A DNA stretch of 64,000 nucleotides. It comes from Albidovulum sp. (GTDB lineage: Bacteria; Pseudomonadota; Alphaproteobacteria; Rhodobacterales; Rhodobacteraceae). Location: the NCBI GenBank assembly GCA_028823855.1, contig JAPPFL010000068.1, forward strand, positions 62,001 through 126,000. The letters are read 5' to 3'. This document shows, in pieces, positions 1 to 64,000 of the stretch. Below the pieces are notes generated by a model. The model was not told where the DNA came from, searched no databases, and saw nothing but the letters and a program-made list of their open reading frames with translations. The translations under genes were made by a program, and so were the position numbers. Positions within the stretch are counted from its first letter, which is position 1, and the number at the start of each line of letters is the position of its first letter.

Positions 1-896
<896 letters not shown>

Positions 897-1250
897 CACG
901 AATTCTGCGGAGAATCCTAAAATCGTGCCTTCCGGAGGCTGCTGCCCACAATGCGTCGGTGTGTGAACAACACGCCGAAGGGCGTCCTGATCGCGCTTCC
1001 TGACCACTCAATCAGTAGGGCAATGAAAGTCGTTGTGCAATTGCCATTTAGCCCGAGCGGCGTTTGAGCGGCAGCGCCCGCCGCGCACTTGCGGAGACGG
1101 CCCCCGAACCGCCGCGCCACTGCGGTCGCTGCACATGTTCCCGCAGCGCAGGGTAGGGCCGTGCACACGTTACCGCTCCGCAGAGTTGCCGCCCGTAGCG
1201 ACGGCACGGCGGGCGATTGCGGCGTGTAACGTGGCGAGCTACAGTGACTC
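897..1250. other. gene-free stretch after mdh, left edge of inserted region
   Basis: No convincing gene. From about 1060 the sequence becomes visibly richer in G and C than mdh, which suggests the boundary between ancestral and acquired DNA. An 8-bp inverted repeat (cacgttac at 1166-1173, gtaacgtg at 1226-1233) lies just upstream of the higB remnant and may be an autoregulatory operator. A long minus-strand frame crossing this stretch has no family resemblance and is a by-product of the high GC. Confidence 0.5.
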
Positions 1251-1524
1251 GTGAGGATCAGGCACAAGGCACTGCGGGCACTACACGAACGCGACGACGC
1301 GGCGCGGCTGGCCGCCGGTCTCGCGCCACGGCTTCGGCGTATCCTGTTCCGTCTGCAAGAGGCGGCGCACCCGCAAGATGCCGACGCGCCGGGCTTCCGG
1401 CTGCATCCCCCGAAAGGCGACCGCGCGGGCCAGTGGGAGCGTTCGCGTCTCGGGCAACTGGCGCGTGGTGTTCCGCTTCGAGGACGGCGAGGCCGTGGAC
1501 GTGGACCTGATCGACTATCACTGA
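1251..1524 (+). pseudogene. higB: HigB-type toxin, frameshifted
   Basis: RelE/HigB-family mRNA-interferase toxin broken by one frameshift. From the GTG at 1251 the frame encodes the usual N-terminal part (RHKALRALHERDD, then LRRILFRLQEA and GFRLHPPKGDR), ending at GQW near 1436. One extra G in the run at 1434-1439 then moves the rest into the next frame, where the C-terminal half continues as SVRVSGNWRVVFRFEDG and VDVDLIDYH with a stop at 1522-1524. Both halves match the family at the right spacing, so a single base would restore an intact protein of about 90 residues. It lies 13 bp upstream of higA. A sequencing error at this base is possible. Confidence 0.8.
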
Positions 1525-1537
1525 CCGGAAAGGAGCG

Positions 1538-1936
1538 ATGACGATGAACGACATTGTGAGCGATCGCGTCGGGCCGATGCAGAACCCGCCGCACCTGGGC
1601 GAACTGATCCGCGAGAGCATGGACGATGTGGGCTGGAACGTGACCGAGACGGCGGCGCGTCTCGGCTGCGAGCGCGGAACGCTGTCGCGGCTGCTGAACG
1701 GCAAGGCGGGCGTGTCGGCGAACATGGCGTTGGCGCTGGAGGACATCGGCTGGGGCACAGCCGAACACTGGATGCGGATGAAGGCAAGCTACGAACTTGC
1801 GCAGGCGCGTCGCGAGAGGGTCGCCACCGAACGGCGTTCAAGCGCATGGCAGGGGTTTGATCCGTCTCATCGCTCAAGAGGCGTACTGAGAGGCTACACG
1901 GACCGCCCCCGAGCGTTCATTGTTGTGGTGATTTGA
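1538..1936 (+). CDS. higA: HigA-type antitoxin (XRE helix-turn-helix)
   Basis: DNA-binding antitoxin that would normally neutralise HigB and repress the operon. The core is typical: NPPHLGELIRESM, then a helix-turn-helix at about residues 36-57 (TETAARLGCERGTLSRLLNG), then the family tail around GWGTAEHWMRM. The start ATG at 1538 is preceded by AGGAG at 1531-1535. Family members usually end near residue 100. This one runs to 132 with a tail of no family resemblance (after about residue 104), so the original stop may have been lost. With its toxin frameshifted it may now act only as a DNA-binding protein. Confidence 0.85.
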   Translation: MTMNDIVSDRVGPMQNPPHLGELIRESMDDVGWNVTETAARLGCERGTLSRLLNGKAGVSANMALALEDIGWGTAEHWMRMKASYELAQARRERVATERRSSAWQGFDPSHRSRGVLRGYTDRPRAFIVVVI

Positions 1937-1957
1937 GGAAATCGGAGAATACCAGAA

Positions 1958-2389
1958 ATGCGCAGCACTGTTCTCTTAGGAGCAATTTTCGCGTTCGCCT
2001 TTTCTTTCCTATCTGGTTCGGCGACAGCGCAATCGCAATCCAGTAACGTTCACCAGTCCACAACACAGCCGACAGACGGAAGATATGAGATCGTGCAATC
2101 TCCCGTGGCGGCAAAATGGACCTTTCGGTTGGATCGGCAAAGAGGAAACGTAGATCAACTGGTCGAGACCCAAGACGGCGCACTGACGTGGCAGAGTATG
2201 TTCGTGTTGGGTCTGCCGGATGTATCTTCAGCGCGGAAAGCTAGATTTACAATATTTGCTTCGGGATTAGCAGCTCGATTTACCTTTCTGATAGATAACC
2301 AGACTGGTCAAACATGGGTTCTGAATTCCCTTTCGGATGCAGAAGACGGATCCGACCGCCTTGTTGGCTGGCTTCCGTTTCCAGAATGA
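1958..2389 (+). CDS. small secreted protein of unknown function
   Basis: I do not recognise the family. The 143-residue product starts with a clear Sec signal peptide: Arg at position 2, a hydrophobic core (LLGAIFAFAFSFL) and a probable cleavage site after ATA near residue 25. The mature part of about 118 residues has no cysteines. It contains alternating hydrophobic/polar stretches (KWTFRLDRQRGNVDQL, ARFTFLIDNQTGQTWVL) that look like two similar beta hairpins ending in a Gln/Thr-rich turn and Trp. It lies 21 bp after higA and 84 bp before the LysM-NERD gene, on the same strand. Base composition is less GC-rich than higBA, so the pair probably arrived separately from the toxin-antitoxin module. 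Confidence 0.7.
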   Translation: MRSTVLLGAIFAFAFSFLSGSATAQSQSSNVHQSTTQPTDGRYEIVQSPVAAKWTFRLDRQRGNVDQLVETQDGALTWQSMFVLGLPDVSSARKARFTIFASGLAARFTFLIDNQTGQTWVLNSLSDAEDGSDRLVGWLPFPE

Positions 2390-2473
2390 TAGTGAGGGGC
2401 CGGTTAGAAAAACTTCAAACGCTCCGTAGTCGCCGGCAGTCTCTGCCGATGGCACTTTGGGGCAGGGTCCGGC

Positions 2474-3580
2474 ATGAGTGAATTCATTGTAACGCATGTC
2501 CAACCGGGAGAAACGCTTTCCGGGATAGCTGCTAGGTATGGTGTCAGTGTGGACTCCTTGCAGAGATGGAACAGCATCGAAGATCCAGACTTGGTGCTGG
2601 TTGGCCAAAGGATCGTTGTCTACAAAGCGGCGGATGCGGCAGGATCCATCGTGTCGGCGAGTGCTGAATCGCGGGCAAGTTCCGATTCTCTGATAGCGAA
2701 TGATTCTCCAGATATAGCAGTCGGCGGCACTATCGCCTTAGGGCTCTTGCTTCTGCTGCTTCTACTTCGCCGAAAACGCCGTGGCGCAACCCCGATTCCT
2801 CGTGCTCCATCTCTTCGCCAGCCGCAACAACCCGTGTCGCGACGGGGAACGCCTGTCGCCAAGGGACAGGACAGTACGTTTGACTGGCCCACATCTGCCT
2901 CCGACCCGCTACCGAAGCCACAAGTCAATGACGGTGAACGCTTGGTTAGCGGCGAGTTGAGGCGGAGCTACCATGATTGGATATTAATCGATAACGTGAT
3001 GGTTCCAAGCGGCCAAGGAACTACTCAAATTGACCATATTTTGATATCTCCAAGGGCTGTATTTCTGATAGAGACCAAAGACATGAATGGATGGGTATTT
3101 GGAAGTCCCGGCGACAAGCAGTGGACGCAGTCGTATAAGGCGGGTCGCCGATCTCGCAAGGCTGGTATCAAGTCAAAGCAGTTCAAGTTCTATAACCCGC
3201 TATGGCAAAACGAAGGCCATGCAAAATCCCTTGTTAGGCTTGGCGTAGTTGATCGTTGGCGTGACCTTCGCCCGGTTGTGTTATTCGTCGGAGACTCCGA
3301 GTTGAAGACGGCAGGTAAATTCTTGCCATTTGGTGAACACGAGGAGATTGCGAGCCAAAACAGGACATGGCGGATGAGAGGTGTAGTCTGCATGAGCTTG
3401 GAAGAACTGAACCGTTACATCGAATTCTCGATCAATGCCTCCTCGAACTCTGGACTGACGCGTCAGCAAATGGAGTCGATCTGCGACAAGATCGGGACAA
3501 ATGAAATTCCTATGACTGACGAGTCCCACGCGAAACATGTCGATTTCGTTCAGTCTGTGAAGGAACTGAACTCACAGTAG
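2474..3580 (+). CDS. LysM - transmembrane - NERD nuclease-related protein
   Basis: A 368-residue three-part protein. Residues 5-51 form a LysM peptidoglycan-binding domain (PGETLSGIAARYGVS, then LVGQRIVVYK). Residues 81-98 are one membrane helix with eight consecutive leucines, followed by RRKRRG. A proline/serine-rich linker leads to a NERD domain from about residue 153. The NERD part shows the PD-(D/E)XK-like pattern: Glu161, Asp187 in QIDHILIS, and Glu200-x-Lys202 in LIETKD. There is no signal peptide. The positive cluster after the helix predicts N-out/C-in topology, so LysM would sit in the periplasm and the nuclease-like domain in the cytoplasm. NERD domains are known from restriction-like and DNA-processing contexts; the role here is unknown. 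Catalytic activity is inferred from motifs only. Confidence 0.85.
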   Translation: MSEFIVTHVQPGETLSGIAARYGVSVDSLQRWNSIEDPDLVLVGQRIVVYKAADAAGSIVSASAESRASSDSLIANDSPDIAVGGTIALGLLLLLLLLRRKRRGATPIPRAPSLRQPQQPVSRRGTPVAKGQDSTFDWPTSASDPLPKPQVNDGERLVSGELRRSYHDWILIDNVMVPSGQGTTQIDHILISPRAVFLIETKDMNGWVFGSPGDKQWTQSYKAGRRSRKAGIKSKQFKFYNPLWQNEGHAKSLVRLGVVDRWRDLRPVVLFVGDSELKTAGKFLPFGEHEEIASQNRTWRMRGVVCMSLEELNRYIEFSINASSNSGLTRQQMESICDKIGTNEIPMTDESHAKHVDFVQSVKELNSQ

Positions 3581-3606
3581 CCAAGTCTCTCCCGAGCGAC
3601 ACCCTT

Positions 3607-4170
3607 TTATTGTACGACAATCACGTTTCCTACCTTTTCCGCTGCTTCGACCAGATGCGCATCATCAAGATGGGCGTAGCTTGCCGTGGTCCGGTGCCGC
3701 CAATGCCCGATCAGCTTGCCGAACAAAGGCAGGTTCTCGCCCGCCATGACCGGGGCCTGGCTAGCCGTCGTGTGCCGGAAGTCATGCGGGCGCAGCCTGC
3801 CGAGCTTAGCGTCGGCGCATATCGTCCGCCAGCACGTCGTGAGGCTGTAGGCGCCCCGGCCTGCGGCGTGTCGCGGGAACAGGAACACATCCAGGTCGCA
3901 GCGACGGCCTCGAGCCAGCGGGCTTCATGGGCGTCGAGCGCGCGCCCGAGCCGGGCCGGCTCATCTGCGTCGAGGAAGCTGGCGAGGCTGTTCCTCGGGT
4001 TCTTCACGATACCGAGGCAGGGGTTTGAGCCGCGCTCGCGCGATCCCCACTCCTCGGCCAAGAACATCATCGCGCGCAGTATCTCGAAGGTGCGGTTCGC
4101 AGCGCCGCAGATACTCGTCCGCGAACTCCCGCAAGGTCGGAGTCTCCTTCTCGCGCTGGATGTCGTCGGC
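3607..4170 (-). pseudogene. tyrosine recombinase (phage-type integrase), broken
   Basis: Remnant of a site-specific integrase read on the minus strand in at least three frames. The N-terminal piece (PTLREFADEYLRRCEPH, near 4085-4150) resembles the SAM-like arm-binding domain. A second piece in another frame (LAEEWGSRERGSNPCLGI, then FLDADEPARLGRALDA) is the core-binding region. The last piece (3607-3888) has the catalytic RPHDFRHTTAS box, LIGHWRHRTTASYAHL with the active-site His and Tyr, and a typical end AAEKVGNVI. The part that should hold the first catalytic arginine is missing between pieces two and three, so an internal deletion is present as well as frameshifts. It is not functional and marks this region as a former mobile element. 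Confidence 0.82.
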
Positions 4171-4796
4171 GCGGCGTAAGCGGCAAAAATGGGACGTAGC
4201 GTTTTGTCCGGATTTCTCCGGCTTCAGGCCGCGGCCCTCGCACTAGGCGGCGGCGGTCGCGCCCTCCCGCTCGAAATCCTCGACGATCTCGCGCCGCTCC
4301 TCGGCACTTCTGATCACGGGCTCTTCGGCGACCCGCGCCGGAACGTTTATGACAATCCCTCCTTGCCGAAAATTTTGCGGCTCGAAGGTACCGACCGGGG
4401 CGGACCGGTCCAACCTAAAATCGAGACGTCGTAAAATAGCCGCTTACGTGCAAGATCCACCGGAGTGGATGCTTTATCTCTTCAAGGCTGGCAAGCTCCG
4501 TTCGATGATTGAGGTGGCGGGCTATCCGAGCGTCGCCGCTGATCTCGACGATGGTCTGATCGGATTCCTGATTTGCGGACTCGAGGCGCTGGCGCTTGAG
4601 ATGCAGCCAAGGCTGGCGGGCTGAAGAAGACCCGGCTCCTAACCGTACGCATTGCCCCGGACAACCGGTACGGCACTACACAGACAATCGCCACGGGACG
4701 CGACGGTCCGAGTCCGGATATCGCCAGCCGGGACACAGGTCGAGTGCGGGCCGGTATTGACGTATTCGCCCGGCCTTCGTCAAATACGGCCGCTGC
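4171..4796. other. gene-poor stretch between integrase relic and tRNA-Phe
   Basis: No complete gene is supportable. One plus-strand frame (about 4349-4624) contains a plausible protein-like run (QDPPEWMLYLFKAGKLRSM, then a stretch ending EMQPRLAG) but no recognisable family. A short minus-strand run ending at 4243 (EERREIVEDFEREG) recalls the first helix of a transposase but is too short to call. The stretch is probably eroded mobile-element DNA. Confidence 0.35.
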
Positions 4797-4872
4797 GGCC
4801 AAGTAGCCCAGTTGGTAGAGCGGCGGAATGAATATCCGCGTGTCGGCGGTTCGACTCCGCCCTTGGCGACCA
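4797..4872 (+). tRNA. tRNA-Phe (GAA), with atypical positions
   Basis: A 76-nt cloverleaf ending in encoded CCA. The anticodon stem GCGGA/TCCGC is perfect and the loop ATGAATA gives anticodon GAA. The T arm GGCGG-TTCGACT-CCGCC is perfect, and the acceptor pairs GCCAAG/CTTGGC over six of seven positions. Deviations are a G1:G72 mismatch, a C12:A23 mismatch in the D stem, A instead of C at position 32, and U at position 37 where Phe tRNAs normally carry A. It could be a functional divergent gene or a decaying copy; another tRNA-Phe elsewhere in the genome would favour the latter. tRNA genes are common integration sites and a broken integrase lies about 630 bp upstream. Confidence 0.75.
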
Positions 4873-5013
4873 TCTGAATCAACGACTTGCCCGACGATTT
4901 TTCGTTGAAAATCAATAACTTGCACTGATTCCCCCGAGTTCCCGAAGTTCGCAAGCGTCTTGCATCGTTCGCTATCGCGCGCTACGGAGGTCTTCCGAAA
5001 GGGAAATTGGACG

Positions 5014-5760
5014 GTGAGCAACCAAGGACATGACCGGCTGAAAGCCTCGTTCGCGCGCACTGTCGCTGCACGCGGCCGGCATTGGGCCGGTCATGGGCTG
5101 AAACTCCGGGCGACGGCGGTGGGGGCGAAGCAATGGGTTCGCGGCTTTGAAAAAGCGTTTGGTCGCCGGACATCCCGTCCGGTCCGCATCGCGGCGGCGC
5201 TCCTGCTCGTGACTTGCGCCTACCTGCTCGCGCCGTACGACGACGCGCAAGCCCAAGGTTTCCATTCGAAAGTCAAGCCGGCCATAGATTTGCGCCAATT
5301 GGAAAGCCGAATGCACGAGCTTGTCAATGCAGAACGGGTTAGGCATGGATCGCCCCCGCTGGAACACATAGAGAAACTCAGACTGATAGCTCGTTCACAC
5401 AGCAAGGACATGGCGAAGCGTGCCTACTTTGCGCATACAAGTCCCGAAGGACATAGTGCCACGGACAGGGGAAATCTGGTGGGATACAACTGCCGAAAGG
5501 ATAACGAATCCCGTTATACTTATAGAATTGCGGAAAACATTTATCAGTCTTGGTTGTACAATTCCTACAAAACGCTAAATGGCAGAATAGTATCGTATAA
5601 CTGGTTTACTCCTGAAGGACTGGCACGCAGAGTGGTCAAAGGCTGGATGCGCAGCAGGAAACACAAAGAAAATATTCTAAAGGCTTCGTACGAAGGGGCG
5701 GGCATGGGAGTAGCCATCGCAAAGGACGGCAAAGTCTATGCCACGCAAAACTTCTGCTGA
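5014..5760 (+). CDS. CAP-domain (SCP/PR1-like) protein
   Basis: A 248-residue protein with one N-terminal membrane or uncleaved signal segment (residues about 56-71, AAALLLVTCAYLLAPY) followed by a CAP domain. The CAP part begins at MHELVNAERVRHG and includes LIARSHSKDMAKRAYFAHTS with the family's first histidine, IAENIY with the conserved Glu, the second His in RSRKHKENIL, and a typical ending YATQNFC. CAP proteins are extracytoplasmic and bind small ligands or act in envelope processes; no reaction can be assigned. GTG at 5014 is chosen because AAAGGGA lies about 8 bases upstream and the longer in-frame extension to 4960 would reach back towards the tRNA with no ribosome-binding site. The 3' half is visibly AT-richer than its start. 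Confidence 0.82.
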   Translation: MSNQGHDRLKASFARTVAARGRHWAGHGLKLRATAVGAKQWVRGFEKAFGRRTSRPVRIAAALLLVTCAYLLAPYDDAQAQGFHSKVKPAIDLRQLESRMHELVNAERVRHGSPPLEHIEKLRLIARSHSKDMAKRAYFAHTSPEGHSATDRGNLVGYNCRKDNESRYTYRIAENIYQSWLYNSYKTLNGRIVSYNWFTPEGLARRVVKGWMRSRKHKENILKASYEGAGMGVAIAKDGKVYATQNFC

Positions 5761-7514
5761 AATCGAACGGCGTAGGAAATCGACTGAATAAATTGTGTCA
5801 TTTGGTGAGCATTTGATTGAGAAAATCGGAAGTACCAAAAGGCGTGGAGTATTCTTGCAGCGCTAGGGTCGCGGAAACAAAACGCCCTAGACCTGCGATG
5901 GAGGCTCCGCAATTTCGAATGTACGGCATGCGGCTACGCCGTCGCCCGCGGTCTTGTGCCGCCCGCATTTCACGATCAACGGCGCGCTCCATTCGACAGT
6001 GCCGACTTGGCCGCTCGCGCGGAGCTCATTGTTCTCGGGCTGGAAGCAGGGACGCTGGCGCGTAGTGATTTAGTATCAGGTACTTTAGCGGATCTGGGGG
6101 GTCTTGCTCCGGCACGGACGCCCTCGTCGGCTCGGGTGCCGAACTTGTTCTTAATTCGCTGCCTCCAGGAGTGCTTCGGAGATGCCTCGGAGTGCCTTGG
6201 CGCGGATTAGCGCGGTCTTGAAACGCGTAGCCGCGTCCAAGGTGCCTTGGATGTCGCACTACTCCTGCACTCCGGCGATATTGAGGTGCGCCTAGTCGCG
6301 ACAATTCGACTCTTTGATCTTCAAGACCATCGCTTGGGCTTCGGTGATGGAGCGGGTCGCGCCATCGCGGTTTCTCGCGTAGACCGCAGACGGGCAATTT
6401 TCGAATGGGCAAGCTCCCACTTGGCGTCCTTCGGACGTCGGTCTCGTAGGGCGTCGTTGCGTTCGAGGATCCTTGGCCGGCTACAGCGGCGGTGAGCAGT
6501 GCTATGTGCGTCTTGTCGCGACCCGGCCAAAGGCGGATTGGCGGCGAGAAACAGAACGCCCGCGGAAGTAGCGATGCAAGTTTGGCTCCTGATGCCGGCG
6601 ATCCACTGGGCCGCGGCAAAGTCAGCCTCGGAGGTAACGTCGCCGTGCCCGCCAAGTCCAGATCTCGACAAATGCCGGTTCTGTTGCGTTGTTCCCGGCC
6701 GCCAAGAGGACGTCCGCGGTACAGCTGTCACGGTTGAGCGCGACCGAAACGGTAAAGGGTCTCGGTCCGCGCTGCGCTTCGATGTACCCAATCGTTTCGG
6801 GATGTAGCGACCGACAAGCGGCGCAACAGAACGAATTTCCACGTCGGAGAGATCACCTTCGCCATTTGCCACAATCATTGGGATGCCAGCATCCATTGCC
6901 GCGCTGACCGGGGCATCATCATCCTGATTGAAGGGAGGTGGACGGGAATCCGACACCGCTATTGCGGTTCAACCGCTTCGAAGTGGAGCGCAGCCAATTC
7001 AATGCCCCGAAGGGCGAAAACCTAATCTACCGGATCGTTCCCACCGTTTTGGAATCCCAATCGGCTGGACCATCCGCCTGCTTCGGGTCCGGTTACCCTA
7101 CATGGTCGCGGCGGCCGGATTCGACGAAAATGCGTTAAATTCGACAAGAAAAGTTCCGCAAGGGTCCGATGGGCAATTTTGCCATGCATTCCGTTTTCGG
7201 CCCGAATAGCCGATGCCGCAATCGGTTGTTACCGTCGTAGCAATTTAGCGAGAAGATCGGCAATTGGTCTTCAAATGTGCCAGCGTTGTCTTCCCGACGG
7301 TAGCGGGAATAAAACGCGCCGCGTAACCGGGAGTAGCTCTCTGTACACACGGCGCACCGACGTTGGCGGCGGCGAGAGCGACAGTTCACTAGTTACCGCT
7401 GTGCACCGGGAGCACGATCACTTGTTTCCGAACCGCAAATTGATCGAAGTACATGTTCGCGCAGCGCAGCGAACACGTATGTTGTGCTAGGCGAGGCCAC
7501 CTCGGCGAAGTGCA
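5761..7514. other. 1.75-kb stretch without intact genes
   Basis: All frames are short and none has a start with a ribosome-binding site. Protein-like runs occur in shifting frames on the minus strand (see the separate entry at 6151-6956), which is what a gene decayed by several indels leaves behind. 5761-6150 and 6957-7514 show nothing I can name. Confidence 0.55.
6151..6956 (-). pseudogene. possible ghost of a periplasmic sugar-binding protein
   Basis: Low-confidence reading. The minus-strand frame from 6956 begins with residues like those in type-1 periplasmic binding proteins of sugar ABC transporters (DDDAPVSAAMDAGIPMIVANG, where an alternating small/hydrophobic run precedes A-G-I-P). 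A few residues later come GRYIPKRLG and, further on, EADFAAAQW, at roughly the spacing of that family. Between and after these the similarity jumps frames. A final open run (TLDAATRFKTALIRAKALRG) ends at a stop at 6151-6153. The evidence is a faint pattern only; it may equally be another family or chance. Confidence 0.22.
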
Positions 7515-7631
7515 ATGACGGATTTGATGGCACGCAACAGCGCACCTGTCAAAGCCGTAGCTAAACGCAGAGGCATCTCAATTGCATCGCAAGCACTGGG
7601 TAGGCTTCGGTTCGTTGAGCCTACGAAGGAC

Positions 7632-7916
7632 ATGGACGAGGAGACCATCGTTATTCAAAGTCTCGACGAGAACGTGAAACCCCGGTTTCGCAAACTTTCG
7701 ACACGCAAAGGACTTAGCATGGACGAGGAAGTACGGGCGACTTTGCGCGAGGCGGTCGGCCGGGAGGACGCGTCGAACAAAGGCTTTCAGACGGCGATCC
7801 ACGAACCGTTAAATTTCTTCGGCGTTGACGAATTGGAGTTGCTGCCGCCAGCGCTATACGCGACTACGCGTCGCTGGGCCCCGGCAACGCTCGAATTTTC
7901 CAAGATTCTTCGCTGA
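7632..7916 (+). CDS. FitA-like ribbon-helix-helix antitoxin
   Basis: A 94-residue product from the ATG at 7632 with the FitA antitoxin pattern. The N-terminal strand IVIQSLDENVKPRFR and the helix LSTRKGLSMDEEVRATLREAV form a ribbon-helix-helix DNA-binding fold. The toxin-binding tail ends in GVDELELLPPAL. Family members usually have about 80 residues; the last 20 or so here (TTRRWAPATLEFSKILR) look unlike the family and may reflect loss of the original stop. An in-frame GTG-type extension to 7515 exists but adds a segment with no resemblance. A PIN-domain toxin relic follows directly. Confidence 0.65.
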   Translation: MDEETIVIQSLDENVKPRFRKLSTRKGLSMDEEVRATLREAVGREDASNKGFQTAIHEPLNFFGVDELELLPPALYATTRRWAPATLEFSKILR

Positions 7917-7925
7917 CTGGCGCTT

Positions 7926-8165
7926 CTGGTGCTTGACACAAACCCCGGCTCCGGATTGCGCCCTGAACCGCCGAGACCGCCGGAAGCGTGGCTTCCTGAC
8001 CCCGAGGTCCCGATCGACACCAACCATCTGCACGCGACGCGAGCGTAAAGGCCGCGCATGGCATGGAAGGACCCCTCAAGGCTGGCAAACACATCCAGCC
8101 GTGCGCAACGTCGTAACGACCGAATACAAGGCGGGCTTCAACTATGGCTGTGTGAATTCGCCATT
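7926..8165 (+). pseudogene. PIN-domain toxin (FitB/VapC-like) remnant
   Basis: Directly after the FitA-like antitoxin the plus strand reads LLVLDTN, the usual opening of a PIN-domain ribonuclease with its first catalytic Asp, followed by a run resembling the early family region (LRPEPPRPPEAWLPDPE). Near 8103-8160 a second piece reads RNVVTTEYKAGFN then VNSP, reminiscent of the C-terminal ATRNxxDF and VNP motifs. The middle of the protein, roughly 60-70 residues with the other acidic catalytic positions, is missing and the pieces are not in one clean frame. A deleted, inactive toxin is the simplest explanation. Confidence 0.5.
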
Positions 8166-8220
8166 TATCCAACACGATTATGTACGCGGAGCCAGCTTTC
8201 TTGAATAAAACGGCAGGCTC

Positions 8221-9250
8221 ATGCCGTTCTCCTTTGCAGATTCGGATCGCTTTGACGACTATTGGAGCCTTCGCCGAGACTGCGCGATGATCCCGACGGT
8301 GGAGTTGCCGACGCGGACCGAAGGACGGGATGCCGAGGAGTTGTGCAACAAGGTGTTCACGCGGGATGTAACATGGTTGAAGGTGGGCCGTTGACTCTAC
8401 GATCTGGCCCGCTACTCGGATGAAGGGTTGCTAGTGGACGGGATCCTAATGCGACTGCGCCCGCAGCGGTCTCGGTATGTGCAGGCTGCGGGGCAGATGT
8501 TCGCCTGGCTGGTCGCGCAGGGGAAGGGAATGGACGTGGCAATCACCGATCCAGAAGTGTGGGTCAATCAGGTGCAGGGTCCCACGTCGCTAGCTGTTCT
8601 GGATGCCGCCTGCGGTGGCGGGCGGCCCGATCCGTTTGGATACTTTGGAATCGCCGAGGTCGGCGTGGGCGGGCAACGCGTCGTCGTAACCCGCGCTGGC
8701 TTCTCGACCGAGATGGGCTGGGAGTACTACAACGACACCCGGAACCGAATGAGACGCGTTGTGGGCGCATTTGATGGCGGCGGCGGGCGCACCTTTCGGG
8801 ATGGTGCATAAAGGGCTCGATATCCGGCGAATCGAGGCGGGCATTTTGAACGCCGCGCCCGACTTTGAACGCACCATGAATCCCTTCGAGGCTGGGCTGA
8901 GCCGGTTTGTCGATTTGGCCAATCCGGATTTGATCGGCAAGGCCGCTTTGGCCTTTGGCTCCCGCGGGCGGCGCCTGCTTGGGCTGCGGTGCGCCGGAGT
9001 CGAGCCACAGATCGGAAGCACGGTTAGCCTCGACGGAACAGACATCGGGCACGTTTGCGCTGGCTCGTGGTCGCCATAGCTGGAGTTCGGGATCGGATAT
9101 GCGCGTTTGGACCGGACCGGACCAAGCGCGGGGGACGACATCGAACTGGCCGGCGTAGACGGCGCGCGGCGCGCGGCAGAGTTAGTTGATTTGCCGTTCT
9201 ACGACGCAGAGAAGAAAATCCCGCGCGGACTGGAAAGGCCTAAGTTCTAG
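8221..9250 (+). pseudogene. aminomethyltransferase-family (GcvT/DmdA-like) pseudogene
   Basis: Decayed member of the folate-binding aminomethyltransferase family that includes GcvT and DMSP demethylase. The first frame starts at 8221 (MPFSFADSDRFDDYWSLRR), is interrupted by an in-frame TGA at 8392-8394, and continues through VQAAGQMFAWLVAQGKGMD, VNQVQGPTSLAVLDAA and RAGFSTEMGWEYY. Frame changes occur at about 8745-8765. The second frame reads LMAAAGAPFGM, IRRIEAGILN, MNPFEAGLSRFVDL, and LIGKAAL, meets a TAG at 9077-9079, and runs on to a stop at 9248-9250. The order and spacing follow the family throughout, so the gene is nearly full length but has at least two stops and a frameshift. It is non-functional as sequenced. 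It overlaps the end of the convergent EamA gene by 11 bp. Confidence 0.82.
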
Positions 9251-10139
9251 CGCGTGCGGTACCGAGGATCATCAAGGGCTCAAGCAGGCTGGCGCAGGCG
9301 ATCAGAGTCACGCCTATCGTTTCCCGCAGCCCAAACGGCTCGCCGGCGAACAGTGCCGCGGAAATCGCCCCAACAACGATTTCAGTCATGAATAGCAGGC
9401 TCGCAACCGCGGGGTTCACGTATTTTGGGCCCCAAAGAGACGCATAGGTGCCGGGGATCACAAGCAAGATTACAAACAGGATCAGACCGGGCAGCGCAGG
9501 GCTAGTCTGATCCAAGGCCGGTGCGTGGCCGGGGGACAACGCAAGCGCCGTCGCGCCGGAAAGGACGAGGCCGCACAGGAAGAACCCGCAGGTCAGGTCC
9601 ATGGCCGAATGATCCTCGTGCATGCGTACGCGCACAACCGTCAGCGCCCAAAAAAAACCGCCCGCAAGGCCCATCCAATCGCCGATGTTGCGCGGCACCG
9701 GCCATCCGACGCCCAGTCCGAACAGCACCAGCATCCCCAGGGCGGCCAAGGACATGGCTATAATTCGGATCGGCAAAATGCGCTCGCCCAGCAGGGCCCG
9801 GGCCAAAATCGCGCTCCATATCGGCATCAGGTAGAACAGCATCAGCGCGCGAATTACGTCAGTGAAAACGATCGAGGCGGAATAGAGCGTCAGCGCCATG
9901 CCGCTCGTGACGACGGTAAGCAGTAGCGGCAACCCGGCGCGACGGATGCGCGCCCGCCGCAATGCAACAACTGGCAAGACAAACAGGGACGGGACCGCGA
10001 AATAGACGACCATGGCCCACAAATCGTGCAGCCCCGCAGATTCGAGGCCGCGAAGCGGAATCCAGAACAGCCCCCAGACCGCGCCCGCGTAGAGGCACGC
10101 AAGCCTTGCACGAGTATCAAGAGAAAATGCCAAGACCAT
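9240..10139 (-). CDS. EamA/DMT-family transporter
   Basis: A 299-residue integral membrane protein of the drug/metabolite transporter superfamily, with about ten hydrophobic helices arranged as two EamA repeats. Typical features are the early LYAGAVWGLFWIPLRGL, the FYLMPIWSAILARALLGERI segment ending the first repeat, and the matching TEIVVGAISAALFAGEPFG near the end of the second. It probably exports a small metabolite or amino acid; the substrate cannot be read from sequence. ATG at 10139 is preferred over an upstream GTG at 10172 because the extension is Arg/Pro-rich and not family-like. It appears intact, unlike its neighbours to the left. Confidence 0.88.
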   Translation of the reverse strand: MVLAFSLDTRARLACLYAGAVWGLFWIPLRGLESAGLHDLWAMVVYFAVPSLFVLPVVALRRARIRRAGLPLLLTVVTSGMALTLYSASIVFTDVIRALMLFYLMPIWSAILARALLGERILPIRIIAMSLAALGMLVLFGLGVGWPVPRNIGDWMGLAGGFFWALTVVRVRMHEDHSAMDLTCGFFLCGLVLSGATALALSPGHAPALDQTSPALPGLILFVILLVIPGTYASLWGPKYVNPAVASLLFMTEIVVGAISAALFAGEPFGLRETIGVTLIACASLLEPLMILGTARART

Positions 10140-10804
10140 CGCGAATAAAGGCGGCCGGCGCGGGCGACACATAGCTTGAGAAAAATCTTGCCTCTCGGGG
10201 GCAATTCCAGCCCCGTGCAGGAAAGTGCGCCAACGATTTGGAAGACCGAATAAACCCGGCCAATTGTGGAATTTTCGGCGAGAATGAAGTGAACATGGGT
10301 GAGTCCGGCATCGGGAATCGAGGTTTTACGACGTGTTTCAAACCTAGGATTCCGATACAGCAAAGTACTAGGGCTTTTATGCAAGCGCTAAGAAAAATCC
10401 AAGCCCGCTAGCCGAACCATTTTGCTCTGAACAGAAGGAAGCCCGATATTGCAAGGACTAGGAAATCTCGATTCTGAATAGGCGAAAAACAATTTCGAGA
10501 GGGATTCCAATCTCGCCAGGTGCGTGATTCAAGGCATTCGATCAACGATCGCTAATGTAGTCCCACATGACGTCGTCAACGACCGCGCTCTTCTATCGTC
10601 TCGACGAATTCAGAGTACGTTCATACTTTGGGCTCACGAGCCGACGCGAATTTGTGCGCAAGTCCAATTTGCATTACGGATGTTTTTCAAGCGCAAATTC
10701 GATTCGAGCTTTCTCGATTTGTCGAAGTTGCGCTAAGCTCGGAAACGGATTGTTGGACGGCGGCTTTCGGTAAAAGCAATATTCGGAGAGGATAGGCGGT
10801 CAGT
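10140..10804. other. 665-bp intergenic region upstream of sucC
   Basis: Divergent spacer between the EamA gene and the suc operon; it must hold the sucC promoter now that mdh is remote. AT content rises towards 10500-10720. No tRNA, riboswitch or recognisable gene is seen. GAGAGG at about 10788-10793 and AGGCGG at 10794-10799 precede the sucC ATG. Confidence 0.5.
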
Positions 10805-11995
10805 ATGAATATTCACGAGTACCAGGCAAAGAGCCTCCTGCGCGATTACGGCCTGCCCGTAGCAAATGGTAGGCCGATTATGAGGTCGGAGGATGCCAAG
10901 ACCGTCGCTGGTGAAATTGAAGGCCCTGCATGGGTAGTCAAAGCCCAAATACACGCGGGCGGAAGAGGAAAGGGGTCATTCAAGGAGCCCGATGCGGGTA
11001 GCAAGGGTGGCGTGCGCATAGCGAACTCGGTCGAAGAAGCTGCGACCGAGGCGAGGAAGATGCTGGGCCGTACCCTGGTCACCCATCAGACCGGTCCGGG
11101 CGGGAAGACGGTCAACCGGGTTTATATTGAGGAAGGCGCGTCGGTTGATCGCGAACATTACCTCGCCTTGCTGCTCGATCGTCAAAGTTCCAGGATATCT
11201 TTCGTTTGCTCCACCGAGGGCGGCATGGACATCGAGGAAGTCGCTGCCGCGAGTCCTGAGAAAATCGCCACATTCGCGATCGACCCGGCGACGGGAATGC
11301 AGCCCTACCACGGTCGAAGAATAGCGTTCGCGCTGAATCTGGAAGGCAAGCGGATTCGACAATGCGTGGATCTGGCCTCGAAGCTCTATAGGCTGTTTCT
11401 CGACAAGGACGCGGAACTGCTTGAGATAAACCCGCTGGTCGTTAATGGGAACGGGGATTTGCAGTGCCTGGACTGCAAGCTAGGCTTTGATTCGAACGCG
11501 CTCTACAGAAATGCCGACATATTGGCTCTGCGAGACGAGTCGGAAGAAGATCCCAAGGAACTCGCGGCATCCAGATTCGACCTCAACTACATCGCCCTCG
11601 ACGGCGAAATAGGCTGCATGGTCAACGGAGCGGGACTCGCGATGGCCACTATGGACATCATCAAGCTCTACGGATCTTCGCCGGCGAATTTCCTCGACGT
11701 GGGCGGCGGCGCCACGAAAGAAAAAGTAGCGGAAGCGTTCAAAATCATTACTTCGGACTCCCGCGTCAAGGGAATTCTGGTCAATATATTCGGCGGGATC
11801 ATGCGCTGCGACATTATCGCCGAAGGCGTGGTCGAGGCTGTGAAGGAAGTAGGGCTCACCGTACCGCTCGTCGTCCGGCTCGAAGGGACCAATGTCGAAA
11901 AGGGGAAAGAGATCTTGAATCGAAGCGGACTTAATCTAATTGCCGCCGACAATCTCGGCGACGCGGCTCGCAAGATCGTCGCGGCAATTGCCTGA
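10805..11995 (+). CDS. sucC: succinyl-CoA synthetase beta subunit
   Basis: With SucD it converts succinyl-CoA, ADP and phosphate to succinate, CoA and ATP. The 396-residue length is standard. The N-terminal ATP-grasp domain is shown by [22 protein letters not shown] and the metal-binding region LLEINPLVV. The C-terminal CoA-ligase domain has FLDVGGGA and FGGIMRCD, which contacts the phosphohistidine loop of SucD. It is the first gene of sucCDAB-lpdA, separated from sucD by 50 bp. The usual upstream partner mdh has been displaced by the accessory region. Confidence 0.98.
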
Positions 11996-12045
11996 AGAAG
12001 GTCAGAAATTCGGGTGTCGGAACAGCTAGGAGCAAGGGTCCGCGG

Positions 12046-12930
12046 ATGGCCGTTTTAGTAGACGAAAACACCAAAGTTATTTGCCAAGGCTTTACCGGTT
12101 CCCAAGGCACGTTTCATTCCGAACAAGCGATTGCCTACGGAACCAAAATGGTCGGCGGCGTCACGCCCGGCAAGGGCGGGCTCGAGCATTTGGACCTGCC
12201 GGTGTTCAACTCGGTTCACGAGGCGCGAAGCGCAACGGGCGCAAACGCATCCGCGATATATGTTCCGCCGCCATACGCAGCCGACGCGGTGCTGGAAGCG
12301 ATAGACGCGGGTATTCCCCTGATCGTTTGTATCACGGAAGGAATACCGGTTCTCGACATGGTAGCGGTCAAGCGAGCGCTAGAGGGTTCGAATTCTCGGC
12401 TTGTAGGACCGAATTGCCCCGGCGTCATCACGCCTGGAGCGTGCAAAATCGGAATCATGCCCGGCCATATTCATATGCGCGGCGTGGTAGGCGTCGTTTC
12501 TCGGTCGGGCACATTGACCTACGAAGCGGTAAAGCAGACCACGGATGCCGGACTGGGGCAATCGACGTGCGTCGGCATCGGCGGCGACCCGATCAAGGGA
12601 ACCGAGCATATAGATGCTCTGGAGCTTTTTCTGGCCGACGACGAAACAAAAGCGATAATCATGATCGGCGAAATCGGGGGAAGCGCGGAAGAGGACGCTT
12701 CGCAGTTTCTAAAGGACGAAGCGAAGCGAGGCCGGGCCAAGCCGGTCGCAGGCTTGATCGCCGGCAGAACTGCTCCGCCCGGCCGGAGAATGGGTCATGC
12801 GGGGGCCGTTATTTCGGGCGGCAAGGGCGGCGCAGGAGACAAGATCGAGGCGATGAAGTCTGCGGGCGTCGTTGTCGCCGAGAGCCCTGCCGAACTTGGA
12901 GAAGCCGTAGTTGCGGCCATGGAACCATAG
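12046..12930 (+). CDS. sucD: succinyl-CoA synthetase alpha subunit
   Basis: Alpha subunit carrying the CoA site and the phosphorylated histidine. The 294-residue product begins [18 protein letters not shown] (the CoA-binding Rossmann start) and contains [10 protein letters not shown], with the catalytic histidine in [18 protein letters not shown] at 12030-12034 gives a clear ribosome-binding site. It lies between sucC and sucA and has family-typical length with no anomalies. Confidence 0.98.
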
Positions 12931-12982
12931 CTCTTCCGGCGAGCAATTGTTCGGCGACTGAGCAAGAATCGAGTTGCCAAAT

Positions 12983-15928
12983 ATGACTGCGAACAAATCA
13001 ATTGATGAACTTCTTTCGTTCGATTTTTTGAGTGGAGCAAACGTAGGCTATCTGGACAATCTGCTCCAGTCATACTCGACAAATCCGGATGCATTAGAGC
13101 CTTGCTGGCGAAGATATTTCGATTCGCTCGGAGAGTTTAATCTCAATAGCTTCCATTCTCCGGCCAAACCTAGCTGGTCTAGAGGCGACTCGTCTTTGGC
13201 CGGCGGCGAAGAACTTGGCAAGGCGTTTGCGGGCGAGCCTGCGGCGGCGGATACCGCGAATTTGGATGCCGCGCCCGGCAGAACGGAAAAGGGCCGAATC
13301 GGCTCGATTTCGGGAGAAGAGTTAAAGCGGACGCTGCTCGATTCGATTCGTGCGCTTATGGTCATTCGCGCCTACCGAATTCGCGGTCACCTGATAGCCG
13401 ATCTCGATCCGCTCGGAATGAGAGACGAAACTCGCCATCCGGAACTCGAACCCGCGTCGTTCGGCTTTTCGGAGGCCGATATGGACCGTCCGATTTTCCT
13501 TGACAACGTCCTCGGGCTCGAGAGAGCGACCATGCGAGAAATCATCGCCTTGGTCAAACGCACTTACTGCGGCACCTTCGCGCTGCAATACATGCACATT
13601 TCCGATCCGGAGCAATCCTCTTGGCTCAAAGAAAGGATTGAAGGCCTGGGCAAGGAGATACAGTTCACGCGGCGAGGGCGACGGGCAATCCTGAACAAGC
13701 TCGTCGAAGCGGAAGGTTTCGAAAAATTCCTGCACGTCAAATATCCGGGCACCAAGCGATTCGGCCTTGACGGAGCAGAGTCTTTGATTCCCGCAATGGA
13801 GCAAGTAATCAAGCGGGGCGGCGCTCTTGGCGTCAAGGAAATTATCATCGGCATGCCGCACCGTGGCCGCCTTAATGTGCTTGCCAACGTGATGGGCAAA
13901 CCATACCGGGCGATTTTCAATGAATTCCAGGGAGGAAACTTTAAGCCTGAAGACGTAGAGGGATCGGGAGATGTCAAATATCACCTAGGCGCATCGGCCG
14001 ATCGCGAATTCGACGGGAATTCGGTGCACTTGTCGCTGACCGCAAATCCGTCCCATCTTGAAGCCGTCAATCCGGTCGCCCTGGGCAAGGCAAGGGCAAA
14101 GCAGTTCCAGTACGGGGACGAAGATCGGACAACGGTATTGCCGCTCCTGCTGCATGGCGATGCTGCGTTTGCCGGGCAGGGAGTCGTTGCGGAATGCTTC
14201 GGCCTTTCCGGTTTAGCGGGGCATCGGACCGGGGGAACCCTGCATTTGGTCGTGAACAACCAGATTGGATTTACGGCAACTCCGCACTATTCTCGTTCGT
14301 CGCCCTACCCAACCGACATAGCGCTGATGACGGAAGCGCCGATATTCCATGTCAACGGCGATGATCCCGAAGCAGTCGTACATGCTGCCAAAGTCGCTAC
14401 GGAGTTTCGGCAGAAATTCGCCAAGGATGCCGTTATCGACATGTTCTGCTACCGACGATTCGGTCACAACGAAGGCGACGAGCCGATGTTTACCCAGCCG
14501 AAAATGTATCGGCGCATCAAGAGCCATAAGTCGGCTTTACAGTTGTACGGCGAAAAGCTGACTCAAGAGCGACTGATTCCCGAAGGCGAAATCAAATCCA
14601 TGGCCGCATCATTCGAATCCCGTCTAAAGGAGGAATTCGAAGTCAGCGCGAATTTTAGGCCAAACAAGGCGGATTGGCTGGATGGTAGATGGTCGCATCT
14701 TCGTACGCTCTCTCGGGACTACCAGCGCGGAAAAACCGGCATTTCTCGCGACCGCATCGAGAAAATCGGCAAGGCCCTAACGGCGTTGCCCAGCGACTTC
14801 TCTCTGCACCGGTCGCTGGCTCGCTTTCAAAATTCCCGAGCGAAAATGTTCGAAACCGGCGAGGGCGTGGACTGGGCAACGGCGGAAGCAATGGCGTTCG
14901 GAGGCCTGCTGCTCGACGGGTACCCCGTGCGCCTGGCAGGGCAGGATTCGACACGAGGCACTTTTAGCCAGAGGCATGCGGCCTTCGTAGATCAAAAAAC
15001 CGAAAACCGATATTTCCCTCTCAATTTTATTGAGAACGGGCAAGAGCATTTGACTGTGATCGATTCCATGCTTTCGGAATTCGCGGTTCTCGGATTCGAA
15101 TACGGTTATTCTCTGAGCGAACCCAACACCCTGGTTCTTTGGGAGGCGCAGTTCGGGGACTTCGCCAATGGCGCACAGATCATGATCGACCAGTTTGTCG
15201 CATCCGGCGAGAGCAAGTGGCTTCGCATGTCCGGACTTGTCGTTCTGCTGCCGCATGGCTACGAGGGGCAGGGACCCGAGCACTCGTCTGCGCGGATTGA
15301 GCGTTTCCTGCAGCTTTCTGCGGAAGACAACTGGATCGTCGCGAATTGTACGACACCCGCAAATTACTTCCACATTCTTCGTCGGCAGATGCATCGGGAC
15401 TACAGAAAGCCTCTGGTGCTATTTACGCCCAAATCGCTGCTGCGCCACAAGAAGGCCGTGTCGAAACTAAGCGAATTCGAAATCGGAAGCTCATTCCACC
15501 GGGTTCTCTGGGACGACGCGCAGTACGGAAATTCCGCCACCGAACTCGTGCCGGACGAAGAAATCAAGCGAGTGGTCCTGACATCCGGAAAAGTCTACTA
15601 CGACTTGCTGGAAGAACGCGACCGGCGCGGGATCGACGATATCTATCTGATGCGGATCGAACAGTACCATCCGGTTCCGAATTTGGCGATCAAGGCGGAA
15701 ATTACGCGATTTCGCCAGGCGGAATTCCTGTGGTGCCAGGAAGAGCCAAAGAACCAGGGTGCTTGGACCTTTTTGGAACCAAATATCGAGAGGCTGCTCG
15801 GGGAAATCGGAGCTTTGCATACGCGGCCGAAATATGTCGGTCGACCGGAATCGGCGTCTCCCGCCGGTGGATTGATGGCGGCGCATTCAACGCAGCAGAA
15901 GAAAATTGTCGACGAAGCGCTTTCTTGA
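12983..15928 (+). CDS. sucA: 2-oxoglutarate dehydrogenase E1 component
   Basis: Thiamine-diphosphate-dependent decarboxylase of the 2-oxoglutarate dehydrogenase complex, 981 residues, usual length. The short N-terminal signature LSGANVGYLDNLLQSY and WRRYFDSL is present and docks E1 to E2. The ThDP domain shows IGMPHRGRLNVLANVMGKP, YHLGAS and the GDAAFAGQGVVAE motif. The transketolase-like middle domain contains GYEGQGPEHSSARIERFLQL. ATG at 12983 is chosen; an in-frame TTG lies 9 bases upstream and neither has a strong ribosome-binding site. The gene follows sucD by 52 bp and precedes sucB by 16 bp. Confidence 0.97.
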   Translation: MTANKSIDELLSFDFLSGANVGYLDNLLQSYSTNPDALEPCWRRYFDSLGEFNLNSFHSPAKPSWSRGDSSLAGGEELGKAFAGEPAAADTANLDAAPGRTEKGRIGSISGEELKRTLLDSIRALMVIRAYRIRGHLIADLDPLGMRDETRHPELEPASFGFSEADMDRPIFLDNVLGLERATMREIIALVKRTYCGTFALQYMHISDPEQSSWLKERIEGLGKEIQFTRRGRRAILNKLVEAEGFEKFLHVKYPGTKRFGLDGAESLIPAMEQVIKRGGALGVKEIIIGMPHRGRLNVLANVMGKPYRAIFNEFQGGNFKPEDVEGSGDVKYHLGASADREFDGNSVHLSLTANPSHLEAVNPVALGKARAKQFQYGDEDRTTVLPLLLHGDAAFAGQGVVAECFGLSGLAGHRTGGTLHLVVNNQIGFTATPHYSRSSPYPTDIALMTEAPIFHVNGDDPEAVVHAAKVATEFRQKFAKDAVIDMFCYRRFGHNEGDEPMFTQPKMYRRIKSHKSALQLYGEKLTQERLIPEGEIKSMAASFESRLKEEFEVSANFRPNKADWLDGRWSHLRTLSRDYQRGKTGISRDRIEKIGKALTALPSDFSLHRSLARFQNSRAKMFETGEGVDWATAEAMAFGGLLLDGYPVRLAGQDSTRGTFSQRHAAFVDQKTENRYFPLNFIENGQEHLTVIDSMLSEFAVLGFEYGYSLSEPNTLVLWEAQFGDFANGAQIMIDQFVASGESKWLRMSGLVVLLPHGYEGQGPEHSSARIERFLQLSAEDNWIVANCTTPANYFHILRRQMHRDYRKPLVLFTPKSLLRHKKAVSKLSEFEIGSSFHRVLWDDAQYGNSATELVPDEEIKRVVLTSGKVYYDLLEERDRRGIDDIYLMRIEQYHPVPNLAIKAEITRFRQAEFLWCQEEPKNQGAWTFLEPNIERLLGEIGALHTRPKYVGRPESASPAGGLMAAHSTQQKKIVDEALS

Positions 15929-15944
15929 AGGAGCGAGGTGAGGA

Positions 15945-17417
15945 ATGACAACGGAAGTTCGCGTTCCGCCATTGGGCGAGAGCATCGCGGAAGCAATCGT
16001 CGGAACTTGGCACAAAACCGCCGGCGATCCGGTATCGGCGGATGAAATGCTCTGCGAACTGGATACCGACAAAGTTTCGGTAGAAATTTCCGCCCCTAAA
16101 TCCGGGATTCTTGCTGAAATCGCAGCGCCGCAAGGAGAAACGGTCGAACCCGGCTCTCTGCTTGCCACAATTGACGAAGGTTCGGTTGCCGCAAACGAGA
16201 ATAATCGAACTGCGCCGGATTCTCCCAAACCCTCGAAGCCAAACGGCGACGAAGCGGAAATCAAGGTCGTTGCGCCGGCGCTAGGCGAAAGTGTCGCAGA
16301 AGCGACGGTAGCGAAATGGAGCAAGTCCGAAGGCGATACGGTAGAAGTGGATGAAACTCTCTGCGAACTTGAAACCGACAAGGTAACGCTGGAAGTTCCT
16401 GCGCCCGCGTCCGGCATTCTGTCGGCGATAATTGCGTCCGAAGGCTCCGCCGTAGCCCCCGGCGATGTTCTGGCATCGGTTTTAACCGGCGGCGCTGCGC
16501 CGGTTTCAGCCGAGCCCGCGCCCGCGCCGCGCGCCGATATCGAAGACGCACCGTCGGCAAGGAAAATTTTGGAAGAACGCGGAATAGATCCTGCGGAGGT
16601 TCAGGGATCGGGGAGGGATGGGAGAGTCATGAAGGACGACGCTCTGCGAGCGGTCAATAAGGCGGTGCCTATCGATTCACTAACTCGCGAGTCGAAAAGG
16701 GCCGAGGATTCGGACTCGTCGCGAGAAGAACGCGTACGCATGACGATGCTTCGGCAGACAATCGCCAGAAGGCTCAAGGAATCTCAGAATACGGCCGCTA
16801 TCCTAACGACCTACAACGAAGCCGACATGAGCAATATAATAGAAATCCGGCGTGAATACAGGGACTTGTTCCAAAAAAGGCACGGCATAAGACTGGGTTT
16901 CATGTCATTTTTTGTGAAGGCATGCTGTACCGCCTTGGACGAGGTTCCGGAGGTCAATGCGGAAATTGACGGCACCGACATAGTCTTCAAGAACTACGTT
17001 CACATGGGCATCGCGGTCGGGTCGCCGACTGGCCTCGTCGTGCCGGTTCTTCGAAACGCGCACGCTATGGGATTTGCTGAAATCGAAAAACGTATCGCCG
17101 ACGCAAGTACTCGCGCCCGAGACGGCAAGTTGACGCTCGCCGAAATGCAGGGCGGAACGTTTTCGATCTCCAACGGCGGAATTTACGGTTCGCTAATGTC
17201 ATCGCCGATCATCAACCCTCCGCAGTCGGGAATTCTTGGAATGCACAAGATCCAGGACCGCCCGGTGGCGGTCGGAGGTCAGGTCGCGATTCGACCAATG
17301 ATGTATCTGGCGCTCTCCTACGACCATCGCATCGTGGACGGAAAGGGAGCGGTGACTTTTCTAGTCCGCGTCAAGGAATCGCTCGAAGACCCGCGCAGGC
17401 TTCTGATGGGCATTTGA
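15945..17417 (+). CDS. sucB: dihydrolipoyl succinyltransferase E2 with two lipoyl domains
   Basis: Core of the 2-oxoglutarate dehydrogenase complex. The 490-residue protein carries two tandem biotinyl/lipoyl domains, at residues 1-77 and about 104-180, each with the lipoylated lysine in a TDKV turn ([11 protein letters not shown] and [11 protein letters not shown]). Most E2o proteins have one. A Pro/Ala linker is followed by the E1/E3-binding domain ([13 protein letters not shown], then [10 protein letters not shown]) at about 205-240. The catalytic acyltransferase domain then runs to the end, with the active-site [25 protein letters not shown] precedes the start. Confidence 0.97.
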
Positions 17418-17539
17418 TCGAACCGTTCAATTGCCGCAAGCAACTATTCATTCAATGGCGACCGGAACCCAAATCGACCGGAGTACCTATTCTTCGTTTT
17501 GATCGGCCGGAACAGGCAAAGAACTGCAAGGAGAATTGC

Positions 17540-18928
17540 ATGTCGGATTATGACATCGTCGTCGTCGGAGGTGGACCGGGCGGATATGTCTGCGCCATCA
17601 GAGCAGCGCAGCTCGGCCTGAGGGCCGCCTGCGTGGAAGGCCGGAGTACGCTTGGCGGCACGTGCCTTAACGTTGGATGCATTCCGTCAAAGGCATTGCT
17701 CCACGCGAGCCATATGTACCACGAATCCAGGCAAAATTTCGAAAAAATGGGACTAAAGCCGGGCGCGAAGTCGTTCGATTGGAAGCAAATGCTGGCTTAC
17801 AAGGATGGCGCGATCAACGACAATACGCGCGGCATCGAGTTTCTGTTCAAAAAAAACAAAGTCGATTGGATAAAAGGCTGGGCGCGCGTGCGATCCGCCG
17901 GCAAAGTCGCCGTAGGAGACAGGGTCGTCGAAACGCGAGATATCGTAGTCGCTACGGGATCGGAACCAACGCCGCTTCGGGGAGTCGAAGTCGACGAACA
18001 GGTTATCGTGACGTCAACTGGCGCGTTGGCGCTTTCGAATATTCCCAAGTCCATCGTCGTAATTGGCGCCGGCGTGATCGGCCTGGAACTGGGATCCGTC
18101 TTCGCTCGCTTGGGAAGCGAAGTGACGGTGCTGGAATATCTGGAACACGCATTGCCGGAAATGGACGGTGAAATTTCAAAGAATGCTCGGCGATTTCTTG
18201 CAAGGCAGGGACTGAAATTCAAAATGGGCGCGGAAGTGCTGTCGGTCGAAAGGAAAGGGAACAAAGCCGAGGTCAAGTTCAAGCTTAGAAAGGATGGAAG
18301 CGAACATGACATGGCGGCTTCTACGGTTCTCGTCGCAACAGGGCGACGTCCCGTGGTCGGGGGCTTTGGTTTGGAAGAGGCGGGCATCGAATTTGCCGAG
18401 AACGGCGCGATCAAAACGGATTCGCGGCTTAGCACGAACGTCAAGGGAATTTGGGCGATTGGCGATGCGACCGAAGGTCCGATGCTAGCGCACAAGGCGG
18501 AAGACGAGGGCATCGCTGCAGCCGAGTTGATCGCGGGCAATGCCGGCCACGTCAACTACCAGGTCATTCCGTCGGTAGTGTATACCCATCCCGAGGTCGC
18601 CATGGTCGGCTGCACGGAAGAGCAACTCAAGCAAGAAGGCAAGGATTACGTATCGGGAAAGTTCTCATTCATGGGAAATGGGCGAGCAAAAGCCGTTTTT
18701 GCATCCAGTGGATTTGTCAAGATATTGGCTGACAAGAATACCGACCGCGTTCTCGGCTGCCATGTAATTGGACCTTCGGCAGGCGAACTGATACACGAGA
18801 TTTGCGTTGCAATGGAATTCGGAGCCGCGGCTGAAGACCTGGCATTAACCTGCCACGCGCATCCAACTTTTTCCGAAGCGATGCGAGAAGCCGCTCTGGC
18901 GTGCGGCGACGGTGCCATACATGCCTGA
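17540..18928 (+). CDS. lpdA: dihydrolipoyl dehydrogenase E3
   Basis: FAD-dependent disulfide oxidoreductase that reoxidises the lipoyl groups of E2 with NAD. It has 462 residues of standard arrangement: FAD-binding [20 protein letters not shown], redox-active disulfide in [16 protein letters not shown]-binding [19 protein letters not shown] motif [19 protein letters not shown], and the C-terminal catalytic HAHPTFSEA. The start at 17540 is set by AAGGAGA at 17528-17534; an open in-frame extension upstream to 17414 overlaps sucB and is not family-like. It is the last gene of the suc operon and converges on the metallopeptidase gene. Confidence 0.97.
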
Positions 18929-19018
18929 TTCTAATGTCGTTGGAGCGCGCCTCGTTTCGCCGACTCTTTTCGCTGCTACAATGTCGAATACATTGAAATC
19001 CGCCGCTTTCGGCGCAAT

Positions 19019-19735
19019 TCAATTTATGGAAAAGTCGTAGCGGTGCAGCGATGCGCCGTTGCGCTTTAGCCAATTGTCGGGCGCGTCATGGTTCGGGAAT
19101 ATTTCTTCCAGCGTAGCCCAAAAGCAGTTTGAATGGTCCATAACTTTGAGATGCGCGACTTCGTGCGCGACAACGTATTCCATCACGTCGAACGGTGCCA
19201 TGATTAGGCGCCAGGAAACCATCAGGTTCCCCTTGCTGGAACAGGAACCCCAACGGGAGACCGGATCCTTGATGGAAATCCTATTGACCGGGTTAAGGCC
19301 GCCTAGCCGCTCCACGTATTTCGCCGCTGCACATTTCGTTCTTTCGGAGGCAAGTTGCATGCCCCAGTAAAGGATGTGCTCGGCGACGCTGTCGGCGGTA
19401 TTTGGAACCCTCAGTTCGGTTTCAGTCCGAACAATAGCATTGCCATTGCCAACCGCAATCCTGAGCAATTTGCCTTCTACCGGAAACTTAGAACCGATTT
19501 GCGGTTTGCAAACTGGCGGAATTTTTTTCAGCGAATTCCTGATCCAGGGTTCCTTGGACAAAGCAAATTCTGTCGCTGTCCCGACCGAACACGAATTCGG
19601 GATCGAAAGTTCAATTCTACCGCCTGAATGCTGCAAAATTTTAAGGCTCAGTCGTTTTGCCTTTGCAGATCGCCTGACAAAGATCGTCAAGGGAGGGCTT
19701 CCAGGCAAAACTACGGGGCGGACATCTGATTTCAT
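19019..19735 (-). CDS. YgjP-type (DUF45) metallopeptidase
   Basis: Cytoplasmic zinc metallopeptidase of the YgjP/SprT-like (DUF45) group, 238 residues. The zinc site is visible as VVAHEVAHLKVMDHSNCFW, giving HExxH plus a downstream His. The upstream family motif WGSCSSKGN and the following RLIMAPFDVMEYV are in place. An N-terminal beta-rich region with RRSAKAKRLSLKI is typical. Physiological substrates of this group are poorly known. The gene converges with lpdA 90 bp away and is not obviously in an operon. Confidence 0.92.
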   Translation of the reverse strand: MKSDVRPVVLPGSPPLTIFVRRSAKAKRLSLKILQHSGGRIELSIPNSCSVGTATEFALSKEPWIRNSLKKIPPVCKPQIGSKFPVEGKLLRIAVGNGNAIVRTETELRVPNTADSVAEHILYWGMQLASERTKCAAAKYVERLGGLNPVNRISIKDPVSRWGSCSSKGNLMVSWRLIMAPFDVMEYVVAHEVAHLKVMDHSNCFWATLEEIFPNHDAPDNWLKRNGASLHRYDFSIN

Positions 19736-20139
19736 ATGCTTTGCGGAACCTCTCGATCGGCCAATCGAATTCGAACCTTCCAGAGCGATTCATTCTCGCC
19801 AAGGCTTCGAATTCGCAAAATTTCCGATTGCGTTAGAATTCTAAACCAAAATATAGAGCTTGTTGACTTTCATGGCGACAATTTATTGATCGGCAATTGA
19901 AATGCCCTGATTTGCTGCGGTTAAGTATTCCCGGCCAATCCAAAGCTCTTTTCGCAAGGGTTTGACGCTAAAGGCATCGGCTTGTGCGATAGTATTTCGC
20001 GAGCGCAGACCATAAGACGATTCGCGGGAATGCCTACCGAAGCGATTCATGGCGCATTGCTCAAAAGCTTTGACAACTGCAGCCGCTATGTGGCAATGCC
20101 CGCTTCGGAATTTTGCCGCGCCGTGGGAAAGGAACCTAA
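19736..20139. other. 404-bp spacer, nothing recognised
   Basis: Divergent spacer upstream of both the metallopeptidase and the FYDLN gene. It contains an AT-rich patch near 19840-19880. No RNA gene or conserved element was recognised; promoters for both neighbours presumably lie here. Confidence 0.4.
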
Positions 20140-20472
20140 ATGCCCAAGGAAGAATGGGGATTAAAGCACTATTGTGCCGGATGCGGCACAAAATTCTATG
20201 ACTTAGTACGTGATCCAATTTCCTGCCCGAAATGCGGAAAGATCGTGGAGTTTCCAGAAGCGCGCAACGAACGTGACAAAATCGACGATATGGAAGCCAA
20301 ACGCGACAAGCCAAGGGATACCGCTTCAAGCGGGATCGGCGATGACGACGCCGTTTTGGGCGAAGACCACGATGCCGATGTCGATTTGGTCGATTCCGTT
20401 CTCGACGACGAAGGTTCCGATACTGTTAGCTTGGAAGACATCGCCGACGTTCCAAAGGTCGACGAGTCGTAG
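20140..20472 (+). CDS. FYDLN acid protein (TIGR02300 family)
   Basis: A 110-residue alphaproteobacterial protein of unknown function. The N-terminus (residues 1-45) has two zinc-knuckle CxxC pairs, CAGCGTKFYDL and CPKCGKIVEF, with the FYDL signature that names the family. The rest is a highly acidic, probably disordered tail (DDDAVLGEDHDADVD and similar) with a positive patch at about residues 46-60. The role is not established. It stands alone upstream of tRNA-Ala. Family presence supports the alphaproteobacterial assignment. Confidence 0.93.
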   Translation: MPKEEWGLKHYCAGCGTKFYDLVRDPISCPKCGKIVEFPEARNERDKIDDMEAKRDKPRDTASSGIGDDDAVLGEDHDADVDLVDSVLDDEGSDTVSLEDIADVPKVDES

Positions 20473-20743
20473 CGCATGCCGATGTCGCCGCGGAACATAT
20501 TGCCGTGATTCTAGCTGCACCGGCTCAATTTGCGATGCTCGGCAAGTAGTGAATTGCTAGTCGAAAGGAGGCTAGCGTTATATTCGAGCCGATGAACGCG
20601 CCAGCAGCGGTCAAGCGCTCATTCGATGTAGAATCCGGCAATTGGCAGCCTTCGCAAGCAGATCGAAATTAAGAGAATCGGCTTGTGGAGGGTGCTGGAA
20701 ATTGGTATGCGGGCCTCTAAGCGGCAGCCCGCTATTCGATTTC

Positions 20744-20819
<76 letters not shown>

Positions 20820-20855
20820 AACCACAGCCGCAATTCGCCGCAATCGGTGTAAGCC

Positions 20856-21479
20856 GTGAGTCGCAAGGTTATAGGCATCCTGCGGGGAATAAGGCCCGAC
20901 GAAGCGGCTGATGTAGCTGCAGCTGTCTTGAATGCCGGAATTCGGCGCGTAGAGGTCACCTTGGATTCTCCCGGAGCTTTGGATTCAATCGACGAATTAA
21001 GCGGAAAATTTTCCGGGCAGGGCGAGTTCGGCGCCGGGACTGTATTGAACGAACGCGATGTTGAAGCCGCCGCCGAATCCGGAGCGTCATTTGTCGTATC
21101 GCCCGATTGCAATTTGTCGGTTATTCGCCGGACAAAGGATTTAGGACTCTCGTCGTTCCCCGGCGTGTTTACGGCCACCGAATGCTTTGCCGCGCTGAGA
21201 GGCGGCGCAGACGGCCTAAAGATGTTTCCAGCTTCCCTGCTGGGACTTGACGGCATGGCGGCGCTTAGAACCGTCTTGGGCTCCGCGCCGGATTTGTACG
21301 CGGTGGGCGGCGTGAGTCCTGAAAATTTTGGCGAATGGATTGCTGCCGGCGCCGACGGGTTCGGCATCGGGTCGGCCTTGTTCAAAAGCGGACTGTCGGT
21401 CGACGAGGTAGGCAGGCGCGCCCGGGCTACTGCGATCGCGTTCGACAAAGCAATCTCCGGACGGAATCGACTGAATTGA
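20856..21479 (+). CDS. KDPG/KDPGal-type aldolase
   Basis: Class I aldolase of the 2-dehydro-3-deoxy-phosphogluconate / -phosphogalactonate family, which splits the six-carbon keto acid phosphate into pyruvate and glyceraldehyde 3-phosphate. It has 207 residues, normal length. Family features are VIGILRGIRPDEA at the start, RRVEVTLDSP with the catalytic Glu, FGAGTVL, the Schiff-base Lys in DGLKMFPASLLG, and GGVSPENFGEWIAAGADGFGIGSAL. The start (I-L-R-G-I) and the K-M-F-P form are closer to the DgoA (galactonate) branch, but sequence alone does not settle the substrate. GTG at 20856 lies 36 bp after tRNA-Ala. The Gfo/Idh/MocA gene that follows may act in the same sugar-acid route. Confidence 0.88.
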   Translation: MSRKVIGILRGIRPDEAADVAAAVLNAGIRRVEVTLDSPGALDSIDELSGKFSGQGEFGAGTVLNERDVEAAAESGASFVVSPDCNLSVIRRTKDLGLSSFPGVFTATECFAALRGGADGLKMFPASLLGLDGMAALRTVLGSAPDLYAVGGVSPENFGEWIAAGADGFGIGSALFKSGLSVDEVGRRARATAIAFDKAISGRNRLN

Positions 21480-21921
21480 TTCCGCTTGCGGATTTGGAAT
21501 TCGCCCTTCGAAAATTTCTTTTGAATTGCTGGCGATAGTGAATTCCCTGCCTCTTGCAGCCACGCTTGCGCCGTCACCAATTCAATTCGACCGCGAAAAT
21601 AACTTAGCGGCGATTCGATCGTGCATTTCGAGTCTACTAGCGAAATCGCTCATGATTTGCGGGTTTGAACGCGGTTTGCATTCCGGCGAAGCGGCAAGAA
21701 CATCTTTGCGTCGAGGCACTCCGCGCCTTGACTGCAACCTAGTGCCCAACTCGGAGCGCGAGGCGGAAATCGAAAGCCGCGCCTCAATAATCGATCGTTT
21801 CTACCATTCCCACGCAAATTGGAATAACGAGTGCGTTGAATTTCGTCCGATCGGCGAAAATTGGAAAATTGGCTGAATCAACAAGGGTCGGTCGGCAATA
21901 GCAACAAACGGGAGTAAATTT
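21480..21921. other. 442-bp spacer, nothing recognised
   Basis: A plus-strand frame of 116 codons covers most of it but has no family resemblance, no ribosome-binding site, and a composition like the flanking non-coding DNA. ACGGGAG at about 21909-21915 is the ribosome-binding site of the next gene. Confidence 0.4.
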
Positions 21922-23052
21922 ATGGAAGACAAGCCGAGAATTCGCGTCGGGCTCGTTGGAGCGGGTTTCATGGGACGGTGCCATGCGAACGCGTTTCGCT
22001 CGGTAGCGGGAATTTTTGATCTTCCTGCTGAAATTGAGCTGGAAATCTTGGCGGATGCGGACGAAAAACTCGCCGCTGAAAACGCAAGCGAACTTGGTTT
22101 CAGGCGTTCGACCGGAGATTGGCGCAAACTGGCATCGGACCTCGAAGTCGATGTAGTCGCAATCGCAGCGCCGAATTCGCTTCACGAGCCGATCGCGACC
22201 GATGCTATTGCGAACGGCAAATCGGTCTATTGCGAAAAACCGCTTGCCGTTGACGGCGAAGCGGCGAAGCGGATGATGGATGCTGCGGAATTGGCGGGCG
22301 CGACGACGCTCGTCGGATTTAATTTTCTAAGCAATCCTTTGATGACGCTCGCCCGCGAAATGGTGCAAGACGGCGACATTGGAGACGTCACGTGTTTCAG
22401 AGGTCGCCATGCCGAAGATTATATGGCAAGCGGAGATTCTCCTCACACGTTCCGGACCGATCCCGCCGGCGGTGGCGCTCTTGCCGACCTGGGCAGCCAT
22501 ATTATCGCCATGGCGCGCTATCTGGTGGGTCCAATAATTGAAGTTGGCGGAAATTTGAGAACGATTCACGAAACTCGGCCCGAATCGCAGGGTTCTAGCC
22601 GCCTCGTGCCCGTCGAGGTCGACGACGTAGCGTATTCGCATGTGGTTTTCGAAAACGGCGCCGCGGGAGTCATCGAAGCGAACTGGGCGGCGAGCGGAAA
22701 GACGATGGATCTTTCTTTCGAGATTACAGGGAGCGCCGGGTCTATCGTTTTTACCCAGGAACGCATGAACGAGCTACGCGTGTGGCGGCGAAAGCCATCG
22801 CGCAGACAAAATGGATTTACAATTATCGAATCCGGTCCGGATCATCCGCCCTACGGGCGATTTTGCCCCGCTCCAGGCCATCAGCTCGGATTCAACGATC
22901 TAAAGGTCATCGAAGTATCGCGCCTGATTCACGGAATCGTCGAGGGCCGAGCCGCTTTTCCCGATTTCCGGGAGGCGTACCGGATCCAGCTAACGGTAGA
23001 CGCGATTCGTCGATCGTCGACGGAAAGGCGCTGGATCAGAGTATTCGAATAA
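21922..23052 (+). CDS. Gfo/Idh/MocA-family oxidoreductase
   Basis: NAD(P)-dependent sugar or sugar-derivative dehydrogenase, 376 residues. The N-terminal Rossmann fold begins RVGLVGAGFMGRCHANAF. The family's EKP motif is seen as YCEKPLAVDG at about residue 105. The C-terminal beta domain contains GGALADLGSHIIAMARYLVG with the conserved Asp/His pair. The exact substrate is unknown; homologues act on inositols, galactose or glucosides. The aldolase upstream suggests a sugar-acid pathway, but 440 bp separates them so a shared operon is uncertain. It ends 51 bp from the convergent ecm gene. Confidence 0.92.
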   Translation: MEDKPRIRVGLVGAGFMGRCHANAFRSVAGIFDLPAEIELEILADADEKLAAENASELGFRRSTGDWRKLASDLEVDVVAIAAPNSLHEPIATDAIANGKSVYCEKPLAVDGEAAKRMMDAAELAGATTLVGFNFLSNPLMTLAREMVQDGDIGDVTCFRGRHAEDYMASGDSPHTFRTDPAGGGALADLGSHIIAMARYLVGPIIEVGGNLRTIHETRPESQGSSRLVPVEVDDVAYSHVVFENGAAGVIEANWAASGKTMDLSFEITGSAGSIVFTQERMNELRVWRRKPSRRQNGFTIIESGPDHPPYGRFCPAPGHQLGFNDLKVIEVSRLIHGIVEGRAAFPDFREAYRIQLTVDAIRRSSTERRWIRVFE

Positions 23053-23103
23053 TGCGTCTCCGGAATTTCGCGCGGCAGACTCGGGGGAATAGGCGACGAA
23101 ATC

Positions 23104-25071
23104 CTATTCGGCGGCGATTTCGCTCGGCTCCGCGATATCGACAATATCCATCATGATTCGATTCAAGTCGAAATCCTTGGGCGAAAAAACGGCCGTCGCG
23201 CCGATCGCCTTCAGGCGATTAGCGTCGGCTTCGGGAATGATGCCGCCAACAATGACGGGTATATGGCCAAGTTCATCCTCATGGAGTCTTTCAATCAATT
23301 GAATGACAAGCGAGATATGGGAGCCTGAGAGAATTGAAAGGCCGATAACATGCGGATTCTGGTCCTTTGCGAATTCTACGATTTCATCGACAGTGAATCG
23401 AATTCCCTCGTAGGCGATATCCATTCCGCAGTCGCGAGCGCGGTATGCAATTTGTTCCGCGCCGTTGGAGTGCCCGTCTAGTCCGGGCTTCGCGATCAGC
23501 AGTTTCAATCGACGTCCGAGACGAGCGGAAACGGAATCGACGGCCGCCCTGATTTCCTCCAAGCCTTCCGTGAAATTCGACGGTGCCCGGCTAACTCCGG
23601 TCGGCGAACGGTATTCGCCGAAGATTTCCCGGATGACCGCGCCCCATTCTCCCGTGGTCGCTCCCGCTTCAGCCGCCTCTATTGAAGGCGGCATGATATT
23701 GGAGCCGGTCTTGGCGGCTTCGCGGAGCCTTGCCAGGGCGCTTTCGACCGAAGCGTCATGCCGCGAAGCGCGCCAATTGTTCAGATGTTCGATTTGGACG
23801 GCTTCCGACTTCCGGTCTACGACAAAAAACGAATCATCGCCGGTCTCAAGCGGCGATTTTTCGCCCTGTCGAAACATGTTGACGCCTACCACCGCCGTGC
23901 GGCCCGACTCGATTCGCTTTAGACGGGCGGCGTTGGATTCAACCAGCCGGGACTTCATATAGCCGATCGCGGAAACGGCACCGCCCATGGCTTCAATGTT
24001 CGCCAGTTCCGTTCGGGCGCCGTCCTTCAATTCCTCTACTTTTGATTGAACAACCGGGTTGCCGTCGAACAAATCGCCGTATTCCAGCAAGTCGGTTTCG
24101 TAAGCGAGGATTTGCTGCATTCTCAGCGACCATTGCTGGTCCCACGGACGCGGCAGGCCGAGAGCCTCGTTCCATGCAGGTAGCTGCACGGCGCGAGCTC
24201 TCGCGTTCTTCGACAGCGTTACTGCGAGCATTTCTAGCAAGATGCGATAGACGTTGTTTTCGGGCTGCTGCTCGGTCAGTCCCAGGCTATTGACTTGAAC
24301 GCCGTAGCGGAAGCGACGGAATTTTTCGTTCCGAATTCCGTAGCGCTTCTTGCAGATTTCGTCCCATAATTCGCAGAATGCGCGCATTTTGCACATTTCG
24401 GTTACGAACCGGATTCCCGCGTTCACGAAAAAGGAAATCCTGCCCACAAGGTAGGGGAAGTCCGCAACGGGTATCTGCTTTCGGACGCCGTCGAGCACGG
24501 CGATAGCCGTCGCCAGCGCATATGCGAGTTCCTGCTCCGGCTTCGCGCCCGCCTCTTGAAGATGGTAGGAGCATACGTTCGTCGGATTCCATTTTGGAAT
24601 GCCGGCGTAGCAGTAGGACGCGACGTCGGCCACCATTCTGAGAGACGGCTCCGGCGGGCAAATGTAGGTGCCGCGACTGAGGTACTCCTTGATTATGTCG
24701 TTTTGCACTGTGCCTCTCAGCTTGAAAATCTCCGCACCCCGCTCTTTGGCGAGCGCGACATAGAGAGCAAGTAGCCACGGAGCCGTCGCGTTTATAGTCA
24801 TTGAAGTATTCGAGTGCTCCAGAGGTATTCCGTCAAAAAGAGCCCTCATGTCTCCTAGATGGCAAATGGGAACTCCTACTTTCCCCACTTCTCCCGCCGC
24901 AATTGGATGGTCGCTGTCGTACCCGGTCTGAGTGGGCAGATCGAATGCCACCGACAGGCCGGTTTGGCCCTTAGCCAGATTCGAGCGGAAAAGCTTGTTG
25001 GATTCGTCGGCCGAAGAGTGGCCGGCATAGGTTCTGAATAGCCAAGGCTTATCGTGAACGGGACTCTCCAT
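23104..25071 (-). CDS. ecm: ethylmalonyl-CoA mutase (B12-dependent)
   Basis: Adenosylcobalamin-dependent mutase converting ethylmalonyl-CoA to methylsuccinyl-CoA in the ethylmalonyl-CoA pathway. The catalytic barrel starts KPWLFRTYAGHSSADESN and includes LSVAFDLPTQTGYDSDHP. The cobalamin-binding domain begins near the last 130 residues with KPGLDGHSNGAEQIA, containing the DxHxxG box. The HSNG form, rather than the HDRG of methylmalonyl-CoA mutase, and the location opposite ccr both point to Ecm. ATG at 25071 gives 655 residues, close to known Ecm proteins; in-frame ATG at 25113 and TTG at 25137 would extend it. Small and large regions are in one chain. Confidence 0.94.
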   Translation of the reverse strand: MESPVHDKPWLFRTYAGHSSADESNKLFRSNLAKGQTGLSVAFDLPTQTGYDSDHPIAAGEVGKVGVPICHLGDMRALFDGIPLEHSNTSMTINATAPWLLALYVALAKERGAEIFKLRGTVQNDIIKEYLSRGTYICPPEPSLRMVADVASYCYAGIPKWNPTNVCSYHLQEAGAKPEQELAYALATAIAVLDGVRKQIPVADFPYLVGRISFFVNAGIRFVTEMCKMRAFCELWDEICKKRYGIRNEKFRRFRYGVQVNSLGLTEQQPENNVYRILLEMLAVTLSKNARARAVQLPAWNEALGLPRPWDQQWSLRMQQILAYETDLLEYGDLFDGNPVVQSKVEELKDGARTELANIEAMGGAVSAIGYMKSRLVESNAARLKRIESGRTAVVGVNMFRQGEKSPLETGDDSFFVVDRKSEAVQIEHLNNWRASRHDASVESALARLREAAKTGSNIMPPSIEAAEAGATTGEWGAVIREIFGEYRSPTGVSRAPSNFTEGLEEIRAAVDSVSARLGRRLKLLIAKPGLDGHSNGAEQIAYRARDCGMDIAYEGIRFTVDEIVEFAKDQNPHVIGLSILSGSHISLVIQLIERLHEDELGHIPVIVGGIIPEADANRLKAIGATAVFSPKDFDLNRIMMDIVDIAEPSEIAAE

Positions 25072-25138
25072 GAGAACATTTCCGCTTGCCGCCTTCTGCG
25101 CAAGGCTTACCATAGCGACCGCCGGGTGTTCGTTCAAT

Positions 25139-25274
25139 ATGCTGCGCCGCAGCAGCGCAAAATTACAATGATTCCCTTACGTTTTGCTCACGGCCGAATA
25201 TTATCGAAAATCCCTATCGTGGGTCGGCGAGCGCGGCGCGCTGTTCGACTAAGGAAAATGTTGCAGCGCAGCAT
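25139..25274. promoter_or_regulatory. 13-bp inverted repeat between ecm and ccr
   Basis: ATGCTGCGCCGCA at 25139-25151 and TGCAGCGCAGCAT at 25262-25274 are reverse complements of each other except for one base. The arms lie 67 bp from the ecm ATG (25071) and 83 bp from the ccr ATG (25358), so each divergent gene has one arm in the same relative orientation. This layout fits two half-sites for one regulator controlling both genes. It is a visual match; no regulator is assigned. Confidence 0.5.
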
Positions 25275-25357
25275 TCTTAAGTCTAGGTGACTGTTGAAAT
25301 CCGATTTCGTTTGTGGATCCGAGATCGAGTCGAACACGAATTCCAGGAGTGCCGAGA

Positions 25358-26665
25358 ATGGGTGGCAATTTGCAACTCGCAGCGGCGGAAGCCAAACCGC
25401 GAGAAGGAAAGCCGATTTACGAGATCGGCGAAATACCGCCGGTTGGGCATGTGCCCGATCGCATGTATGCTTGGGCCATACGCAGAGAGCGCCACGGGGA
25501 ACCGGCGGATGCCATGCAAATGGAAGTAGTGGACGTCCCGGAGATCGATAGCCAGGAAGTTCTCGTGTTCGTTATGGCGGCGGGCGTCAACTACAATGGT
25601 ATCTGGGCCGCGCTAGGAAAGCCGATTTCGACTTTCGATGTGCATCGCGCCGATTACCACGTCGCGGGGTCCGACGCTTCCGGAATCGTATGGGCTGTCG
25701 GCGAAAAAGTCAAAAGGTGGAATGTAGGCGATGAAGTTGTGATTCATTGCAACCAAGACGACGGCGACGACGAGCACTGCAACGGCGGCGACCCGATGTT
25801 TTCGCCTTCCCAGCGCATTTGGGGCTACGAGACGCCGGATGGATCATTCGCGCAATTCACGAGGGTGCAGGCCCAGCAGCTAATGCGTCGCCCGAGGCAC
25901 CTGACATGGGAAGAGAGCGCATGCTATACGCTAACGCTCGCGACCGCCTATAGAATGCTATTCGGCCATCGGCCCAATGTTCTGCAGCCCGGCCAGAACG
26001 TTTTGGTCTGGGGAGCGTCGGGCGGGCTCGGTTCCTTTGCGATACAATTGATCAACACGGCCGGAGCGAATGCGATCGGAGTTATTTCCGATGAAAGCAA
26101 GCGAGACTTCGTTCTCGACCTAGGGGCGAAAGGCGTTATCAACCGCAAAAATTTCAATTGCTGGGGTAAACTGCCGCAAGTCAATACGCCCGGCTACCGC
26201 GAATGGTTCAAGGAAGTGCGAAATTTCGGGAAAGCCATTTGGGACATTACCGGCAAAGGCAATAACGTCGATCTGGTTTTCGAGCATCCCGGCGAAGCGA
26301 CTTTTCCCGTTTCGACATTCGTCGTGAAAAGAGGAGGCATGGTCGTAATCTGCGCCGGCACGACCGGTTACAATCTAACGATGGATGCGCGCTACGTCTG
26401 GATGCACCAAAAACGAATCCAGGGATCCCACTTTGCTAATTTGCAGCAGGCCAGCCAGGCGAATCAGCTCATGGTGGAGCGGCGACTGGATCCCTGCATG
26501 TCGGAAGTATTTCCATGGGAGCAAATTCCCGACGCGCACATGAAAATGATGCGCAACGAGCATAGCCCGGGAAATATGGCGGTTCTGGTCTCCGTTCCGG
26601 CGACAGGGCTCAGAACTTTGGACGATGCCGTCGAGGCGAGCCTAGAGGGGAATTTTGGGCGGTAG
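25358..26665 (+). CDS. ccr: crotonyl-CoA carboxylase/reductase
   Basis: Key enzyme of the ethylmalonyl-CoA pathway: reductive carboxylation of crotonyl-CoA with NADPH and CO2 to ethylmalonyl-CoA. A 435-residue medium-chain reductase. Features include the family start EIGEIPPVGHVPDRMYAW, VNYNGIWAALG, the CO2-region HCNQDDGDDEHCNGGDPM, NADPH-binding VLVWGASGGLGSFAIQL, and FEHPGEATFPVS. The ATG at 25358 follows CAGGAGT at 25343-25349. It is divergent from ecm, the next but one enzyme of the same pathway. The remaining pathway genes are not in this window. Confidence 0.97.
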   Translation: MGGNLQLAAAEAKPREGKPIYEIGEIPPVGHVPDRMYAWAIRRERHGEPADAMQMEVVDVPEIDSQEVLVFVMAAGVNYNGIWAALGKPISTFDVHRADYHVAGSDASGIVWAVGEKVKRWNVGDEVVIHCNQDDGDDEHCNGGDPMFSPSQRIWGYETPDGSFAQFTRVQAQQLMRRPRHLTWEESACYTLTLATAYRMLFGHRPNVLQPGQNVLVWGASGGLGSFAIQLINTAGANAIGVISDESKRDFVLDLGAKGVINRKNFNCWGKLPQVNTPGYREWFKEVRNFGKAIWDITGKGNNVDLVFEHPGEATFPVSTFVVKRGGMVVICAGTTGYNLTMDARYVWMHQKRIQGSHFANLQQASQANQLMVERRLDPCMSEVFPWEQIPDAHMKMMRNEHSPGNMAVLVSVPATGLRTLDDAVEASLEGNFGR

Positions 26666-26768
26666 GGCCTGCGCTTCAGCTGTTTCTCCTTCGAATACTA
26701 GGCGCGGCCGATCCAAAGTTTCAGGGCTATGCCGAAAATTGAAGGATCGGTCGCCGCGCGCCCCGCGG

Positions 26769-27536
26769 TCAGGCTTTGATGATGAATCTAAAGACGGCCG
26801 ATGCGGTCCAGCCGGCGGCAATGGCGATCAAGAGCGATAGCAGGCCGTAAGCCAGCGGTTGGTCGTGAGCTAGATTGTACATCCAGCGTTCAAGCCCTAC
26901 TTTCCGCACGAAAATTGTCTGCTCGTGATTGTCGATGACTTCTCCGTCGCGGGTCAAGTAGATTTTTACCGAATAGTCGCCTTCCACGAGATTTGCCGGC
27001 AATGCTATTCTGGTTCCGAATAGAGTCTCTTCGACGAATTCGACACGTACAGGGATATCGGAGTACAGGCCCTCACTAGTTCGCAATCGAATCAAGGCTT
27101 CCCTGAAAATTTCCGAATCCTGGCTATTCGCAGGATTGCCGACGGCATCGATCATTTGGTCGACGCTGATTTCATGGACCAGATCCTCGGCCTCGCTGAG
27201 CGTTTTTTCCAAGTCTCCGGTCGTCGCGATTGCGTGAAATGTCGGCGCCTGCCCGATTTTGACGGAGTCGGCGTTGATCCAGATTCCGAATTTGCGAAGC
27301 TTTCGGCGAACCACGACCGGCGCGAGCGGGCCGGCAACCGTGATGACGACATGAAGTGCACTGGCTCCTAGGAGCGGTTCGTCGCGCTTCACGGCTCCGT
27401 AAACGAGAATTTCGGAACCGTCGAAATTCGCGGATATTGAAACGCGGTTTTGGCTAAGCGCGGCAACAACGGATTCATTGGCATTCGCATGCGTCGCCCC
27501 AAGCGCGAGAATCAATGGAAGAGCGCGCAGGATCAT
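26769..27536 (-). CDS. TIGR02186-family membrane protein
   Basis: A 255-residue protein of an alphaproteobacterial family of unknown function that typically accompanies TauE-like exporters. It starts with a signal peptide (MILRALPLILALGATHANA) and has a large periplasmic portion with the family's repeated beta pattern (LVYGAVKRDEP, VVRRKLRKFGIWIN). A C-terminal membrane helix follows (GLLSLLIAIAAGWTASAVF). It overlaps the tauE-like gene by 4 bp (ATGA at 27533-27536), so the two are translationally coupled. A role as periplasmic partner of the exporter is inference from this pairing. Confidence 0.9.
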   Translation of the reverse strand: MILRALPLILALGATHANANESVVAALSQNRVSISANFDGSEILVYGAVKRDEPLLGASALHVVITVAGPLAPVVVRRKLRKFGIWINADSVKIGQAPTFHAIATTGDLEKTLSEAEDLVHEISVDQMIDAVGNPANSQDSEIFREALIRLRTSEGLYSDIPVRVEFVEETLFGTRIALPANLVEGDYSVKIYLTRDGEVIDNHEQTIFVRKVGLERWMYNLAHDQPLAYGLLSLLIAIAAGWTASAVFRFIIKA

Positions 27537-28447
27537 GGTAGGCTGCGGGCGATGGAAAACTGCTCAGCGGGCTCTAGCAGAAGATCCAGGGCCAACTTTC
27601 CGCAGACCGCGAGAACGATGGCCGAAAGAAGCACTCTTAGGATTTCGGCTTTCATCCTAACCGCCATGCGCGCGCCGATCTGAGCGCCGATGACGCCTCC
27701 GGTCAGCAGCAGTACCGCGAGAGCCATGTCTACTGAAAAATTCGTGGTCGCGTGCAGGACAGTCGCGAATCCGGTAACGAAGACGATTTGAAACAGCGAC
27801 GTGCCGATGACAACTTTGGTTGGCATTCCGAGCAAATATATCATTGCCGGGACAAGTACGAATCCGCCTCCGACGCCCATTATAGCGGCTAGCAATCCGA
27901 CGATTCCTCCCACTACAACGGGCGGAATCGCGCTGATATAAAGCGTCGACGCGCGAAATCTGATTTTGAAGGGGAGGCCGTGTATCCAGCTAATGTGCCG
28001 TCGCTTCGGCGGAATAATCTTTCTCTTGGAACGGTTCATCGCTCTTACGCTCTCGAAGAACATTAGAACGCCGATGACTCCCAGCATAACGACGTAGCAT
28101 AGCCTGACCAGCAGATCGACCTGCCCCATCTCCCTAAGTTCCTTGAAGATAAAAACGCCTGCCGCCGCTCCCGCTATTCCGCCGACGAGGAGAAAGCCCC
28201 CCATCTGGAAGTCAACCGTCTTTCGCCTTAGGTGCGCGAGCACCCCCGAAAACGACGATGCCATGATCTGGTTGGCCTCGGTGGCGACGGCTACGGGCGG
28301 AGGAATGCCGATGAATAGGAGTAGCGGAGTCATCAGAAATCCACCTCCCACTCCGAACATGCCGGAAAGAATCCCCACTAGCCCGCCTAGGCCGAGCAAC
28401 AGGAAAGCGTTTACGGAAACTTCCGCAATCGGGAGGTAGATTTGCAT
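27533..28447 (-). CDS. TauE/SafE-type sulfite/sulfonate exporter (TSUP)
   Basis: A 304-residue multi-pass transporter of the TSUP family, several of whose members export sulfite or sulfoacetate. The two repeated glycine-rich motifs of the family are seen: GLGGLVGILSGMFGVGGGF in the first half and GGIVGLLAAIMGVGGGFV in the second. About eight to nine hydrophobic segments are apparent. ATG at 28447 (MQIYLPIAE) matches the usual family N-terminus; an upstream in-frame ATG adds a non-hydrophobic leader. It is coupled to the TIGR02186 gene. A sulfite dehydrogenase elsewhere in the window makes sulfite a plausible substrate. Confidence 0.9.
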   Translation of the reverse strand: MQIYLPIAEVSVNAFLLLGLGGLVGILSGMFGVGGGFLMTPLLLFIGIPPPVAVATEANQIMASSFSGVLAHLRRKTVDFQMGGFLLVGGIAGAAAGVFIFKELREMGQVDLLVRLCYVVMLGVIGVLMFFESVRAMNRSKRKIIPPKRRHISWIHGLPFKIRFRASTLYISAIPPVVVGGIVGLLAAIMGVGGGFVLVPAMIYLLGMPTKVVIGTSLFQIVFVTGFATVLHATTNFSVDMALAVLLLTGGVIGAQIGARMAVRMKAEILRVLLSAIVLAVCGKLALDLLLEPAEQFSIARSLP

Positions 28448-28721
28448 GTGCCTTTCCGAGAGAGTCGGATGTGCGCATATCACGTTAAGCGGCGCACCTG
28501 CGAGTCCGTTAATTTCAATTCAAATGCGCTTGGGAAAAAAAATTAAATTCGATTGCCGCTGCGCTGAAGCGAAAGCCCTTTGGCGGCGTCGACTGAAAGC
28601 GGCAACTTGCTTCGTCGCTTTGCGCAACGGCTTGCGAGCCGGGGGTCGCTCAGGAATTTGCCGCGCGAAAGGCATGTCCGAACTGCAGGCCGGCATTTTC
28701 CTGCAAATCAACTAGTTCAGC

Positions 28722-29693
28722 CTATGCTCTCTCCTTGGAGTAGGGTTCGCCTCCCGCGCGCGGCGGGATGGCCTTGCCGATAAAGCCGGCAAGGATAACG
28801 ACGGTCAGAATATACGGCAGCGCTTGCATGAACTGGACCGGGACTGTGCCCACGCCGGCTACGTCGATGTTCTGAAAGCGAATCGCGACGGCCTCCAGCA
28901 AGCCGAACAGCAGGCATGCAAGGAGGGCGTAGCCGGGACGCCACTTGGCAAAAATCAAGGCGGCTAGAGCGATATAGCCTTTGCCCGCCGTCATGTCGCG
29001 AATGAACCCCGCAGCCATTCCTGTCGCCAAATAGGCGCCCGCCAGACCGCATAGAAGCCCGCAAATCAAGGACGCCTGGTAGCGCAATGCCGTAACCGAC
29101 AATCCGGCCGTATCGACCGCTTCGGGATTTTCGCCGACGGCTCTGAGTTGCAGGCCGAATCTGGTGCGGAACAGCACCCACCAGGTCGCGGGAACGGCCG
29201 CGATCGCTACGTAGACCATCAGCGTATGGCCGGAGAGCAATTCCGAATAGATGGGGCCCAGTACCGGAATCGTCGAAAGCGTGTCGGAAAAATAGAAATC
29301 TATGGGAAGGAACCGCGCATCGCCGCTAAGCGCAGGCGTGCGGCCGCCCAGTTTAAACCAATTCTGACCGATTAGCGCAGTCAGGCCCGACGCGAGGAAA
29401 TTGATCGCTACGCCGGAAATTAGCTGGTTGCCGCGAAAAGTTATCGACGCGAGTCCGTGAAGCGCCGCTAGAGCCAGCGACGCGGCGGTGCCGGCTGCCA
29501 AGCCGATCAGCGCCGATCCGGTCGCCGCCGCGACGGCCGCGGAAAAGAACGCCGAAGCGAGCATTTTCCCTTCCAGGCCGATGTCGAATATCCCCGCTCT
29601 TTCTGAATACAGTCCCGCCAGGCAGGCAAGCAGTAGCGGAGTCGACAAGCGAAGAGTTGAGTCCAGCAACTGAATGACGGTAGCGAAGTCCAT
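28722..29693 (-). CDS. ABC transporter permease, BMP/nucleoside type (second permease)
   Basis: A 323-residue permease of the branched-chain/ribose-like (BPD_transp_2) superfamily, with nine or so hydrophobic helices. Typical sequences are RLSTPLLLACLAGLYSERAG near the start and the EAA-like cytoplasmic loop region GENPEAVDTAGLSV, which contacts the ATPase. It starts 9 bp after the end of the first permease gene and is the last gene of the four-gene operon. The form matches NupQ/YufQ permeases that take up purine nucleosides. Confidence 0.92.
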   Translation of the reverse strand: MDFATVIQLLDSTLRLSTPLLLACLAGLYSERAGIFDIGLEGKMLASAFFSAAVAAATGSALIGLAAGTAASLALAALHGLASITFRGNQLISGVAINFLASGLTALIGQNWFKLGGRTPALSGDARFLPIDFYFSDTLSTIPVLGPIYSELLSGHTLMVYVAIAAVPATWWVLFRTRFGLQLRAVGENPEAVDTAGLSVTALRYQASLICGLLCGLAGAYLATGMAAGFIRDMTAGKGYIALAALIFAKWRPGYALLACLLFGLLEAVAIRFQNIDVAGVGTVPVQFMQALPYILTVVILAGFIGKAIPPRAGGEPYSKERA

Positions 29694-29702
29694 CCGCCCC
29701 CC

Positions 29703-30788
29703 TTATCGAAACATCGCCGCAATGCGTTCAAGCGGCGCGCGAACCATGTTTTCTAGCGCGCCGGTAAACAAAATCACCAACGCCTGGATAACGACAATCA
29801 TCTCTCGGCTGACCGCCGGCATCTCGAATTCGAGCTCGACGCCGCCCTGGTAAAGCATGCCGAACAGCACCGCGGCCAAGACTACGCCTACCGGATGCGA
29901 TCTGCCCATGAGCGCGACCGCGATGCCAACGAATCCCGCGCCTTGCACGGAGTCTATAAGCAGGCGTTCCGCTTCTCCCATTACGGTATTGATGGCCATC
30001 AATCCTGCGAGCCCGCCGGAAATCATCATCGTCACCATGATGATCCGAAATGGCCGGATGCCCGCGTAAATCGCAGCCGGCTCGCTCCACCCCATCGCTC
30101 GAATGGCGTAGCCAAGCCTCGTGCGCCAGATCAATACCCAAACCGTCGCGCTGGCTGCAATCGCGACCAGCAAGCTTACATTGACCGGAGGCGATCTTGG
30201 AAACGAAACTCCGATCCAGGCAAACATTTCATGCGCCGTCGGAAGGTGGGTTTCCGCCGGAAAGCTACGCGACTCGGGCGCCATTTGGCCCGGAGCCTTC
30301 ATTACGTTGACGAGCAAGTACACGAGCAGCGCGGAAGCAATGAAATTGAACATTATGGTCGTAATTACGATATGGCTTCCTCGGCTGGCTTGCAGGTAGG
30401 CCGGCACCGCTGCCCAGGCTGCGCCGAATATCGCCGCGCCGACAATCGCGGCCGGAAATGCAAGCGTCCAGTGCGGCCATCCGAAATGAAGGCAAACGAG
30501 CGCCGCTCCGATCCCGCCTATGGCCGCTTGGCCTTCGCCGCCGATGTTGAAGAGCCGCGCATGGAAGGCAACCGCGACGGCTAGCCCGGTAAAGATAAAG
30601 TTCGTAGCGTAGTAGAGCGTATAGCCCCAGCCATAGGCGGAACCAATCGAACCATTGAGCATAACCTGCATTGCAATCAGCGGATTTTCGCCGATCCAGA
30701 TGACGATCAATCCAGAAACGAAGAACGCAAGCACCAGGTTAATTGCCGGAATCAGGGCAATGTCGACCCATCTAGGAAGGACGGTCAC
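29703..30788 (-). CDS. ABC transporter permease, BMP/nucleoside type (first permease)
   Basis: A 361-residue inner-membrane permease with the NupP/YufP pattern. The N-terminal helix is LIPAINLVLAFFVSGLIVIWIG, then GGEGQAAIGGIGAA, and the coupling loop is RAMGWSEPAAIYAGI. It overlaps the ATPase gene upstream by 4 bp (30785-30788), so translation is coupled, and is followed after 9 bp by the second permease. The length is normal for the larger permease of this system. Confidence 0.92.
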   Translation of the reverse strand: MTVLPRWVDIALIPAINLVLAFFVSGLIVIWIGENPLIAMQVMLNGSIGSAYGWGYTLYYATNFIFTGLAVAVAFHARLFNIGGEGQAAIGGIGAALVCLHFGWPHWTLAFPAAIVGAAIFGAAWAAVPAYLQASRGSHIVITTIMFNFIASALLVYLLVNVMKAPGQMAPESRSFPAETHLPTAHEMFAWIGVSFPRSPPVNVSLLVAIAASATVWVLIWRTRLGYAIRAMGWSEPAAIYAGIRPFRIIMVTMMISGGLAGLMAINTVMGEAERLLIDSVQGAGFVGIAVALMGRSHPVGVVLAAVLFGMLYQGGVELEFEMPAVSREMIVVIQALVILFTGALENMVRAPLERIAAMFR

Positions 30789-32353
30789 GTAGTTTTTACC
30801 TCGGCAATTCCGGCCATTAGCAGCCCGAGTTCTTTTTCGTCCGTTTCATTTGCGTTTCGCGTTCCGATGATTTCTCCGTCAAACATCACCGCGATCCTGT
30901 CCGAAAGCGAAAGGATTTCGTCTAGCTCGACGCTGACGAGCAGTATCGCCTTGCCCGAATCGCGAAGCTCCAGAACCTGGCGGTGTATGAATTCGATCGC
31001 GCCAATATCTACGCCACGGGTGGGCTGCCCGACGATGAGCAGGTCGGGATTGCGATCGATTTCTCTAGCGAGAACGATTTTTTGCTGGTTGCCTCCGGAA
31101 AAACTCTGGGCCGTAAGGTCCGGATCAGCCGGACGAACATCGTATTTTTTCAATGCAACGCCGGTTAACCTGCGAGCCGCCTCAATATCGAGCAGCCACC
31201 GCGTCCTGCCGTAAGAGGGATCGTGGTGGTAGCCAAACGCTATGTTTTCCCAAGCTTTGAATTCCATGACGAGACCGAGCGTTTGCCGGTCTTCGGGTAC
31301 ATGAGCTATTCCATTGCGGCGTCGAGCGTCAGCCCCTGAATTCGCGCCTTCCAAAGGGATTTCCGTCCCGTTGATGCGAACGGTTCCCTGCGCTTGTTCG
31401 ATGCCGCCAAGCGCCCTTAGCAATTCTGACTGCCCGTTTCCGGCGACGCCTGCGATTCCTAAAATTTCGCCTGCGTGTACAGTGAAGGAAATATTCTTGA
31501 GGGCGGTTTCGCCTCTTTCACCTTCTATTGTTAGGTTCTCGACATCCAATACCGCCGGGCCCGGAACGGCCGGCTTTTTGTCGACCTGCAATAGCACCTT
31601 TCTGCCGACCATAAGTTCCGCGAGCTGCTCCGGGCTTGTTTCGGATGTCTTCAAAGTCGCCGTCATTTCGCCGCGTCGCATGACGCTGACCGTATCCGTC
31701 GCCGCCATGATTTCGCGTAGCTTATGCGTTATCAGAATAATCGTTTTTCCCTCATCCCGAAGGCTTCGAAGAATTCGGAAAAGGTGATCCGCTTCGGCGG
31801 GAGTCAGAACGCCCGTTGGTTCGTCAAGGATGAGGATATCCGCATGCCGAAACAGTGCCTTGAGAATTTCGACCCGCTGCTGGTGGCCAACGGATAGGCT
31901 CTCGACAATTGCGTCCGGATCGACGTTCAGCTCGTACTCGTCGGCCAATTCGGTAAGCAGTTTTCGAGCTCTCGTTAGGGTTGAACGGAGGATCAAGCCG
32001 TCTTCGGCGCCGAGCACCACGTTTTCGAGAACCGAGAAGTTGTGGACCAGCTTGAAATGCTGGTGGACCATTCCGATTCCGGCCTTAATCGCCGCGTTGC
32101 TGTCGGGGATTCTCGTGGGCTCGCCGTTGATGAATATTTCTCCGGCGTCCGCGCGGTAGAAGCCGTAAAGGATAGACATCAATGTCGACTTGCCGGCCCC
32201 GTTCTCGCCTACGATCCCGTGAATCGTCCCCGGCGCAACCGCGAGCGAAATATCGCGGTTAGCCCTTACTGCGCCAAAGGATTTTGAAATATTGCGCAGT
32301 TCGATGGCAGGAGCGGCGGTTTCCCGCCGCGATTCGCTGCCGTTCGCTCGCAC
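30785..32353 (-). CDS. ABC transporter ATPase with two nucleotide-binding domains
   Basis: Energises the nucleoside-type importer. The 522-residue protein holds two tandem ABC domains, as in MglA/RbsA/NupO. The first has Walker A GENGAGKST, signature LSVGHQQR and Walker B LILDEPTGVL. The second has the family's degenerate Walker A GVAGNGQSE, signature FSGGNQQK and DLLIVGQPTRG at the Walker B position. The degenerate second site is normal in this family, not a sign of decay. It starts 12 bp after the binding-protein gene. Confidence 0.95.
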   Translation of the reverse strand: MRANGSESRRETAAPAIELRNISKSFGAVRANRDISLAVAPGTIHGIVGENGAGKSTLMSILYGFYRADAGEIFINGEPTRIPDSNAAIKAGIGMVHQHFKLVHNFSVLENVVLGAEDGLILRSTLTRARKLLTELADEYELNVDPDAIVESLSVGHQQRVEILKALFRHADILILDEPTGVLTPAEADHLFRILRSLRDEGKTIILITHKLREIMAATDTVSVMRRGEMTATLKTSETSPEQLAELMVGRKVLLQVDKKPAVPGPAVLDVENLTIEGERGETALKNISFTVHAGEILGIAGVAGNGQSELLRALGGIEQAQGTVRINGTEIPLEGANSGADARRRNGIAHVPEDRQTLGLVMEFKAWENIAFGYHHDPSYGRTRWLLDIEAARRLTGVALKKYDVRPADPDLTAQSFSGGNQQKIVLAREIDRNPDLLIVGQPTRGVDIGAIEFIHRQVLELRDSGKAILLVSVELDEILSLSDRIAVMFDGEIIGTRNANETDEKELGLLMAGIAEVKTT

Positions 32354-32365
32354 TTCGGTTGCTCC

Positions 32366-33355
32366 TCATCCGTAAGGACAGGAATCCGAAGTCAGGTAGT
32401 TATGGACCATGATTTCCCCGGCCATGATCTTTTCGACCGCCGAGTCTGCTGCCGCTTTCATTTCGTCCGTGACCAGAGGCGCATTGTGTTCGTCGAGAGC
32501 ATATGAAATCCCGCCATCGGCGAATCCCATCTCGACAATTCCGGTCTCCAGCTCAGGACCGTCGCTAAACGCGGACAACACCGCGGAACCAACTCGTTTG
32601 ACCATGGAAGTCAAGACGGAGCCGGGCTGAAGGTAGTTTTGATTCGCATCTACCCCTATACCAAGTACGCCCGCATCGGCGGCGGCTTGAAGTACGCCTA
32701 CTCCCGTACCGCCCGCGGCATGGTAGATAACGTCCGCTCCCTCGGCCACCTGGGCACGCGCAAGTTCGGCGCCCTTCACCGGGTCGTTCCACGCGGCGCC
32801 GGTCGTTCCGGTCATATTTTGAATCACCCTGGCATCCGGATTCGTTTCCATGACGCCCTGTACGTACCCGCACGAGAATTTTCGAATAAGAGGAATGTCC
32901 ATGCCTCCGACGAATCCGACAGTGCCGGAATCGGAAGCCATCGCCGCCAGAACGCCTACGACATAGGAACCCTCGTGCTCCTTGAACAGAACAGACCTGA
33001 CATTGGGTTGATCGACAACCATGTCGATGATTACGAATTTTGTGTCGGGGAACTCCGGCGCAACGGTATTGAGCGGTGTTCCAAAACTGAATCCGGGCAT
33101 TGCAATCGGATTGTTCCCGGCTTCAGCCAGCCTGCGAATGGCTTGCTCGCGCTGAGCTTCGGATTGAAGTTCGATTTCTCGATAGTCGCCGTTCGCCTGT
33201 TCTTTCCACGTTTCAGCGCCGTTATAGGCGCTCTCGTTGAACGACTTGTCGAATTTGCCGCCAATGTCGTAAATGATGGCGGGTTCGGACATAGCCGGTC
33301 CGCCCGCCAATGACAGAGCTGCGACTCCGGCCAAAACGCTATGAATTTTTCCCAT
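32366..33355 (-). CDS. BMP-family periplasmic substrate-binding protein
   Basis: Basic-membrane-protein (BMP/Med) type binding protein, 329 residues, first gene of the importer operon. A Sec signal peptide (KIHSVLAGVAALSLAGGPAMS) is followed by the family start IYDIGGKFDKSFNESAYNG and by VGFVGGMDIPLIRKF and YHAAGGTGVGVLQAA. Relatives bind purine nucleosides such as guanosine or adenosine; substrate identity here is inferred from family only. There is no lipobox, so it is a free periplasmic protein. Confidence 0.94.
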   Translation of the reverse strand: MGKIHSVLAGVAALSLAGGPAMSEPAIIYDIGGKFDKSFNESAYNGAETWKEQANGDYREIELQSEAQREQAIRRLAEAGNNPIAMPGFSFGTPLNTVAPEFPDTKFVIIDMVVDQPNVRSVLFKEHEGSYVVGVLAAMASDSGTVGFVGGMDIPLIRKFSCGYVQGVMETNPDARVIQNMTGTTGAAWNDPVKGAELARAQVAEGADVIYHAAGGTGVGVLQAAADAGVLGIGVDANQNYLQPGSVLTSMVKRVGSAVLSAFSDGPELETGIVEMGFADGGISYALDEHNAPLVTDEMKAAADSAVEKIMAGEIMVHNYLTSDSCPYG

Positions 33356-33635
33356 TCCCTTCTCCGGATGTTGAAGTCAATTGGCGCCGTTTCGTGTACC
33401 GCCGCGCCGTACGCGGTCTCGTCCCGTGCCGCCGAATCCGTTCGAGCACATTTAGTCTACCCAAGCCTAGAATTCGCCGGACACGGCGAGTCGAATTGCA
33501 CGCATAGACAATCTTATTTAACGGCGAAACTTGCAAGTGCCCGTTGGCGCCTTGTAGCCTTAAAATCAAATTTCGGGACTTATTGAGGCCGAGGCATTGT
33601 CCAATATGAAGCGTCGGAAATATAGGTTATTGGTT

Positions 33636-34280
33636 TCAAGTACTTAAGGGCATCCGCGCATTGCACGGCGGAAAGTCTCGTTGACGGCCGTTATAGATCG
33701 GAGCCGGCGGCGGCGGAGAAGCGTGCATGCGCGATGCCGCGACTCGCGCTATGGCGACGGCTGCCGGAATTTCGAGCTTCCGAAATTTGATTCCCAGCGA
33801 AGCGGCGATTCGCTTGGACTCGTGGCCGACAACAAAATCGGGAGGATTCTCGCATCGGATCTCGTCCAAGTGTTGCACGCAGGGGGCCGAACCTTCTGCT
33901 CTCTGCAAAAAGACCTGGCGCCTCCCGGCATCGACGCTTGCGAGAACCGGTTCCGAAATCCCTAAACGAAGCGCTGCGAAGCGGCTTACGCCGACCGCCG
34001 GAATGCCAAGGGACATTGACAATCCGCGGGCGGCGGCCACCGAAATCCTTGTGCCCGTAAAATTGCCGGGGCCAGTACCGGTTCCGATCGCCGCTAAATC
34101 TTTCCAATCGATTCCGGTTTCGTTCAAGAGCGCTTCGATAAGCGGGAAAAGTCTTTCATCATGCCCGCGACCGATTTTTTCGTTGCGTGAAGCGACAGTC
34201 AGGCTTCCACGAATGATTGCCGCCGTACAGAATTCAGAAGACGTGTCGAAGCCGAGAACTAGAGGTTCCTCAGGCGGCAA
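33636..34280 (-). CDS. tsaB: tRNA threonylcarbamoyladenosine biosynthesis protein TsaB
   Basis: Partner of TsaD in making the t6A modification at position 37 of ANN-decoding tRNAs. An ASKHA-fold protein: LVLGFDTSSEFCTAA at the start, RGHDERLFPLIEALL, and the signature IGTGTGPGNFTGTRISVAAARGL, then GVSRFAALRL. The C-terminus (SPPPPAPIYNGR) is typical. The start is uncertain: TTG at 34280 places the conserved strand near the N-terminus (214 residues), while an ATG at 34331 would give 231. Either start lies close to or within the 3' end of the nfu gene in another frame, so the two overlap and are probably co-expressed. Confidence 0.9.
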   Translation of the reverse strand: MPPEEPLVLGFDTSSEFCTAAIIRGSLTVASRNEKIGRGHDERLFPLIEALLNETGIDWKDLAAIGTGTGPGNFTGTRISVAAARGLSMSLGIPAVGVSRFAALRLGISEPVLASVDAGRRQVFLQRAEGSAPCVQHLDEIRCENPPDFVVGHESKRIAASLGIKFRKLEIPAAVAIARVAASRMHASPPPPAPIYNGRQRDFPPCNARMPLST

Positions 34281-34830
34281 CCGGCCGAACCTCGACGACT
34301 TCGGGAACGTAATGCCGTAGCAGGTTTTCAATGCCCATTTTAAGCGTAATGGTCGAAGAGGGGCATCCCGAGCAAGCCCCTTGCATGTGCAAGTACACGA
34401 CGCCCCGGTCGAAGCCGTGGAATACTATGTCGCCGCCATCCTGGGCCACCGCAGGCCTCACTCGCGTATCCAGCAAGTCCTTAATTTGCTTAATGATTTC
34501 GCTGTCCGGGCCGTCATCTTCAATTTCTTCCTCCTGGGCTTCGCGCGGCTCCATAACCGGTAGCCCGGACATGTAGTGTTCCATTATTGCGCCGAGAACC
34601 GGCGGCTTCATATGTTCCCAATGGAAGTTGTCCGCCTTCGTAACGGTAACGAAGTCCGTTCCGAAAAATACTCCGTCAACTCCCTCTATCTGGAAAAGGC
34701 GGGTCGCGAGCGGAGATTTTCCTGCTGCTTCAGGCTTGGGAAAATCAGCCGTGCCACCGTCGAGAACCGGCTGGCCGGGAATGAATTTCAGTGTCGCGGG
34801 ATTTGGTGTCGATTCGGTTTGTATAAACAT
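34270..34830 (-). CDS. NifU-family iron-sulfur carrier (Nfu)
   Basis: A 186-residue Fe-S cluster carrier with the alphaproteobacterial two-domain layout. The Nfu N-domain begins MFIQTESTPNPATLKFIPG, includes FFGTDFVTVTK and ends with the AIMEHYMSG region. The NifU C-domain has RPAVAQDGGDIVF and the cluster-binding CSGCPSS (CxxC). ATG at 34830 is chosen because AAAGGGA lies just upstream and the N-domain starts there; a longer in-frame run to 34911 has no family resemblance. It overlaps the start of tsaB by 11 bp or more. Confidence 0.95.
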   Translation of the reverse strand: MFIQTESTPNPATLKFIPGQPVLDGGTADFPKPEAAGKSPLATRLFQIEGVDGVFFGTDFVTVTKADNFHWEHMKPPVLGAIMEHYMSGLPVMEPREAQEEEIEDDGPDSEIIKQIKDLLDTRVRPAVAQDGGDIVFHGFDRGVVYLHMQGACSGCPSSTITLKMGIENLLRHYVPEVVEVRPVAA

Positions 34831-35383
34831 TTGAAATCCCTTTTTGCCTATCGCCCTTCGAATACCGCATGGAGGTTTCGCTGTCAAATTTTCGATGCGA
34901 TGCCCAACCACGCGTCTAGGCGTGTCCGCTACGTAGAATCCTATGCGAACGGGGCGACACGCGCCTTGGATTGCGGTCGGGATCCGCAGTTCTCGGCTAG
35001 TTGTCCCGGAGGATACGTTCGAACGCGGTCGGTTCCCTAATTTGGTGCGTCAAGGCAAGTCGCTACCCGGTCTAAGCTGGATCTTCTCGGCATTCGGCAA
35101 GCGTCGGCACGCGCCATTGGCCGCCCGGTCGAATCCGGGACCCATTCCGTCGCTCCTCGGAAAGGCATCGCCAAATTTCGATAAACGAGCATTCGCCTCT
35201 TTTCGGGTGCCGTCGAGTCGCGCGCCAATTTAGCTGCGAGAATTTCGATTGCTTGGCATTGGATTTCGCAGAATTGCCGGCGGGAAGCGTCGATCTCCTC
35301 GCGTTGGAGGATTGAGGATTAACCTGCCTGTCGCGCGGTCAGCATCGCTCGCCGAGTTTGACACGTGATTTACGCAAAGCGAT
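34831..35383. other. 553-bp spacer, nothing recognised
   Basis: Non-coding on both strands as far as I can see; frames are short and lack ribosome-binding sites. It holds the nfu promoter on the minus strand. No tRNA-like T-loop was found. Confidence 0.4.
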
Positions 35384-35839
35384 TTACGTGATCGCCTTGA
35401 TACGATTATGCGACAATTCCAAAGGAACGATTGTAATCGGCACGGGCAGGGTTCCTGAAGATCGCGAGAGTTGCGAGACGATCGGTCCGGGTCCCTCGCG
35501 CGACACGCCCGCTCCGAGCACGAGTATGCCGATTTCTCCGTTTTCTTTAATATAGCTTAGGATTTCGGGAACCGCTTCGCCTTCGCGAATGACAAGTTCC
35601 GGTTCGATGCCCGCTTTCGACTTCATCCAAGTAGCGAATACGTTGAAATGAGCTTCGATTCTTTCGCGCGCTTCCGCCCGCATGATGTCCGCAACGCCAA
35701 CCCAGTGGCTGAATTCGTCTGGCGGAATGATTGACATGATGACGACGCCGCCGCCGGTATTGGAGGCGCGCAATGCGGCAAATTGCATTGCGTTCAAGCA
35801 TTCCCGGCTATCGTCCAGGATAACAAGAAACTTTCTCAT
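35384..35839 (-). CDS. universal stress protein (UspA family)
   Basis: A 151-residue UspA-fold protein. It begins MRKFLVILDDSRECLNAMQFAA, which is the beta1-alpha1 pattern with the acidic residues after the first strand. The C-terminal half has ELVIREGEAVPEILSYI and GILVLGAG, corresponding to the nucleotide-loop region. ATG at 35839 is chosen over a longer frame to 35986 because the domain starts there. Its position between nfu/tsaB and trpS is conserved in related bacteria. Confidence 0.88.
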   Translation of the reverse strand: MRKFLVILDDSRECLNAMQFAALRASNTGGGVVIMSIIPPDEFSHWVGVADIMRAEARERIEAHFNVFATWMKSKAGIEPELVIREGEAVPEILSYIKENGEIGILVLGAGVSREGPGPIVSQLSRSSGTLPVPITIVPLELSHNRIKAIT

Positions 35840-36001
35840 TCCGGCCAATGTCCCGATATAGTGCGATTTCGCCGCGCCGATACGCATTGCGAACGGCTTC
35901 AGGAGGAACAATAGGCTTTGGAGAGGCGCTCGCGCAATCCCAAATGCCCAAGAATGCGGATTTCGCCACATTTTCCCCGAGCGCAATTTGTCAATACGAC
36001 T

Positions 36002-37405
36002 TTAGAATTGCAGTATTTTCCCCGGGTTCAAAATGTTCAAGGGATCGATCGCAGATTTAATGGATGCCATATAGCGCGTCGCGGCCCCGAGTTCGCGTTC
36101 CAGATACGCCATTTTGCCTTGTCCGATGCCGTGTTCGCCGGTGCACGTGCCGTCCATGGAAATAGCGAGTTCGTTCAGCCAGCCGACGAACTCGTCGGCT
36201 CGCCTGATCTCTTCGGCATCGTTTTCGTCTACGAGCAAGGATAGGTGAAAATTTCCGTCGCCCGCGTGGCCGACTATGGGAGCCAGCAGTTTCGTCTCGG
36301 TCGCTTTGTCTTGAGCGGCGCGGACGCTTTCGGCAAGCCGGGATATTGGAACGCAGATGTCGGTCACGAATACTGTCGCGCCCGGCCTAAGCCGAAGCGT
36401 CGCCCAATATACGTCGTGGCGAGCCTGCCAAAGGCGGTTCCGCTCCTCGTCGTTCGAGGTCCAAATGAATCGTTCGCCACCGAGTTCTTCGGCGATTTCG
36501 CCGAAATCCGTCGACTGCTCGGCAACGCTGTCATTGCTTCCATGGAATTCGAGCAAAAGTAGCGGAGTCTCTGGAAGCGCAAGTTTCGAGTAGGCGTTAA
36601 CGGCCTTTACGGTTAGATGGTCTAGCAACTCGATTCGAGCAACCGGCAGGCCATACTGCTTTGTCGCAATTACAGCTTGGCATGCATCGTCGATGCTTGG
36701 GAAGCAGCAGCTTGCCGACGCGATTGCCTCGGGAATTCCGTGCAACTTAAGCGTGAGCCTGGTAATGACGCCAAGCGTTCCCTCGGCGCCGATGAGAAGG
36801 CGCGTCAAATCGTAGCCCGCCGAGCTTTTGCTGGCCCGATTTCCCGTCGAAATGATTTGGCCGTCCGGCATGACCGCCTCCAGGGCCAGCACGTTGTCTT
36901 TCATGGTTCCGTAGCGGACCGCATTCGTCCCGGATGCTCGCGTGGACGCCATGCCGCCAAGGCTGGCGTCAGCGCCCGGGTCTATCGGAAAAAACAGACC
37001 GCTGTCGCGAAGATGAACATTTAGCGCTTTGCGAGTTACGCCGGGTTCAACAATGCAGTCTAAGTCATCTTCGTTTACGGCGAGGATCCTGTTCATTTCG
37101 GAAAAGTCTATGCAAATCCCTCCGCCGGGCGCATTGACCTGGCCCTCTAGCGACGTTCCCGTTCCATAAGGAATGACCGGCACGGCGTGATCGGAGCAGG
37201 CCGAAACGATAGCGGCGACTTCCTCGGTTTCTCGGGGCGATATTACGGCGTCGGGAGGCTGGTTTGCGATCCAGGTAGTCGTATGGCCGTGGTGCATGCA
37301 AATCGATGCGCTCGTGCTAAACCTGTCGCCGAACCGCTGTGCCAACACTCCGCAGACCGTCTTTATTCCGGCTTCATTTCGACTGATCGCAGCAATTGCG
37401 GTCAT
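36002..37405 (-). CDS. FAD-linked D-lactate/2-hydroxyacid dehydrogenase
   Basis: A 467-residue flavoprotein of the GlcD / D-lactate dehydrogenase (cytochrome) family, oxidising a D-2-hydroxyacid to the 2-keto acid. The FAD-binding-4 domain shows VIPYGTGTSLEGQVNAPGG and the GADASLGGMASTRASG loop that binds the diphosphate. The C-terminal cap has VGHAGDGNFHLSLL with the metal-binding His and GTCTGEHGIGQGK. The substrate is unproven; D-lactate and D-2-hydroxyglutarate are both acted on by relatives. It appears to be a single gene without GlcE/GlcF partners, which favours a D-lactate dehydrogenase type over glycolate oxidase. Confidence 0.88.
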   Translation of the reverse strand: MTAIAAISRNEAGIKTVCGVLAQRFGDRFSTSASICMHHGHTTTWIANQPPDAVISPRETEEVAAIVSACSDHAVPVIPYGTGTSLEGQVNAPGGGICIDFSEMNRILAVNEDDLDCIVEPGVTRKALNVHLRDSGLFFPIDPGADASLGGMASTRASGTNAVRYGTMKDNVLALEAVMPDGQIISTGNRASKSSAGYDLTRLLIGAEGTLGVITRLTLKLHGIPEAIASASCCFPSIDDACQAVIATKQYGLPVARIELLDHLTVKAVNAYSKLALPETPLLLLEFHGSNDSVAEQSTDFGEIAEELGGERFIWTSNDEERNRLWQARHDVYWATLRLRPGATVFVTDICVPISRLAESVRAAQDKATETKLLAPIVGHAGDGNFHLSLLVDENDAEEIRRADEFVGWLNELAISMDGTCTGEHGIGQGKMAYLERELGAATRYMASIKSAIDPLNILNPGKILQF

Positions 37406-37691
37406 ATTGCGTCCTCCCGCAGACTGCAGTCAACTCCCCGTTAGCTTGCGCAATTCTAGACCGGCGGTAAAGAACTGCCTCGCATCATTGACGATTGAAG
37501 TCCCCGATCCGCGCCGGCCGCTGGAATAGGCAGATTGCCTGTCCTTGTTGCATTTCGCGCCAAATCAGAAGTAGCGTCCATCATTCCATGCGTAATTTCA
37601 ACCTTGAGATCAGCCGAGCGGAATCGTTCGCCGTCCGATTTTGTCGGCCGAACCGGCTGGAAAACATCGTATTCAAATCACAGTACGAATG

Positions 37692-38555
37692 CTAGTGTCC
37701 CGATTTTGCCCAGTCCCAATAAAGCTCTCTGCAAAGCCTCGCGATCCTGCCGAGCTGATAGTTCGTGTCATCGAACTGCGAGACCGGCGAAATTTTCGAC
37801 ATGTTGCCGGTCGTGAAGACTTCTTCCGCGCCTTCGAAATCTTCAAATGTCAAAACAGTTTCATGCACTTGGAATCCCTCTTTTCGGAGCAGTTTTATCA
37901 CGCGCGCCCTAGTGATCCCGGCAAGAAACGTACCATTCGCGGCCGGCGTGAAGATTTCCTTGTCCCGGGTCATGAATATGTTCGAAACGGCTGTCTCGGC
38001 AACATTCCCCAGGGCGTCCGCGACTAGCGCGTTGTCGAAGCCCCTATCGTTGGCCTCCCTAAGCATTCTTCCATTGTTTGGATAAAGGCAGCCGGCCTTG
38101 GCGTTGACGACGGCATCGGCCAGCACCGGTCGGCGGAAACGTGTGCGTGTCAGCGTGAGAGGCTTGTTTGCCGGAGGCATCGGCAATTCTTCAAGACAAA
38201 CGCAGAATCCGGTAGCATTCTCCTTTGGTAGAACGCCCAGTTTGCCGCCATCCAGAGCCCAGTACATGGGGCGGATGTAAACGGCGGCGCTTTCTGAAAA
38301 TCGTTTGAGGCCTTCCAAGGATATCTCAAGAAGGTCTTCTTCGGAATGGACCGGCGTAATTCCCATCGATTTCGCAGAGTCGTTAAGCCGCCTGCAATGC
38401 GCCAGCAAGTCCGGCGCGACGCCTTCGAAATATCTTGCGCCGTCGAAAACCGAGCTACCGAGCCATGAGCCATGGTCGGCCGCGCGCATGACCATGACGT
38501 CGTCATCATTCCAGCGACCATCGAAGTATGTTTTTACATCCGTTCCAATCACCAT
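37692..38555 (-). CDS. ilvE: branched-chain amino acid aminotransferase
   Basis: Class IV PLP-dependent transaminase for the last step of valine, leucine and isoleucine synthesis, 287 residues. Family features are VFDGARYFEG, VYIRPMYWALDG, the PLP Lys in VVNAKAGCLYPNNGRM, ALGNVAETAVSNIFMT with the conserved Glu, FLAGITRARVI, and EVFTTGNMSKISPV near the end. AGAAAGG precedes the ATG at 38555. A D-amino-acid aminotransferase or 4-amino-4-deoxychorismate lyase is less likely because of the Y-I-R-P-M-Y-W run. Confidence 0.9.
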   Translation of the reverse strand: MVIGTDVKTYFDGRWNDDDVMVMRAADHGSWLGSSVFDGARYFEGVAPDLLAHCRRLNDSAKSMGITPVHSEEDLLEISLEGLKRFSESAAVYIRPMYWALDGGKLGVLPKENATGFCVCLEELPMPPANKPLTLTRTRFRRPVLADAVVNAKAGCLYPNNGRMLREANDRGFDNALVADALGNVAETAVSNIFMTRDKEIFTPAANGTFLAGITRARVIKLLRKEGFQVHETVLTFEDFEGAEEVFTTGNMSKISPVSQFDDTNYQLGRIARLCRELYWDWAKSGH

Positions 38556-38588
38556 ATCGAAATGCCTTTCTCTAGTCCGGCGAACCGG

Positions 38589-39590
38589 CTACCGGGATCG
38601 AATCATACCTGCAATCCCGTAGGTCTCGGCAAGTATCGGTTCGGCCAATTCAGCGGCCTTCTTCGCGCCTTGTCCGAGTGTCCTATCAATTTCGGCCGGA
38701 TCCTCCATAAGCCGATTCATTTCGGACGTTACCGGCTCGAGCTTCGCCACCGCGAGGTCGGCGAGTTTCGGCTTGAATTCTGAGAACATCTTTCCGCCGT
38801 ACTCGTTCGTCACGCCGCCCGGGTCGCGATCGTCCAGAGCTGCAAATATATTTACGAGATTGCGGGCTTCCGGCCGATCCTCGAGCCCGTCAAGCGAATC
38901 AGGAAGCGGTAGCGGATCAGTCTTCGCTTTGCGGATTTTCCTGGCGATCGCGTCGGCGTCGTCGGTCAGATTTATTCGGCTCATGTCCGAAGGATCGGAT
39001 TTCGACATCTTCACTTTTCCGTCGCGAAGACTCATGATGCGAGTAGCCGTTCCTTCGATTACGGGTTCGATGATCGGGAAGAATTCAACTCCGAAATCAT
39101 GGTTGAATTTTCCTGCAATCTCTCGCGCGAGTTCGAGATGCTGCTTCTGGTCTTCGCCGACGGGAACATGCGTCGCGTGGTACACTAGAATGTCGGCGGC
39201 CATGAGCGTGGGATAGGCGAAAAGACCTACGGATACGTTTTCGCGGTTCTTTCCCGCCTTGTCTTTGAATTGCGTCATGCGCCCGAGCCATCCCATTCGC
39301 GCGACGCAGTTGAAAAGCCACGCGAGTTCGGCATGCGCAGACACCTGGGACTGATTGAATAGTATGGAGCGGCCGGGATCGATACCCGCCGCCATGAATC
39401 CCGCCGCGGCCTGACGAGTTGCAAATCGCAGTTCGCCGGGTTCTTGCCAGACCGTTATCGCGTGCAGGTCGACGATGCAGTATATCGATTCGACACCGGA
39501 TTCTTGAAGGGAAACAAATCTCTTGAGCGCTCCCAGATAATTGCCCAGCGTCAAGCCGCCGCTAGGCTGTATTCCCGAAAAAACACGCAT
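38589..39590 (-). CDS. trpS: tryptophanyl-tRNA synthetase
   Basis: Class I aminoacyl-tRNA synthetase, 333 residues. The HIGH-equivalent is [12 protein letters not shown] just after the FSGIQPSG opening. The second signature is KMSKSDPSD. Other family segments are [14 protein letters not shown] and [32 protein letters not shown] at 39590 (MRVFSGIQ) matches the standard N-terminus; an ATG at 39611 and a longer frame to 39674 are alternatives. It lies downstream of glnD and murJ on the same strand, but separated from murJ by the rhomboid gene and a long spacer. Confidence 0.97.
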
Positions 39591-41179
39591 CGCGCGAGCC
39601 TGGTCATCCATATGCCTAAATCCCGAAGCGGAAAATCCGAGCAGCCTTATCGCCGGATGGAGTATTGCCGTCAACAGCCGGCCGATTCCGCTTGAGACTT
39701 CAAACGCAGACTTCGCAATATCCGTCGGGCGCTGTCCGAGAAATTCTCAGTTCCGAATAGCTAATTTGAACGGCGAAGGCGAGCGGCGCGCGCCTGTTGA
39801 AGTCTTTTCGAAACCGGATCCGAGCTGCTGGCGATTCGGTGAATGACCGGCCGCCTCTATCGAAAGCGAAATGCGACTGGAACCCGCGCAAACGCCTACT
39901 TGCCGATGATGTTTTGTGAAATGGAGTACTAGATGTGGAATCAAGGACGCAATGCTAATTGACGATCGCCGCTTGCCTTTGAAAATTGGATCCGTACGCC
40001 GAAGCAAATGGCAAGCTCATGCGACGGCGCCAAACGCAAATGGTCGCCACTCCGATTACCGCTGCGATCTGCCGGGACATTTCTCGCGCGATTCGGAGAA
40101 GCTGATTGCGAATAGAGACAGTCGACAATTCAATTAAGCGATAATCTTTGCGGCGAGGATGATCGTTGGCGCGAGACTCGCGGCAGTCTTTTCATATCGC
40201 CTCGCCACGGCAAGGAATCCATTGGCCTCGGCGACGAAGTGCTCGATCCGGCATCGCCATCCGCGCATGGTCCGGTCATGCTCTAGCCGCGCCATTCGGC
40301 ACTACGTGACCGGGATTACCGGCGCGGTGCCGCGGTACGATCGCGTGCCCGGCACAAGCTCTTGGCGAACGGAACCGGTCTACCCAAGGCGCCGCCAATC
40401 GCCGCCATCGCAGCCGGCCCGCTCGGGGACTTCGCGATTCAAACCGGATGCTAGATAAATCGCTAGATTGCCAATGTGTTTCATCGATTTCGGATCAGCA
40501 ACTACGGATCAAAATGGATAAATTCGAACTTGGATTTCGCACTCCTGGATCGTCGCCTCGGCACGATCGTTTCCAGGAGAGCTGAATGCGACCGATCGTT
40601 CGAATATCAACGCAGCCGCATGTTTTTGATCCAAGCAGTCCGGGCAATTCCACGGTTCGTCCGGCGATGCGGGAAACAATCGGGCTCGCCGCCATTTCCT
40701 TCGATCTCGCCTGCACGGGTTCAGGATACAGCAATTTTACAGATGTTAGCGGCAGGACGTGAAATTCTTCCGTCTTTATTTCGCCTTGGCTGGAAAACAC
40801 GCAGTTTCAATCTTCTCCGCATGTGAATTGCCGCCCTTGAAGGAGATTGGGCGTTCGGCGTCCGAACTGTAAAAGCCCCGCCAAACGACGCTTGTATGTC
40901 GGCATCATACCTCATAGGGGGAAACGCCGGTTCGGCAGATGGCCCAACAATCCGATCGTAATTTCCCTATTGAAATTTGCTTACGGATGCGGCGTAGGTC
41001 GAGCGAAATGAGGTATTGGCAGACGGAAGGATCTATGAAGAGCGAGGTCAAGAGAAGCTACCTAGTGTCCGGTGTTCACAGCCGAATTTCAGTCTTCTCC
41101 GCAATGGTCAATGAACCGGTCGAAGTGCCGTAAGAACGTCGTTCGGCGGTTGCCTCAAATTGCATTGGTAGGAATTTAG
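39591..41179. other. 1.6-kb spacer with an IS relic
   Basis: Apart from the IS5-like fragment at 40134-40268 no coding signal is recognisable. In related bacteria trpS and murJ are close together, so this gap and the rhomboid gene look like additions or the scar of lost genes. The remainder (39591-40133 and 40381-41179) shows nothing I can name. Confidence 0.5.
40134..40268 (-). mobile_element. IS5-type transposase C-terminal relic
   Basis: The minus-strand frame ending at TAA 40134-40136 reads MRGWRCRIEHFVAEANGF, then VARRYEKTAASLAPTIILAA. This follows the C-terminal end of IS5-family DDE transposases, where W-R-x-R-I-E-R-F-F-A precedes A-T-R-Y-E/D-K and a hydrophobic end. The catalytic Glu corresponds to the E of RIEHF. 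Only about 44 residues survive. A weakly similar stretch with an in-frame stop continues to about 40380. No terminal inverted repeats were identified. Confidence 0.65.
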
Positions 41180-41887
41180 ATGGAACCGCATAGAACGCCG
41201 GAACCGGTTTTCGGAAAAGTAAACCCGGTCGTAGTCGCGCTCGCCGTTATTGTCGGCGGATTGGAACTCCTTTTTCTAGCCGGAGAGCAGGGATGGCTCG
41301 GTGGGGGAGCCGATATCGCTTCGAGGCGATACGCGATCATCGACTACGCATTTTGGGCGGAGAATTTCAGGGCCGCGGTTGCCTCCGGAGAATTCGATAC
41401 GGGCGTACTTGTAACGCTTGTTTCCTATCCGCTGATCCATTTGTCATTTACGCACGCGCTCTTTTCGGTCGCATTTATTCTCGCGATCGGAAATACGATC
41501 TCCCGCATATTCGGTCCAATGGGCCTTTTGCTGGTGTTTTTCATACCTGGAATCGCGGGGGCGTTGGTTTACGGCATAACCAGCGACTCGCAGTTTCCTC
41601 TTGCTGGCGCAACGCCCGCCGTTTTCGGATACGTTGGCGCATTGGGGGCAATGCTTACGCTCAGCTTTGATCGAGCGGATTCGGGAAGGATGACCAAGCT
41701 TTTGACGATTCCCGTTTTCCTTCTGGCCATTCCTACCCTTTTCAACATTTTTCTTGGAGAAACCGAAATTTGGAAGGCTGATCTGGCGGGCTTTGCGGCC
41801 GGTTTCATTGCGACGGTTATTTCGATTCCGGGGGGAACGTCGTCGCTCATTAGATTGCTGCGCGCTATTCGAAACCGCGACAAGTGA
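41180..41887 (+). CDS. rhomboid-fold membrane protein, apparently inactive
   Basis: A 235-residue protein with about six membrane segments and the rhomboid layout. The family His pair region appears as SYPLIHLSFTHALFS. The serine motif GxSG is replaced by G143-A-T-P146 in PLAGATPAVFGYVGAL. The catalytic histidine position in the last helix is Asp201 in WKADLAGFAAGF. Both dyad residues are therefore missing, so it should be a pseudoprotease. I recall similar variants encoded near trpS/murJ in Rhodobacterales, which suggests a conserved non-proteolytic role. It is the only plus-strand gene in this minus-strand stretch. Confidence 0.85.
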   Translation: MEPHRTPEPVFGKVNPVVVALAVIVGGLELLFLAGEQGWLGGGADIASRRYAIIDYAFWAENFRAAVASGEFDTGVLVTLVSYPLIHLSFTHALFSVAFILAIGNTISRIFGPMGLLLVFFIPGIAGALVYGITSDSQFPLAGATPAVFGYVGALGAMLTLSFDRADSGRMTKLLTIPVFLLAIPTLFNIFLGETEIWKADLAGFAAGFIATVISIPGGTSSLIRLLRAIRNRDK

Positions 41888-41923
41888 ATGCGAATCTGAT
41901 TTGCCGAGCAGGACGTTTCGGCT

Positions 41924-43456
41924 CTAGGTTCGCCGACGACCGAAAAGCGCAAGTAGATAGCCCAGGCTGTAAACTCTCAATATTACTAGCATCGCCGTAT
42001 AGAACGCTATTCCGAAAGCGACGAGCGCAGCCAGCGCGGCGTAGCGAATTTCCGGCTGGAGGAAGGCGCTTTCCCAAATAACGGCGACTGCCCTGAGGAA
42101 TGCTCCGGTGGCCAGCGCCGCCGCTATCAAGCGAGGAAATGAACGAATTAGCGCGGAGTCGAAGCGCGCAGCTCGACCCATGCCGCGGGATCCGATCCAA
42201 AGCATAATCGCCATCGCCCAGCCGGCGACCGTGGTTCCCCATGCCGCCGCTACGAATCCCAGAAACGGCGCCAGGCCCACTGCAAATGCGGCATTGATGA
42301 ACATTGCGGCGACAGCAAAGCGAAACGGAGTTTTCGTGTCCTCTCTTGCGAAATAGAGAGGCTGAAGCACTTTTTGCAAGACGAAGGCGGGCAGGCCGAC
42401 GGAATAAATGGCCAGCGCCGAGGACGTCGCCGCGGCATCGTCGGCAAGGAATGCCCCTCTCTGGAATAAAACGGAAACGATCGGCAGGGGAACGACGGCT
42501 AGCGCCACAGCTGCGGGCAGAGCTAGCGCAAGAGAAGCCTCAGTCGCCCTATTGAAAGCGTATCGACCGCCGGCATCGTCGCCGGACGCGAGCTTTTTGG
42601 ACAAATCCGGGAGCAGGACGACTCCGATCGCGATGCCGACGACGCCCAATGGAAGCTGGTATAGCCTGTCGGCGTAATTCAGCCAGGCAACGGCGCCTTC
42701 GAAAAAACTCGCAACTTGCCGGCCGACGAGAAGATTTATCTGTACAATGCCGCCGGCCAATGCCGCTGGCGCCGCTATCATTGCCAGTCGCCTAATGTCG
42801 TATGTCAGGCGAGGCAACCTGAATCGAATGGCCAGGCCCGTGAGCGCGGCCGCGCGCCAGACCAACGCGAATTGCGCAACCCCTGCAATTGGTACCGTCC
42901 ATGCCAGAATCAATCCGGCATCCCAGCCGAATGCCGAAGCGCATCCGAGAGCGCCGATAAAGAAAATATTTAGAAGGACCGGTGCCGCCGCCGCCGCCGC
43001 AAATCGACCGGACGCATTGAGAACGCCCGAAAAAAGCGCGGCCAGCGAAATGAAAAGCACATACGGGAAGACGATTCTTCCGAAATACACCGCTAGATCG
43101 AACCGTCCATCGTCGTGAAAGCCGCTTGCCATTCCCAGAACAAGGAGGGGCATGGCGAGCTGCGCGATCAATGTTAGGATGAGTAGCGCGACCGAGAGCG
43201 CCGAAAGCGCATCGCTGCCGAATTCAGACGGCGAGTCCCTGTTTTCGAGCTTCCTGGCGAACATCGGAACGAACGCCATGTTGAAAGCGCCTTCCGCAAA
43301 TAGCCTTCGGAACATATTCGGGAGGCTAAACGCTACTAAAAACGCCTCTGCAACGGGGCCGGCGCCAAGGACTGCCGCAAACAGGATGTCGCGAGCGAGG
43401 CCAAGTACTCGGCTAACCAGCGTCCAGGCGCCGACCGTCAGAAAGCCTCGAGCCAA
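41924..43456 (-). CDS. murJ: lipid II flippase MurJ
   Basis: A 510-residue MOP-superfamily protein flipping lipid II across the inner membrane for peptidoglycan synthesis. About fourteen hydrophobic segments are present, with the MurJ signatures RGFLTVGAWTLVSRVLGLARD, LPNMFRRLFAEGAFNMAFVP, and NYADRLYQLPLGVVGIAIGVVLLPDLSK. TTG at 43456 is used as start, 14 bp after the glnD stop. No ATG is available near the conserved start. It is co-directional with glnD and likely in the same transcript. Confidence 0.95.
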   Translation of the reverse strand: MARGFLTVGAWTLVSRVLGLARDILFAAVLGAGPVAEAFLVAFSLPNMFRRLFAEGAFNMAFVPMFARKLENRDSPSEFGSDALSALSVALLILTLIAQLAMPLLVLGMASGFHDDGRFDLAVYFGRIVFPYVLFISLAALFSGVLNASGRFAAAAAAPVLLNIFFIGALGCASAFGWDAGLILAWTVPIAGVAQFALVWRAAALTGLAIRFRLPRLTYDIRRLAMIAAPAALAGGIVQINLLVGRQVASFFEGAVAWLNYADRLYQLPLGVVGIAIGVVLLPDLSKKLASGDDAGGRYAFNRATEASLALALPAAVALAVVPLPIVSVLFQRGAFLADDAAATSSALAIYSVGLPAFVLQKVLQPLYFAREDTKTPFRFAVAAMFINAAFAVGLAPFLGFVAAAWGTTVAGWAMAIMLWIGSRGMGRAARFDSALIRSFPRLIAAALATGAFLRAVAVIWESAFLQPEIRYAALAALVAFGIAFYTAMLVILRVYSLGYLLALFGRRRT

Positions 43457-43470
43457 TCCAAGTGAATTGC

Positions 43471-46284
43471 TTACTCGCTTGACTTCTCCATTCCTTCTTC
43501 AATCGCGTCGAGCAGCTTTCTTTCAAGCGACGCGCGCCTAGAACGGGAGTGAAGCTTGAGGCCCGACAAATCCTTGACATAGAAGACGTCGACTGCCTGA
43601 GGGCCGTATGTCGCAATTACGGCCGACGCTATTGAAACGTTGGCCGAGTATAGAGTACTCGTCAGATCGTAAAGCAGTCCCGGCCGATCCCGAGTGTCCA
43701 CTTCAATGATCGTGCAAATGTCCGATCCGTCATTGTCGAAGGTGATCTCGGTTGGAACCAGGAATTTTCGCTCGCGTTTCCCGGTCGATGCCTGGGTTTT
43801 CAGCCGGTCGCGGTCTCGGATGGCGGAGCGCGTCGTTACTTCGCCGGACATGATCTGGGCGACAATTTTTCGCAGTCGCGTCTGACGGCCCTTGTCGTAA
43901 GGCCTGCCGCTTTCGTCCTGTATCCAGAAAACCGCCGTCGCGAAGCTGTCCGAGCTGGTATATGTCTTGGCATCGACGACGTTTGCGCCGGCGAGGGCCA
44001 AGGCGCAAGCCAGCCGGGAGAAAGTACCGGGATGGTCGGCGAGTGCGAAACAGCATTTGGTCGCGTCGCGTCCCTTGTCCAACTCCAGGGACGAGCGTAT
44101 TTCGTCGGGTCCCAATCCGTCAAGAAGCTTGGCAAATGTGGCGTGGGATTCTGTCGAAAGGTTTTGCCAATACGGAATATAGTGCCTCTTGAACTCCTTG
44201 CCTAGCTTGTCCTTATCCCAGTCCGGCAGAACCGCGGCGAGGGCGTTTTGAGCTTCTTCGGAGCTTGATCGGAAATCCCAATCCTCTATCCCTTCGGAAA
44301 GGGCTTCGTGCGTGAAATGGTATAGTCGGCGCAGCAACTGGGCCTTCCAATTGCTCCAGACGTCCGGACCTACGCCTCTAATGTCGCAGACCGTCAAAAC
44401 TAGCAGAAGTTTCAGCCTAGACCTGTTGCCGACTTTCCTGGCGAAGTCGCGGACGGTTCTCGGATCCGAAATGTCTCGTTTCTGCGCGACATCGTTCATC
44501 AGCAAGTGGTTTCGAACCAGCCATTCAACTGTATCGGACTCGTCTTCGTCCAAGCCTAGTCTCGGCGCGACGGCCCTGGCGTAGCGGGCGCCGACCACGG
44601 AATGGTCTTCGTCCCGCCCCTTGCCAATATCGTGGAGTAGAACGGCGATATACAGCACGCGCCGGTTGATGCCCTGCTTCAAAATGCTGGATACGATAGG
44701 AAGGTCTTCCGTCAATTCACCGCGTTCGATCTGAGCCAGGTTCGAAACGCACTGAATCGTATGCTCGTCGACCGTATAGCGATGAAAATTGGTGAATTGC
44801 ATCATCGCCACGATATTGCGGAATTCGGGCATGAACGCGCTGAGCACGCCAAGTTCGTTCATGCGCCTAAGAGCGCGCTCCGGGTTGCCGTGATCAATCA
44901 GCAAATCAAGGAAAATCCTGTTGGCTTCCGAATTGACGCGGAAATCTTCGTCGATCAAATCCAGATTGGCGGCCACGAGCCGCATCGCGTCGGGATGCAG
45001 AAGAAGCCCTGTGGCTAATCCTTCTTCAAAAAGCCTAAGTATATTGAGAGGGTCGGCCAGGAAGGCTTTTTCATCTTCCACGCCTATTCGTCCGTTTACG
45101 ATCGGATAGCCGGATTTCGTGCGCCTCGCGAATCTCGTCCTGGCGCTCTTCAATAGCCCGGTAATGAATGCCTCGCGCTTGACATGCTGGGCTTCGAGCT
45201 TGGTGAGAAAGATACGGGTGAGTTCGCCAACCGCTGTCGCGTGGCGGAAGTAGTCCTGCATGAAATGCTCTACCGCGCGCCGGCCGCCTCCATCGCTATA
45301 TCCGAGCCTTGCCGCGACATCGACTTGGTGCTCGAAGGAAAGCAGGTCCTGCGCGCGCCCGGCGAGCAGGTGGAGATGGCACCGAACAGCCAGCAGAAAC
45401 GATTCCGCCTTGACGAATTTTTCCAGTTCCTCGTCCCGGAAAAAGCCGATTTCGGCCAATTCCCTTGTGTCGTCGACCGCGTGAAGATACTTTACGATCC
45501 AGAACAGGGTCTGCAAATCGCGAAGTCCGCCCTTGCCTTCCTTTACGTTCGGTTCAAGCACGTAGCGATTCCCGCTTTGGCGGATGATTCTCTCGTTCCT
45601 TTCGGAGAGCTTGGCCTCAACGAATTCCGGGCCCGTGTTGCGGAACAAATCGCTTTTGAGCCTGGTACGAAGCTCTTTCGCGAAAGGCATGTGACCGCAA
45701 ACGTACCTATGCTCCAGAAGCGCCGTCCTAATCGTGAAGTCGCCTCGACCGAGTTTGATGCAATCCTTAATGGTTCGAATCGATTGGCCAACCTTGAGCT
45801 TCAGGTCCCAAAGCATGTAGAGCATGGACTCAATTCGGGTCTTTGTTAGGTCCGAAAGCTCGCCTTCCGTCAGGAAAAGTAGATCGACATCGGAGTAGGG
45901 CGCCATGTCGCCCCTGCCGTAGCCTCCGACCGCGAGTATCGCAATTGGCTCGTCGCCGACCAAGTTTGATCCCGGATGCAAGTGCGCTACGGACATCTCG
46001 TAAATCGTCTGAACGATTCGGTCGTTGAGGAAGGTAAACGACGCTACCGCTTCTCTGGATGCGAAGGGTTGCCGGTTGAAGGATTCCGCTATTGCTTCCA
46101 TTCCGCTGTCGAATGCCGCGACCAGCCTCACGCCCATCCATTTGGCCATTTCGTCGTCGAAACGACCGCTCTTCGCGATTTTCGTAAGATCTCTTAGAAC
46201 GGAATCCGAGTCGAATATGAATTCCGGCGCGCAAATCAGGCCATCTGGAATTGCGTCCGGGAGGGGCGTTCTAGAATCCGGCAT
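43471..46284 (-). CDS. glnD: PII uridylyltransferase/uridylyl-removing enzyme
   Basis: Nitrogen-status sensor that uridylylates and deuridylylates PII proteins. The 937-residue chain has the full domain order: nucleotidyltransferase domain with AVGGYGRGDMAPYSDVDLL near residue 105-125, a helical linker, an HD domain with LLHDIGKG and DEDHSVVG, and two C-terminal ACT domains, the first around DHPGTFSRLACALALAG and the second around DTRDRPGLLYDLTS. ATG at 46284 is used; the start overlaps the 3' end of the upstream lipoprotein gene by 14 bp. Its neighbour murJ follows 14 bp later, as in many alphaproteobacteria. Confidence 0.97.
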   Translation of the reverse strand: MPDSRTPLPDAIPDGLICAPEFIFDSDSVLRDLTKIAKSGRFDDEMAKWMGVRLVAAFDSGMEAIAESFNRQPFASREAVASFTFLNDRIVQTIYEMSVAHLHPGSNLVGDEPIAILAVGGYGRGDMAPYSDVDLLFLTEGELSDLTKTRIESMLYMLWDLKLKVGQSIRTIKDCIKLGRGDFTIRTALLEHRYVCGHMPFAKELRTRLKSDLFRNTGPEFVEAKLSERNERIIRQSGNRYVLEPNVKEGKGGLRDLQTLFWIVKYLHAVDDTRELAEIGFFRDEELEKFVKAESFLLAVRCHLHLLAGRAQDLLSFEHQVDVAARLGYSDGGGRRAVEHFMQDYFRHATAVGELTRIFLTKLEAQHVKREAFITGLLKSARTRFARRTKSGYPIVNGRIGVEDEKAFLADPLNILRLFEEGLATGLLLHPDAMRLVAANLDLIDEDFRVNSEANRIFLDLLIDHGNPERALRRMNELGVLSAFMPEFRNIVAMMQFTNFHRYTVDEHTIQCVSNLAQIERGELTEDLPIVSSILKQGINRRVLYIAVLLHDIGKGRDEDHSVVGARYARAVAPRLGLDEDESDTVEWLVRNHLLMNDVAQKRDISDPRTVRDFARKVGNRSRLKLLLVLTVCDIRGVGPDVWSNWKAQLLRRLYHFTHEALSEGIEDWDFRSSSEEAQNALAAVLPDWDKDKLGKEFKRHYIPYWQNLSTESHATFAKLLDGLGPDEIRSSLELDKGRDATKCCFALADHPGTFSRLACALALAGANVVDAKTYTSSDSFATAVFWIQDESGRPYDKGRQTRLRKIVAQIMSGEVTTRSAIRDRDRLKTQASTGKRERKFLVPTEITFDNDGSDICTIIEVDTRDRPGLLYDLTSTLYSANVSIASAVIATYGPQAVDVFYVKDLSGLKLHSRSRRASLERKLLDAIEEGMEKSSE

Positions 46285-47437
46285 GAGCAAATGTTTCCCT
46301 CGCTGAGGCGACGACCGAGGATTTGCGATCGACAACTTCGGCTACGGCGAGCAAGCGCTCGACCCTGCCGTCGGTGCGAAACCTGAAAACCCCGTTTACG
46401 CCGCGAAATCCCGACGTCGTGGTGAGGCCCTCTGAATCAAGCGACGATGCTCCTCTAGCGGCGACGAGCGCACCGATTGCCGCCATTCCGTCATAGGCCA
46501 GGCTGGCGAGCGGATGCGGCAATTCGCTATGGACCTCCCTAAAACGGCTGCTAAACATATTCGCTCGATAGGGTTCAGGCAACGGAAACCAGCCGCCTTG
46601 GAGGCCGTCGAGTTCCAATGTCGCGGGCGGAATGTCCCATCGGGCGAGGCCGGCGAATTTTACCGACTCCGGCTTTATATTATTTTCCGGGAGCAGTTGG
46701 GCGAGCAGCGGCAAGGCGCCGGCGCTGTCGGACGTGAAGACTACCAAGTCGGCTCGATGGCTTCGTATTCCACTTGAAATCCTGCCTATTGCTTCCACGA
46801 CTCCAAGCTGCGACCTCTCGTAGGAAAGTCCTCCCAGAACCGGGATGCCGTTGGATGCCGCGGCCTCGCGCAGTGCCGCAAGCCCTCTTTCTCCGGCATA
46901 GCTGTCTGCATAAATCACGACTGGCCGCGACTTGCCCTGAAGCTTGGCATGCGCCATCAATGCGGCGGCGGAATTCTCATATGTCAGGCCGAGAACGAAC
47001 ACGTTGCCTCCGGCAATTTCCGTATCGTTCGAAAAGCTGAGGACGATTACGTTTTTTTCAGCCGCGATCCGAGCCACCGCTTCCGTAGATTCGGAATAAA
47101 GCGGCCCCAGGATGATGTCGGCGCCCTCCTCGAGCGCTCGGACTGCCGCCTTTTCTGCGCCGCTGTTCGTTGCGCGGGTCGAATAAACTCGCAAATCGAT
47201 TTCGGCGCCGGAAATATCCGGAATCGCCAGGCGGGCTCCGTTCTCCAGGCTGGTTCCGAGCCTGGCGATTTCAGGCTCTTCGGCGTTTCGAGGTACGAGC
47301 AGCGCCACCGCGACGCGATTTTCTTGCGTGGCGGCGGGCAATTCTTGACTTCTCGGCGCATGCTGGCAAGCGGCAAGCAACGCCGGGATCAGTATCGCCG
47401 ACCCAACCGCCCGAAAAGTTGCCGAATGCCAGCGCAT
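46271..47437 (-). CDS. penicillin-binding protein activator (LpoA/LppC-like lipoprotein)
   Basis: An outer-membrane lipoprotein with a periplasmic-binding-protein fold, related to the C-terminal domain of LpoA that stimulates PBP1A. The signal ends in a lipobox LLAAC (Cys about 24 from the chosen start). The mature part has AVALLVPRNAEEPEIARLG at the start of the fold, then ADIILGPLYSESTEAVA and SLAYDGMAAIGAL. Relative to LpoA the N-terminal TPR domain is absent, which is usual in alphaproteobacteria. ATG at 47437 gives a compact lipoprotein signal; an upstream in-frame ATG at 47464 is possible. It diverges from rsmI, an arrangement shared by related genomes, and overlaps glnD by 14 bp. Confidence 0.9.
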   Translation of the reverse strand: MRWHSATFRAVGSAILIPALLAACQHAPRSQELPAATQENRVAVALLVPRNAEEPEIARLGTSLENGARLAIPDISGAEIDLRVYSTRATNSGAEKAAVRALEEGADIILGPLYSESTEAVARIAAEKNVIVLSFSNDTEIAGGNVFVLGLTYENSAAALMAHAKLQGKSRPVVIYADSYAGERGLAALREAAASNGIPVLGGLSYERSQLGVVEAIGRISSGIRSHRADLVVFTSDSAGALPLLAQLLPENNIKPESVKFAGLARWDIPPATLELDGLQGGWFPLPEPYRANMFSSRFREVHSELPHPLASLAYDGMAAIGALVAARGASSLDSEGLTTTSGFRGVNGVFRFRTDGRVERLLAVAEVVDRKSSVVASARETFAHAGF

Positions 47438-47525
47438 CTCAGATAATCCCTGATTTTTCGCCATTTATAGGCCATTATCGGTTATCAAGAAAAAATTCTA
47501 TGTCTATGAATTAGGAAAGTAAACA

Positions 47526-48416
47526 TTGGTCAAAATAGTCGAAAGATATTTCTCGGAGGGTAGCGCGATCCCTCCCGGGCTATATCTTGTATCGACGCCG
47601 ATTGGCAACGCTCGAGACATTACGTTGCGGGCGCTCGACACTCTTGCGGGAGCGGACGCGCTCGCGGCGGAAGACACGCGAAATGCAAGAAAGCTCCTGG
47701 GCTTGCACGGACTCCGCCTAGGCGGACGGCTACTTTATTCCTATAGCGATCACAATGCGGAGGTTCGAGTTCCGCAATTGATCGCCTTGCTTCGCGAAGG
47801 AAAGAGCGTCGCTTTGCTATCGGACGCGGGAACGCCGATGATTTCCGACCCCGGCCTTAGGCTGGTGAGAGCGTCCGTTTCCGAAGGCATCCCCGTCATC
47901 CCCGTTCCAGGGGCGTCGGCGCTACTTTCCGCTCTTTGCCTTTCGGCGTTGCCCACGGACAGGTTTATCTTTGCGGGATTTGCTCCGTCGGCCAGCGGTG
48001 CAAGGAAGAATTTTTATTCGGGGCTGGCAGATGCGCGCGAAACCATAGTGATATTTGAATCGCCCAAACGGCTCCGAGCGTCTATCGAGGACATGATCCA
48101 ATCTTTCGGCGGCGAAAGGCAGGCTGCCGCGTGCAGGGAAATTACCAAAAAGTTCGAGGAGGCGCGCCGAGGAACGCTGGCGGAAATTGCCGCATCCTTT
48201 AGCGCGACCGAACCCAGAGGCGAATTTACGATTGTTATAGGCGGAGCGGCCGAATCGAAATTCTCGGACAGGGAGATTCGCGAATGCATAGCCGCGGCCA
48301 TGGAGGAAATGTCGGTTAGGGATGCCGCGGCCTTCGCTTCTAGTTCGATCGGAGTCTCAAAGAGCGTCGCCTACCGCATAGCGCTAGAATTAAAGCGCGA
48401 ACAATCGAGAAACTGA
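47526..48416 (+). CDS. rsmI: 16S rRNA 2'-O-methyltransferase RsmI (C1402)
   Basis: SAM-dependent tetrapyrrole-methylase-fold enzyme that methylates the 2'-O of C1402 in 16S rRNA. A 296-residue protein with the family motifs GLYLVSTPIGNARDITLRAL, AAEDTRNARKLL, ALLSDAGTPMISDPGLRLV, PVPGASALLSAL and FESPKRL. TTG at 47526 is the start, supported by AGGAAAGT about 6 bases upstream. In many relatives yraN follows; here nothing similar follows and a sulfite dehydrogenase begins 290 bp later. Confidence 0.96.
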   Translation: MVKIVERYFSEGSAIPPGLYLVSTPIGNARDITLRALDTLAGADALAAEDTRNARKLLGLHGLRLGGRLLYSYSDHNAEVRVPQLIALLREGKSVALLSDAGTPMISDPGLRLVRASVSEGIPVIPVPGASALLSALCLSALPTDRFIFAGFAPSASGARKNFYSGLADARETIVIFESPKRLRASIEDMIQSFGGERQAAACREITKKFEEARRGTLAEIAASFSATEPRGEFTIVIGGAAESKFSDREIRECIAAAMEEMSVRDAAAFASSSIGVSKSVAYRIALELKREQSRN

Positions 48417-48709
48417 GCGCACGGTTCCCGATATGCGGATCTCGCTCCATTTCTCAATCTGGCGGCGGCAATTCGTCCGCGATATGTGGTTGAAGAATTT
48501 ACTTAAGTTTGGAATCGGATTCGGCGCAGGTTTCACTTCTAGGCGACGGTCGGTTTATAGTTAAGTTCGAGCCATGGCGCGGATTGTCGCGCGATTCAAT
48601 CCGGCAAGCGCCGCCGGTAGCCGGCAAGGCCGCGCGTATCGAATTCGGTTGCGAGCATTAATGCAGATCAAGGAAGGTCAGAGATTTGGGTCGGGAATGG
48701 GGCTAAGGC

Positions 48710-50005
48710 ATGTCGAAGAAAGCGAGTGAGGCAAAGAGTCTTTACGAGTTTTTCGAGGAGTTTCCGGACGAGTCGCGACGGCAATTTTTTGACGTTGAGA
48801 AGGGCATTAGCAAACGCGGTTTCTTCCGCGGAGCCGGTCTAGCGGCAACGAGCGGCTTGCTCGGCCTCGCAATTCCGTACTTTTCCAATTTTCCTCGCGG
48901 AATTGTTCCCGCGGCGTTTGCCGCGGAAGACGTTCTAATCGGAAAGGAAGGCTTGATTCTTCTGAACGACAGGCCGATCAACGCCGAGACGCCGGCGCAT
49001 CTGCTTGACGACGCCGTAACTCCGACAACGCGGCACTTTATTCGCAACAACGGGTTGCCGCCCGCAAGTATGGATGCCAGCGACTGGACCTTTTCCATCG
49101 ACGGTTTTGTCGAGAATCCCTTTACAATGTCCATCGAGGAACTCCGTTCGAATTTCGAAGTAGTTTCGATGGTTCTAGCAATTGAATGCGGGGGAAACGG
49201 CAGGGCATTCTTTGACCCGCCGGCAACGGGAAATCAATGGACGGTCGGCGCGGTCGCCTGTTCCGAGTGGACCGGGGTTCGGTTGGCGGATGTCTTGAAA
49301 CTGGCGGGGCCGAAACCGAGCGTTGTCTATACCGCTCATTACGGGCGCGACATGCATCTGTCAGGCAAGCAAGGAAAGCTGCCGATTTCGCGAGGCATTC
49401 CGGTTTCCAAGGCCATGACGGACAATGTTCTTATTGCTTTTGCGATGAACGGCTCGCGAATGCACGAGCAGAATGGCTTGCCCCTTCGCTTGGTCGTCCC
49501 CGGCTGGCCTGGCTCCTGTTCGCATAAGTGGCTGTCGCGGATTCAACTAAGGGACCAAGTGCATGACGGGCCCAAGATGACGGGTACTTCCTACCGAGTG
49601 CCGCGCTATCCGATCGCCCCCGGCGAAAAAGTGCCCAGGGAAGATTTCGAGATCATCGAACGCATGCCCGTTAAATCGCTGATTACGTTTCCGGAAAGCA
49701 ATAGCGCTGTCGAGAGAGTAGTCGAAGTTCGCGGCCATGCATGGTCCGGCGATCGAACTGTCAATGCCGTCGACGTCTCGATCGACTTCGGAGCTAGCTG
49801 GCTACCCGCGGAACTCGATGAACCGGTAAATGCCGGAGCGTGGCAGAATTGGCGCAGAACCGTTGACTTTCCTCAATCCGGATATTTCGAAGTTTGGGCT
49901 CGGGCCACCGACAGCGCGAGTGAGATGCAGCCGTTTGCGATCAACTGGAACCCCAAAGGCTATCTCAACAATACTATGCACAGAGTCGCGCTGCGCGTAG
50001 CCTGA
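48710..50005 (+). CDS. molybdenum sulfite dehydrogenase (SorA/SoxC-like)
   Basis: Periplasmic sulfite-oxidase-family enzyme, 431 residues. The Moco-binding domain carries the ligand Cys in AIECGGNGRAFF, followed by VGAVACSEWTGVRLADVL, and VVPGWPGSCSHKWL with arginine/lysine positions of the active site. The C-terminal dimerisation domain follows (EVRGHAWSGDRTVNAVDVSID). Export is by Tat: the N-terminus has S34-K-R-G-F-F39 directly before a hydrophobic stretch. A second, canonical-looking S22-R-R-Q-F-F27 lies 12 residues earlier. It probably passes electrons to the diheme cytochrome c encoded 17 bp downstream. Sulfite as substrate is inferred from family and partner. Confidence 0.9.
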   Translation: MSKKASEAKSLYEFFEEFPDESRRQFFDVEKGISKRGFFRGAGLAATSGLLGLAIPYFSNFPRGIVPAAFAAEDVLIGKEGLILLNDRPINAETPAHLLDDAVTPTTRHFIRNNGLPPASMDASDWTFSIDGFVENPFTMSIEELRSNFEVVSMVLAIECGGNGRAFFDPPATGNQWTVGAVACSEWTGVRLADVLKLAGPKPSVVYTAHYGRDMHLSGKQGKLPISRGIPVSKAMTDNVLIAFAMNGSRMHEQNGLPLRLVVPGWPGSCSHKWLSRIQLRDQVHDGPKMTGTSYRVPRYPIAPGEKVPREDFEIIERMPVKSLITFPESNSAVERVVEVRGHAWSGDRTVNAVDVSIDFGASWLPAELDEPVNAGAWQNWRRTVDFPQSGYFEVWARATDSASEMQPFAINWNPKGYLNNTMHRVALRVA

Positions 50006-50022
50006 CCCGAGGCAATTGGGAA

Positions 50023-50733
50023 GTGTTCGGGTTTCGGGTCGCGGTATTTTCGATACTATTTTCCATTTCTAGCCTCACGGCGGAGCGAGCCGACACGGAT
50101 GAAACGGAAGCGCGATTTGCGGCGGGCGATCCGGAGCGGGGCAGAATCGTCTTTCGCAAATGCATGGCCTGCCATACTGCCGAAAAGGGCGGCAAAAGAC
50201 GCACCGGCCCGAATTTATGGGAAATTGTTGGCGCTCCGATCGCCGACGAGGAGGGATTTAGCTATTCCGAAGCATTGGAGGTAATCGGCGGAATCTGGAC
50301 GCTCGAACGTCTCGATGCCTACCTGGAAAAGCCGAGTTCATTAGCCAAGGGAACCTCCATGAATTTCGCCGGTCTGAAAAAACAAAGCGACCGCGCCAAC
50401 GTGATCGCGTTTTTAAGTCAAATGACGGACCGCCGCGCGGATGTCGATACTGAGCCGATTGGGAAGAACGAATTCGCGCAGGAAGACAGCCAAGGATTCG
50501 GAGTTCTGGTTGAGGCGCCGGGCGTGCAGGCGACTTTCGATGCCTGCACTGTTTGCCATTCAGAACGAATCGTGGCGCAGCAAGGCCTTTCTCGCGAGCA
50601 GTGGGGCGAACAGTTCGAAATTATGATCGATGAGCACGAGATGGCGCCATTGCAAGAAAAGGAACGCGCCGCCGTTCTTGACTATCTGGCGAAGCACTAC
50701 GGCCCCGACCGCCCGAATTTTCCACTCAATTGA
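50023..50733 (+). CDS. diheme c-type cytochrome, partner of the sulfite dehydrogenase
   Basis: A 236-residue exported protein with a signal peptide (FRVAVFSILFSISSL) and two heme c sites. The first, CMACH at about residue 47, lies in a class I cytochrome c domain with RTGPNLWEIVGA and a likely Met ligand in GTSMNFAGLK. The second, CTVCH at about residue 173, lies in a shorter C-terminal domain ending DYLAKHYGPDRPNFPLN. SorB-type partners usually have a single heme; here two domains are fused. GTG at 50023 is the start. It is in an operon with the Mo enzyme. Confidence 0.9.
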   Translation: MFGFRVAVFSILFSISSLTAERADTDETEARFAAGDPERGRIVFRKCMACHTAEKGGKRRTGPNLWEIVGAPIADEEGFSYSEALEVIGGIWTLERLDAYLEKPSSLAKGTSMNFAGLKKQSDRANVIAFLSQMTDRRADVDTEPIGKNEFAQEDSQGFGVLVEAPGVQATFDACTVCHSERIVAQQGLSREQWGEQFEIMIDEHEMAPLQEKERAAVLDYLAKHYGPDRPNFPLN

Positions 50734-51032
50734 GGCGTTAGGCGCAGCATACCGAAAGTACCGGCTCCAAGACGAAAGACCGCGTTCGCCATTGCGGCTG
50801 ACATTTTGCCAGAGCGCGACTCTACGCGGGCGATTCGAAGAAAATTGCTGCGAATTGAAGTCTCGCAGCAACTGCGGCCAATTGGACCTGCAGGGCTGAA
50901 TGGCCGGGTATTCCGACAAATCCGAAAGCATCGAGATTTTTAGGTCCGCGTAAATTTATCGTCGCTATTGTCAATAAATCAAGGCTGCGATCGAAGGCGG
51001 AATTCCGCTCGGCGACATTCGAGAAATCGCCT

Positions 51033-52187
51033 TCAATAGCTTCGAGGAAGATTCAGTTCCCTTTCTGCAAGATAGCTCAAAATCAAATTCGTCGACACCG
51101 GAGCGGTTTGGTAAAGGCGCGTCTCCCTGAATTTGCGTTCCACATTGAACTCCTTGGAAAATGCGAAACCGCCGAATGTCTGCATCGCGGCGTCGCCAGC
51201 GCGCCAGCTGGCGTCCGCGGCCAAGAGCTTGGCCATATTGGCTTCGGCACCGCAGCGTTTACCTGAATCAAATAGCGATGCCGCGCGTCTGACCATGAGC
51301 GACGACGCGCTCGTTTCCGCGTACGACCTTGCGATCGGGAATTGAATTCCCTGATTTGCGCCGATCGGCCTTCCGAAAACAACGCGCTCGCTCGCGTAGG
51401 CCGATGCCTTTTCGATGAAATAGCGAGCGTCGCCAATGCATTCGGCCGCGATAAGTATGCGTTCGGCATTCATGCTGTCGAGCACGACGCGGAATCCTCT
51501 GCCTGCCTCGCCGACAAGATTTTCCTCTGGAACGGGGAATTCGTCTAAAAACAATTCGCAGGCGTGATGGTTAATCATCGCGTCAATGTCGCGAATCGCG
51601 AGCCCCTTGCTCTCGGCATCGCGCAAATCGACCAGGAATGCGGAGAGTCCAAAAGTTCGATCCGCGTCCTCCGCAATTGGAGATGTTCGGGCAAGCAGCA
51701 GCATGAGATCGGAATGCCTTACTCGGCTGGTCCAGACTTTTTGACCTGAAATCAAGTAAGTTCCGTTCACCTTCCTTGCAGCGGTTTTAAGTCGAGTCGT
51801 GTCCGAACCCGTATCCGGCTCGGTGACAGCAAAACTTTGGAACCGGATTCTTCCCTTTGCAATTTCAGGTAGCCACGCATTTTTCTGCTCTTCGCTGCCG
51901 TGGCGAAGAATGCTCGCCATTACATACATTTGCGCGTGGCAGGCTCCGGCATGGGCGCCGCTTCGGCATACTTCCTCGAGAATGGCGCATGCTTCGCCTA
52001 ACCCGAGACCCGAGCCGCCCCAGCGTTCCGGTATCAGACACGCCAGGAACCCGGCCGAGGTCATTTCCGCTATAAATTCGCTGGGGTATCTGCGACATTC
52101 CTCGAGTCCGCGCCAGTAGCTTTCAGGATACCGACGGCAAAGTGCTTCTACCGATTCTCGGATCTCGCGAAAGTCATCGCCAAGCAT
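51033..52187 (-). CDS. acyl-CoA dehydrogenase family protein
   Basis: FAD-dependent acyl-CoA dehydrogenase, 384 residues. The family order is clear: FLACLIPERWGGSGLGLGEAC, FAVTEPDTGSDTTRLKTAA (FAD/substrate region), ISGQKVWTSRV, AERILIAAECIGDARYF, the QGIQFPIARSYAE region, and MQTFGGFAFSKEFNVERKFRETRLYQ. The usual C-terminal catalytic Glu in the YEGT motif is replaced by the run LYQTAPVSTNLIL, so the base must be elsewhere or the reaction differs. ATG at 52187 is preceded by AAAGG. The gene lies between the sulfite operon and gshB with no functional link visible. Confidence 0.92.
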   Translation of the reverse strand: MLGDDFREIRESVEALCRRYPESYWRGLEECRRYPSEFIAEMTSAGFLACLIPERWGGSGLGLGEACAILEEVCRSGAHAGACHAQMYVMASILRHGSEEQKNAWLPEIAKGRIRFQSFAVTEPDTGSDTTRLKTAARKVNGTYLISGQKVWTSRVRHSDLMLLLARTSPIAEDADRTFGLSAFLVDLRDAESKGLAIRDIDAMINHHACELFLDEFPVPEENLVGEAGRGFRVVLDSMNAERILIAAECIGDARYFIEKASAYASERVVFGRPIGANQGIQFPIARSYAETSASSLMVRRAASLFDSGKRCGAEANMAKLLAADASWRAGDAAMQTFGGFAFSKEFNVERKFRETRLYQTAPVSTNLILSYLAERELNLPRSY

Positions 52188-52301
52188 GAGATTCTGCCTT
52201 TCTAATCCGCTCGCCAAGCGCCTGGGGCGCAAATATTGTTGCGGGCGGCGCTCATCGGCGCCAGAAAGTTATCGATACTAATTCCGAGGAGCCAAATAAG
52301 C

Positions 52302-53252
52302 ATGCCACTTAAGGTAGCATTTCAAATGGACCCGATCGAATCAATCGATATTTCGGCCGATAGCACGTTTCGAATTTTGCTTGAAGCGCAGTCTCGCGGC
52401 CACGAGCTTTGGTACTACACGCCGGAGAAACTTGCGATTCGAGAAGGGACCGTTTCGGCTCGCGCTCGTCCTCTGTCCGTTCGAAATCGGCTTGGCGATC
52501 ACTTTACGCTGGGAAAGGAGCTGGAACTGCGCCTTTCCGATCTTGATGTCGTTTGGCTTCGGCAGGACCCTCCATTCGACATGTCGTATATTACGACGAC
52601 GCACCTATTGGAGATTGTGCATCCAGAGACTCTCGTTGTGAACGATCCCTTCTGGGTACGGAACTATCCCGAGAAATTGCTGGTTCTGCGCTTTCCCCAT
52701 TTGTCGCCGCCCACGGCGGTCGCCCGCAGCAAGTCGGTTCTCGACGAATTTCGCGCCGAGCACGAAGACATCGTTCTCAAGCCGCTCTACGGCAACGGCG
52801 GCGCGGGCGTATTCAGAATTACGAAGGATGACCGCAACTTCAACGCGCTGTGCGAAATGTTTTTCGAGACAAGCAGGGAGCCCGTGATTGTCCAAAAATT
52901 TCTTCCCCAAGTTCAGGAAGGGGACAGGCGCGTTATTCTCGTCGACGGAAAACCGGTGGGAGCGATTAACCGAGTTCCGCCGCCCGGCGAGGCGCGTTCA
53001 AACCTTCATATCGGCGGAAGAGCGGAGCAAATTCAACTGTCGGCGAGAGACCGAGAAATTTGCGAGGAGATTGGTCCTCTGCTGAGTCGAAATGGCCAGA
53101 TATTTGTGGGCATCGATGTCATCGGCGACAAACTGACGGAAATAAACCTGACATCGCCGACGGGAATCGTAGAGCTCGAAAAATTTGACGGCGTCAACTC
53201 GGCATCGCTAATTTGGGATGCGATCGCCAAGAAAACCGCTTCGACAAATTAA
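52302..53252 (+). CDS. gshB: glutathione synthetase
   Basis: ATP-grasp ligase joining gamma-glutamylcysteine and glycine, 316 residues, standard length. The family starts LKVAFQMDPIESIDISADSTF; RQDPPFDMSYITTTHLLE and the ATP-grasp loop LKPLYGNGGAGVFRI follow, with QEGDRRVILVDGKPVGAINRVP and INLTSPTGIVELEKF near the end. GAGGAG at 52286-52291 sets ATG 52302 as the start. It is often near rsmI and yraN in relatives; here it is about 3.9 kb from rsmI. Confidence 0.96.
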   Translation: MPLKVAFQMDPIESIDISADSTFRILLEAQSRGHELWYYTPEKLAIREGTVSARARPLSVRNRLGDHFTLGKELELRLSDLDVVWLRQDPPFDMSYITTTHLLEIVHPETLVVNDPFWVRNYPEKLLVLRFPHLSPPTAVARSKSVLDEFRAEHEDIVLKPLYGNGGAGVFRITKDDRNFNALCEMFFETSREPVIVQKFLPQVQEGDRRVILVDGKPVGAINRVPPPGEARSNLHIGGRAEQIQLSARDREICEEIGPLLSRNGQIFVGIDVIGDKLTEINLTSPTGIVELEKFDGVNSASLIWDAIAKKTASTN

Positions 53253-53269
53253 GGGCGCCGTTCCGGATT

Positions 53270-53845
53270 TCACGGCAGGAGGCGGCAGATTCCTCCATCA
53301 AATAGGCGAATCTTCGTTATCGAAAGGTTCTCGATCTTATTGCCGGCGACCTGAGAAACCGGCTGTCGGGTTGCATTCTGAATTTGAGTCAGAATAGCGC
53401 CGAAGTGCGAAACCGCCACGATATCTTCGCCGCAATGATCACGGCTGAATTCTTGGACAAACGAACTTACTCTTGCCGAGACGCTATCCCAGCTCTCCCC
53501 GCCGGGAGGTGTCGCCGACGACGGGTTCGACCAGTACTTTTGCGAAATTTCAGGATGCAGGCGAGCGATCTCGCTGAATTCCAACGACTCCCAGGCTCCG
53601 AAATTTATTTCTCGCAGTCGCGAATCGTTCGGCGCGCGCGGCCTGGCCTGCGCTATTGCATCGGCGGTTTCCGAAGCGCGCCTCAAATCCGAGGAAACCA
53701 CGACCGCGTTTTCCGGCAATGCGGAAGACAGCCGTTCCAACGAACCGGTATCGGACAAATCGGCCCGTATATCGGTCCATCCGATGAGCTCCTTCGCTCC
53801 AGTCGGAGCATGCCGGACCCACCACCACGTCGTTTCGACGCTCAT
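53270..53845 (-). CDS. histidine phosphatase, alpha-ribazole phosphatase (CobC)-like
   Basis: A 191-residue histidine phosphatase. The catalytic histidine is in WWVRHAPTG; the second arginine/glutamate region is seen in SSDLRRASETADAI and LREINFGAWESLEF, and the C-terminal catalytic His in AVSHFGAILTQ. Adjacency to cobU with a 4-bp overlap (53842-53845) suggests alpha-ribazole-5'-phosphate phosphatase in cobalamin nucleotide-loop assembly. From sequence alone a phosphoglycerate-mutase-like role cannot be excluded. Confidence 0.82.
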   Translation of the reverse strand: MSVETTWWWVRHAPTGAKELIGWTDIRADLSDTGSLERLSSALPENAVVVSSDLRRASETADAIAQARPRAPNDSRLREINFGAWESLEFSEIARLHPEISQKYWSNPSSATPPGGESWDSVSARVSSFVQEFSRDHCGEDIVAVSHFGAILTQIQNATRQPVSQVAGNKIENLSITKIRLFDGGICRLLP

Positions 53846-54366
53846 TGGGGCAGAGCGCCCTTAAGAACGAGAGGCAGGCCGCAAACAATATTGACGACGA
53901 GTTCCGCCTTTTCGGCAATCGCTTGGTTCAGTTCCCCGTGCACCGTACGGAAATTTCGCGACAATTCGTTCGCGGGAACAATGCCCGAGCCGATTTCGTT
54001 GCTTACGACCACGACCGGGCACGCGGCCAAGGAAACTCCGTCTAGGAACCTGCTGTTCAATTTTTCGATCTCGGCCCCGGACCCCATGCAATTCGAAAGC
54101 CACATCGTGGCGCAGTCAATCAAAGCGGCTTCGTGCTCGCCGCATGCGGCGACTGCCCGAGCTATATCGGTCGGAGCTTCGACAGTGCGCCATTTCGCGC
54201 CTCGGCGACGCACGTGGGCGGCAATTTTTCTTCGCATCTCTGCATCTCTCGCTTCCGCCGTTGCAACGTAGACGAGCTTCCGGCCAGTCCGGACTAGTTG
54301 ATTTTCGGCCCAGAGGGACTTTCCGGATGCCGCTCCTCCGACGACAAGAGTCAGATTGGGAATCAT
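53842..54366 (-). CDS. cobU: adenosylcobinamide kinase / guanylyltransferase
   Basis: Bifunctional enzyme that phosphorylates adenosylcobinamide and transfers GMP to it during cobalamin assembly or salvage. The 174-residue protein opens with LTLVVGGAASGKSLWAE, the P-loop, followed by YVATAEARDAEMRRKIAAH with the guanylylated His region. RGAKWRTVEAP, LIDCATMWLSN, VVVVSNEIGSGIVP and FRTVHGELNQAIAE follow. ATG at 54366 has AGGA just upstream; ATG at 54402 would add 12 residues. It is translationally coupled to the CobC-like phosphatase. The B12 product serves ethylmalonyl-CoA mutase, encoded at 23104-25071. Confidence 0.93.
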   Translation of the reverse strand: MIPNLTLVVGGAASGKSLWAENQLVRTGRKLVYVATAEARDAEMRRKIAAHVRRRGAKWRTVEAPTDIARAVAACGEHEAALIDCATMWLSNCMGSGAEIEKLNSRFLDGVSLAACPVVVVSNEIGSGIVPANELSRNFRTVHGELNQAIAEKAELVVNIVCGLPLVLKGALPQ

Positions 54367-54623
54367 GCTTCCTGCCTGATTTTGACCGTTCGTTTCAGCC
54401 ATATCATGTAGTTGAACATTGAAAAACTCGCTCGCAGCTAGCGGATTTCCGCTTCGGTCCCTTTGGACCTGTATCCGATCGGGAAAATTTTCGAGAACGA
54501 AATTCAGTAATTTTGATCTGCTCGATGAATTCACCGCGGAACGCCGTATAATCCAGTGCGACCAGGGTTTGAAAAAGCCTAGATGCCATTGCTTTGCTTA
54601 ACGTGATTTTCTAATTTCGCGCC

Positions 54624-55040
54624 ATGCTTGAGAGAATCGTTCCTAATTTGGCTGTTGTCGAACTTTCCCGTTCGATCGAATTTTATCGCCGGGTCTTGGA
54701 GTTCGAGGTTGTATTTATAATCGATAAGGACAAAGACGCGGTAGAAGATCCCGAGCGCGGAGTCTTCGCGATGATTGCGCGCGACGGGCAGAATCTCATG
54801 CTTCAGACCTGCGAAAGCTTGAAAGAAGAACTGCCGATTTTCGAGGGGAGGAATCCGACTCCGGGCGGAACGATCTACTTTCGCGGTATTGATCCCCAAA
54901 CGATTGCGCGGCGCGTAGAATCCGACGTTATTCTAAAGGGCCCGTTCCGCCAATGGTACGGCATGCGCGAACTTTATTTGCGAGACCCGGACGGCCACAT
55001 CGTATGCGTGGGGATCGAGGAAGATTCGGCGGATGAATGA
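54624..55040 (+). CDS. VOC-superfamily (glyoxalase/bleomycin-resistance fold) protein
   Basis: A 138-residue protein with the two beta-alpha-beta-beta-beta modules of the vicinal-oxygen-chelate fold. The first starts RIVPNLAVVELSRSIEFYRRVLEFEVV; the second ends in LYLRDPDGHIVCVGIEE, where the final Glu is a usual metal ligand. The first-module metal His is not apparent at the expected place (I-V-P-N-L), so it may be a binding protein such as a bleomycin-resistance type rather than a glyoxalase. Function unassigned. It is divergent from cobU. Confidence 0.85.
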   Translation: MLERIVPNLAVVELSRSIEFYRRVLEFEVVFIIDKDKDAVEDPERGVFAMIARDGQNLMLQTCESLKEELPIFEGRNPTPGGTIYFRGIDPQTIARRVESDVILKGPFRQWYGMRELYLRDPDGHIVCVGIEEDSADE

Positions 55041-55320
55041 GTTGGCTCGCAATCCCTGTCCTTTTCCGAAGTATGCAACAAGATTCCGGTCCGCCATGCG
55101 GATAGGGCGCGAATCCCGATTTATTTTTGAAACGTCGTGTCCCGCTTCGCCGGGAGCGGCAGAACCCTTGCTAGCGGCGCAGATGCTAGAGGAACCTGAA
55201 AATCTACGGATGCATGCGGTAGAAGCGGTTCTTTCGCAGCTTCTGATTAGGCGGCGGTCGACCTCCGCTGTCTTTCCATCTGGAGTCCCGTGGATCGAGG
55301 TCCATTGCGCGAGGCGGTAG
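55033..55320 (+). CDS. possible small protein overlapping the VOC gene
   Basis: A 95-codon frame whose ATG at 55033 overlaps the end of the VOC gene by 8 bp (ATGAATGA), the arrangement of coupled genes. The product has no clear family; a run MRIGRESRFIFETSCPAS then AEPLLAAQMLEEP is weakly like the N-domain of Nfu proteins, but I would not rely on it. It may be real because of the coupling, or a chance open frame. Confidence 0.3.
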   Translation: MNELARNPCPFPKYATRFRSAMRIGRESRFIFETSCPASPGAAEPLLAAQMLEEPENLRMHAVEAVLSQLLIRRRSTSAVFPSGVPWIEVHCARR

Positions 55321-55880
55321 CTCGGCAGCTTCGCCCTTCGGCTTGCAAGGATAATCAATGCATTTTTCGTCAATTGCTTTGCCTCTTCGAAAGGTCGAAT
55401 CCAAGTGCGGTCGAGACGCTCAGGTGCCTGATCGCGGGTCGCGCAGACGACACCGGCAACCCAGCCGGGGAGGCAATGCCCGAAGACGGGCGAACCGGTT
55501 TGGAGAAAGGCATGATCCTTGAGGCGATGAATCGCGATGTGAATCGAAGTGGATATTTAGTGAACGACGCGAATTCGGCTGAACGAAGTGGGGGCCGCGA
55601 TCGATGCACCGATAAAGTTGTTGAAAGCCGTCATGTTTCAGGCGTCGCGTCGCCTCTGCTCCTATTCTACGTGCTTGGCCTGCTGCCGCTCCCGGTCGGC
55701 CAAAGGATCGTCCCCAACGCGCTGTCAATCGGAACGAAATTCGATCCGCAAAAGCCAAGAGAGCCAATTTGTCGCATATAGGGCGGCGCAAGGCACGGGG
55801 TTCGCAGGATCTTGAGTCTGCGCTCGAACTATGGAAAAAGCGATTGGAAACAAATTCATGCGGTTTCGCGGGAGGCTTGA
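55321..55880. other. 560-bp spacer before coaBC, nothing recognised
   Basis: Frames of 60-160 codons occur on both strands but none has a family resemblance or a ribosome-binding site. No RNA motif was recognised. The coaBC promoter presumably lies near its right end. Confidence 0.4.
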
Positions 55881-57095
55881 TTGCCGGCAGGAAAAAAAGT
55901 TCTTCTCGTGATCGGCGGTGGAATCGCCGCTTACAAATGCCTTGAACTCATTAGAAGGCTACGCGATTCCGGCGTTTCCGTAAGCGCGGTCATGACGGAC
56001 GCGGCAAAGGAATTCGTTACGCCTCTTTCCGTTTCGGCCCTGGCTGGAGAGGAAGCGCGAAGCTCGCTTTTCGAGCATGTAGCTGAAGCCAAGATCGGCC
56101 ACATCGAGCTTTCGAGGTCGGCGGATATCGTGGTTGTAGCCCCCGCGACGGCGGACCTTATGGCGAAAATGGCCGGCGGTCACGCCGACGATCTGGCATC
56201 GACCCTGCTGTTGGCTACCGATAAGCCGGTTCTGCTGGCGCCTGCCATGAATGTTCGCATGTGGGAGCATGCGTCGACCCGACGAAATTTTTCCTTGCTG
56301 CTGGAAGACGGCATTAGGTTTGTGGGCCCCGACGAAGGGGATATGGCTTGCGGGGAATTCGGACCGGGACGAATGGCCGAACCTGAAGACATACTTTCGC
56401 ATATTTTTCGATTGTTCGAGAAGCGTTCGCTCGAAGGCAGGCACGCAATCGTAACTTCGGGATCGACGTGGGAATCCATTGATCCGATTCGATATATTGC
56501 GAACCGTTCGTCCGGAAGGCAAGGCACCGCAATCGCGGAAGCGCTTGCGGCCCTAGGTGCCAAAGTTTCCTTCGTTTCGGGTCCTTCCGCCGTCGAACTT
56601 CCGAAACGAGCAACCGCGATTCCGGTGGAGACGGCACTGGAAATGCGCGAAGCCGTACTCGCGGCCCTACCTGCGGACTTGGCGATATTTGCGGCGGCCG
56701 TTGCGGATTGGCGAGTTCGCTCTCCGAGCACTGAAAAAATCAAGAAAGGCAGTCGAACCGCGCCGTGCCTGGAGTTCGAAGAGAATCCCGACATTTTGGC
56801 GGAGGTCGCGGGCCTTGCGAAGGGTCGGCCGTTGCTGGTTATCGGATTCGCAGCGGAAACTGACAATTTAATTCCGAATGCCGCCTCCAAAAGGGCAAGG
56901 AAAGGGTGCGATTGGATACTGGCCAACGATGTCGGCACGGGAACGCGCGTCATGGGCGGAACTCAAAATGAAATCACGCTCATTTCGGCTTGCGAGACCG
57001 AGCGGTGGCCCCGCATGAGCAAAACGGGCGTGGCCGACAAGCTCGCTTCAAAAATCGCGTCGCACTTTGAAAAATTGAATGCGTCCGAATTTTAG
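55881..57095 (+). CDS. coaBC: bifunctional phosphopantothenoylcysteine decarboxylase/synthetase
   Basis: Two steps of coenzyme A synthesis in one 404-residue protein. The N-terminal CoaC flavoprotein domain opens KVLLVIGGGIAAYKCLELIRRL and shows HIELSRSADIVVVAPATA with the catalytic His, and the APAMNVRMWEH loop. The CoaB domain from about residue 190 contains AIVTSGSTWESIDPIRYIANRSSG and DLAIFAAAVADWR, then FAAETDNL and ILANDVG. TTG at 55881 has GGAGG 5 bases upstream, so this unusual start is well supported. dut follows 220 bp later, as in related genomes. Confidence 0.96.
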   Translation: MPAGKKVLLVIGGGIAAYKCLELIRRLRDSGVSVSAVMTDAAKEFVTPLSVSALAGEEARSSLFEHVAEAKIGHIELSRSADIVVVAPATADLMAKMAGGHADDLASTLLLATDKPVLLAPAMNVRMWEHASTRRNFSLLLEDGIRFVGPDEGDMACGEFGPGRMAEPEDILSHIFRLFEKRSLEGRHAIVTSGSTWESIDPIRYIANRSSGRQGTAIAEALAALGAKVSFVSGPSAVELPKRATAIPVETALEMREAVLAALPADLAIFAAAVADWRVRSPSTEKIKKGSRTAPCLEFEENPDILAEVAGLAKGRPLLVIGFAAETDNLIPNAASKRARKGCDWILANDVGTGTRVMGGTQNEITLISACETERWPRMSKTGVADKLASKIASHFEKLNASEF

Positions 57096-57315
57096 TCTGG
57101 CCGGCCGGCGAATTTAGCCACACGAAATTCATTCTGTTTCAAACGATCCCGATTCTCGAGACTCCGTCAAGACATGGTCCGTAGGCGAGGCGATGCGAAA
57201 TGAATCCGAGGATCGCGATTGCGTTCCCGTGAACTCGCGACCGCGAATCGCCGCCCGCCCGTGAACAAGAGCCTGCGTTCTCGCAATCGCCTCGCGGCTG
57301 TAGTATTTGCAGGGC

Positions 57316-57783
57316 ATGCGGCGAATTGTGCGAATCCTGCGAGAACCGGAATGCGACGCAAATGTGCCGCTTCCGCGGCTCTCGACACCCGGTTCCGCCG
57401 GCGCGGACGTTTTCGCTAACTTGCCGCCGAAGTGCCGGTCCTGCGGTCTTTTCTTAGAGCCGATGAGCCGAGTCCTCGTCCCAACCGGGTTCAGGGTCGA
57501 AATACCGGCGGGCTACGAGTTGCAGATCAGGCCGCGCTCGGGCATCGCCCTGAAGCACGGCGTTACGGTCCTTAACTCGCCCGGAACGATCGACAGCGAC
57601 TATCGCGGTCGCATTGGTGTGCTGCTGGCGAATTTCGGCGATAAGCCATATTCAATTCGACACGGCGACCGAGTCGCGCAGTTGGTGTTCGCGCGCGTCC
57701 TTCCCGTGTCGTTCGCGACAGTCGATGCATTGGACGCTACAGTTCGCGGCGATGGAGGTTTCGGTTCCACGGGTGCTAATTGA
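57316..57783 (+). CDS. dut: dUTP diphosphatase
   Basis: Trimeric dUTPase that hydrolyses dUTP to dUMP and protects DNA from uracil. The 155-residue protein shows the five motifs: STPGSAGADVFA, RPRSGIALKHGV, TIDSDYRGRIGVLLAN, HGDRVAQLVFARV and the C-terminal GGFGSTG that closes over the nucleotide. ATG at 57316 is used; a TTG at 57307 is possible. The stop overlaps the start of the ThiF/MoeB-like gene by 4 bp (TTGA). Confidence 0.96.
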   Translation: MRRIVRILREPECDANVPLPRLSTPGSAGADVFANLPPKCRSCGLFLEPMSRVLVPTGFRVEIPAGYELQIRPRSGIALKHGVTVLNSPGTIDSDYRGRIGVLLANFGDKPYSIRHGDRVAQLVFARVLPVSFATVDALDATVRGDGGFGSTGAN

Positions 57784-58844
57784 GTCAAATCGACCGTCGA
57801 CATACGGGAGCCAACGGAATTTCTCGATCGACGAGCAATCGGCGAATTCTTTTTTCGGTCGGCGCATGCTTCGCACTCTTGCACGGGCCGGAAGCGGCAT
57901 GGTCGCAAGAACAAGGACAAGAGGCGTTGCCGGTTGCGGCTTGGGCTGTAGCGTTAGGCGCGATCTTGGTCGCGTTGTGCTACTGGCTCGCTTTGCGGCG
58001 ACTGCGAAATATTGCCGCTGGGAGGAGTGAGCATTTGAAGGCCAAGACAGGAAGTTTTTATCCGGAGGAACTTGAACGCTACGCGCGGCATATTTCGCTC
58101 CGCGAAATCGGCGGAGCCGGTCAGCGGAAATTGAAAAATTCTAGCGTGCTCGTCGTAGGAGCAGGAGGTCTAGGAAGCCCGGCATTGCTTTATCTGGCCG
58201 CCAGCGGCGTTGGCACGCTGGGAATCGCCGACGACGACGATGTATCGGTGGCAAATCTCCAGAGGCAGATAATCCATGCAAGCGACAGGCTGGGAACGCC
58301 GAAAACTACGAGCGCGGAAATGTCTATCGGCAGTCTCAACCCATTTGTGAATGTCGAATCGCACAGAGTTCGATTTGCCGAGAGCAATGCTACCGAATTG
58401 CTGCGCGGATACGAAATAGTGCTGGACGGTTCCGATAACTTCGATACGCGCTATCTGGTCAACAAAGCTTGCGCGGACGCCAGGCTGCCGCTCGTTTCGG
58501 GAGCGATTGGCCAGTGGGAGGGGCAGGTCAGCGTTTTCGATCCGGCTCGCGGAGCGCCTTGCTATGCCTGCGTGTTTCCGGAACGCCCTGCTGAAGGACT
58601 GGCTCCGTCTTGCGCGGAAGCAGGCGTGGTAGGAGCGCTTCCAGGAGTCGTGGGAGCGATAATGGCGATGGAGGCGACAAAGTTGATAACGGGCGCCGGA
58701 GAATGCCTGACGGGGCGCATGCTCATCTATGACGCCCTTTGGTGCGAAAGCAGAATCGTCAATGTTGCAAGAGATCCGAATTGCCCGGTCTGCGGCGCCA
58801 TTGAACCCGTGGTCCGGTCGGCAGCCCTTGATGCGGCGACTTAA
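57780..58844 (+). CDS. membrane-anchored ThiF/MoeB/HesA-family adenylyltransferase
   Basis: E1-like enzyme that adenylates the C-terminus of a small sulfur-carrier protein, for molybdopterin or thiamine synthesis. The catalytic part starts near residue 95: YARHISLREIGGAGQRKL, Rossmann VLVVGAGGLGSPALLYLA, NLQRQIIHASDRLG, SGAIGQWEGQVSVF, zinc Cys pairs CYACV and CPVCG, and SCAEAGVVGALPGVVGAI. The first 90 residues add two hydrophobic segments (about 23-41 and 52-72), so the enzyme seems anchored in the membrane. MoeB is most likely, since a molybdenum enzyme lies in the window, but sequence does not decide. It starts with TTG overlapping the dut stop. Confidence 0.88.
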   Translation: MSQIDRRHTGANGISRSTSNRRILFSVGACFALLHGPEAAWSQEQGQEALPVAAWAVALGAILVALCYWLALRRLRNIAAGRSEHLKAKTGSFYPEELERYARHISLREIGGAGQRKLKNSSVLVVGAGGLGSPALLYLAASGVGTLGIADDDDVSVANLQRQIIHASDRLGTPKTTSAEMSIGSLNPFVNVESHRVRFAESNATELLRGYEIVLDGSDNFDTRYLVNKACADARLPLVSGAIGQWEGQVSVFDPARGAPCYACVFPERPAEGLAPSCAEAGVVGALPGVVGAIMAMEATKLITGAGECLTGRMLIYDALWCESRIVNVARDPNCPVCGAIEPVVRSAALDAAT

Positions 58845-59827
58845 GTCATTCCCGGAACGAAAAGATCGGGAGGGCGATGGCCGTCTGCGAAGGTTTTAAT
58901 GTTGATAATGACTTTTTCCCCCATCTCGACTCGCCCCTCATGCGTTGCCGAGCACATGTGCGGCAACAGAACGACATTGTTGAGCTTTCGGAGCCTAGGA
59001 TTTATGTCGTGCCCGCGCTCGAATACGTCGAGGCCCGCTCCAGCTATCACGCCCGATCTAAGGGCGCGCGTCAGCGCATTTTGGTCGATAACCTCGCCTC
59101 GTGAGGAATTGACGATAATCGCCTCAGGTTTCATCAGCGCCAATCGCCGGGAATTGATAAGGTGAAACGTTGACGGCGTATACGGGCAATTGACGGAGAT
59201 AATGTCCATGCGGCTAACCATTTGGTCAAGATTTTCCCAGTAGGTCGCGCCTAGTTCGAGCTCCCGGTCCGGGTGGACTCTCTTGCGATTATGGTAGTGA
59301 ATCTGCATCCCGAACGCATTTGCGCGTCGCGCAACTGCGGAGCCGATTCTACCCATGCCAAGGATGCCTAGACGCTTCCCTCCGACGCGCCCGCCCATGA
59401 GGGCGGTGGGCGACCAGCCTTCCCATTCGCCGGACTCCATCAGCCGCAGTCCCTCCTTGAGTCTACGGATGACGGCGAGAATCAGGCACAGCGTCATATC
59501 GGCCGTATCTTCGGTTAGTACGCCCGGCGTGTTCGAAACCAGTATCCCGCGCTGGCGGGCAGTATTCAGGTCGATATGGTCCACTCCCGCACCGAAATTC
59601 GCAATTAGTTTGAGCCGGTCGCTTGCGCGCGCCAGCAGGGATTGTCCAATCGAGTCGGTTATCGTCGGAACAAGTACGTCGCAACGCTGAATCGCCTCCG
59701 CTAGCGAATGCTTGTCCATGGGGGAGTCCGATTCGTTGAGTTCGACATCGAACAATTCCTTCATGCGCGATTCGACTTCCGCGGGAAGCTTTCGAGTTAC
59801 TATTACGCTTAGCTTTGGCTTTGGCAT
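58841..59827 (-). CDS. D-isomer 2-hydroxyacid dehydrogenase (glyoxylate/hydroxypyruvate reductase type)
   Basis: NAD(P)H-dependent reductase, 328 residues. Visible motifs are LKLIANFGAGVDHIDL with the catalytic-domain helix, NAD-binding GKRLGILGMGRIGSAVARRA, IIVNSSRGEVIDQNAL containing catalytic Arg, GLDVFE with the Glu, and LLPHMCSATHEGR with the catalytic His. Glyoxylate reductase is the likely role; D-glycerate or other hydroxyacids remain possible. ATG at 59827 is chosen; an ATG at 59845 would add six residues. It converges with the ThiF gene by a 4-bp overlap at the stops and is divergent from the SH3 gene. Confidence 0.91.
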   Translation of the reverse strand: MPKPKLSVIVTRKLPAEVESRMKELFDVELNESDSPMDKHSLAEAIQRCDVLVPTITDSIGQSLLARASDRLKLIANFGAGVDHIDLNTARQRGILVSNTPGVLTEDTADMTLCLILAVIRRLKEGLRLMESGEWEGWSPTALMGGRVGGKRLGILGMGRIGSAVARRANAFGMQIHYHNRKRVHPDRELELGATYWENLDQMVSRMDIISVNCPYTPSTFHLINSRRLALMKPEAIIVNSSRGEVIDQNALTRALRSGVIAGAGLDVFERGHDINPRLRKLNNVVLLPHMCSATHEGRVEMGEKVIINIKTFADGHRPPDLFVPGMT

Positions 59828-59925
59828 GCTTGGATTCCCGTTCATCGCAAGTCTTGCGAAGACAAGTTCAATTAGTTAGCAGAACTTTAACAGCGGAATT
59901 TATTGGCAAACGCGGGTAGTTTGCA

Positions 59926-60498
59926 ATGCGGAGGGCGAAAAAGAAGATTATCCGGGCTTTCGCTGTTCTCGCGGTAGCGGCATCGGCATTCGCGCTGGAG
60001 CAGTCGACTGCGGCGGCTGAAGACTGCCCGCGCAGCGAAAATGTCGCGAATTCTGTCGATGTCGCCGAAAGCTTCGGACCGGTAACTAACTTGCCTGTGC
60101 CTCGCTACGTGTCGATGAAGGCAAGCAGCGGCCGCGTGCGAGTCGGTCCTAGCCGGTCCTATAGGGTGCTGCAGAAATTCGTGGTCAGAGGCGTGCCGCT
60201 GCGAATCGTCGGCGAATACGACCAGTGGAGGCGCGTCCAGGCGTGGGACGGCACTGGAGGATGGATGCACAAATCCCTTCTCACGGGAATTCGCACGGTA
60301 ATCGTCATGGTCGACCAAACGCCGATGCGGCAACTGCCGGAATCGGATTCTCGGATCAAAGCCGTTTCCGAGAAGGGCGTTATCGGCCAGCTCGGAAAAT
60401 GCAATCCCGACTGGTGCATCGTAAGCGCCGGCGACTTTAGCGGCTGGATGATGAAATCCTGCCTTTGGGGAATCGACGCCGAAGAAATCCGGGATTGA
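59926..60498 (+). CDS. periplasmic SH3-domain protein
   Basis: A 190-residue exported protein with bacterial SH3 folds. The signal peptide IIRAFAVLAVAASAFA (cleavage near residue 31) is followed by SGRVRVGPSRSYRVLQKF and PLRIVGEYDQWRRVQAWDGTGGWMHKSLL, an SH3 repeat. A second follows, with QLGKCNPDWCIVSAGDFSGWMMKSCLWG. The second repeat holds a Cys pair likely to be disulfide-bonded. SH3 proteins of this type bind peptidoglycan or peptides; no specific role is known. Its position back-to-back with a 2-hydroxyacid dehydrogenase is shared with related genomes. Confidence 0.88.
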   Translation: MRRAKKKIIRAFAVLAVAASAFALEQSTAAAEDCPRSENVANSVDVAESFGPVTNLPVPRYVSMKASSGRVRVGPSRSYRVLQKFVVRGVPLRIVGEYDQWRRVQAWDGTGGWMHKSLLTGIRTVIVMVDQTPMRQLPESDSRIKAVSEKGVIGQLGKCNPDWCIVSAGDFSGWMMKSCLWGIDAEEIRD

Positions 60499-60739
60499 AA
60501 CCGGTGAACGGGATCTGGACGCGAAAGAGGACTCGAAAATATTCGCTCTGGGCGGCGGCGACGGCCGAATTCGTCCGTCTCGGCGATTTTAGGAGTTCGA
60601 GCGGTTGGAACCGCGCATTGATTTGGTAAGATGCTCGTACGTTTCGCGACCCTTTCGGCATGAATATAGTATAGATCCCCGGTAGCGAGCGCAGATACTT
60701 GCCTTGCGGCGAATCGCGACCGCCAAGAACTGGAGAGCC

Positions 60740-61135
60740 GTGACACGATTCAACGCGAAAAGCGCTATTTTATTGGTCGCGGCGCTGCTTTGGCTGCCTG
60801 CAGGCATCGCGTTAAGCGGAGTGATCAGGGGATTCTCGTTACCGGCGGATCCAGAAATTTGGATATCTCTGATTCCAGCGGCGCCCGCCGGTTTGCCCCT
60901 CGCCATCGCGTGCCGTTTAATTCACCGGCAGAACATGCCGGGGCTGGCGTGGGCGAATTTCGTCATTCTGGCGCCAGTTTCCGCGTTTGTCGCATTGTTC
61001 GCGGGGTTGCTGGGACCGATCGGCATAATTCTAGGTGCCGTTGTCGTCAGCTTGCCGGCATTTGGCTCATTCGGTTTTGCATATTGGAAGACAAAACGGT
61101 CCGCGAGCCATAAGCGTTCCGGCCAGATGCGCTAG
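60740..61135 (+). CDS. small integral membrane protein of unknown function
   Basis: A 131-residue hydrophobic protein, family not recognised. Four membrane segments are visible: near residues 8-28 (ILLVAALLWLPAGIALSGV), 38-58 (LIPAAPAGLPLAIA), 70-90 (FVILAPVSAFVALFAGLLG) and 92-112 (GIILGAVVVSLPAFGSFGF). A basic C-terminal tail (KTKRSASHKRSG) predicts a cytoplasmic end. GTG at 60740 follows GGAGAG at 60732-60737. It stands alone between the SH3 gene and the dimethylglycine dehydrogenase-like gene. Confidence 0.7.
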   Translation: MTRFNAKSAILLVAALLWLPAGIALSGVIRGFSLPADPEIWISLIPAAPAGLPLAIACRLIHRQNMPGLAWANFVILAPVSAFVALFAGLLGPIGIILGAVVVSLPAFGSFGFAYWKTKRSASHKRSGQMR

Positions 61136-61367
61136 TTCGATTTCGGGCTGCGGAATTGCCGCGTGGAATTTCGCGAATGAAATTGCTTGGCTGGATCCGC
61201 AATGCGTTCCCTGGCCGACAGGACTGCCGTAGCTCGACTTTAGAGAAACTGACTATTTTCCGAAGAAAATTATTCGTGTCGCAAACCAGGGCAGCAATGT
61301 CGATTGATTGACATTCGATGCCGTGTCGTCGCTTAGTTTCGGACCTTCAATTCCGGGAGATGTTCAA

Positions 61368-63860
61368 ATGGAGAGATTTGCCAGAGCATTGGTTGTCGGC
61401 GGCGGCGCGGTAGGCGTGTCAATTGCCTACCATTTGGCACGAGCGGGATGGACGGAAATAGTATTGCTGGAACGGGACGAGCTAACGTCGGGTTCGACGT
61501 GGCATGCGGCCGGGCTACTGCCGCTGTTCAACATGAGCTACGCAACTAGCCATATACACGATTACTCCGTCAAATTTTACAAGGAACTCGCAGAGGAAAC
61601 AGGCATGGACACGGGTTTCCGCGTCGTGGGCAATCTTCGAATGGCGCAGACTCGCGACCGAATGGACGAATACATGCTCTATGCTTCGACTGCGGAAACA
61701 GTGGGCATTCCCTACGAATGGCTAAGCAGCGGCGACATCAAAAATCGATATCCGCTCGTTCGGACGGAAGATCTGGTCGGCGCGATCTATCACCCTACTG
61801 ACGGATACATCAACCCTGCCGACGTAACCCAGGCCATGGCGAAAGGTGCACGGCGGCGCGGCGTTAAAATATACCGAATGTCTCAAGTCGATTCCTTTGA
61901 CCGGAACGGATCGGAATGGGTCGTTCGAGGCTCCAAGATGCAAGAAAGGGGCGGCAACCTTGTCGAAAGCGGCGAAGAATTCGAAATACGGGCGGAGCAT
62001 GTCGTTTGCTCGACGGGAAATCATGCCCAGCGCACGGCAAAGTTGCTGGGAATCAAGATGCCGGCGGTGCCCGTCGAGCACCAATATATCGTAACGGAAC
62101 CGGATCAGGCCCTCGCGAAATGGAGGGAAGAAAACTCCGAGCACCCCGTGCTTAGGGATGCCGATGCGAAGTGGTACGTGCGCGAAGAAAGAGGCGGCTG
62201 GATTCTCGGCCCATACGAGAAAGGCGCGCCGGCAAGATTCTCGCATGGCGTTCCGGACTCTTTCCGCGCGGACCTGTTCGAATTGGACATTGACCGTATC
62301 GAGAAAGAATACGTTTCGATGATCTACCGGATACCGTCAACTGAAGAACTCGGCCTAAAGGACGATTTCAACGGGCCGATTTGCTATACACCCGACGGAA
62401 ACCCGCTGGTCGGACCGGCTCCGGGACTTCGAAACATGTGGCTTGCGGAAGGCTTTTCATTCGGAATCACGGCGGCGGGCGGCATCGGCTACTATCTCGC
62501 GCAAAGCATGGTTGAGGGCGAAGCGGAGATCGACATGGTTTCCCTTGATCCCAAACGGTACGGCGACTGGATGACGAGCGAATACGCTTGCCGCAAAAAT
62601 GAAGAATGCTACGAACATGTCTATATTTTGCATCACCCGGACGAAGAACGTGGCGCCTGTCGGCCACTTAGGACTGCGCCCTGCTACGACAGGCTAAGAG
62701 CCAGGGGAGCGCAGTTCGGCCAAGTCAATGGTTGGGAGCGACCGAACTACTTCGCCCCCCATGGATTCAGCGATTTGGAATCCCGTTCATTTCGCCGAGG
62801 CGGATGGTGGCAGTACGCTCGCGAGGAGGCGGAATCCGTTCGCAGCGGCGTTTCGCTTCTCGACGCAACAGCCTTTGCCAAGCACGCCGTCCGAGGCAGC
62901 GGCGCATCGCGCTTTCTCGATTGGTACACCTGCAACCGGCTTCCCGGGGTCGGCAGGGTCAATCTCACCTACGCGCTTACTTCTTCCGGTACCACGCGAA
63001 CGGAATTCACGATCGCGCGGCTCGACGAAGACGAATTCTACCTGGTTTCCGCAGGCGCGTGGGCGGCCTATGACGGAGACTACCTTCGCAAGGCGGCCGA
63101 AGAAAAAGAGCCGGAATTCGGTCGAATCGAAATCCACGACGTAACCAGCCAATGGGGCGTATTTGCGATCGCCGGACCAAAAACGAGGCAAGTTCTGGCT
63201 AAACTTGCCGGATCTCCTGATTCTTCCTCGGTTCTTTCGAACAGGAGTTTCCCATGGCTGGCGGCGCAAGAATTGGAGTTGGGAATGTGTCCTGTTCGAG
63301 CGCTGAGAGTTTCCTACACGGGATCGCTGGGCTGGGAGCTTCATCATCCGATCGAAATGCAGAACTATCTTTTTGATCGCATTGAATCTGCGGGAGAGAG
63401 CGAAGGCCTCAAATTTTTCGGAGCGAGGGCTCAAAACTGGCTGCGGCAAGAGAAAAGCTATCGCGCGTTTGGAACGGAACTGGGCCGCGACGCGACGCCG
63501 CTGGAGGGAGGGCTAAATAGGTTCGTCGATTTCGGCAAAGATTTCTTTGGCAAGGAAGCGATGCGGGAGACGGGTATCCGGTCTAGTTGCGTAACGCTGC
63601 TGATCGATGGACCGGACTTCGCCGATCCTTGGGGACGCGAAGTTCTCTTGAGCGACGGGAATCGTGTCGGCAGGCTTACGTCGGGTGGGTATTCCGTTCA
63701 CTTCAAGAAATCGATTGGCATGGGATACGTAAGTCCGGAGTTCGCGGAAGAAGGGCGGACTCTAAAATTGAAAATGTTTGACCAGCTGTTCGACGCCGTT
63801 GTGGTCGACGACAGCCCCTACGATCCTGCGAACGAAGTCGTGCGCAAGGACGCGCAGTGA
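61368..63860 (+). CDS. dimethylglycine/sarcosine dehydrogenase-like flavoprotein with GcvT domain
   Basis: An 830-residue two-part enzyme that demethylates an N-methylated glycine or related compound. The N-terminal DAO-type FAD domain shows ALVVGGGAVGVSIAYHLARAG and GSTWHAAGLLPLF, whose His is the covalent FAD attachment site in dimethylglycine dehydrogenase. The C-terminal half (from about residue 430) is a GcvT-type folate domain: VRSGVSLLDATAFAKHAVRG, YTCNRLPGVGRVNLTYAL, VFAIAGPKTRQVLAKLAG, VSYTGSLGWELHHP, EKSYRAFGTELGRDATPLEGGL. The formaldehyde unit would go to tetrahydrofolate. ATG at 61368 follows GGGAGA at 61354-61359. A broken member of the same folate-domain family lies at 8221-9250. 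Confidence 0.93.
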   Translation: MERFARALVVGGGAVGVSIAYHLARAGWTEIVLLERDELTSGSTWHAAGLLPLFNMSYATSHIHDYSVKFYKELAEETGMDTGFRVVGNLRMAQTRDRMDEYMLYASTAETVGIPYEWLSSGDIKNRYPLVRTEDLVGAIYHPTDGYINPADVTQAMAKGARRRGVKIYRMSQVDSFDRNGSEWVVRGSKMQERGGNLVESGEEFEIRAEHVVCSTGNHAQRTAKLLGIKMPAVPVEHQYIVTEPDQALAKWREENSEHPVLRDADAKWYVREERGGWILGPYEKGAPARFSHGVPDSFRADLFELDIDRIEKEYVSMIYRIPSTEELGLKDDFNGPICYTPDGNPLVGPAPGLRNMWLAEGFSFGITAAGGIGYYLAQSMVEGEAEIDMVSLDPKRYGDWMTSEYACRKNEECYEHVYILHHPDEERGACRPLRTAPCYDRLRARGAQFGQVNGWERPNYFAPHGFSDLESRSFRRGGWWQYAREEAESVRSGVSLLDATAFAKHAVRGSGASRFLDWYTCNRLPGVGRVNLTYALTSSGTTRTEFTIARLDEDEFYLVSAGAWAAYDGDYLRKAAEEKEPEFGRIEIHDVTSQWGVFAIAGPKTRQVLAKLAGSPDSSSVLSNRSFPWLAAQELELGMCPVRALRVSYTGSLGWELHHPIEMQNYLFDRIESAGESEGLKFFGARAQNWLRQEKSYRAFGTELGRDATPLEGGLNRFVDFGKDFFGKEAMRETGIRSSCVTLLIDGPDFADPWGREVLLSDGNRVGRLTSGGYSVHFKKSIGMGYVSPEFAEEGRTLKLKMFDQLFDAVVVDDSPYDPANEVVRKDAQ

Positions 63861-63903
63861 TTCCCTTCAAGTTCTACAAATGCCGTCCGATTTGCCATGT
63901 GCA

Positions 63904-64000
63904 TCACGCGCGGTTCGCAATCGAGGGAATTTCGGAAAGATCGTCGACGATTTTGTTCGGCTTCCATGGCAGATTATCGACCGGCTCTCCCGATCGATTC
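63904..64000 (-). CDS. possible 3' end of a minus-strand gene leaving the window
   Basis: The minus strand is open from the window edge for 31 codons to a TGA at 63904-63906. The residues (SGEPVDNLPWKPNKIVDD, then LSEIPSIANRA) look like a normal soluble protein end. Not enough is visible to name a family. It converges with the flavoprotein gene 43 bp away. Confidence 0.35.
   Translation of the reverse strand, partial: NRSGEPVDNLPWKPNKIVDDLSEIPSIANRA

Follow-up and report, generated by a model that had tools for sequence, protein, structure and literature searches.

A LysM-transmembrane-NERD protein predicted to hold a nuclease-like domain beneath the inner membrane

Genes and domains at the locus

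The window analysed here is a 64,000-nucleotide stretch of DNA from Albidovulum sp. (contig JAPPFL010000068.1, positions 62,001 to 126,000). Near its start lies a gene for a protein in which a LysM domain, one transmembrane (TM) helix and a NERD domain follow each other within 368 residues (Table 1). An earlier sequence-only reading had described this arrangement, and the intact open reading frame, Pfam and hydropathy bear it out. LysM and NERD are the only domains above the Pfam cut-offs. The LysM profile (PF01476) matched with 52 bits against a gathering score of 20.9, and the NERD profile (PF08378) with 85 bits against 22.1 (E 6.7e-24); because both exceed their gathering cut-offs, chance is excluded for either match. 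The helix at residues 80–98 is the sole hydrophobic segment (mean Kyte–Doolittle value 2.4) and runs directly into R99RKRR103. Judged by its profile, the LysM domain would bind peptidoglycan. No second NERD domain was found in the genome to which the window belongs.

Table 1. Positions of the genes, domains and residues discussed in the text. Positions refer to the window unless a locus is named.
Feature	Position	Strand	Basis or remark
Cassette-edge sequence	951–1117	.	Directly repeated on both flanks of the unit in L025; probably att-like
HigB-like toxin gene	1251–1524	+	Carries a frameshift; the copies in L025 and L026 are intact
HigA-like HTH antitoxin gene	1538–1936	+	About 90% identical in L025/L026; different HigA in L023/L024
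Small exported protein gene	1958–2389	+	Signal-peptide-like N terminus; 84 nt upstream of LysM-NERD
LysM-TM-NERD gene	2474–3580	+	ATG start, intact 368-aa ORF; Pfam LysM and NERD; full-length relatives
LysM domain, residues 8–49	2495–2620	+	Pfam E 6.7e-14; dN/dS
Transmembrane helix, residues 80–98	2711–2767	+	Hydropathy, single segment
RRKRR stop-transfer cluster, residues 99–103	2768–2782	+	Cytoplasmic by the positive-inside rule; charge counts, 8 homologues
Low-complexity linker, residues 104–148	2783–2917	+	Length varies among relatives (alignment); relaxed selection
NERD domain (PD-(D/E)XK-like), residues 152–257	2927–3244	+	Pfam; residue invariance; model
NERD residue E155	2936–2938	+	
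NERD residue D187	3032–3034	+	
NERD residue E200	3071–3073	+	
NERD residue K202	3077–3079	+	
C-terminal extension of NERD part, residues 258–368	3245–3577	+	Alignment; without the zinc ribbon typical of most TM-NERD relatives
Tyrosine-integrase C-terminal remnant, cassette border	3607–3888	-	Pfam Phage_integrase 1.5e-6; same border in L025
Type II cas2 gene	L061 2–403		Just upstream of the LysM-helicase gene, at contig edge
LysM-TM-helicase gene	L061 about 706 to 3939		LysM, TM, helicase IV-type UvrD helicase, topoisomerase zinc ribbons
TM-NERD genes ending traD-DUF4400-S49 peptidase operon	L170 3908–4639; L171 3923–4696		IncHI-type conjugative plasmids, Klebsiella and other enterobacteria

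The gene forms part of a cassette (951–3899), pieces of which are 76–87% identical at the DNA level to loci L025 and L026 in metagenome-assembled genomes (MAGs) labelled alpha- and gammaproteobacterial. These two loci are 92–93% identical to each other over 4360–7205, with unrelated left flanks. Integrase genes or their remnants lie at the cassette borders. The L025 unit is flanked on both sides by a direct repeat of about 140 bp, which would fit an integrative unit; in the window's own genome the cassette-edge sequence is present as a single copy. The window unit is placed inside a stretch of about 10 kb of mobile and remnant genes (897–10804) that split a TCA-cycle gene cluster between mdh and sucC (names assigned by sequence resemblance). 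The same stretch includes a tRNA-Phe (4797–4872) and a CAP-domain protein (4960–5760).

HigBA-like pairs were identified on the same strand upstream of the LysM-NERD gene in five loci (the window, L023, L024, L025 and L026). Two distinct pairs, about 40% identical, occupy this place (L023 1131–1840 and L025 4788–5394), although the LysM-NERD genes that follow them are closely related. Either gene decay or a mistake in assembly may explain the frameshift in the window higB. Three of the eight loci have the small exported protein, with about 78% identity; it matched nothing in Pfam or NCBIfam. In L027 and L028 the LysM-NERD gene has neither HigBA nor the exported protein beside it and lies in ordinary surroundings, showing that it can stand alone. 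Scans of the cassette for promoters and terminators performed no better than on shuffled sequence.

Conservation, fold and predicted topology

The complete LysM-TM-NERD arrangement was found in seven further loci, all MAG contigs with alpha- or gammaproteobacterial labels in their titles, at 53–79% identity. Since the whole architecture recurs in seven other loci, the window gene is no assembly chimera. The module is sparse: the full LysM-TM part occurs in 2 of 395 sampled genomes of the family, and class-wide and wider genome searches found it outside that sample in the known carriers only. With the LysM-TM profile, the wider searches mostly returned matches to the LysM part, and no new family-like helix followed LysM among the loci fetched. 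Viral contigs, searched with the full protein and with LysM-TM, held no relative with both parts.

E155, D187, E200 and K202, together with the LysM core, are invariant in an alignment of seven LysM-TM-NERD proteins, and the four NERD residues are also invariant across 30 aligned NERD sequences. Of the catalytic residues named in the sequence-only reading, D187 and E200-x-K202 were correct and are missing from none of the aligned homologues. Glu161 was not: this position is S, K or E among relatives, and the conserved glutamate of helix 1 is E155. Pairwise dN/dS values were calculated by the Nei–Gojobori method against L023, L025, L027, L028 and L029, with distant pairs near saturation; they came to about 0.14–0.22 for LysM (0.375 against L026), about 0.11–0.16 for NERD and about 0.35–1 for the linkers. 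The most informative pairs gave 0.14–0.25 for LysM, and residues 106–148 gave about 0.3–1. The LysM and NERD domains are under purifying selection and the linkers are not. The low values at LysM and NERD indicate that both ends of the protein are retained for function.

Modelling the full protein with AlphaFold2 and seven close sequences gave a pLDDT of 46, and this model was set aside. When 30 diverse NERD sequences, most of them from viral contigs, were supplied instead, residues 141–368 reached a pLDDT of 86 and a pTM of 0.84. The predicted structure has the PD-(D/E)XK nuclease-like core that the earlier reading had expected: helix 1 carries E155, strand 2 carries D187, and strand 3 carries both E200 and K202. 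Its best matches are nucleases of this superfamily. Foldseek matches were weak yet consistent (best E 9.8e-4). VIA-align returned Cdn1/Can2/Card1, McrC, Hjc, Bax1, SduA and LmuA, all of them PD-(D/E)XK enzymes, at Z 5.6–9.1, where a Z below about 8 can by itself reflect a common arrangement. Because low Z scores alone are ambiguous, weight was put on profile, residues and fold jointly. Taken together, these three place the protein in the NERD family of the PD-(D/E)XK superfamily, with predicted nuclease activity. A sequence search of the PDB returned LysM structures only, with NERD absent.

Charge counts on seven distinct LysM-NERD proteins and on a helicase fusion with the same N-terminal part (see below) gave a net negative charge before the helix and a net positive charge after it. 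In the window protein the N-terminal side carries 5 positive and 10 negative residues, and the 25 residues past the helix carry 8 positive and none negative. From this bias, which holds in every homologue and in the helicase fusion, we predict an N-out/C-in orientation with LysM outside and NERD inside, in agreement with the trans-envelope topology first proposed. The protein has no apparent cleavable signal peptide; its N-terminal 80 residues would therefore need N-tail translocation, a process known for some proteins. Cytoplasmic LysM domains are also known, as in Kbp/YgaU; the charge bias disfavours such a location here.

Relatives of the two halves

The nearest relatives of the NERD part are small proteins with a short N-terminal helix, a NERD domain and a zinc ribbon, found in other Proteobacteria, on plasmids and in viral contigs. 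A clear N-terminal helix was seen in 15 of 22 viral-contig NERD ORFs checked, and a zinc-ribbon-like pattern in 18 of the 22. These proteins of about 250 residues share the short N-out helix and the NERD family with the window protein (26–44% identity); unlike it, they lack LysM, and most end in a topoisomerase zinc ribbon that is absent from LysM-TM-NERD. On IncHI-type plasmids the TM-NERD gene comes last in an operon of traD, a hypothetical gene, DUF4400, an S49 peptidase and NERD. In a Vibrio IncP plasmid the gene follows trb genes, and 1841 of the 1978 plasmids with a match were typed as conjugative. Membrane-bound NERD proteins are thus repeatedly placed with DNA-transfer machinery, which they could either help or block. 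We found no described function in the literature for the TM-NERD proteins of IncHI conjugation operons.

The LysM-TM half has a second enzyme partner. Searching the class with the full-length profile brought up one protein that matched LysM-TM only (residues 2–109, 100.7 bits, E 1.2e-28), while the next LysM-only matches reached 39 bits. In this protein, encoded at the single locus L061, the module precedes a helicase with intact motifs. Among the helicase IV/HelD-type UvrD helicases that carry zinc ribbons, three plasmid-borne relatives were inspected, and these have no LysM and no clear membrane helix at the N terminus. The module therefore adds envelope placement to an otherwise soluble enzyme and is portable. 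The helicase-bearing genome (G423) and the NERD-bearing genome of L023 (G1139) share one genus. Genes for a TrwC relaxase and for HsdM and HsdS (type I restriction) lie downstream of the fusion, and no CRISPR repeats were found between the adjacent cas2, at the contig end, and the LysM-helicase gene. NERD and UvrD have been listed separately as putative CRISPR auxiliary genes in a large survey (PMC10910872).

Known defence genes were seen beside the helicase fusion only and beside none of the NERD loci; in the window the neighbours are the HigBA-like pair, the small exported protein and the integrase remnant. The defence role suggested by the sequence-only reading is a plausible hypothesis; the neighbours of the window gene are not known defence genes, but cas2 and type I restriction genes do lie beside its sister fusion.

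Possible functions and known systems

Our preferred reading, to which we assign a probability of roughly 0.45, is that LysM-TM-NERD is a nuclease of the inner membrane, tethered to the wall, which cuts DNA in transit across the envelope. LysM would grip the periplasmic peptidoglycan, and a linker of 14–37 residues and one helix would bridge it to the inner membrane, leaving the PD-(D/E)XK domain hanging in the cytoplasm just beneath. There it could cut DNA entering by phage injection or conjugation, and placement, not sequence, would separate foreign DNA from the host chromosome. What the computations show are the domains, the topology signal, the fold, the conserved residues, selection on both ends, the sharing of the module and its horizontal spread; peptidoglycan binding, nuclease activity and the defence role are what we infer. 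To call the protein a sensor, as was first done, goes beyond the evidence; LysM may be an anchor only. A broader and more tentative proposal, which we hold to be possible rather than probable, is that LysM-TM acts as a portable wall-and-membrane address, grafted onto different DNA-processing enzymes (a nuclease and, in a related genome, helicase IV) to give an undescribed class of single-chain, wall-anchored defences at the point of DNA entry.

The same cutting mechanism might serve a different beneficiary. A nuclease that guards a resident integrative element by cutting incoming plasmid or element DNA would agree with the integrases at the cassette borders, the final position of TM-NERD relatives in conjugation operons and the TrwC relaxase next to the helicase fusion. 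Its mechanism overlaps with that of our preferred reading, however; the LysM version was found on no complete conjugative element, and searches of plasmids and phages with the full-length protein and with LysM-TM gave no relative with both parts. We regard exclusion as unlikely.

A role in wall growth or division is about equally improbable. Normal septa depend on the Staphylococcus aureus protein SmdA, in which an N-out helix in the membrane is joined to a NERD domain in the cytoplasm (PMC9040797), and a protein of this kind could connect the wall machinery with the nucleoid or with division proteins and take no action against foreign DNA. LysM would offer direct wall contact, and the genes in L027 and L028 lie outside any evident defence island. 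Set against this, the gene is a very sparse, horizontally spread accessory and its module is also found on a helicase. SmdA is an essential division factor confined to one bacterial family. It further lacks LysM and, by its published description, on which this comparison is based, several of the best-conserved NERD residues (PMC9040797); the catalytic residues are invariant here.

In a third reading, LysM would sense damage to the wall, or lysis, in the course of infection; NERD would then degrade all DNA, with HigBA belonging to the same growth-arrest cassette. The recurrence of two distinct HigBA pairs upstream of the gene in five loci agrees with such a suicide nuclease, as does Zorya, which requires peptidoglycan binding and whose immunity at the level of the population involves damage to the host chromosome (PMC11890865). 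However, no HigBA was identified beside L027–L029, the window higB is frameshifted while LysM-NERD is intact, and there is no sign of a signal passing through the single helix; we doubt this reading to a similar degree.

The least probable reading is that the protein serves as a housekeeping anchor in DNA repair or in organising the nucleoid, or that it is a decayed fusion with no specific function. NERD and helicase IV are DNA-processing families, and the surrounding island contains gene remnants; against this reading stand the strong purifying selection on both domains and, for a housekeeping role, the rarity and horizontal spread.

Should the wall-tethered nuclease be real, a single protein reaching from wall to cytoplasm would let cells distinguish foreign DNA from their own purely by where it is. 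A role would then also suggest itself for the many NERD proteins bound to membranes, among them those of IncHI conjugation operons, and the swap of nuclease for helicase makes LysM-TM N termini a search handle for further enzymes of this type.

Among known systems, the NERD proteins PglW of BREX and mad6 of MADS are fused to a Ser/Thr kinase and act with partners, and the window protein is not of that kind: it scored 40 bits against a cut-off of 460 for MAD6, in the NERD part only, and 14 bits against 990 for PglW. PglW was also the sole match in PADLOC (E 0.028), where no family covers LysM-TM-NERD; neither NCBIfam nor PADLOC covers it beyond its single domains. Our search of the open-access literature found no paper that treats LysM and NERD domains together, consistent with the earlier remark that no such architecture had been described. 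The parts are known; as far as we have seen, the LysM-NERD combination and the module swap are new to the literature.

Two anti-phage systems come closest. SNIPE of E. coli has a periplasmic N terminus, one helix and a cytoplasmic nuclease, and cleaves phage DNA during injection; the N-terminal regions of its homologues vary widely (PMC13190303). Like LysM-TM-NERD, whose topology is here predicted by charge bias, it is one polypeptide with an N-out single-pass helix and a cytoplasmic nuclease. It differs in having DUF4041 and GIY-YIG domains, neither of which Pfam detects in LysM-TM-NERD, in place of NERD and the LysM N terminus; LysM and NERD are unmentioned in the main text of the SNIPE study (PMC13190303). 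Zorya couples peptidoglycan contact to cytoplasmic DNA-degrading effectors (PMC11890865, PMC12904381), and shares with LysM-TM-NERD a periplasmic peptidoglycan-binding part, here the predicted role of LysM, tied across the inner membrane to a DNA-degrading function. Zorya, however, is built from several proteins, with an ion-driven ZorA/ZorB motor and effectors separate from it, whereas LysM-TM-NERD is one chain with no motor: it has no match to ZorA/ZorB domains or Zorya models, and none of the neighbouring genes that were identified is a motor gene. By analogy, the wall-anchored nuclease would resemble SNIPE in its mode of action and Zorya in its contact with the wall, yet belong to neither system, uniting the wall contact of the one and the tethered nuclease of the other in a single chain.
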